23,556 nt of DNA, from positions 1 to 23,556 of the IMG/VR virus record IMGVR_UViG_3300009610_000092. The stretch is one strand, 5' to 3'. Positions 1-23,556 of this stretch are shown piece after piece; position 1 is the first letter of the stretch, and each line of letters opens with the position of its first letter. Position numbers and translations under genes: made by a program. This DNA is from a virus. A model generated the notes under the pieces. That model ran no database searches and was not told the origin of the DNA. It saw nothing but the letters and a program-made list of their open reading frames with translations.

Positions 1-51
1 CTAACGTGCGGCATTTGGTGAGATAACCTAAGGCACACGCCGCGATGATCG

Positions 52-1656
52 ATGGCTGACCCGGCCCTGACCCCGAAGCAAGACCGCCGTGGCGGGTGGG
101 CGGTCCCGCGCCACGATGGGCCCCTGGTGGCGCCAGAGGCCCCACAAGACCCGATCGCCTTCATTAACAGCCTGACCCATACCAAGGGGCAGTTCGCGCG
201 CCAGACGTTCAACCTGCGCCCCTGGCAGGTGCGGATCGTCAAGCAACTGTTCAAAAAGCGGAAGGATGGGCTCCGGCAGTACCGGACGTGCCTGTTGATG
301 CTCCCGCGGAAGAACGGGAAGTCTGAACTGGCGGCGGCGATTGCGCTGTACGGGCTCCTGGCCGACGGGGAGACCGGCGCGGAGGTGTACTCGGCGGCGT
401 CAGACCGGGAGCAAGCCGGGCTTGTGTTCGGGGTGGCGGCGCAGATGATTCGGAATGATCCCACACTCGACAACGCCTGCTATATCGTCGAGTCGCAAAA
501 GCGGATCATGCACCGCGGGACGGGATCGGTGTACCGGGCGATTTCGGCGGAAGCGTATTCCAAACATGGGTTTAACAGTCATTTCTGTATTTATGATGAG
601 CTCCATGCGGCGCCCTCGAGGGAACTGTTCGATGTCCTGTCGACCTCGATGGGCGGCCGGCAGCAACCGTTGATGCTCGTGATCTCGACGGCCGGGTTTG
701 ATCGCCATTCGATCCTGTGGGAGCTCTACAATCACGCCCTCAAGGTGAAAGAGAACCCGGCGCTCGATCCGTCGTTTCTGCCGATTCTGTACGAGGCGCC
801 GATTGACGCCGACTGGACGAGCCGGCGGGTGTGGCGGAAGGCGAACCCGGCGCTCGGGGATTTTCGGAGCCTCGAGGAAATGGAAATCCAGGCGAAGCGG
901 GCGCAGGAGATCCCGGCGCAAGAGAATACCTTTCGACGCTTGTATCTCAACCAGTGGACCGAGCAGGCGAGCCGGTGGATCGCCATGCCGGCGTGGGACG
1001 CCTGCAAGCGCCCGATTGACCGCGCGAGTCTGCGCGGCCGGCGGTGTTACGTCGGGCTCGACCTGAGCTCGACGAAGGATCTCACGGCCGCGGTGGCCGT
1101 GTTTCCCGACGACACTGGCGGCTGTCAGGTGCTCGCGCGGTGTTTCGTGCCGGCCGACCAGATCCGGGACCGGGTGCGGCGGGACCGGGTGCCGTTTGAC
1201 GAATGGGGCCGGCAGGATGCGATCACGCTGGTGCCGGGCGCCGGCATGGGCGACTACGGCGTGGTGCGCCGGACGCTCCTGCAATGGCAAACGGAATTTG
1301 AAATTCAGATGATCGCGATCGACCCGTGGAACGCGACGGCGATCACGGCGGATCTGAAGGCGGACGGATTCGTGGTCGTGGAGATGCGGCAGGGGTTTGC
1401 GTCCTTGTCAGCGCCGACGAAATCCCTCGAGCAACAGATTTTGGCGCGCACGCTCGCGCATGACGGGGATCCGGTGCTCCGGTGGTGTATGTCGAATGTC
1501 GCGGTGGAAACCGACGCCGCCGGGAACCTGAAACCGTCGAAAGTGGCGTCGACGGATCGGATCGATGCGGTCGTGGCGCTCGTGATGGCCGTCGATCTGA
1601 TGGACCGCCACGCGCGGATCCCGGCGCTCAGTTATTCGGTGATGGTGATCGGGTGA
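52..1656 (+). CDS. terL: Phage terminase large subunit (HK97-type TerL)
   Basis: This 534-residue protein is the packaging motor: an ATPase that pumps DNA into the prohead plus a nuclease that cuts the concatemer. The Walker A-like motif PRKNGKS lies at about residues 85-91 and the Walker B motif IYDELH at about 180-185, the pattern of the Terminase_1 family. The C-terminal nuclease half shows the acidic residues expected of an RNase H-like fold: GLDLSS near 335-340, AIDPW near 422-426 and DRIDAVVA near 502-509. The length is normal for the family. The ATG at 52 has no clear Shine-Dalgarno sequence, and an out-of-frame ATG lies at 45. It overlaps the next gene by four bases (GTGA). No small terminase subunit is visible upstream in the 51 bases available. 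The annotation is secure; only the exact start is uncertain. Confidence 0.96.
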   Translation: MADPALTPKQDRRGGWAVPRHDGPLVAPEAPQDPIAFINSLTHTKGQFARQTFNLRPWQVRIVKQLFKKRKDGLRQYRTCLLMLPRKNGKSELAAAIALYGLLADGETGAEVYSAASDREQAGLVFGVAAQMIRNDPTLDNACYIVESQKRIMHRGTGSVYRAISAEAYSKHGFNSHFCIYDELHAAPSRELFDVLSTSMGGRQQPLMLVISTAGFDRHSILWELYNHALKVKENPALDPSFLPILYEAPIDADWTSRRVWRKANPALGDFRSLEEMEIQAKRAQEIPAQENTFRRLYLNQWTEQASRWIAMPAWDACKRPIDRASLRGRRCYVGLDLSSTKDLTAAVAVFPDDTGGCQVLARCFVPADQIRDRVRRDRVPFDEWGRQDAITLVPGAGMGDYGVVRRTLLQWQTEFEIQMIAIDPWNATAITADLKADGFVVVEMRQGFASLSAPTKSLEQQILARTLAHDGDPVLRWCMSNVAVETDAAGNLKPSKVASTDRIDAVVALVMAVDLMDRHARIPALSYSVMVIG

Positions 1657-1841
1657 CGGAGCCCACCGGGCCGCCGCCGAAGGGCGGGCGCCCGCGGCTC
1701 GAGGTGCCGGGGATCCGGGTGAGTACCTGGGTAAGCGCGCCGGATTACGATCGCCTGCTCGACCTCGCCAACCGCCACGAAAAAAGCCTGTCCGGTGTGA
1801 TCCGCGAGCTCCTGAAACTCAAGTTACCCTCCGACGTTTAG
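1653..1841 (+). CDS. Small ribbon-helix-helix protein between terminase and capsid genes
   Basis: This 62-residue protein starts at a GTG that overlaps the terminase stop codon. A basic, proline-rich N-terminus (PPPKGGRPRLEVPG) is followed by a strand-helix-helix pattern: IRVSTWVSAPDYDRLLDLA, then a helix beginning SLSGVIRELLKLKL. That is the shape of Arc/CopG-type DNA-binding proteins, which act as dimers and usually repress their own promoter. I infer DNA binding from this shape alone. Its place between terminase and prohead protease is unusual for a regulator. It might help packaging, for example DNA recognition in place of the missing small terminase, but that is speculation. Confidence 0.72.
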   Translation: MTEPTGPPPKGGRPRLEVPGIRVSTWVSAPDYDRLLDLANRHEKSLSGVIRELLKLKLPSDV

Positions 1842-1891
1842 TCACGATTTAACCTCGCGGGCGCGCGCGTGCCGCACTCTGAGCGGCACCC

Positions 1892-3751
1892 GTGGACCGC
1901 GCCTACAGCCTCCTCGAGATCAAGGGCGTGAGCCCGACGGCGCGGGTGTTTACCGGGATCGCCTCGACGCCCGAGCTCGATCGCCAGGGCGATATGGTCG
2001 ACCCGGCCGGCGTCCGGTTCACGAACCCGGTGCCGCTCCTGTACCACCACGACCAAACCCAACCGATCGGCACGGCGATCCTCACCGCCACACCCGCCGG
2101 CATTTTGTTCGAGGCCACGCTCCCGGTGGTCGAGGAACCCGGCCCGCTGAAAACGCGCGTCGATGATGCGTGGCAGTGCATTAAAGCCGGCGTGATCACC
2201 GGGGTGTCGATCGGGCACCAGATTCTGAAGGACGGCGCCGAGCGGATCCACACCGGCGCGCGCCGCCTCCGGAATATCGAAATCTGCGAAATCTCGCTGG
2301 TCACCATTCCCGCTAACGCCCACGCCACGATTCGGCTGGTCAAATCGCTCGCGGCGCCGCCGCAGAAGGAACGCACCATGTCCCAACCCACCGCGACCGA
2401 TCATGTGCAGAACCTCGAGAACAAGCGCGCCGCCCATGTGGCGCGGATGGCCGACCTCATGAAGGCGGCCGCCGACGACAATCGCACGCTGCTCGAGGAG
2501 GAAGCCACCGAGCACGACGGGCTCGCGCTCGAGGTCAAGAGTTTTGACGACGACCTCGTGCGGTGGCGCGCGCTCGAGAAACTCCAGGTGAAGCAGGCCA
2601 CGGTCGTGCCGCCGCTCACCACGACGGCGTCGGGGTTCAGTTATGTCTCGGTGCGGCCGAACGTCGAGCCGGGCATGAAGCTCGCGCGGTTCGTGATCGC
2701 CAAGATGGTCGCGCGGTACGAGGGGTGCGATGCGGGCAGCTATGCCGCCGCCCGGTGGAACGACTCGACCCCCGAGGTCGCGCTCGCGCTCAAGGCCGCC
2801 GTCGGCGCCGGCAGTACCACCGACGCGACCTGGGCGAAACCGCTCGTGAACCCGTCGATTACGTCGGATTTCCTGCCGCTCCTGCGGGCCGCGACGATCG
2901 TGGGCAAAATTCCCGGCCTCTACAACGTGCCGTTCAACGTGAATGTCCCGGCGCAGACCGGCGGGGGCACGGTGTCCTGGGTGGGGGAACTGAAACCGAA
3001 ACCCGTGACCGCGATGGCGTTCAGCATGGAAAGCCTCGGGTGGGCGAAGGTCGCGGCAATTTGCGTCCTGTCGCAGGAGCTCGTGCGGTTCTCTAATCCC
3101 TCGGCCGAGCGGGTCGTGCGTGACAGCCTCGTGAAGGACATTGCCGCGTATGTCGACGCCCAGTTTATCAATCCGGCGGTGGCGGCCGTCACGGGCGTCA
3201 ACCCGGCGTCGATCACGAACGGCGCGCCGTCGGCGGCCGCGACCGCAAGCCCGTGGGCGGATCTGATGGGCCTGATCAACCACTTCACCACGAACAACAT
3301 TCCCGTCGACGGCCTCACCTTCCTGCTCTCGCCGGCGAACGCGCTCGCGTTGTCGTTCCGCATGAACTCGGACGGCTCGCCGCAATTCCCAGGGATCGGC
3401 ACCGGCGGCGGCTCGTGGAAAGGGCTGACGTTCATTACCAGCAACGTCGTGACCACCAACGTGATCGCCCTGCAACCGGCGCTGATTCTGTTCGCCGACG
3501 ATGGCGGCGTGACGATCGACGCCTCGACCGAGGCCTCTCTGCAAATGGATAGCGCGCCGGCGTCCCCCGTCGACGCGACCACGGTGTACGCCTCGATGTT
3601 TCAAATGAACGCGGTCGCCCTGCGCGCCGAGCAATACATCAACTGGAAGCGCATTGGGACCAATTCGGTGAAGTACCTCACGGCGGCGGCGTGGCCGGGC
3701 CCGTCGGCGGCCGCGATGGACACGAACGGCCAGACGACCCGGAAGGCGTAA
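1892..3751 (+). CDS. Prohead protease fused to HK97-fold major capsid protein
   Basis: This 619-residue polypeptide joins two proteins that are normally separate. Residues 1-162 match the HK97 prohead protease family (U35-type): an RxGD segment near 31-34, a His pair at 52-53 (YHHDQ), a catalytic Ser candidate at about 106 (GVSIGH) and the ICEISLVTIPAN motif near 131-142. From about 163, MSQPTATDHVQN opens an Asp/Glu/Lys-rich helical region typical of the scaffolding delta domain. The HK97 capsid fold follows, with a large domain spanning roughly residues 270-600. The protein should self-assemble into a prohead and then be processed. Translation starts at a GTG at 1892 with little Shine-Dalgarno signal. 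A better-looking internal ATG at 2378 would give the 457-residue capsid protein alone. The two functional assignments are strong; how much full-length fusion is made is unknown. Confidence 0.93.
   Translation: MDRAYSLLEIKGVSPTARVFTGIASTPELDRQGDMVDPAGVRFTNPVPLLYHHDQTQPIGTAILTATPAGILFEATLPVVEEPGPLKTRVDDAWQCIKAGVITGVSIGHQILKDGAERIHTGARRLRNIEICEISLVTIPANAHATIRLVKSLAAPPQKERTMSQPTATDHVQNLENKRAAHVARMADLMKAAADDNRTLLEEEATEHDGLALEVKSFDDDLVRWRALEKLQVKQATVVPPLTTTASGFSYVSVRPNVEPGMKLARFVIAKMVARYEGCDAGSYAAARWNDSTPEVALALKAAVGAGSTTDATWAKPLVNPSITSDFLPLLRAATIVGKIPGLYNVPFNVNVPAQTGGGTVSWVGELKPKPVTAMAFSMESLGWAKVAAICVLSQELVRFSNPSAERVVRDSLVKDIAAYVDAQFINPAVAAVTGVNPASITNGAPSAAATASPWADLMGLINHFTTNNIPVDGLTFLLSPANALALSFRMNSDGSPQFPGIGTGGGSWKGLTFITSNVVTTNVIALQPALILFADDGGVTIDASTEASLQMDSAPASPVDATTVYASMFQMNAVALRAEQYINWKRIGTNSVKYLTAAAWPGPSAAAMDTNGQTTRKA
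2364..2380 (+). promoter_or_regulatory. Internal ribosome-binding site and ATG for free capsid protein
   Basis: AGAAGGA at 2364-2370 lies seven bases before the in-frame ATG at 2378-2380, exactly where the capsid delta domain would begin. This is better than the signal at the upstream GTG (1892). It suggests a second translation start that makes capsid subunits in excess of the protease-capsid fusion. The motif and frame are seen; its use is inferred. Confidence 0.6.
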
Positions 3752-3756
3752 GCGCC

Positions 3757-5040
3757 GTGCAGGTGTTCGGCTACGAGCTCACCCTCGAGCGTAAGGCGAC
3801 GGCGGCGGGCCTGCGCCCGCCGGCGCCGTCGAGCGGCGGGTGGTGGCCGGTGGTGCGGGAACCCTACACGGGCGCCTGGCAAAACAACGATCCGATCACC
3901 GCCGATACCGCGATGTCGAACCCGAGCGTGTTCGGGTGTGTCTCGGGGATTAGCGCCGACATCGGCAAGATTGCGCCGCCGCTCCTGCTCGAGCAAGACG
4001 AGCACGGGTTCTGGTTTGATACCGACAATTCCGCCTATACGCCGGTCCTGCGCCGGCCGAACCGCTACCAGACGCCGCAACAGTTTTTCGAGCAATGGAT
4101 GCTCTCGAAATTGCTCTACGGCAACGCGTACATCCTGAAGGGCCGCGACGAGCGCGGCGTGGTGAATCAGCTCTACCCGCTGGCACCGGGCCGCGTGCGG
4201 GTGCTCGTGGCGCCCGACGGGAGCGTGTACTACGAGCTCCAGGGGGACGACCTCGCCGGCGTGGCGACCGACAATCCCCCGACGGTGATCCCGGCGCGCG
4301 AGATCATTCACGATCGGTTTAATTGCGTGTTCCATCCGCTGATGGGGATCCCGCCGCTCTATGCGATTGCCGGCGCCGTCACCCAGGCGCAAGCGATCCA
4401 AGCGAGCTCGACGAGCTATTTCGCGAAGGGCGGCCGCCCGGCCGGCGTGCTCACCGCGCCGACCAAACTCGATCCGCTGTCGGCGGCGCGCGTCAAGGCC
4501 GAGGTCGAGGCGTTCAAGATGGGTTCGATCCTGGTGGCCGAGCAGGGCATGAAGTACGAGGCCGTCACGACCAACAGCGCGGCGGATTCGCAACTGATCG
4601 CGCAATTGGGCTGGACCGAGGAAAAGGTCGCGGCGGTGTTCCGCATGCCGATCTCGATCCTGAACTCGAGCAAACAGCCGCCCTACGCCAACGCCGAGGC
4701 GTCACAGCTCCAATACAAGTCGCAGTGCCTCGAGCCGCACCTCACCGCGATCGCGGCGACGCTCGGGTATGGGCTCGAGCTCCCGAACTACCTCAAGCTC
4801 GAGTTCGACGACACCCTGCTGATCTGGATGGACACCGCCACGCGCACCACGGCGGCGAAGGGCGCGATTGTGTCGGGGATGTCCCCGAACGAAGTGCGCG
4901 CGACGTACTACGGGCTCGGGCCGGTGCCGGGCGGTGAGCTCCCGTACCTGCAACAGCAAAATATGCCGCTGTCGATCCTGGCCGAGGCGCCAGACCCGGC
5001 GCCCGCCGCGGTCGCGGCCGAGCCCGAGGCGGTCGTATGA
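3757..5040 (+). CDS. Phage portal protein (HK97 family)
   Basis: This 427-residue protein forms the dodecameric DNA-entry ring at the capsid vertex. It shows family hallmarks: an N-terminal segment with NPSVFGCVSGISADIGKIA, the central region with ILKGRDERGVVNQLYPLAPG, a stem and wing with HDRFN...PLMGIPPLYAI, and a GWTEEKVAAVFRMPISIL segment. An Ala/Pro/Glu-rich tail closes it. I chose the GTG at 3757 because GGAAGG lies at 3741-3746, just before the capsid stop codon, and it leaves only a short gap. A longer in-frame start at 3691 would overlap the capsid gene by 61 bases with implausible residues. It overlaps the next gene by four bases (ATGA). Confidence 0.94.
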   Translation: MQVFGYELTLERKATAAGLRPPAPSSGGWWPVVREPYTGAWQNNDPITADTAMSNPSVFGCVSGISADIGKIAPPLLLEQDEHGFWFDTDNSAYTPVLRRPNRYQTPQQFFEQWMLSKLLYGNAYILKGRDERGVVNQLYPLAPGRVRVLVAPDGSVYYELQGDDLAGVATDNPPTVIPAREIIHDRFNCVFHPLMGIPPLYAIAGAVTQAQAIQASSTSYFAKGGRPAGVLTAPTKLDPLSAARVKAEVEAFKMGSILVAEQGMKYEAVTTNSAADSQLIAQLGWTEEKVAAVFRMPISILNSSKQPPYANAEASQLQYKSQCLEPHLTAIAATLGYGLELPNYLKLEFDDTLLIWMDTATRTTAAKGAIVSGMSPNEVRATYYGLGPVPGGELPYLQQQNMPLSILAEAPDPAPAAVAAEPEAVV

Positions 5041-5357
5041 CGCTCGAGTATTCGCGCGTCACGCTGCCGCCGCTCTGGACCGTGGATCAGGCCAAGGTGC
5101 ATTTGCACATCACCGGCACCGCGTATGACGCCGACATCCAACAGAAACTCGACACCGCGCAAGAGGCGATCCTCGCGCTGCTCAACGTCGGCGCCGATCC
5201 GACCTGGACCGCCGCGACGGCGCCCGCGCCCGTCACGCACGCGATCCACTTGTTGACGGCCTATTACTACGAGGACCGCGGCGATGGGAGCGTGCCGTCA
5301 CCCTGGCCGAAGATTTACGACCTGCTCGCGGCCTACCGCGATCCGACGGTGGCCTGA
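5037..5357 (+). CDS. Head-tail connector / DNA-packaging adaptor (gp6-like)
   Basis: This 106-residue protein follows the portal, in the position of HK97 gp6-type adaptors that form a ring beneath the portal. It has the usual pattern of these proteins: WTVDQAKVHLHITGTAYDADI (a short helical start), a second helix (KLDTAQEAILALLN), and a C-terminal helix ending in HAIHLLTAYYYEDRG. The start overlaps the portal stop by four bases, and it ends with a one-base overlap with the following gene. The call rests on motif style and gene order. Confidence 0.85.
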   Translation: MTLEYSRVTLPPLWTVDQAKVHLHITGTAYDADIQQKLDTAQEAILALLNVGADPTWTAATAPAPVTHAIHLLTAYYYEDRGDGSVPSPWPKIYDLLAAYRDPTVA

Positions 5358-5701
5358 TGGCGCGCGGCGATCAGCGGCACCTCGTGACCCTCGAGCAGCC
5401 CGGCGATCCGGTGCCTGACGGCCTGGGCGGGTTCACGGAAGCCTGGACGCCGCTGGACCCGCCGACGTGGTACGCCGCGATCACGGCGGCCACGGCGCGC
5501 GATCTCGAACGCCTCGCGGCCGGCAGCACGCTGCAAACGACCGAGCTGCACCTGGTGCGCGGTGATTTTCACCCCGGCGTCACGACGGAAACGCGCCTGT
5601 CCTTCGAGGGGCGCGCCTTCGAGGTGCAGAGCGTGCAGGATCCCGAACAGCGGCACGTCGATCTGATCCTCCTGTGTACCGAGATCACCGATGCCAACTG
5701 A
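5357..5701 (+). CDS. Head-closure / head-tail joining protein
   Basis: This 114-residue protein is mostly beta strand. It contains the features of the phage head-tail joining family (SPP1 gp16-like stopper): HLVTLEQPGDPVPDGLGGFTEAW near the N-terminus, a central WYAAITAATARDLERL, and a C-terminal RLSFEGRAFEVQSVQDPEQRH segment. In that family the protein plugs the filled head and joins the tail. Its place after the adaptor gene and before the gp10-like gene agrees. The start shares its first base with the preceding stop codon. Confidence 0.85.
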   Translation: MARGDQRHLVTLEQPGDPVPDGLGGFTEAWTPLDPPTWYAAITAATARDLERLAAGSTLQTTELHLVRGDFHPGVTTETRLSFEGRAFEVQSVQDPEQRHVDLILLCTEITDAN

Positions 5702-6074
5702 GATGCGGCTCGGCGGCGTGACCGAGCTCGCCGAGGAACTGGGCGGCCTGGTGCGGGCGCTGGTGGCGGCGGCCGGGCCGATCGCCCGCACGCAGGCCGA
5801 TCAGATGGCCGAGAACATCCGGGCCGCGCTGCCCGTCGTGACGGGCACGCTGCGCGCGAGTGTCCAGATCGCCCCGATCACCGCGCCCGGCCCCGCGGCG
5901 GTCGCCGCGCAAGTGGCCGTCACCGCGCCCTATGCGATGGCGGTCGAGTTTGGCACCGCCCACACCGCGCCGCGGCCGGTCGTGGTGCCGGCGCAGCGGC
6001 GCGGGCGCGCGGCCTTCATCAAGGCGGTCGTGGATCACGTCCGCACGACGGGCCTGCAGGTGGACGGGGCGTAA
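5691..6074 (+). CDS. HK97 gp10-like tail completion / neck protein
   Basis: This protein has 127 residues, or 123 if the ATG at 5703 is used. It has the gp10-type pattern: an amphipathic N-terminal helix, the LPVVTGTLRASVQI strand, the YAMAVEFGTAHTAPRP motif, and a C-terminal basic helix AFIKAVVDHV. Proteins of this family act at the head-tail junction. The ATG at 5691 overlaps the previous gene by eleven bases, and neither start has a convincing Shine-Dalgarno sequence. It ends in a one-base overlap with the next gene. Confidence 0.82.
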   Translation: MPTEMRLGGVTELAEELGGLVRALVAAAGPIARTQADQMAENIRAALPVVTGTLRASVQIAPITAPGPAAVAAQVAVTAPYAMAVEFGTAHTAPRPVVVPAQRRGRAAFIKAVVDHVRTTGLQVDGA

Positions 6075-6511
6075 TGGCCGACGTGAGCCTGGTGGATGCG
6101 GCGGTGATCGCCCGGCTCGCCAGTGATGCCGCGCTGCAGGCGCTCTGCCCCGACGGTGTCTGGTACAGCGTGGCGCCGCAGGATTCGACGGCGTTCGTGA
6201 TCGTGGCTCGGATGGATCACAGCATCCGCCCGGCGCAGGATGCGACAACGGAGTACACGCTGTACGAGCAGGCGATCTATCTCGTGAAAGCCGTCCTCCG
6301 GCACACCGCGGCCACGACGGCGGCGCAGGCGGCGGCGCGGATTCACGCCCTGCTCCATCACGCCGAACTCGACCTGACGGCGGCCGGCTATACCGCGATG
6401 CTCTGTCACTGCATCGAACCCTTGCGCCTGCCGGAGGTCGATCGGATCACGAACGCGACCTGGCAACACGAAGGCGGGCAATACGAACTGTGGAGTTATC
6501 CCACCAGCTAA
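6074..6511 (+). CDS. Tail terminator-like protein (DUF3168-like)
   Basis: This 145-residue protein sits where HK97-type phages encode the tail terminator that caps the tail tube. It has an N-terminal helix with DAAVIARLASDAALQALCPDGVW, a strand with AFVIVARMDHSI, a helix-rich centre (AAARIHALLHHAELDL), and a final strand ending QYELWSYPTS. That layout is typical of DUF3168 proteins. The assignment rests on layout and synteny; sequence motifs in this family are weak. Confidence 0.72.
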   Translation: MADVSLVDAAVIARLASDAALQALCPDGVWYSVAPQDSTAFVIVARMDHSIRPAQDATTEYTLYEQAIYLVKAVLRHTAATTAAQAAARIHALLHHAELDLTAAGYTAMLCHCIEPLRLPEVDRITNATWQHEGGQYELWSYPTS

Positions 6512-6524
6512 TTACGAGGTACTT

Positions 6525-6935
6525 ATGGCCCGACGACACGGCAGCAAGGGACAGATTCTCATGGACCCCACGGGGGGCGCGACGACGACCGCGGTGGGCG
6601 CCGTCAATAGCTGGACGATCGACCTCGATCGCGACAAAGAGGACGTGACGTGCTTCGGAGACACCAACAAGCAATACGTGCTCGGCCTCGCGAACGTGGA
6701 AGGCGAAATCAAAGGCGTGTGGGATGAGGATCTGTCGCCCGACTTGATCCGGGTGGCGCTCGGCGACGTGCCGGTGATGCTCGAGCTCGTGCCCTCGACG
6801 ATCACGGCGACCCATAAATTCAAGGGGCTGGCGTACCTGTCGGCGGGCCTTGAGTGCCCGGCGGATGGGGCGGTGACGATGAGCGGAACGTGGGTCGCGG
6901 CGGGCCCGTGGACCCTCGAGCCGGCGGCGGCGTAA
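6525..6935 (+). CDS. Major tail tube protein
   Basis: This 136-residue beta-rich protein is in the position of the major tail protein, after the tail terminator and before the chaperone. It begins MARRHGSKGQILMDP, has the typical WTIDLDRDKEDVTCFGDTNK and YVLGLANVEGEIKGVW segments of tube proteins, and ends with SGTWVAAGPWTLEP. A GAGGT motif lies before the ATG (within ACGAGGTACTTATG). It is likely to polymerise into the hexameric tube around the tape measure. One of its Cys residues is in ECPADG. Confidence 0.85.
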   Translation: MARRHGSKGQILMDPTGGATTTAVGAVNSWTIDLDRDKEDVTCFGDTNKQYVLGLANVEGEIKGVWDEDLSPDLIRVALGDVPVMLELVPSTITATHKFKGLAYLSAGLECPADGAVTMSGTWVAAGPWTLEPAAA

Positions 6936-7196
6936 ATGGCCGAGCCGGGCACGATTGCCGGCGCGCGCGGGCAGATCACATACGCGTATCACACCGCGGC
7001 GATCGTGACCAATTATGTGCTCACCCTGCGGGCGCGGACGGTGACGGGCACGATCACCGAGAGCAATCCCTACTTGCTCACGCAGACGCCGCTCGTATTC
7101 GTGACACGCGTGGGACGCTGGCCGGTGGAGGCCGTGACGGTGACGGGGACGCAGATCCAGGCGCGGCTCGGCGCGCCGGTGCTGGTCGGAGGCTGA
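6936..7196 (+). CDS. Small beta-rich protein of tail module, unknown role
   Basis: This 86-residue product starts at the base right after the stop of the major tail protein. It is Thr/Val-rich and likely beta-stranded (for example TNYVLTLRARTVTGTITESN and VEAVTVTGTQIQARLGAP), with no Cys. I do not recognise a family. Coupling to the tube gene suggests a minor tail component or tube decoration, which is inference. It ends just before the chaperone ATG. Confidence 0.62.
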   Translation: MAEPGTIAGARGQITYAYHTAAIVTNYVLTLRARTVTGTITESNPYLLTQTPLVFVTRVGRWPVEAVTVTGTQIQARLGAPVLVGG

Positions 7197-7197
7197 C

Positions 7198-7635
7198 ATG
7201 TCGATCGTGATGCGGGAACCCGGCGTCGAGACGCTCACGCTCGCGAGCGGGGACACCGTGATCGTGAAGCGGTATCTCACCGCGGGCGAGTCGTTCGCCA
7301 TGCAACGGGCCGCGATCAAGTACGTGGCGCCGACGGTCCCGGGCGAGGTGGCGACCCCCGAACTCGATCCGGTGAGCGGGGGGATCGCGCTGGTGCTCGC
7401 CTATCTGGTCGATTGGAGTTTCCAGGATCTCGACGGGCGCCCGCTCGGGATTCGCGCGCAGCCGCCGGCGCTCGTGCGGGGCATCCTCGAGCAGCTCCCG
7501 ACCGAGGTGTACATGGAGCTCCAGGCGGCGATCATCACGCACCAGGCGCTGATGAAGCTCGCGCTCGACGCGGAAAAAAAAACGAGGCCGTCCTTCACCG
7601 CACCCGACAAGATTTTGACCTCTGTCGCGTCATGA
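7198..7635 (+). CDS. Tail assembly chaperone, short form (lambda gpG-like)
   Basis: This 145-residue protein lies between the tube and tape-measure genes, the fixed position of the tail assembly chaperone. It contains ETLTLASGDTVIVKRYLTAGE, a helical centre (ALVLAYLVDWSFQDLDG) and a C-terminal helix ILEQLPTEVYMELQAAIITH. A run of nine A residues lies at 7574-7582, near the end of the region shared with the longer form. In the zero frame it reads Lys-Lys-Thr and continues to a stop at 7633-7635. Chaperones of this class bind the tape measure during tail assembly. Confidence 0.82.
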   Translation: MSIVMREPGVETLTLASGDTVIVKRYLTAGESFAMQRAAIKYVAPTVPGEVATPELDPVSGGIALVLAYLVDWSFQDLDGRPLGIRAQPPALVRGILEQLPTEVYMELQAAIITHQALMKLALDAEKKTRPSFTAPDKILTSVAS

Positions 7636-7736
7636 ACTGGACCTGGCCCGACGTGCAGGAGCTCCCCGAGCCGATCTATGAGGCGCTGATCGCGTACCTC
7701 GTGGAGGAACAGGAGCGCACCGCCGCGCGGCGGTAA
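7198..7736 (+). CDS. Tail assembly chaperone, -1 frameshifted long form (gpGT-like)
   Basis: If the ribosome slips back one base at the nine-A run (7574-7582), translation runs on in another frame to the stop at 7734-7736. It adds about 51 residues beginning NEAVLHRTRQDFDL and ending EEQERTAARR, for a product near 179 residues. The extension's WTWPDVQELPEPIYEALIAY is the kind of segment seen in T-domain extensions. An alternative is separate translation of this second reading frame from the ATG at 7632, which overlaps the short form's stop. Both are possible and not exclusive. Confidence 0.72.
7574..7582 (+). other. Slippery A9 site for programmed -1 frameshift
   Basis: Nine A residues read GAA-AAA-AAA-ACG in the zero frame, so tRNA-Lys can re-pair after a one-base backward slip. 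It sits at the exact overlap of the two chaperone reading frames. The slip itself is inferred. Confidence 0.72.
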
Positions 7737-7740
7737 CCCG

Positions 7741-9237
7741 ATGGCTCTCACCGCCACGCTGATCGCGGATTTTTCGTCCTTCATGGACGCGACGAAAACG
7801 GCCACGGCGGCCCTGACCGGGTTTCAGGAATCCGCGATGGAGATGGGCCCGGCGGCCGATCGCGGGCTCACGGAGCTCCAGAAAAACGCCGAGCAACTCG
7901 GGCGGCAGCTCGCGCGCGTCGGCCAGGATGCGGTCGCCGCCGGCTCGGTGTTCGTGCAGGCGTTCACCGAGGAACAGGACGCCGTCGGGCGCCTGAATAC
8001 GGCGCTGCAGGCGAGCGGGCAGGCGACGCCCGCGGTGACCCAGGCCTATGCCGATATGGCCGCGGAATTTCAGCGGACGACGCGCTTTGCCGATGAAGCG
8101 GTGATCGCGGCGCAGGCGACCTTTACGACGATGGGCCAGGTCGGGCCGGAGCAAATGCACCTGGCGCTCGAGGCGGCCACGAATCTCGCGGCGTTCATGA
8201 AAACGGATGTCAATGCCGCCGCGAAAATGATGTCCCAGGCGATTGAATCCGGCGGCGAGTCGCTCGGGCGCCTCAAAAAGATCCTCGGCGAGGCCTACAC
8301 CGAAGGGATGACCACGACGGAAATGCTCGAGGCGCTGAATACCAAGCTTGGGCCGGCCGCGCAGAACGAGCTCAAGACGTTTAACGGGCAGATGGCGAAC
8401 CTGAATAACCAGTTCTCGAATATTCACGAGCAGGGCGGCCAGATGATCGTCGAAACGATGACGACGCTGCTGGGCGTGTTCAACGCTCTGCCCGAGCCCG
8501 TGCGATCGGCGGGGATCGCGATCGTCGCGATCGGGAAGGACACGATCCCGCTCCTGGGCTCGCTCGCGCAGCTCGGGACGCTCCTGTCGCAGCCGTGGGC
8601 GATCACGGGGATTATGACGGCGGCGAAAGCGGTGATCGGGATCCTTACGGGGCCGGTCGGGATCGCGATTGCGATCGGGACGCTGCTCGCGCTCGTGATC
8701 CTGAACTGGGACAAGATTGTCGCGTATACGCAGAAACTGTACGAGGGGATCAAGCTCTGGCTGCTCGATAAATTCTCGGCCGTCGTCGCGGCGGTCAAAG
8801 CGCCGATCGACGCGGTGACCGGCTTTTTTCAGAACATGTACCACGCCGTCGTCGGCGGCTCGATCGTGCCCGACATGATCAACGGGATCAGCACGCATTT
8901 CGGCCGGCTGGATTCGGTGATGGTGGAACCGGCCAGGGCGGCCTCCTCCGCGGTCCAGGCCGAATTCGGGAAGATGATGGAGTACCAGAACAAGGTCAAC
9001 GCGCTGTACAGCGAATACGCGGGGACGCGCGGGACGCCGACGATCGGCCTGCAGCAGAACGCCGCCGCGCTGGCGGCGCAGGTGTTCGGCACGGGCGGCG
9101 GCGGGGGTGGCGGCGCGACGACCGTCAACAACACGTTCAATATTTCGGGCGGCGGCGACATGGAGGCCCTCGCCCGTAAGGTCGCGGACATGGTGTTGCG
9201 AACCGTCCGCGCCGGCACGCAACTCAGTACGGCCTAG
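7741..9237 (+). CDS. Tail tape measure protein
   Basis: This 498-residue protein sets tail length and lies directly after the chaperone. Residues 1-250 are helical and Ala-rich, with a long stretch of amphipathic helices (KNAEQLGRQLARVGQDAV, AAKMMSQAIESGGESLGRL). Residues about 254-325 form a hydrophobic zone with several potential membrane-spanning helices (IAIVAIGKDTIPLLG, GIAIAIGTLLALVIL). The motifs LNWDKIV and VVGGSIVPDMINGI are common in these proteins. A Gly-rich linker lies near 451-458. It is short for the family, which by the usual 1.5 angstrom per residue rule would mean a tail near 75 nm (estimate). Confidence 0.9.
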   Translation: MALTATLIADFSSFMDATKTATAALTGFQESAMEMGPAADRGLTELQKNAEQLGRQLARVGQDAVAAGSVFVQAFTEEQDAVGRLNTALQASGQATPAVTQAYADMAAEFQRTTRFADEAVIAAQATFTTMGQVGPEQMHLALEAATNLAAFMKTDVNAAAKMMSQAIESGGESLGRLKKILGEAYTEGMTTTEMLEALNTKLGPAAQNELKTFNGQMANLNNQFSNIHEQGGQMIVETMTTLLGVFNALPEPVRSAGIAIVAIGKDTIPLLGSLAQLGTLLSQPWAITGIMTAAKAVIGILTGPVGIAIAIGTLLALVILNWDKIVAYTQKLYEGIKLWLLDKFSAVVAAVKAPIDAVTGFFQNMYHAVVGGSIVPDMINGISTHFGRLDSVMVEPARAASSAVQAEFGKMMEYQNKVNALYSEYAGTRGTPTIGLQQNAAALAAQVFGTGGGGGGGATTVNNTFNISGGGDMEALARKVADMVLRTVRAGTQLSTA

Positions 9238-9245
9238 AGGGACAC

Positions 9246-9662
9246 ATGGGAACCCAGCAAGCGAGTGACTACTTAGAAGGGCTCCTGGTCGGGCATTTGT
9301 TTCGAACCGCGACGATGGCGAAACCGGCGGCCCTGTGGGTCGCGCTGTTCACCAGCGCCCCGACCGATGCGGGGGGCGGGGCCGAAGTGACGGGCGGGGC
9401 CTACGCGCGCGTCAACCTGCCCCCGTCCGATGCGAATTGGCGGGCGCCGGTCGCGGGCGACGGGACGACCAGAAACGCGGTCGCGATCACGTTTGCGGTC
9501 CCGACGGCGAACTGGGGCACGGTGACGGCGTTCGGGCTCTTCGATGCCGCGACGGCCGGCAATCTGCTCGTCTGGGATCTGTTAGTCACGGCGCGGCCGG
9601 TCATCAGCGGCGACCCGGCGCCGTCCTTCGCGGTCGATGCCTTGAGCATCAGTGTCGGCTGA
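9246..9662 (+). CDS. Tail-tip / tail-fibre-like protein
   Basis: This 138-residue protein resembles small tail-fibre or tip proteins found in many phages, with TMAKPAALWVALFTSAPTDA, a GGAYARVNLPPSDANW segment, AVAITFAVPTANWGTVTAFG and LFDAATAGNLLVW. These segments form a repeated pattern I recognise as a beta-sandwich 'fibre' domain. The GAGGGACAC before the ATG at 9246 is a weak ribosome-binding signal. It is followed at once by another fibre-like gene (stop and ATG overlap by one base). Function as a structural component at the tail end is inferred from family and order. Confidence 0.72.
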   Translation: MGTQQASDYLEGLLVGHLFRTATMAKPAALWVALFTSAPTDAGGGAEVTGGAYARVNLPPSDANWRAPVAGDGTTRNAVAITFAVPTANWGTVTAFGLFDAATAGNLLVWDLLVTARPVISGDPAPSFAVDALSISVG

Positions 9663-10612
9663 TGGCGTTTGACGTTCACAAAAATCTGGCACTGTCCGCG
9701 GTCGCGACGGCCCCGTCCCCGCCGGGGACCGGGCTGTCGCTGATCGTCACGGCCGGCGAAGGCGTCCGCTTCCCGGCGCCCCCGTTCAATGCGACCGTCT
9801 GGCCCGGGACGGCCCTCCCGACTCCCGCGAATGCGGAAATTGTCCGCGTGACCGGTGTGACGACGAATACCTTGACGATCGTGCGGGCGCAGGAAGGGAC
9901 GACGGCGCGGGCGATCGTCGTCGGGGATCTGATCGCCGCGAGCATCACGGCGAAGACGCTGACCGACGTGGAAACGCAGGCCGCGCTGCTGGCCGCGGCT
10001 AATGTCTTCACGGTCCAGCAAACGGTGCAGCCCTCGCTCGTCCTGCAGAATCCCCTGGCCGGCGCGGATGGGAAAAACTGGCAGCTCAATTCCTACGGCC
10101 CCGATCTGTACGTCTGGCCGAAGACGGACGCGGGCGGCGATCAACCGCTGGCCGCGCAATTTATCCGGGCGGGCGGGCATTTCAAGGCGACGGGCGATCT
10201 GTATGAAAAGCTGCGGACGGTCCCGCTCGGGCACTGGACCGCGGTCCCGTACAACGCCGGGAATTACACGGGCAGCGGGGGCGCCTGGACGGTGGAAGCG
10301 GGCGACCAGGCCCGCTTCGGCTACACGCTGATCGGCAACACCATGATCCTGCAGGCCGTGATCGCGTCCACATCGGTCGCGGCCGGTAGTTCCACGCTGT
10401 CGATCGCGATCCCGGGCGGCAAGGTCGCCGCGCAGACCGCGACCCAGGTCGCGTATGTGAACAATGCGGGCGCAGGCTGGACGCTCGGCTTTATCCTGAC
10501 GACCGCGGGCAGCGGGACGTTGGGCTGTCTGCGCGATCCCGGCGGCACGGCCTGGAGCGCCAGCACGAACACGACGAGCATCTATTTCAACATCACGTTT
10601 GAAGTGAGCTGA
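9662..10612 (+). CDS. Tail fibre / receptor-binding protein candidate
   Basis: This 316-residue protein overlaps the preceding stop by one base. I chose the ATG at 9662; a longer in-frame run upstream (from about 9335) is only a shadow of the previous gene. The N-terminal about 110 residues (GTGLSLIVTAGEGVRFPAPP, ATVWPGTALPTPANAEIVRV, IVRAQEGTTARAI) look like the conserved attachment domain of phage tail-associated proteins. The C-terminal half is Gly/Thr/Ser-rich and likely beta-structured (GSGGAWTVEAGDQARFGYTL, FNITFEVS), suited to a trimeric tip domain. Receptor binding is an inference. Confidence 0.68.
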   Translation: MAFDVHKNLALSAVATAPSPPGTGLSLIVTAGEGVRFPAPPFNATVWPGTALPTPANAEIVRVTGVTTNTLTIVRAQEGTTARAIVVGDLIAASITAKTLTDVETQAALLAAANVFTVQQTVQPSLVLQNPLAGADGKNWQLNSYGPDLYVWPKTDAGGDQPLAAQFIRAGGHFKATGDLYEKLRTVPLGHWTAVPYNAGNYTGSGGAWTVEAGDQARFGYTLIGNTMILQAVIASTSVAAGSSTLSIAIPGGKVAAQTATQVAYVNNAGAGWTLGFILTTAGSGTLGCLRDPGGTAWSASTNTTSIYFNITFEVS

Positions 10613-10613
10613 G

Positions 10614-13600
10614 ATGTTCGGGGCCCTGTATTTCGGCGCGGGGCCGTTCGCGGGCGCGATCCGTAAAACCTCGCTGTTCAGTGTCGCCGCCGCGCTGTCC
10701 TTCAGCACGGCCGGCGAACTGACGGCGCGGGCCCGCCTGCAGGCCGCGGCCGGTCTGCGGTTTTCCACGGTCGCGAATTTCGTCGGCGTCCCCTTCCAGG
10801 CCAAATCCGGGCTCTCGTTTTCGACCCACAGCACCCTGACGATCCCCCGGCGGTACGGCGTCGGGATCGCGATCGGCAATCAAGATGTCACGGCGCGGGT
10901 CCGGGTCCAGGGCCTGACCATTCACGACATCCTGAACGACGCGCCAAGTACCTGCTCGCTCGTGATCGAAGGGGACGCGCCGGCGGTCGGGCAGATGGTG
11001 CGTATCGAAGTCGGGTCGCCAGGCCGGCTCCTGTTCGCCGGGGCGGTGCAAACCGTCGAGCAGACGTACACGCTGCAACCCAAGTACCTCGCCTGGGCCG
11101 TGACCGCGATCGACGACACGGGCCGCGCGAACGCCCGGCGCCCGTTCGGCGCCTGGCTCAACACCTCGGCGACGACGATCGCGCAGACGATCACGGCGAC
11201 GTATGCGCCGGGGTTCTGGTCGGGCGGGATCGCGGCGAACCTCCCGACGGTGTCGATCGTGTTCGACGGGGCCGACCTGTTCATTGCGTGCCTCGCCCGC
11301 CTGGCGAACGCGATCGGCGGCTACTGCAAGATCGAAGATGGCACGGTGTACCTGTTCCTGACCGACACCGCCGAGCCGCCCGACCCGGTCGATCTCGCGC
11401 ACCCGCCGCTGAACGACCCGTCGATCACGGTCAACACGGACGCCTCGCAGTTGCGGACGCGCGTCTACGGGAAGGGCTACGGGGAGAATATTCCCTCCGA
11501 CATCCTGCCGGGGGAAACCCTGATCCCGGTGCAGGACGGGGTTGCGTTCCCGCCGCTCGGCGGGACGATGATCGCGAGCGTGACGCCGGAAGGCGCGCAG
11601 TCGGAAAAGCTCGCCTATGCGAGCGTGCAGCTCCGCACGAACGGCACGCTCGTGGGGCCGGGGACGCGGCCGGGCAACGCGCCGCTGCTGGTGCCGGCGG
11701 CCGCGGGCACGCCGGGGATCGAAAGCGGCTATCACGAGTATGCCTATGTCTACGTGACCGGGCCGGCCGGCAACGATCGGACGCTGCCGGGGCCGCGCGC
11801 CGGGATCACGGTCGGCTACGTGCCCGATCCGACGACCGCGCCGACGGCCGGGACGCCGACGGCCGGCGGCGGGGCGGATGAAGGCACGCACGAATACGTC
11901 GTGGCCTTCGTGACGACCGTCGGGGAAACGCTGCCGAGCCCGATCAGCAATTACGTCGTGACCTCGGCGGCGGTCGGACAGCTCCCGCTGTCCGAGGCGC
12001 CCATCGCGGATCCCGCGCTCGTTGGGACGGGGATCGAGGATGGCGCCTTTGAATACGGCGTGACGTTCGTGAACGCGCAGGGGGAAACGTCGATCGGCGC
12101 GGTCGCGAGTGGGAACGGCCAAACGACAGGGCTGTCCAATCCCGTCGAACCGGGCGGCGTGGGCGGCACCATCTTCGGCACGTTCGGCGGCAATCTGACC
12201 TCTGCGAATTATTCCTATTACGTCACCGTGACGACGACGCGCGGCGAAACGCCCCCGGGGGCGTCGTTGTTCGCGGATATGCGCGGGGGGGGGAACGTGT
12301 ATACCGCGGTCGCGGTCCCGATCCCGATCCATTCCGATCCGCGCGTGACCGGGCGAAAAATTTACCGCTTCAATGGGTTCGGGGGGTCCGCTGGCGCGCA
12401 CCTGATCGCGACGATCAGCAATAACACCCTGACCAGTTATTTCGACACGGCCGCCGATGCGTCGATCCTGAGCGGCGCCCCGCCCCCCACGGTCAACACG
12501 ACGGCGGAACCGTACAACCGGCTCCCGATCCGCAACATCCAGACAGGGCCGGACGGGACGACGGCCCGCAAACTCTATCGCCGGCATCGGAACACCAGCG
12601 AAGCGCTCAAGCTCGTGACGACGATCAGCGGGAACACGCAGACCACGTACACCGACGTGACGCCGACCGCGAGCCTGGGCGGGCCGCCGCCCGTGGCGAA
12701 CACGACCGGGACCGCAGTGCAGGTGATCCCGGTGAGCAACATCCCGATCGGGCCGGCGAGCACGACGGCGCGCGCGCTCTATCGCCGCTTCAATGGCGCG
12801 GGCGGGTTCCGCCTGGTGACGACGATCGCGAACAACACGCAGACGAGCTACGTCGATGCGATCCCGAACAGCGCGCTCGGCGCCGGGTCGCTCGGCGCCT
12901 CCACGGCGTTTTCCAATCGCGTCGCGGTCACGTTTGAAGGCGGGCCGGCGACCGTCACGTACATCGAGATTTTCCGCACGGCGGTCGGTAGTAGCGATCT
13001 GCGCTTCCTGTACCGGCAGACCGGCGCGGCGGCGGGGACGTTCCTGGACACGATCCCCGATGCATCGCTCGGGCTGGCCCATGCGCCCACGGAGGACACC
13101 TCCGGCCTGGCGCAACCGGCCGGGCAGGTGAACCCCGGCGCGCCGATTCTCCCGGTCGCCAGCAGTGCGCCCTTCCGCGACACGGGCGGGTGGGTGGAAA
13201 TCGCCGGCAACCAGGTCGTGCGCTATACGGGGAAAGCGGGATCGACCTTGACCGGGCTGCCGGCCTCGGGGCCGGGCGCGATTTCGACGCCGATCCTGTT
13301 CGGGAGTCAGGCGATCCCCGCGCCGATGCTGGTCGGCGTCACGGGCGTCACCCGGCAGCTCTATAAAGGCGCGGCGATCCACTTGTGGATTCAACGCGAC
13401 GACGTGGCGGCGCAGGTCGAGCACGCCGCGCGCACGGGCGGAGACGGGGTCGTCGAATATCTGATCACCGATACTCGGCGCGGCGAGGCGTCGTTGATCG
13501 ATCGCTGCGAAGCGGATCTGGCGCTGTTCGCGCGGCCGATCGTCACGGTCAGTTATGCGACGCGGGATCTGAAAACGAAATCAGGGAAACCCGTCCGCAT

Positions 13601-13775
13601 CAATCTGCCCTCGCAGCACCTGAACCAGACGCTCACGATTCAAGAGGTCACGATTGACCAGATTGATCTCGCGCGCCGGCTCGCGCCGCGGTTCACGGTG
13701 ACGGCGAGCACCGTCCGCTTTTCGCTCGAGGACGTGCTGCGGCGGATCATTGCGGGCGAATCGAAAGATCAGTGA
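10614..13775 (+). CDS. Large baseplate hub / tail protein with repeat insertion
   Basis: This 1053-residue protein is the largest in the window. Residues about 1-72 hold three copies of a 20-residue motif built around L[SR]FST (28, 48, 67). Residues about 80-300 and 910-1030 look like two parts of a tail hub domain (VTARVRVQGLTIHD, ITVNTDASQLRTRVYGKGYG; then DTRRGEASLIDRCEADLALF and LNQTLTIQEVTID). Between them, about residues 365-830, is an array of repeats with EYVVAFVTTVGETLPSP-type and RALYRRFNGAGGFRLVTTI-type halves. The protein probably builds the tail tip and projects the repeats outward. The GTG of a tiny following ORF overlaps its stop. The whole-protein role is inferred from hub-like halves and gene order. 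Confidence 0.75.
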   Translation: MFGALYFGAGPFAGAIRKTSLFSVAAALSFSTAGELTARARLQAAAGLRFSTVANFVGVPFQAKSGLSFSTHSTLTIPRRYGVGIAIGNQDVTARVRVQGLTIHDILNDAPSTCSLVIEGDAPAVGQMVRIEVGSPGRLLFAGAVQTVEQTYTLQPKYLAWAVTAIDDTGRANARRPFGAWLNTSATTIAQTITATYAPGFWSGGIAANLPTVSIVFDGADLFIACLARLANAIGGYCKIEDGTVYLFLTDTAEPPDPVDLAHPPLNDPSITVNTDASQLRTRVYGKGYGENIPSDILPGETLIPVQDGVAFPPLGGTMIASVTPEGAQSEKLAYASVQLRTNGTLVGPGTRPGNAPLLVPAAAGTPGIESGYHEYAYVYVTGPAGNDRTLPGPRAGITVGYVPDPTTAPTAGTPTAGGGADEGTHEYVVAFVTTVGETLPSPISNYVVTSAAVGQLPLSEAPIADPALVGTGIEDGAFEYGVTFVNAQGETSIGAVASGNGQTTGLSNPVEPGGVGGTIFGTFGGNLTSANYSYYVTVTTTRGETPPGASLFADMRGGGNVYTAVAVPIPIHSDPRVTGRKIYRFNGFGGSAGAHLIATISNNTLTSYFDTAADASILSGAPPPTVNTTAEPYNRLPIRNIQTGPDGTTARKLYRRHRNTSEALKLVTTISGNTQTTYTDVTPTASLGGPPPVANTTGTAVQVIPVSNIPIGPASTTARALYRRFNGAGGFRLVTTIANNTQTSYVDAIPNSALGAGSLGASTAFSNRVAVTFEGGPATVTYIEIFRTAVGSSDLRFLYRQTGAAAGTFLDTIPDASLGLAHAPTEDTSGLAQPAGQVNPGAPILPVASSAPFRDTGGWVEIAGNQVVRYTGKAGSTLTGLPASGPGAISTPILFGSQAIPAPMLVGVTGVTRQLYKGAAIHLWIQRDDVAAQVEHAARTGGDGVVEYLITDTRRGEASLIDRCEADLALFARPIVTVSYATRDLKTKSGKPVRINLPSQHLNQTLTIQEVTIDQIDLARRLAPRFTVTASTVRFSLEDVLRRIIAGESKDQ
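11706..13118 (+). repeat. Beta-sandwich-like repeat array within hub protein
   Basis: Residues about 365-835 carry repeated pieces. Three or four copies match EY.V.FV...GET.P (near 425, 480, 535, with a weaker one near 375). Four match [RI][KAE][LIF][YF]R...(L)..TI..NT.TSY.D (near 581, 652, 720, 784). Together these look like fibronectin/immunoglobulin-type modules, as seen on many tail proteins. The repeats diverge at the DNA level, so this is not a recent tandem duplication. Confidence 0.68.
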
Positions 13776-13849
13776 CGCCGGGCGTGTTCCTAGTGTGCGC
13801 GCTGGTCGGGTTACTGGCGCTCTGGCACCTGGGGATCAAACGCCGTTAG
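13772..13849 (+). CDS. 25-residue single-membrane-span peptide
   Basis: A GTG overlaps the hub gene's stop (GTGA). The product is MTPGVFLVCALVGLLALWHL followed by GIKRR: one hydrophobic span with a basic C-terminal end. It is the last gene of the late block, a place where lysis genes are often found. A holin-like or membrane-pinhole role is possible, but the size is very small and no family is recognised. The overlap and a clean span make translation plausible. Confidence 0.5.
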   Translation: MTPGVFLVCALVGLLALWHLGIKRR

Positions 13850-13887
13850 AGGGCCGTCGTGGCAGTTCGCGCCTGAATCACGCTATA

Positions 13888-13989
13888 CGCCGCCCGCATA
13901 TCACAGTGGGCGGCGGTACGCCATAGGAAGTACGTCCTACAAACGGTTCAGTCGCTCATAGCGTATCGCGTCTTTTTTTGCTTGAACCG
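13888..13989. other. Non-coding patch with hairpin and inverted repeat
   Basis: CGCCGCCC (13888-13895) pairs with GGGCGGCG (13908-13915) around a 12-base loop. It is a strong GC stem but has no T-run next to it. Further on, CGGTTCA (13944-13950) and TGAACCG (13983-13989) form a 7-bp inverted repeat, and a T7 run (13973-13979) lies inside it. The region separates the late block from the switch region and could hold a terminator or a regulator site. Nothing coding is seen between 13850 and about 14026. Confidence 0.5.
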
Positions 13990-14026
13990 CTCGCGATGGA
14001 GCGTTACCGTTACGACTTCGTTATCT

Positions 14027-14233
14027 ATGCGCGCGCCGCGTCGTCGCTCGCCCGTCATCGCTCAGCTCACGCCGCGTGAGGCGCGCATGGTCGCGGCGCT
14101 CACGCAATTGTCGCGGCGGAGTCGTCGCGCCCTCTTCGAGGTTATCGAAATGGCTTTGGCGATCGACCTCGACGCCGCGGGCGCGTCCAATCCTTCAAGA
14201 GCGCCATTAAGACTCGTCGGCCATCCGCGCTAA
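14027..14233 (+). CDS. Possible small protein convergent with repressor
   Basis: This 68-residue frame is rich in Arg and Ala, with LTPREARMVAALTQLSRRSR and then RALFEVIEMALAIDL forming two likely helices. The helix pair resembles the C-terminal tail of XRE repressors (compare the neighbouring repressor's LVALYRSLSADGRRVLMALL). Its last 92 bases overlap the minus-strand repressor gene and might be only a shadow there. No Shine-Dalgarno sequence is visible. I cannot assign a function. Confidence 0.3.
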   Translation: MRAPRRRSPVIAQLTPREARMVAALTQLSRRSRRALFEVIEMALAIDLDAAGASNPSRAPLRLVGHPR

Positions 14234-14489
14234 GCGACCGATACAGGGCGACCAGGGTCGCTTCCTCCGGATCCGCCGGCACATTGAGCGCGGCGGTCAA
14301 CTCATGTCCAAACATCCGTGTGATGCGCTGCAAGGTTTCGAGGTCGGCGTTGAACTCGCCCTTCAGGTAGCGACTCATCCAGGCTTGATTGCGGCCGATG
14401 TGGGCGGCGAGGGCGGTCTGCGTGATGCCGGTCGATCGGATCCAGGTCTTGATCTGCTCACGTGCACTGTCGTCGAGGGTCTGCGCCAT
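14142..14489 (-). CDS. XRE-family phage repressor (CI-like)
   Basis: Starting from the ATG at 14489, this is a 115-residue DNA-binding protein. A helix-turn-helix lies at about 20-45 (GITQTALAAHIGRNQAWMSR then YLKGEF), as in the Cro/CI-type XRE family, followed by a helical tail (LETLQRITRMFGHELTAALN, ...LVALYRSLSADGRRVLMALL). It probably keeps the prophage silent by binding between itself and the divergent Cro-like gene. A longer GTG start at 14558 would overlap the -35 of the divergent promoter and is less likely. No peptidase domain for RecA-triggered self-cleavage is present, so induction may work differently. The family call is strong and the repressor role is inferred from the divergent arrangement. 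Confidence 0.82.
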   Translation of the reverse strand: MAQTLDDSAREQIKTWIRSTGITQTALAAHIGRNQAWMSRYLKGEFNADLETLQRITRMFGHELTAALNVPADPEEATLVALYRSLSADGRRVLMALLKDWTRPRRRGRSPKPFR

Positions 14490-14537
14490 TGGCGCCAGAA
14501 TAGGTTGTTCGAGGCCCACGCGATAGGGAGCATACCA

Positions 14538-14581
14538 TAACCGTATACTGTTTGACACATAACTTACGGTAAGGGTATATT
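14538..14581. promoter_or_regulatory. Switch-region promoter and operator
   Basis: On the plus strand, TTGACA (14552-14557) and TATATT (14576-14581) are separated by 18 bases, a good sigma70-type promoter for the Cro-like gene. An inverted pair TAACCGTA (14538-14545) and TACGGTAA (14565-14572), seven of eight positions matching, brackets the -35 and could bind a dimeric XRE protein. The -10 ends ten bases before the ATG at 14592, so the mRNA leader would be only about four bases. A matching minus-strand promoter is weak. Confidence 0.68.
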
Positions 14582-14591
14582 CCCTTTCCTC

Positions 14592-14828
14592 ATGGCGCGG
14601 CCCCGCCCCTCGGTGCGCTTTCCAACCCTCGCGGCCTATATCGCCGGCACCGGGGTGGCGCAGGCGACGATCGCCCGCGAAGTCGGGACCTCCCAGGCCA
14701 ATATTTCACGCATCGCCCGCGGGGATCTCGTGCCCCGGCCCAGGCTGGCGGCCCGGCTCGCCGCGTTTGCAAAAATTCCGCTCGAATCGTTTGTGCGCGT
14801 CCACCTCGAGAAACGACGGACGCCGTGA
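14592..14828 (+). CDS. XRE-family Cro-like regulator
   Basis: This 78-residue protein has an XRE helix-turn-helix in its centre (GVAQATIAREVGTSQANISR, then IARGD). It starts just downstream of a strong promoter and is divergent from the repressor, the classic arrangement of Cro and CI. The product would lower repressor expression and let the early block run. An EKRR-type basic C-terminal end is seen. There is no Shine-Dalgarno sequence, in keeping with a very short leader. Confidence 0.8.
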   Translation: MARPRPSVRFPTLAAYIAGTGVAQATIAREVGTSQANISRIARGDLVPRPRLAARLAAFAKIPLESFVRVHLEKRRTP

Positions 14829-14882
14829 CGGACCGGCGGATCCGAACCTGAACAGTCTTACAGCGGCAACCGTGAGGCGCGC

Positions 14883-15239
14883 ATGGCGGCGGGTGAGAAA
14901 TTGATTGCGGAATGGTTTTGGACGGATCGCTGGGTCGGGTCGCGCGGGTTTCTGCTCCCGATGGAGGCGCGCGGGTTATACCGGGAGATGCTCACCCAGG
15001 CGTGGCGCCGCGGCGCGCGGCTCCCGAACGACCCCGAGGCCATCCGGCGGGCCGTGGGCGCGACCCTGTCGGAGTGGCGCCGGTGCTGGCCGCGGGTCAA
15101 ACCCTTCTGGAAAGTGGAGGGCTCTTTCATAGTGAATAACACCCAGGTAGGGGTGTATCAGGAGACCATAGCTCGCCAAAAAAACTACGTGACGCGCGCG
15201 ACTCGCGCGGCGCGCGTACGCTGGGGAAATCATGCTTGA
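14883..15239 (+). CDS. DUF1376 (YdaU-like) phage replication protein
   Basis: This 118-residue protein resembles the N-terminal part of DUF1376 proteins: WFWTDRWVGSRGFLLPMEAR, GLYREMLTQAWRRGARLPND, a W-rich helix and then KVEGSFIVNN. Members are found next to replication genes in phages and are thought to act as DNA-binding replication initiators. This one is shorter than the usual members (often over 200 residues) and ends where a palindrome begins. The ATG at 14883 lacks a strong ribosome site. The family is a moderate to good call; the function is known only by association. Confidence 0.75.
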   Translation: MAAGEKLIAEWFWTDRWVGSRGFLLPMEARGLYREMLTQAWRRGARLPNDPEAIRRAVGATLSEWRRCWPRVKPFWKVEGSFIVNNTQVGVYQETIARQKNYVTRATRAARVRWGNHA

Positions 15240-15305
15240 GCATATGCACAAGCATTCCTTAAGCAGTGCTTGTGCAATGCCCTCCGTCTCCGTCTCCGTC
15301 TCCGT
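15233..15305. repeat. Palindrome with iteron-like repeats and CTCCGT array
   Basis: 15233-15254 is a 22-bp near-palindrome (TGCTTGAGCATATGCACAAGCA, two mismatched pairs). A third copy of its half-site, TGCTTGTGCA, is at 15267-15276, and the second half forms a perfect 10-bp stem with it. Four tandem CTCCGT units follow (15282-15305). With a replication-type gene ending here, this is a candidate initiator-binding site or origin. The first palindrome half covers the last codons of the DUF1376 gene. Origin function is inferred. Confidence 0.62.
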
Positions 15306-15361
15306 CTCTGAAAGAGGGATCTCTACTACTCGTAAGCCTGATGTTCTTATAGGGGGGCCAT

Positions 15362-15838
15362 ATGTTTATAGAGAGATCTAGAACCTCGCGCCAAAGCGCG
15401 CGAGCTAAAAACTCTCGTAAAAAAACAACACCGCCCGACCGGATCGACGGCGCCCGGCTCCTCACGCGGGTGCTCCGCGATGTCCTCGCCGCCGAAACCT
15501 TCGAGCACGAATCCGACGTGATCGAGGCGTTCAAGTGCCGGCTCGCGCGCCTGCGGATCCCGTGGACGAACGACGGCCTGACCGAGGCGCTTCGCGTGGT
15601 CGGGAGTAATCGGCCGTTCGTGCAAGCGCCACCGACAACACCCGAGCCGGCACCAGAGGCCACCGGGCCGATCATCGGGCCCGACGAAGCGAGGGCCCTC
15701 CTCGCCGCGATTCGGGCGCGGCTCGGACAGGTGCCACTCCGCACGATCACGCCGGCGGCGTGGCGGGATCCCGAGGCCGACGCCAAAGCCGAAGAAGAGG
15801 CGCGCCAACGGGCCGCCGAGATGGGGATCACCCTGTGA
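15362..15838 (+). CDS. Unrecognised protein after replication gene
   Basis: This 158-residue protein has a strong ribosome site, AGGGGGG, a few bases before the ATG at 15362. It starts with a basic, Ser/Lys-rich tail, then a helical domain (LLTRVLRDVLAAETFEHESD, ALRVVGSNRPF), a Pro-rich linker and a helical end (GPDEARALLAAIRARLG, ARQRAAEMGI). I know no family. Its place after a DUF1376 gene would fit a replication partner, such as a helicase loader or primase accessory, but this is only context. Its stop overlaps a GTG start in another frame. Confidence 0.62.
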   Translation: MFIERSRTSRQSARAKNSRKKTTPPDRIDGARLLTRVLRDVLAAETFEHESDVIEAFKCRLARLRIPWTNDGLTEALRVVGSNRPFVQAPPTTPEPAPEATGPIIGPDEARALLAAIRARLGQVPLRTITPAAWRDPEADAKAEEEARQRAAEMGITL

Positions 15839-16050
15839 AACCGACGCCGCATTTGGTGTGTGCTTATGGGATACCGATCCGCGATCATTTCCCGCCGCCG
15901 CTCGGCACCGGCCGCGGGTGTCCCGATTGCGCCGCGACCGAACAAGTACCGCGCGTTAGCGACAACGGTGGACGGCCTGCGGTTCGCCTCCAAAGCCGAG
16001 GCGCGGCGGTACGTCGTGCTCACGTTCCTGGTAAAGGCCGGGCTGATTAG
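15835..16050 (+). CDS. Overlapping frame with zinc-knuckle-like pattern
   Basis: A GTG at 15835 overlaps the previous stop (GTGA), the same join style as most genes in this block. The first about 35 codons encode MKPTPHLVCAYGIPIRDHFP, then a GTGRGCPDC segment: C at 9, H at 18 and CPDC at 30-33, a plausible metal knuckle. The rest reads into the DUF1064 gene in the wrong frame and ends at 16050. Either it is a tiny zinc protein, or the true N-terminus of the nuclease-like protein reached by a +1 frame change. I cannot choose. Confidence 0.4.
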   Translation: MKPTPHLVCAYGIPIRDHFPPPLGTGRGCPDCAATEQVPRVSDNGGRPAVRLQSRGAAVRRAHVPGKGRAD

Positions 16051-16258
16051 ATGCCTGGAACTCCAACCGGCCTTCGAGCTCTCGGTGGGCGGGATCGTGA
16101 TAGGGCGCTATGTGGCGGATTTCGCGTACGTCGATCTGCGGGAGCCCGTCCCGCGGCGGGTGTACGAGGACGTGAAAGGCGTGCGGACGCCGCTCTACAA
16201 GTGGAAACGGAAACACGTGCAGGCGCAGTACGGCATTGAAGTGAAGGAGATTCCATGA
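15860..16258 (+). CDS. DUF1064 nuclease-like protein
   Basis: This 132-residue protein (from the GTG at 15860; an ATG lies at 15866) has the typical DUF1064 pattern: NKYRALATTVDGLRFASKAE, a central AGLIRCLELQPAFEL, YVADFAY and VYEDVKGVRTPLYKWKRK. The D at about 87 and the E-D-x-K at about 103-106 match the PD-(D/E)xK nuclease layout. The family is commonly phage-borne and is thought to be a restriction-endonuclease-fold resolvase or nuclease. The first about 27 residues look unlike the family, so the biological start is unclear. It ends in an ATGA overlap with the next gene. Confidence 0.82.
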   Translation: MLMGYRSAIISRRRSAPAAGVPIAPRPNKYRALATTVDGLRFASKAEARRYVVLTFLVKAGLIRCLELQPAFELSVGGIVIGRYVADFAYVDLREPVPRRVYEDVKGVRTPLYKWKRKHVQAQYGIEVKEIP

Positions 16259-16395
16259 TCACGCTGATTGTCTTGCTCCGGGTGCTCGCGCTCGTGTGCT
16301 TCGTGATGGCGACGTTCGGCGTGCCGGCGCGGGTGAACCTCACCGCCGCCGGGCTCGCGCTCTGGCTCCTCTCGCTCGTGGTGGTGATCCCGTGA
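16255..16395 (+). CDS. 46-residue two-span membrane protein
   Basis: The product is almost all hydrophobic: a first span, LIVLLRVLALVCFVMATFG, then a second near LALWLLSLVVVIP. The ATG overlaps the previous stop by four bases (ATGA). No family is recognised. Two close spans with few charges could act as a small holin-like or signalling protein, but the sequence gives no direct link to lysis. Confidence 0.58.
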   Translation: MITLIVLLRVLALVCFVMATFGVPARVNLTAAGLALWLLSLVVVIP

Positions 16396-16607
16396 CGCGC
16401 GCCGAGCTCGCCGCCGCCCCGCTCCGGTTCTGGATTTGCCGGCACACCGGGCGCGAAACCCAGTGGAAAGTGCTCACGCAAACGAACGATGAACCGACGG
16501 CGCGCCTGATCTATCGCTGGGAAACCGAACGCCGGCCGGGTGGCGTGCGCCTGATCGATGTCGACGCCTCGATCGTGCTGAAGGAAACGGGCGCGCGCGG
16601 CCGATGA
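16392..16607 (+). CDS. Small hypothetical protein
   Basis: This 71-residue product starts at a GTG overlapping the previous stop. It has RFWICRHTGRETQWKVLTQT and then RWETERRPGGVRLIDVDASI, a mix of strand and charged helix. One Cys-containing turn (CRH) is present. I do not recognise it. Its stop is overlapped by the next start, so the genes are probably translated together. Confidence 0.55.
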   Translation: MTRAELAAAPLRFWICRHTGRETQWKVLTQTNDEPTARLIYRWETERRPGGVRLIDVDASIVLKETGARGR

Positions 16608-16897
16608 GACTGATCCACGTCCTCGCGATTGTGCTCGGGTTCGGCCTCGGGTGGGCGATGGTCGCCTGTCGCGCGACGGTGAGCCTGTCGCTCGGGGATC
16701 CGGCGCCCGTCACCGTGCCGGCACCCGTCGTGCCGGCGGCCCCAGCGGCGGCCTCGTGGATCGTGGTCGTGCGGGCCGGCACCTTCGCGACCACGTACGG
16801 CCCGTTTCCCTCGCTCGCGGCCGCGGAGGCGTGGCGCACCGCGCACCAGTTCACCGCGGCCGATTCGGATATTTTTCAAACCCTGAGGCCCGAATGA
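16604..16897 (+). CDS. Secreted or lipoprotein-like small protein
   Basis: This 97-residue protein has a hydrophobic N-terminal segment, IHVLAIVLGFGLGWAMVAC, ending in a lipobox-like AMVAC with Cys22. A Pro/Ala/Val-rich spacer follows, and the C-terminal part (SWIVVVRAGTFATTYGPFPS, AAEAWRTAHQF) resembles a small globular domain. It may be exported and anchored to the membrane, for example a superinfection-exclusion or spanin-type protein, but this is inference. Confidence 0.55.
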   Translation: MRLIHVLAIVLGFGLGWAMVACRATVSLSLGDPAPVTVPAPVVPAAPAAASWIVVVRAGTFATTYGPFPSLAAAEAWRTAHQFTAADSDIFQTLRPE

Positions 16898-17370
16898 GAC
16901 AGAACGCCTTGCCGTTGGATCGGCTCCCGCCGGCCGTCATGCTGGAAGCACAGCACTACCTCGGGAAGTCCCGGCGCGCGCGATGGACGTATCAGGACGA
17001 GTTCGGCGTGATGGTCTGGGCGAATCCGACGAGCCGGCGACTGCCTCAGCAACAGTGGCTCGAACTCGTGCGGTGGTGTCTGACGGGCGAAAAGAATGGC
17101 GGATCACAACAATGGGGACGCGTTCGGCGATTGCTCCTGCAAATCTTTCCAGATGTGACGACGTGCGTGAGTTATTCCGATCCATCGGTCGGGCACACGG
17201 GGGCGCTCTATAAAGCCTGTAATTGGCGTTGGAAACCGACATGGCACCGCCTGAAGCCGCCCCCCAACGGGAGTTGGGTCAAGGGCGCGCCACAAAGCGT
17301 GAAAGATCGCTGGGTGTTCTACCTTCGGCCGGATGCGCTGCGCGAAAGTATTTTGCAGGTGAAGTCATGA
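16894..17370 (+). CDS. Mom-like DNA-modification acyltransferase candidate
   Basis: This 158-residue protein has a signature like that of the phage Mu Mom family, GNAT-fold enzymes that add a carbamoylmethyl group to adenine in phage DNA. The best match is the SYSDPSVGHTGALYKACNW stretch at 93-111, preceded by a helix RVRRLLLQIFPDV and a small cluster SQQW where GNAT proteins bind the acyl donor. The C-terminal half (LKPPPNGSWVKGAPQSVKDR, WVFYLRPDALR) also fits. If active, it would protect DNA from host restriction. The ATG at 16894 overlaps the previous stop; its own stop overlaps a lipoprotein gene. The family call is from memory of the motif and is not proven. Confidence 0.66.
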   Translation: MRQNALPLDRLPPAVMLEAQHYLGKSRRARWTYQDEFGVMVWANPTSRRLPQQQWLELVRWCLTGEKNGGSQQWGRVRRLLLQIFPDVTTCVSYSDPSVGHTGALYKACNWRWKPTWHRLKPPPNGSWVKGAPQSVKDRWVFYLRPDALRESILQVKS

Positions 17371-17915
17371 AACGACTCCTCTTGCTCGGCGTGCTCGGGC
17401 TCGTGGGGTGTCGTGACACGATCGTGCTGTATCCGCCGGGACCGTCACCGAGCGGCGGCGGGATCGTGATCACGAACACCAACACGAACACGAACACCCA
17501 GGACACCCACGACGTGATCAACTTCGCGGCGGCGGCGAATCCCGGTGCGCCGGTGCCGGCGCCCGGCGGCGGCAGTGAGACGCCGCTCGGGCTCCCGGCC
17601 GGCGCCGAGGCGCTCGCGCGCGGCGTGGCCAACAGCAATGCCGCGCTCCTCTCGCAGGCGTGCGGGGCCACAGGGAACTGGGGGTTTCTCGATCGCGTGG
17701 TGTCGACGCTCGCGGCGTCCGATCCGCGGTGGGGCTACCTCGTGAAAGCCAGCACCGGCCTCATTAGTGCCGACGTGATCGCGTACCGCGCGACGGCCGA
17801 CACGATCGGCGCCTGGGGCGTCGATGTGATTCTCGATGTCTGCGGGGCGAATCAGTTCCAGTGGAACGTGATCGGGCTCGACGTGAGCGCGCAATGGAGC
17901 GCGACCCGCCCATGA
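17367..17915 (+). CDS. Lipoprotein with low-complexity NT linker
   Basis: This 182-residue protein starts with a clear lipoprotein signal, MKRLLLLGVLGLVGC, with the lipid-accepting Cys at 15. A Pro/Ser/Gly linker contains an NT repeat (TNTNTNTNT, DNA about 17473-17498), then a Pro/Ala-rich stretch. The C-terminal domain, about residues 90-180, has two Cys residues (QACG near 98, DVCG near 161) and a segment NWGFLDRVVSTLAASDPRWG with a second DVIAYRATAD. A similar domain, as I recall it, occurs in lipoproteins of soil bacteria. It is probably exported to the cell envelope. Lysogenic conversion is an inference. Confidence 0.75.
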   Translation: MKRLLLLGVLGLVGCRDTIVLYPPGPSPSGGGIVITNTNTNTNTQDTHDVINFAAAANPGAPVPAPGGGSETPLGLPAGAEALARGVANSNAALLSQACGATGNWGFLDRVVSTLAASDPRWGYLVKASTGLISADVIAYRATADTIGAWGVDVILDVCGANQFQWNVIGLDVSAQWSATRP

Positions 17916-17998
17916 AACCGCTCTACGACGCCGATTGGGTGATGTGGTTCACCGTGGGTTTGACGGTGATCCTGGTCTGCATGGCGGTGCTGTTGTGA
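17912..17998 (+). CDS. 28-residue membrane peptide
   Basis: The ATG at 17912 overlaps the lipoprotein stop. The product is MKPLYDADWVMWFTVGLTVI then LVCMAVLL: a short start and one strong span. No family is recognised. It shares a base with the next ATG (TGATG). Its size and shape suggest a small membrane-active protein. Confidence 0.48.
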   Translation: MKPLYDADWVMWFTVGLTVILVCMAVLL

Positions 17999-18204
17999 TG
18001 GCGCGCCTGCGGTGCCTGTTCGGCCGGCACGATCCGCTGTTGACGCAACGCGCGACCGGGGATCGGGTGGTGCTGGTGTGGGTGTGCCGGCACTGTCTGC
18101 GGGAGCTCGGCGTCACCGACCTGCTCGAGGTCGTGGACCCGCGGCCGCTCGTGCGCGCGCGCCTCCAGGCGATCGTGCGCCATGCGAACCGGAGGCCGGA
18201 ATGA
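17998..18204 (+). CDS. Small Cys/His protein, unknown
   Basis: This 68-residue product contains CLFGRHDP near the start and VCRHCLREL near 34, so two Cys and two His could bind a metal. The C-terminal half is a charged helix (RARLQAIVRHANRR). I know no family. The start overlaps the previous stop by one base. Confidence 0.58.
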   Translation: MARLRCLFGRHDPLLTQRATGDRVVLVWVCRHCLRELGVTDLLEVVDPRPLVRARLQAIVRHANRRPE

Positions 18205-18422
18205 AAGCGGCGCCCGCGGAGGTACTGCGGGCCGAGCTCGAGCGGCGCAACGCGGAGCATGAATCGATGTTTTACGTGCTGGTGAACGAGCAGCAGGCCA
18301 TCGACCTCGCGAGCGGCTATGTCCCCAACGCCGTGAAGGCAATGGTCACGACCATGCTGGATTGGCGCCGGCAGGATGAATTACGCGCGGCGCGGCCGGT
18401 GCCGAAACGGCGGAAACTATGA
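18201..18422 (+). CDS. Small helical protein, unknown
   Basis: This 73-residue product is helical: EVLRAELERRNAEHESMFYV, then ANAVKAMVTT-type helices and a basic end (KRRKL). Its ATG overlaps the previous stop by four bases and its own stop is overlapped by the next ATG. No family is recognised. Confidence 0.55.
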   Translation: MKAAPAEVLRAELERRNAEHESMFYVLVNEQQAIDLASGYVPNAVKAMVTTMLDWRRQDELRAARPVPKRRKL

Positions 18423-18694
18423 GAACCGACGACGACGGCGATCGCTATCTGAACCTCCGCGAATTGTCGGACTATACCGGCCTGTCGACGCAACGGTTGC
18501 GGAACCTGACGCGCCGCCCGGACTACCCGCTGCCGCACTATCGCGTCGGCGTGCGGGTGCTCGTGAAGCGTTCCGAGTTCGACGCCTGGGTGCAGGCGGG
18601 GCACGGTGAGCTGCGGCCCGAGCGAGCGGCCGGCGGCGATCGGGTGGCGGTGATCGCCGCGGCCGCGGTGCGGGCCATTCGTGGTGGTAGATAG
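18419..18694 (+). CDS. Excisionase-like HTH DNA-binding protein
   Basis: This 91-residue protein has a MerR/Xis-type winged helix: YLNLRELSDYTGLSTQRLRN, PLPHYRVGVRVLVKRSEFDA and a W. Such proteins steer the direction of integrase or act as small regulators. The gene lies 0.4 kb upstream of the integrase, fitting an excisionase. The C-terminal Ala/Arg part is likely disordered. It is moderately sure as a DNA-binding protein; the excisionase role is inferred. Confidence 0.72.
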   Translation: MRTDDDGDRYLNLRELSDYTGLSTQRLRNLTRRPDYPLPHYRVGVRVLVKRSEFDAWVQAGHGELRPERAAGGDRVAVIAAAAVRAIRGGR

Positions 18695-18712
18695 CTATAC
18701 ATTTGCTATACT
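18694..18712 (+). promoter_or_regulatory. Extended -10 promoter with GCTATAC direct repeats
   Basis: TGCTATACT holds an extended -10 element (TG at 18704-18705 and TATACT at 18707-18712). The start of transcription would be near 18719, the A of the next gene's ATG, so the mRNA would have no leader. GCTATAC occurs at 18694-18700 and 18705-18711, eleven bases apart, a spacing suited to two dimers of a ribbon-helix-helix regulator. Confidence 0.62.
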
Positions 18713-18718
18713 GGTCGT

Positions 18719-18913
18719 ATGACACCACCACTCCAGAGTCAACCGCGACACCAATTCAATATCCGCCTTGATCCGGCGCTCTACGACGCGCTGCAAGCGA
18801 TCCGGGCGCGCGAGGGAGTCAGCCTCTCCGAGCAAGTCCGCCGCGCGATTCACACCTGGGTCGCGGCACACAGCGGCCGACGGGCACCCGCGCGCCGGAA
18901 GGCGGCCGTATGA
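18719..18913 (+). CDS. Ribbon-helix-helix regulator (CopG-like)
   Basis: This 64-residue protein has QFNIRLDPALYDALQAIRAR and then SLSEQVRRAIHTWVAAH, the strand-helix-helix shape of Arc/CopG repressors, with a basic C-terminal tail. It probably binds the GCTATAC repeats in its own promoter. Together with the next two genes it may control the integrase. The start is the first ATG after the -10 element. The role as autorepressor is inferred. Confidence 0.75.
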   Translation: MTPPLQSQPRHQFNIRLDPALYDALQAIRAREGVSLSEQVRRAIHTWVAAHSGRRAPARRKAAV

Positions 18914-19104
18914 CGCCGCACGAAATCCGCCAACAGATTCACTTGATTCTCGATAGTCACGCCGAGGCGCTCGCGGCGATCCGCGCGGCCGATACCGCGC
19001 TCAAGGTCGTGTTCGCCTCGCACGACGCCGCGCTGGTGTCGGCGATCGAGGCGAACCGGGCCGCGCTCGGGCTCCTCAACCGTCTGCTCGCGGAGCCCGA
19101 ATAA
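18910..19104 (+). CDS. Small helical protein before integrase, unknown
   Basis: This 64-residue product is helical: MTPHEIRQQIHLILDSHAEA then LAAIRAADTALKVVF and AIEANRAALGLLNRLLAEPE. Its ATG overlaps the regulator stop by four bases and its stop overlaps the integrase ATG by one base. It is expressed with both. No family is recognised. Confidence 0.58.
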   Translation: MTPHEIRQQIHLILDSHAEALAAIRAADTALKVVFASHDAALVSAIEANRAALGLLNRLLAEPE

Positions 19105-20297
19105 TGGCCTTCCCACGATCGGACGGCGCGACCGTCAAGCGGGTGGGCGCCGGCCGCTCGCCCTGGCGGGTGCAGTGGTATGCCGGCGAGGGCGCCGACC
19201 GCAAGGCCACAACCCGCTGGTGTGCGACCGAGGGCGAGGCGCGCGCGATTGAAGCGGCGATCGAGGCCGGGCTCCGGCGGCCGGTGCTCCCGGCGGCGGC
19301 GCCGGCACCCGTGACGAAGGCGGGCACCTTCGGCGCCTTCGCGGCGCAGTGGCTCGACACCGTGGTGAGCCGGAAGAAACCCGGCACGGTGCGATCGTAC
19401 CGGCAACTCATGGCGAATCACATCCTGCCGACGCTCGGCCGGGTGCCGCTCACCGATCGCGCGCTCGGCGTGCAGGCGATCGTCGACGTGATGGCCGCCC
19501 GGCAGAAAGCGGGCGTCTCCTGGGGCACGCAGAAATGTATTTTGCGTGTGATTTCCACGGCGTGCCAGTGGGCGAAGCGCACCGGGCACCTGTCGATCAA
19601 CCCGTGCGATCGCCTGCTGATGGAGCTCCGCGACGGCACGAGCGGCGCCGACGATCCCGAGCCGAACCCGCTCACGCAGGCGCAGGCCGACGCCTTCCTG
19701 GCGTGGCTCGAGGCGCGGGCGCCCGTGTGGGTGCCGTACTTTCTCACCCTCCTGCATACCGGCATGCGGCGCGGCGAGGCCTCGGCGCTCCGGTGGTCCC
19801 TGATCGATTTCGCGAAGCGGCGCGCGCTCCTGAAATTCAACTACAGCCCGGCGGCGAAGGGCGATATCACGCTGAAGGGCAAGCGGCCGCATGAGATCGA
19901 CCTCTCCCGCGATGTCGTCGAGGCGCTCCGCGGCGTGCAGGAGCGGATCAAGGTCGTCGACCTCGACGGGCGCCCGGCCTCGCCGTATGTGTTTCTGACG
20001 GCGCGCGGCGCGCGGGTGCTCCCGAAGGGCGGGGTCGACCGGATCTGCGCGCGGGCGATGCGGGCGATCGGCGCCGAGGGGCACACCATGCACGATCTGC
20101 GGGACACCTTCGCGACCTTGCACCTGCTGGCCGATCCCGGCCGGCTCCTGTGGGTGTCGTGGATGCTTGGACACCGGCACACCTCGACCACGCTGGACCG
20201 CTACGCGCGATGGATCCCGACCCAGGTGGGCGGCGCGACGTACGCCGACGCCTTCAACCGGCCGGCGGCGGCCCTGCGACAGGCGGAACAGGCATGA
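19104..20297 (+). CDS. int: Tyrosine-family integrase
   Basis: This 397-residue protein integrates and excises the phage genome. It has an N-terminal arm-binding-like domain (about 1-60, with WRVQWYAGEG), a core-binding domain (about 73-180, FGAFAAQWLDTVVSRKKPGT) and a catalytic domain. The catalytic set is complete: R222 in TGMRRGEASALRW, K258 or K260 in the hairpin (TLKGKRP), H330 and R333 in HDLRDTFA, H357 in LGHRHT and Y367 in TLDRYARW. The length is normal. The gene sits in the interior with a repeat-rich stretch right after it, as expected if attP is there. It shares one base with the preceding stop and overlaps the next ATG by four. Confidence 0.94.
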   Translation: MAFPRSDGATVKRVGAGRSPWRVQWYAGEGADRKATTRWCATEGEARAIEAAIEAGLRRPVLPAAAPAPVTKAGTFGAFAAQWLDTVVSRKKPGTVRSYRQLMANHILPTLGRVPLTDRALGVQAIVDVMAARQKAGVSWGTQKCILRVISTACQWAKRTGHLSINPCDRLLMELRDGTSGADDPEPNPLTQAQADAFLAWLEARAPVWVPYFLTLLHTGMRRGEASALRWSLIDFAKRRALLKFNYSPAAKGDITLKGKRPHEIDLSRDVVEALRGVQERIKVVDLDGRPASPYVFLTARGARVLPKGGVDRICARAMRAIGAEGHTMHDLRDTFATLHLLADPGRLLWVSWMLGHRHTSTTLDRYARWIPTQVGGATYADAFNRPAAALRQAEQA

Positions 20298-20440
20298 CCG
20301 AGAGCCGGATCTGGTGGTGGTGGCGATCCGTGCAGTGCTTCTGGTTGGGACGGCATGACTACCGGACGGGCCCGTGGTTCTCGGAACCGTGGGGGACGCG
20401 CTGTCTCTGGTGTGGCGCCCCAAAGGAGGAACAGGCATGA
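20294..20440 (+). CDS. 48-residue Trp/Cys-rich zinc-knuckle-like protein
   Basis: The ATG at 20294 overlaps the integrase stop. The product is MTESRIWWWWRSVQCFWLGR then HDYRTGPWFSEPWGTRCLWC and GAPKEEQA. It has a Cys, an HDY and a CLWC end, so a metal site is possible. Similar tiny proteins are often found in phage genomes. The function is unknown. Confidence 0.5.
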   Translation: MTESRIWWWWRSVQCFWLGRHDYRTGPWFSEPWGTRCLWCGAPKEEQA

Positions 20441-20601
20441 AGCAACAGCGGCGCATGGCGATGTCCCGGCAGGTGCTCAACAGCACCCGGCGGCCGGCGG
20501 CGGCGGCGCCCGTAAGTGATCCGAAACCGCAAGGTCGAAATGAAGGGCGGAATGGCGAGGCCTCAAGGTCGAAATGGCGGCGGACGAAACCCGGTAAGTG
20601 A
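20437..20601 (+). CDS. Basic 54-residue hypothetical peptide
   Basis: A strong Shine-Dalgarno sequence AAGGAGG at 20423-20429 lies seven bases before the ATG. The product is Arg/Lys/Gly-rich and likely disordered (RRMAMSRQVLNSTRRP, then QGRNEGRNGEASRSKWRR). The CAAGGTCGAAATG repeats lie within it, so part of the coding sequence doubles as a DNA site. Whether the peptide matters is unclear. Confidence 0.48.
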   Translation: MKQQRRMAMSRQVLNSTRRPAAAAPVSDPKPQGRNEGRNGEASRSKWRRTKPGK

Positions 20602-20747
20602 TAGCGAATAGAGACACTTACGACCGTCAAAAACGTGACGGGGGGATACTAAAGCATTATCTTAAAACCCGCAAAAACATTGAATGTTTTTGACGCAAGG
20701 TCGAAATGAAATGACCGGTAAACACGGATAAACACGATCCACTTACG
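20511..20747. other. Candidate attP region with several repeat classes
   Basis: Several repeats cluster after the integrase: CGTAAGTG at 20511-20518, a near copy GGTAAGTG at 20593-20600, and the inverted CACTTACG at 20615-20622 and 20740-20747. CAAGGTCGAAATG occurs at 20530, 20564 and 20696. An inverted pair CAAAAACAT (20672-20680) / ATGTTTTTG (20684-20692) can also be read as two 7-bp arms around a 7-bp ATTGAAT spacer. Another CAAAAAC is at 20628-20634, and CCGTCA (20624-20629) / TGACGG (20636-20641) forms a stem. TAAACACG is repeated at 20719 and 20729, ten bases apart. The mix resembles the arm-type and core-type sites of an attP, but an origin or an operator array for the next gene is also possible. 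Confidence 0.6.
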
Positions 20748-20764
20748 GCGATTTGGAGGCTCCG

Positions 20765-21637
20765 ATGAATACCGCCATGAAGGTGCTCGACCCGCCCGCA
20801 GTCGACCGCCCGATCCCCAAGGATCAAATGGAACTCGTGAGACGAACAGTGGCGAATGGCGCGACCGCCGACGAGCTCGCGTTGTTCCTGTTCGATTGCC
20901 AACGCCAAGGGGTGCACCCGCTCGACAAACTGATCCACTTCACGAAACGCGGCGGCCGGTATACGCCCGTTACGTCGATCGATTTCATGCGGGCCCAGGC
21001 GGCGGCCTCGGGCGAAATGGCCGGCAGTGATGATCCCGTGTTTGTCACGAGCGACGACGGGAAACCGCTCGCGGCCTCCGTGTGCGTCTACAGAATCACG
21101 TCAGGGCAAAGATACGCATACCAAGCCACCGCACGATGGGCGGAGTACTGCCCCGACAACGCGCCCATGTGGCGCAAAATGCCGTTTACGATGATTGCCA
21201 AATGCGCCGAAGCATTAGCCTTGCGGAAGGCGTTTCCAAAGCAGCTCGCCGGCCTGTACACCACCGACGAAATGGATCAAGCGGGCTCGGGGCAAGGGCG
21301 CGCGGAGATCCTCGACGCGCTCACCACGCCGCCGCCGGCCGCCGAACCCACGCCGCCGCCTGCGCCCAAGATTGGCGGCGCCGTCGTGATCACCCAGGTG
21401 GATCCCGCCCCGCCGGGCGGCAAGATTGTGGGGTACCTCGAGCACACCGGGCAACCGGGCGGCGCCGACCACCTCCCGCTCTTCGATGCGTACCTCCTGG
21501 CCTTCGCGGTCGAATGTTGCGATAACAAGACGCCGGTGTTCGTGACCACCAAACCGGGCAAGACGAGCGGCAAGGCGTACGTGACCGGGATCCGCCCGGC
21601 CGAGGATCCCGGCGTGCCGGCCGACCTGGCGTTCTGA
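20765..21637 (+). CDS. bet: Bet/RecT-type single-strand annealing protein
   Basis: This 290-residue protein promotes annealing of complementary single strands in phage recombination. The RecT/Bet signature is at about 135-170: MWRKMPFTMIAKCAEALALR, KAFPKQLAGLYTTDEM. The N-terminal half (NGATADELALFLFDCQRQGV, PLDKLIHFT) also fits. After a Pro-rich linker near 188-210, a C-terminal domain of about 75 residues (VVITQVDPAPPGGKIVGYLE, VFVTTKPGKTSGKAYVTGI) is beta-rich, and I do not recognise it. The ATG at 20765 follows a GGAGG at 20755-20759. No partner exonuclease is seen next to it. The stop overlaps the next ATG. Confidence 0.88.
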   Translation: MNTAMKVLDPPAVDRPIPKDQMELVRRTVANGATADELALFLFDCQRQGVHPLDKLIHFTKRGGRYTPVTSIDFMRAQAAASGEMAGSDDPVFVTSDDGKPLAASVCVYRITSGQRYAYQATARWAEYCPDNAPMWRKMPFTMIAKCAEALALRKAFPKQLAGLYTTDEMDQAGSGQGRAEILDALTTPPPAAEPTPPPAPKIGGAVVITQVDPAPPGGKIVGYLEHTGQPGGADHLPLFDAYLLAFAVECCDNKTPVFVTTKPGKTSGKAYVTGIRPAEDPGVPADLAF

Positions 21638-22515
21638 TGGCTGAACGGCTGATCCGAGTCTTTCCTCGCCGCACGACCGCGACGCCGATCGATCCCCTGG
21701 CCTATACCGGGCGGCCGGATTTATTCGCGGAGGCGGACGCCGTGCACGTGTCGGTCACGTTCACCCAGGACAAACCGATCGCCGAACGTCTCGCGGACGC
21801 ATGGCGGCACGTGGCGCCGGTGACCGTGGGCGGAGTGGCGTACGGTGACGATAGTCTCGAGTTTATTCCTGGCCGCTATATCAAACCGGGCTACACCATT
21901 ACGTCGCGCGGGTGTCCGCGCCGATGTTGGTTTTGCGGCGTGTGGAAAAAATGGCCGACGGCGCACCCGCTCCCGATTTATGACGGGTGGAATATCCTCG
22001 ACGATAATTTGCTGGCCTGTCCCGAGTGGCATGTGCGCGCCGTGTTCGCCATGCTGGCGCGGCAACCGCGGCGGGTCGCCTTTACGGGCGGCCTCGAGGC
22101 ACTCGCGTTACAGGATTATCAAGTGGAGCTCCTGGCAGGCTTGCATCCCCGACCCACGATGTTCTGGGCGTATGATCCCGGTGATGCGTTCGACACCTTG
22201 CGATCGGCGGCGGCGCGGATGCTGGGGGCGGGATTTACGGCGGCCTCGCACCGGCTCCGCTGTTATGTGCTGATCGGCTATCCGCACGACACGTTTACGG
22301 CCGCCACCGGACGCCTCGAGCAAATGCTCGGGATCGGGTTGACGCCGCACGCGATGCTTTGGCAACCCGAGTTACCCAGCCAAGACAAATGGCGCCCGGC
22401 GCCGGCGTGGCGGCGATTTCAACGGCAATGGGCGCGGCCGGCGATTATCCATCGGGCGCCCGTCGCCGATATCCCGGCGCCGCGCGTGTTTTTTTTGCGT
22501 CCAATGGGTTCGTGA
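21637..22515 (+). CDS. Phage radical SAM protein
   Basis: This 292-residue protein has the CxxxCxxC iron-sulfur motif at C93, C97 and C100 (RGCPRRCWFC), which binds a [4Fe-4S] cluster and S-adenosylmethionine. Other segments, WNILDDNLLACPEWHVRAVF, FTGGLEALALQDY and RCYVLIGYPHDTF, fit a phage-borne radical SAM family. I do not know its substrate; a role in modifying DNA or a nucleotide is possible. The neighbouring Bet gene and the zinc-ribbon gene that follows at once suggest it is expressed with the recombination genes. The start overlaps the previous stop by one base. Confidence 0.84.
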   Translation: MAERLIRVFPRRTTATPIDPLAYTGRPDLFAEADAVHVSVTFTQDKPIAERLADAWRHVAPVTVGGVAYGDDSLEFIPGRYIKPGYTITSRGCPRRCWFCGVWKKWPTAHPLPIYDGWNILDDNLLACPEWHVRAVFAMLARQPRRVAFTGGLEALALQDYQVELLAGLHPRPTMFWAYDPGDAFDTLRSAAARMLGAGFTAASHRLRCYVLIGYPHDTFTAATGRLEQMLGIGLTPHAMLWQPELPSQDKWRPAPAWRRFQRQWARPAIIHRAPVADIPAPRVFFLRPMGS

Positions 22516-22779
22516 ATGCCGACGGCCGGCAATGTCCTCTGTGGGTGCGGGCGGTTCATGCAGTGTAAGAAAAACAGCGTCACCGTCGAGGAACTGCTCG
22601 AGGACGGTTCGCCGTACAAACTGTGGGACGCCGACCTGTATGCCTGTCCTGATTGCGGCGCCGAGACGATCACGGGATTCGCGCATGAGCCGATGATGGA
22701 AGCGTGGCACCCGAACTATGCCGCGCAACGGGATCGCCTCGCCCGACTGGCGCCGATTTACCCCGGCCGCTCGAGCTGA
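22516..22779 (+). CDS. Zinc-ribbon protein
   Basis: This 87-residue protein carries CGCGRFMQCKKN near the start and ACPDCGAETITG near 43-54, two Cys pairs that fit a four-Cys zinc ribbon. A segment with LWDADLY lies between. It starts at the base after the radical SAM stop and may be its partner, such as an electron donor or metal adaptor, but this is a guess. It shares a base with the next ATG. Confidence 0.7.
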   Translation: MPTAGNVLCGCGRFMQCKKNSVTVEELLEDGSPYKLWDADLYACPDCGAETITGFAHEPMMEAWHPNYAAQRDRLARLAPIYPGRSS

Positions 22780-22811
22780 TGGGTGTTATCCTGCGCGGCG
22801 AGGTGATCCGC

Positions 22812-22901
22812 ATGAGCAAGCCGCCGCTCGACCCGGAACCCGATCCCGCGCCCGAGCCGGAACCCGACCCGCCGATCCCGCCCGTGCACGTGCGTGGGTG
22901 A
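22812..22901 (+). CDS. Pro/Asp/Glu-rich 29-residue peptide
   Basis: The ATG at 22812 follows GAGGTGAT, a fair ribosome site. The product is almost all Pro, Asp and Glu (DPEPDPAPEPEPDPPIPP) and cannot fold. A longer start at 22779 would add eleven residues. Similar low-complexity peptides are seen in small phage genes, but the role is unknown and it could be a spacer. Confidence 0.42.
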   Translation: MSKPPLDPEPDPAPEPEPDPPIPPVHVRG

Positions 22902-23121
22902 GTGCTGCCCCTGGTGGCTCCGCGGCGTGCACCGACGCCGCCGCGGTGCCGACCTGGAGGATATGTGGCGCACGCTCTACGCACGCGCCGACACCCTCGA
23001 GGAAGCGCGGTTAGCCTGGGAGGTGTTCCGCGCCCAGGACGGGCAAGAGCATTGGCGCTGTCCCTGCGGGCGCCCGATTGCGGACCTGTTCGGTACCCTC
23101 ACGATTCACTTGGCACCATGA
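22894..23121 (+). CDS. Small Cys-containing protein, unknown
   Basis: This 75-residue product begins at a GTG overlapping the previous gene by eight bases. It has ECCPWW near the start, a helix with DTLEEARLAWEVFRAQDG, and CPCGRPIADL near 56-65, so four Cys could bind a metal. A later ATG at 22963 has a TGGAGG two bases before it, which is too close. The start is uncertain. Confidence 0.5.
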   Translation: MGECCPWWLRGVHRRRRGADLEDMWRTLYARADTLEEARLAWEVFRAQDGQEHWRCPCGRPIADLFGTLTIHLAP

Positions 23122-23123
23122 GT

Positions 23124-23162
23124 CGTTCGCTAGCGAACGCCGTGACCATTCGCTAGCGAACG
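23124..23162. repeat. Two identical palindromes before the HNH gene
   Basis: CGTTCGCTAGCGAACG (23124-23139) is a perfect 16-bp palindrome. A second copy, TTCGCTAGCGAACG (23149-23162), has the same 12-bp core. Their centres are 23 bp apart, close to two helical turns. They lie in the only real gap in this region. They could be operators for a dimeric regulator, or terminase-binding or cos-flanking sites, given the HNH and terminase neighbours. Confidence 0.68.
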
Positions 23163-23191
23163 ACCAGGTGTATTCTCCCGAGGTCACGGTA

Positions 23192-23509
23192 ATGCGGTTC
23201 TGCGCCCAGCCCGGATGCCCCGCCACCGTCGAGCGTGGGCGCTGTCCCGCCCATGCCGTGACGCTCGAGCATGGCCGACCGAACTGGGACATCCGTAAGT
23301 GGTACGACACCATGCGTTGGCGGCGGCTGCGCCTCGAGGTGTTACGGGAAGCGGCCTATGCCTGTGCCCAGTGTGGGCAGATTACCCTCGCCCTTGATGT
23401 CGATCACATCGTCAAGCACGACGGCGATCCCGATCGGTTCTGGGACCGGGACAACCTGCAGGCGCTGTGCATTCCCTGTCATTCCAGTAAGACCGCACAG
23501 GGATCCTGA
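23192..23509 (+). CDS. HNH endonuclease
   Basis: This 105-residue protein has an N-terminal knuckle (C4, C9, C18, H21) and a C-terminal HNH domain: CAQC at about 58-61, VDHIVKH with D71 and H72, DRDNLQALC with N88, and CIPCH at 92-97. In many cos-type phages an HNH protein next to the terminase is needed for packaging. If the window ends are joined, this gene lies just upstream of the terminase. The ATG at 23192 follows GAGGT; an earlier in-frame ATG at 23078 would read through the palindromes and is less likely. Confidence 0.9.
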   Translation: MRFCAQPGCPATVERGRCPAHAVTLEHGRPNWDIRKWYDTMRWRRLRLEVLREAAYACAQCGQITLALDVDHIVKHDGDPDRFWDRDNLQALCIPCHSSKTAQGS

Positions 23510-23556
23510 TCCGCGGGGGGGGTATGTAAAAGTTACGCCGCAAATCGTGCTCAGAC
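23510..23556. other. Non-coding right end with G8 run
   Basis: After the HNH stop the sequence has eight G residues (23515-23522) and then TATGTAAAAGTTACGCCGC. No gene is seen here or in the first 51 bases of the window. If the ends join, about 100 bases would separate HNH from the terminase, a place where cos or pac is expected. No terminal repeat was seen by eye. Confidence 0.35.

What the first reader, a model, noticed from the sequence alone, without database searches (positions are those of the whole stretch)
16894..22515. Mom-like acyltransferase and radical SAM enzyme in one small genome
A gene with a Mom-type signature (SYSDPSVGHTGALYKACNW at 93-111) and a radical SAM gene (C93, C97, C100) lie 4.3 kb apart. 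Mom in phage Mu modifies adenine to a carbamoylmethyl form. Radical SAM enzymes in phages are of mostly unknown function. Together they could be parts of a DNA hypermodification route, which would shield the phage from restriction. They are not adjacent, so the link is a hypothesis.
Basis: partly seen in the sequence, partly recalled or inferred. Interest (0 to 1): 0.74.

Follow-up and report, generated by a model that had tools for sequence, protein, structure and literature searches.

The report
Two unlinked cargo genes in phage
A small temperate phage carries a shortened but apparently intact relative of the DNA-protecting enzyme Mom and, 4.3 kb away, a common phage radical SAM enzyme of unknown function; hundreds of related loci give no sign that the two work together.

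Summary
P0001 (16894-17370, 158 aa) is a Mom-family GNAT protein: Pfam PF25680 at 43 bits (cut-off 27.1), phrog_1384, and a predicted fold whose best PDB match is phage Mu Mom (8bv8). It keeps the serine (S71) whose mutation inactivates Mom, plus the other family motifs. P0002 (21637-22515) is a radical SAM protein (C93/C97/C100, phrog_9298; best fold match AprD4).

The proposed joint route is not supported. The rSAM is absent from 48 records carrying close Mom relatives. Mom-type genes lie near the rSAM in 5 of 203 rSAM loci, no more often than in sister phages sampled through terminase (viral comparison 3/123 vs 4/80, p=0.44). Phage Mu has no radical SAM match. A sister phage carries an rSAM at a different site; others carry a Mom without it. 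Neither gene has a conserved neighbour.

Both are best read as independently acquired cargo: Mom as a stand-alone adenine-modifying anti-restriction enzyme, the rSAM as a separate single-gene enzyme spread through phages and conjugative elements, substrate unknown. Both are new members of known kinds. The rSAM's excess of DNA methyltransferase neighbours in bacterial loci (27/75 vs 12 expected) is the only lead towards DNA modification, and it is weak.

The parts
16894..17370 (+). Mom-family GNAT protein (158 aa), putative adenine-modifying anti-restriction enzyme; short subfamily
   Evidence: PF25680 43 bits; phrog_1384; all 38 subfamily members match PF25680; AlphaFold pLDDT 89; Foldseek best hit Mu Mom 8bv8, E 6e-7
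16604..16897 (+). 97-aa ORF with a lipobox-like N-terminus, ATGA overlap with mom; family unknown
   Evidence: no PHROG match
17367..17915 (+). lipoprotein-like ORF, ATGA overlap with the end of mom; family unknown
   Evidence: sequence; no PHROG match
20753..21637 (+). RecT/Bet single-strand annealing protein, directly upstream of and overlapping the rSAM start (TGATG)
   Evidence: PF03837 E 2.8e-22; phrog_2780 E 7.9e-31
21637..22515 (+). radical SAM protein (292 aa), CX3CX2C at C93/C97/C100, GG motif G151-G152; substrate unknown
   Evidence: phrog_9298 E 2.6e-15; alignment A4; AlphaFold pLDDT 84; Foldseek best hit AprD4 6fd2, E 1e-6
22516..22779 (+). 87-aa putative zinc-ribbon ORF directly after the rSAM; no match to a Com family
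   Evidence: (weak zinc-ribbon hits only)
23078..23509 (+). HNH endonuclease; lies just upstream of terL in sister phages, so the window ends probably join
   Evidence: phrog_144 E 3.3e-28; synteny with L217, L215, L241
52..1656 (+). large terminase subunit, used as the marker for sister phages
   Evidence: phrog_9 E 2e-160; 101 viral relatives
19104..20297 (+). tyrosine integrase: the phage is temperate
   Evidence: PF00589 E 8e-16; phrog_1 E 2.9e-52

Best explanation
The window is a small temperate tailed-phage genome carrying two independently acquired cargo genes. The Mom-like protein is a stand-alone GNAT-fold enzyme of the Mom family. It most likely adds a Mom-type group (methylcarbamoyl or a similar acyl-derived group) to adenine N6 of phage DNA and so blocks host restriction. 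Family, fold and conserved catalytic residues are shown; the activity, the added group and the target are inferred from Mu Mom. The radical SAM protein is a separate single-gene enzyme that spreads among phages, prophages and conjugative elements. It presumably generates the 5'-deoxyadenosyl radical (CX3CX2C is shown, activity inferred) on its own unknown substrate. The two genes are not parts of one pathway.
For: Mom: PF25680 well above its gathering score and matched by all 38 subfamily members. The predicted model's top PDB hits are both chains of Mu Mom 8bv8, labelled 'inactive mutant S124A'; the mutated serine is S114 of the 231-aa reading and aligns with S71 of P0001, which is at least 90% conserved. 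H21-Y22, E57, R60, D96, H101, G103, Y106 and A108 are invariant in the subfamily. Independence: rSAM absent from 48 Mom records while two positive controls ring; Mom-type genes near the rSAM in 3/123 viral and 2/80 genomic rSAM loci versus 4/80 sister-phage loci, Fisher p 0.44 for the viral comparison; Mu and five of the six other named Mom phages have no radical SAM match; among sister phages, rSAM without Mom (L217) or Mom without rSAM (L227, L240, L241, L261); in L217 the rSAM sits between terL and the capsid gene, unlike here; no conserved neighbour for either gene.
Against: Most viral records are fragments, so some absences may be false. In one Chloroflexi MAG contig (L124) a Mom gene ends just upstream of an rSAM relative on the same strand, with about 30 nt between them; this is one case in 203 and its Mom belongs to a different subfamily. 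P0001 is 158 aa against 231 for Mu Mom and lacks most of Mu's C-terminal region, so DNA binding or target choice may differ. No activity has been measured.
Confidence: 0.8

Rival explanations
1. One reading: the rSAM further modifies the Mom-modified adenine, or makes the group that Mom transfers, so the two genes form one hypermodification pathway.
For: Both genes are in one 23.6-kb genome. One other contig has a Mom directly beside an rSAM relative (L124). A further fully Mom-like gene lies about 4 kb from the rSAM in L322.
Against: No co-occurrence beyond background. Mu has no radical SAM match. The genes sit in separate overlapping-gene clusters 4.3 kb apart. Sister phages carry only one of them.
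Confidence: 0.04
2. The rSAM is itself a DNA or nucleotide modification or anti-restriction enzyme, independent of Mom, working with or in place of DNA methyltransferases.
For: Loci found in bacterial genomes have a DNA methyltransferase within 2 kb in 27/75 cases versus 12.0 for random positions (0 of 500 shuffles reach it); C5 type 19 versus 7.5. The family spreads in phages and conjugative elements.
Against: Viral loci show no significant excess (9 versus 6.7). Terminase, which is not a modification gene, shows a similar excess of N4/N6 methyltransferases (10 versus 2.9), so gene-module structure alone can produce it. No methyltransferase was recognised in this window.
Confidence: 0.2
3. 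The Mom-like protein is a GNAT that no longer acts on DNA but acylates another substrate such as a protein or small molecule; the short form has lost the DNA-binding region.
For: It is 158 aa against 231 and lacks most of the C-terminal part of Mu Mom. A related short family, NF045478 XF1762, also scores, at a sub-threshold level. Superposition on 8bv8 is only moderate (TM 0.64).
Against: The family residues, including the inactivating serine, are kept in nearly all of 38 relatives. Mom outranks every other GNAT in the fold search.
Confidence: 0.15

Closest known systems
Phage Mu Mom (PF25680; PDB 8bv8)
   Same: GNAT fold; HY, ELxR, SxxD and GxxYxAxN motifs; the serine whose mutation inactivates Mom; phage gene
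   Different: 73 residues shorter; most of Mu's C-terminal region missing; no Com-type activator gene found; upstream overlapping gene is lipoprotein-like; 18% identity in the alignment
PHROG 1384 Mom-like DNA modification proteins of named phages (e.g. Enterococcus and Salmonella phages)
   Same: same PHROG family, small genes without a fixed partner
   Different: this belongs to a subfamily with conserved WxPTWHRL.PPP and KDRW motifs, found here in 55 viral contigs
PHROG 9298 radical SAM domain protein (e.g. Caudoviricetes sp. vir215)
   Same: same PHROG; single gene in phages; CX3CX2C
   Different: about 31% identity over 63% of the query; vir215 is assigned to an archaeal host
AprD4, radical SAM 1,2-diol dehydratase (PDB 6fd2)
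   Same: best fold match; radical SAM core
   Different: TM 0.52 and 14% identity only; AprD4 is a larger antibiotic-biosynthesis enzyme, so this gives no substrate

Membership tests
Mom (PF25680) | score above the curated cut-off | tested here: met
   43 bits against 27.1; all 38 subfamily members match at E <= 0.01
Mom (PF25680) | GNAT-type fold nearest to Mu Mom | tested here: met
   model pLDDT 89; top two Foldseek hits are 8bv8 chains, E 6e-7 and 5e-6
Mom (PF25680) | serine essential for activity (S124 in 8bv8 numbering) | tested here: met
   S114 of the 231-aa Mu reading is the mutated residue; it aligns with S71 of P0001, at least 90% conserved in 38 relatives
Mom (PF25680) | modifies adenine in DNA and blocks restriction | not testable with these tools
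   needs nucleoside mass spectrometry and restriction assays
Mu com-mom operon | overlapping upstream com gene encoding a zinc-finger translational activator | tested here: not met
   the gene overlapping the mom start is a lipoprotein-like ORF with no PHROG match; the zinc-ribbon ORF at 22516 has no Com match
Radical SAM superfamily | CX3CX2C cluster motif | tested here: met
   C93, C97, C100 invariant in 28 sequences
Radical SAM superfamily | Pfam PF04055 above cut-off | tested here: not met
   20.1 bits against 29.5; phrog_9298 matches clearly and the fold search gives AprD4 first, so membership of the superfamily rests on motif, PHROG and fold
Mom-rSAM hypermodification pathway (proposed) | co-occurrence above background in related genomes | tested here: not met
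   0/48 Mom records have this rSAM; 3/123 viral and 2/80 genomic rSAM loci versus 4/80 sister loci have a Mom-type gene
Mom-rSAM hypermodification pathway (proposed) | joint nucleoside product | not testable with these tools
   needs co-expression and mass spectrometry

The most novel reading that the evidence does not exclude
The phrog_9298-type radical SAM family, spread as a single gene through phages, prophages and conjugative elements of many bacterial phyla, is an uncharacterised DNA-modification or anti-restriction enzyme that acts alongside DNA methyltransferases.
Probability: 0.18. Interest if true: 0.65.

Novelty: new member of a known kind. Interest (0 to 1): 0.3.

Why it matters
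It adds a short, widespread Mom subfamily with well-conserved residues that could be tested as a minimal adenine-modifying enzyme. It also separates this from a radical SAM family whose spread through mobile elements is striking and whose substrate is unknown. Showing that the two genes are not linked avoids chasing a pathway that the comparative data do not support.

Tried and rejected
Gene-neighbour clustering around the rSAM in viral and genomic loci and around Mom found no obligate partner; much of the first run was shadow reading frames and was discarded. A ten-sequence Mom alignment was too diverse to scan with. Sequence search of P0002 against PDB found nothing. Mom-type genes near the rSAM in L025, L144 and L336 have an HHRHH or HRHH-like motif; they look closer to XF1762-type GNATs than to Mom (judged by eye), and were still counted as co-occurrences. 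A weak rSAM hit in one Mom record (G060, 14 bits) coincides with a larger, different radical SAM gene. dN/dS for mom could not be computed (dS saturated). Rfam and tRNA scans of the window were empty. Paper searches found no study of this rSAM family, and the Mu Mom mechanism paper I looked up is not held.

Full report
What is there. The window is an IMG/VR virus record of 23,556 bases with no exact terminal repeat. It encodes a large terminase, portal, capsid, tail and integrase proteins, so it is a temperate tailed phage. In sister phages the HNH gene lies just upstream of terL (L217, L215, L241). Here HNH ends at 23509 and terL starts at 52, so the window ends probably join and the genome is probably near complete.

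The Mom-like gene. ORF 16894-17370 encodes 158 aa. It starts and ends in ATGA overlaps with its neighbours. It scores 43 bits on Pfam Mom (cut-off 27.1) and matches phrog_1384. A three-sequence alignment found 55 viral relatives. In an alignment of 38 sequences, H21, Y22, E57, R60, S93-P97, H101, G103, Y106 and A108 are invariant, and N68, S71, G100 and N110 are at least 90% conserved. Every one of the 38 matches PF25680. The AlphaFold model (pLDDT 89) matches Mu Mom 8bv8 best (E 6e-7, TM 0.64). That structure is an inactive S124A mutant. Aligning Mu Mom with the chain shows the changed residue is S114 of the 231-aa reading, which aligns with S71 here. I take the protein to be a working Mom-type enzyme, probably protecting phage DNA by adenine modification. 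The activity is inferred. It lacks most of Mu Mom's C-terminal region, and no com-like gene overlaps its start.

The radical SAM gene. ORF 21637-22515 (292 aa) overlaps the end of a RecT/Bet gene and is followed directly by a small zinc-ribbon-like ORF. C93, C97 and C100 are invariant in 28 relatives. phrog_9298 matches clearly, Pfam Radical_SAM only below its cut-off. The model (pLDDT 84) matches AprD4 best (E 1e-6, TM 0.52), which places it among radical SAM enzymes but does not give a substrate. The family is very widespread: 43 viral relatives, 376 viral loci with a broader query, and 80 loci in genomes of many bacterial phyla, some of them conjugative elements judging by their neighbours. 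It is under purifying selection (dN/dS 0.10-0.14).

Are the two linked? Four tests say no. (a) None of 48 records carrying a close Mom relative has this rSAM, while two positive controls ring. (b) In loci reaching up to 10 kb either side of the rSAM, Mom-type genes occur in 3/123 viral and 2/80 genomic loci. In 80 loci of sister phages sampled through terminase, Mom occurs in 4; Fisher p is 0.44 for the viral comparison. (c) Mu has no radical SAM match at all. Of 46 Mom records (39 viral records and seven named phages), five have a radical SAM above cut-off, and the three best of these are ORFs of about 500 aa, unlike this one. (d) In sister phages one gene occurs without the other, and the rSAM of L217 is inserted between terL and the capsid gene, which points to independent acquisition. 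The one case against is contig L124, where a Mom of another subfamily ends just upstream of an rSAM. The five viral loci found with that Mom have no rSAM. The caveat is that most viral records are fragments.

What the rSAM may do. In bacterial-genome loci a DNA methyltransferase lies within 2 kb in 27 of 75 cases, against 12.0 for random positions. In viral loci the excess is not significant, and terminase, used as a control, shows a similar excess of N4/N6 methyltransferases. This is a lead, not evidence of function.

Verdict. The joint hypermodification route is not supported. Mom-like protein: new member of a known family. Radical SAM: member of a known but uncharacterised phage family. Statements about Mu Mom chemistry beyond the PDB titles come from general knowledge and from PMC7824862.

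Noticed in passing
L004-L046, L114-L193, L284-L363: The phrog_9298-type radical SAM is a very common single-gene cargo of phages, prophages and conjugative elements across many phyla, with no obligate neighbour.
   Followed up: partly
L114-L193: DNA C5 methyltransferases lie within 2 kb of the rSAM in 19 of 75 genomic loci against 7.5 expected at random; not significant in viral loci.
   Followed up: partly
L124:654-2061: Chloroflexi MAG contig with a Mom gene ending just upstream of an rSAM relative on the same strand; the only such adjacent pair seen.
   Followed up: partly
L217:2317-3189; L215:5954-7160: A sister phage (L217) carries an intact rSAM relative between terL and the capsid gene; L215 has only fragments of one there.
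   Followed up: partly
L003:6071-6666: A Mom relative whose C-terminal part continues in another reading frame: frameshift or sequencing error.
   Followed up: no
L051:2947-3411; L052:3019-3339: In two Paenibacillus phages a short Mom-like gene lies just after the amidase and near a holin gene, in the lysis region.
   Followed up: no
window 1-23556: No endolysin or holin was recognised among the window proteins scanned.
   Followed up: no
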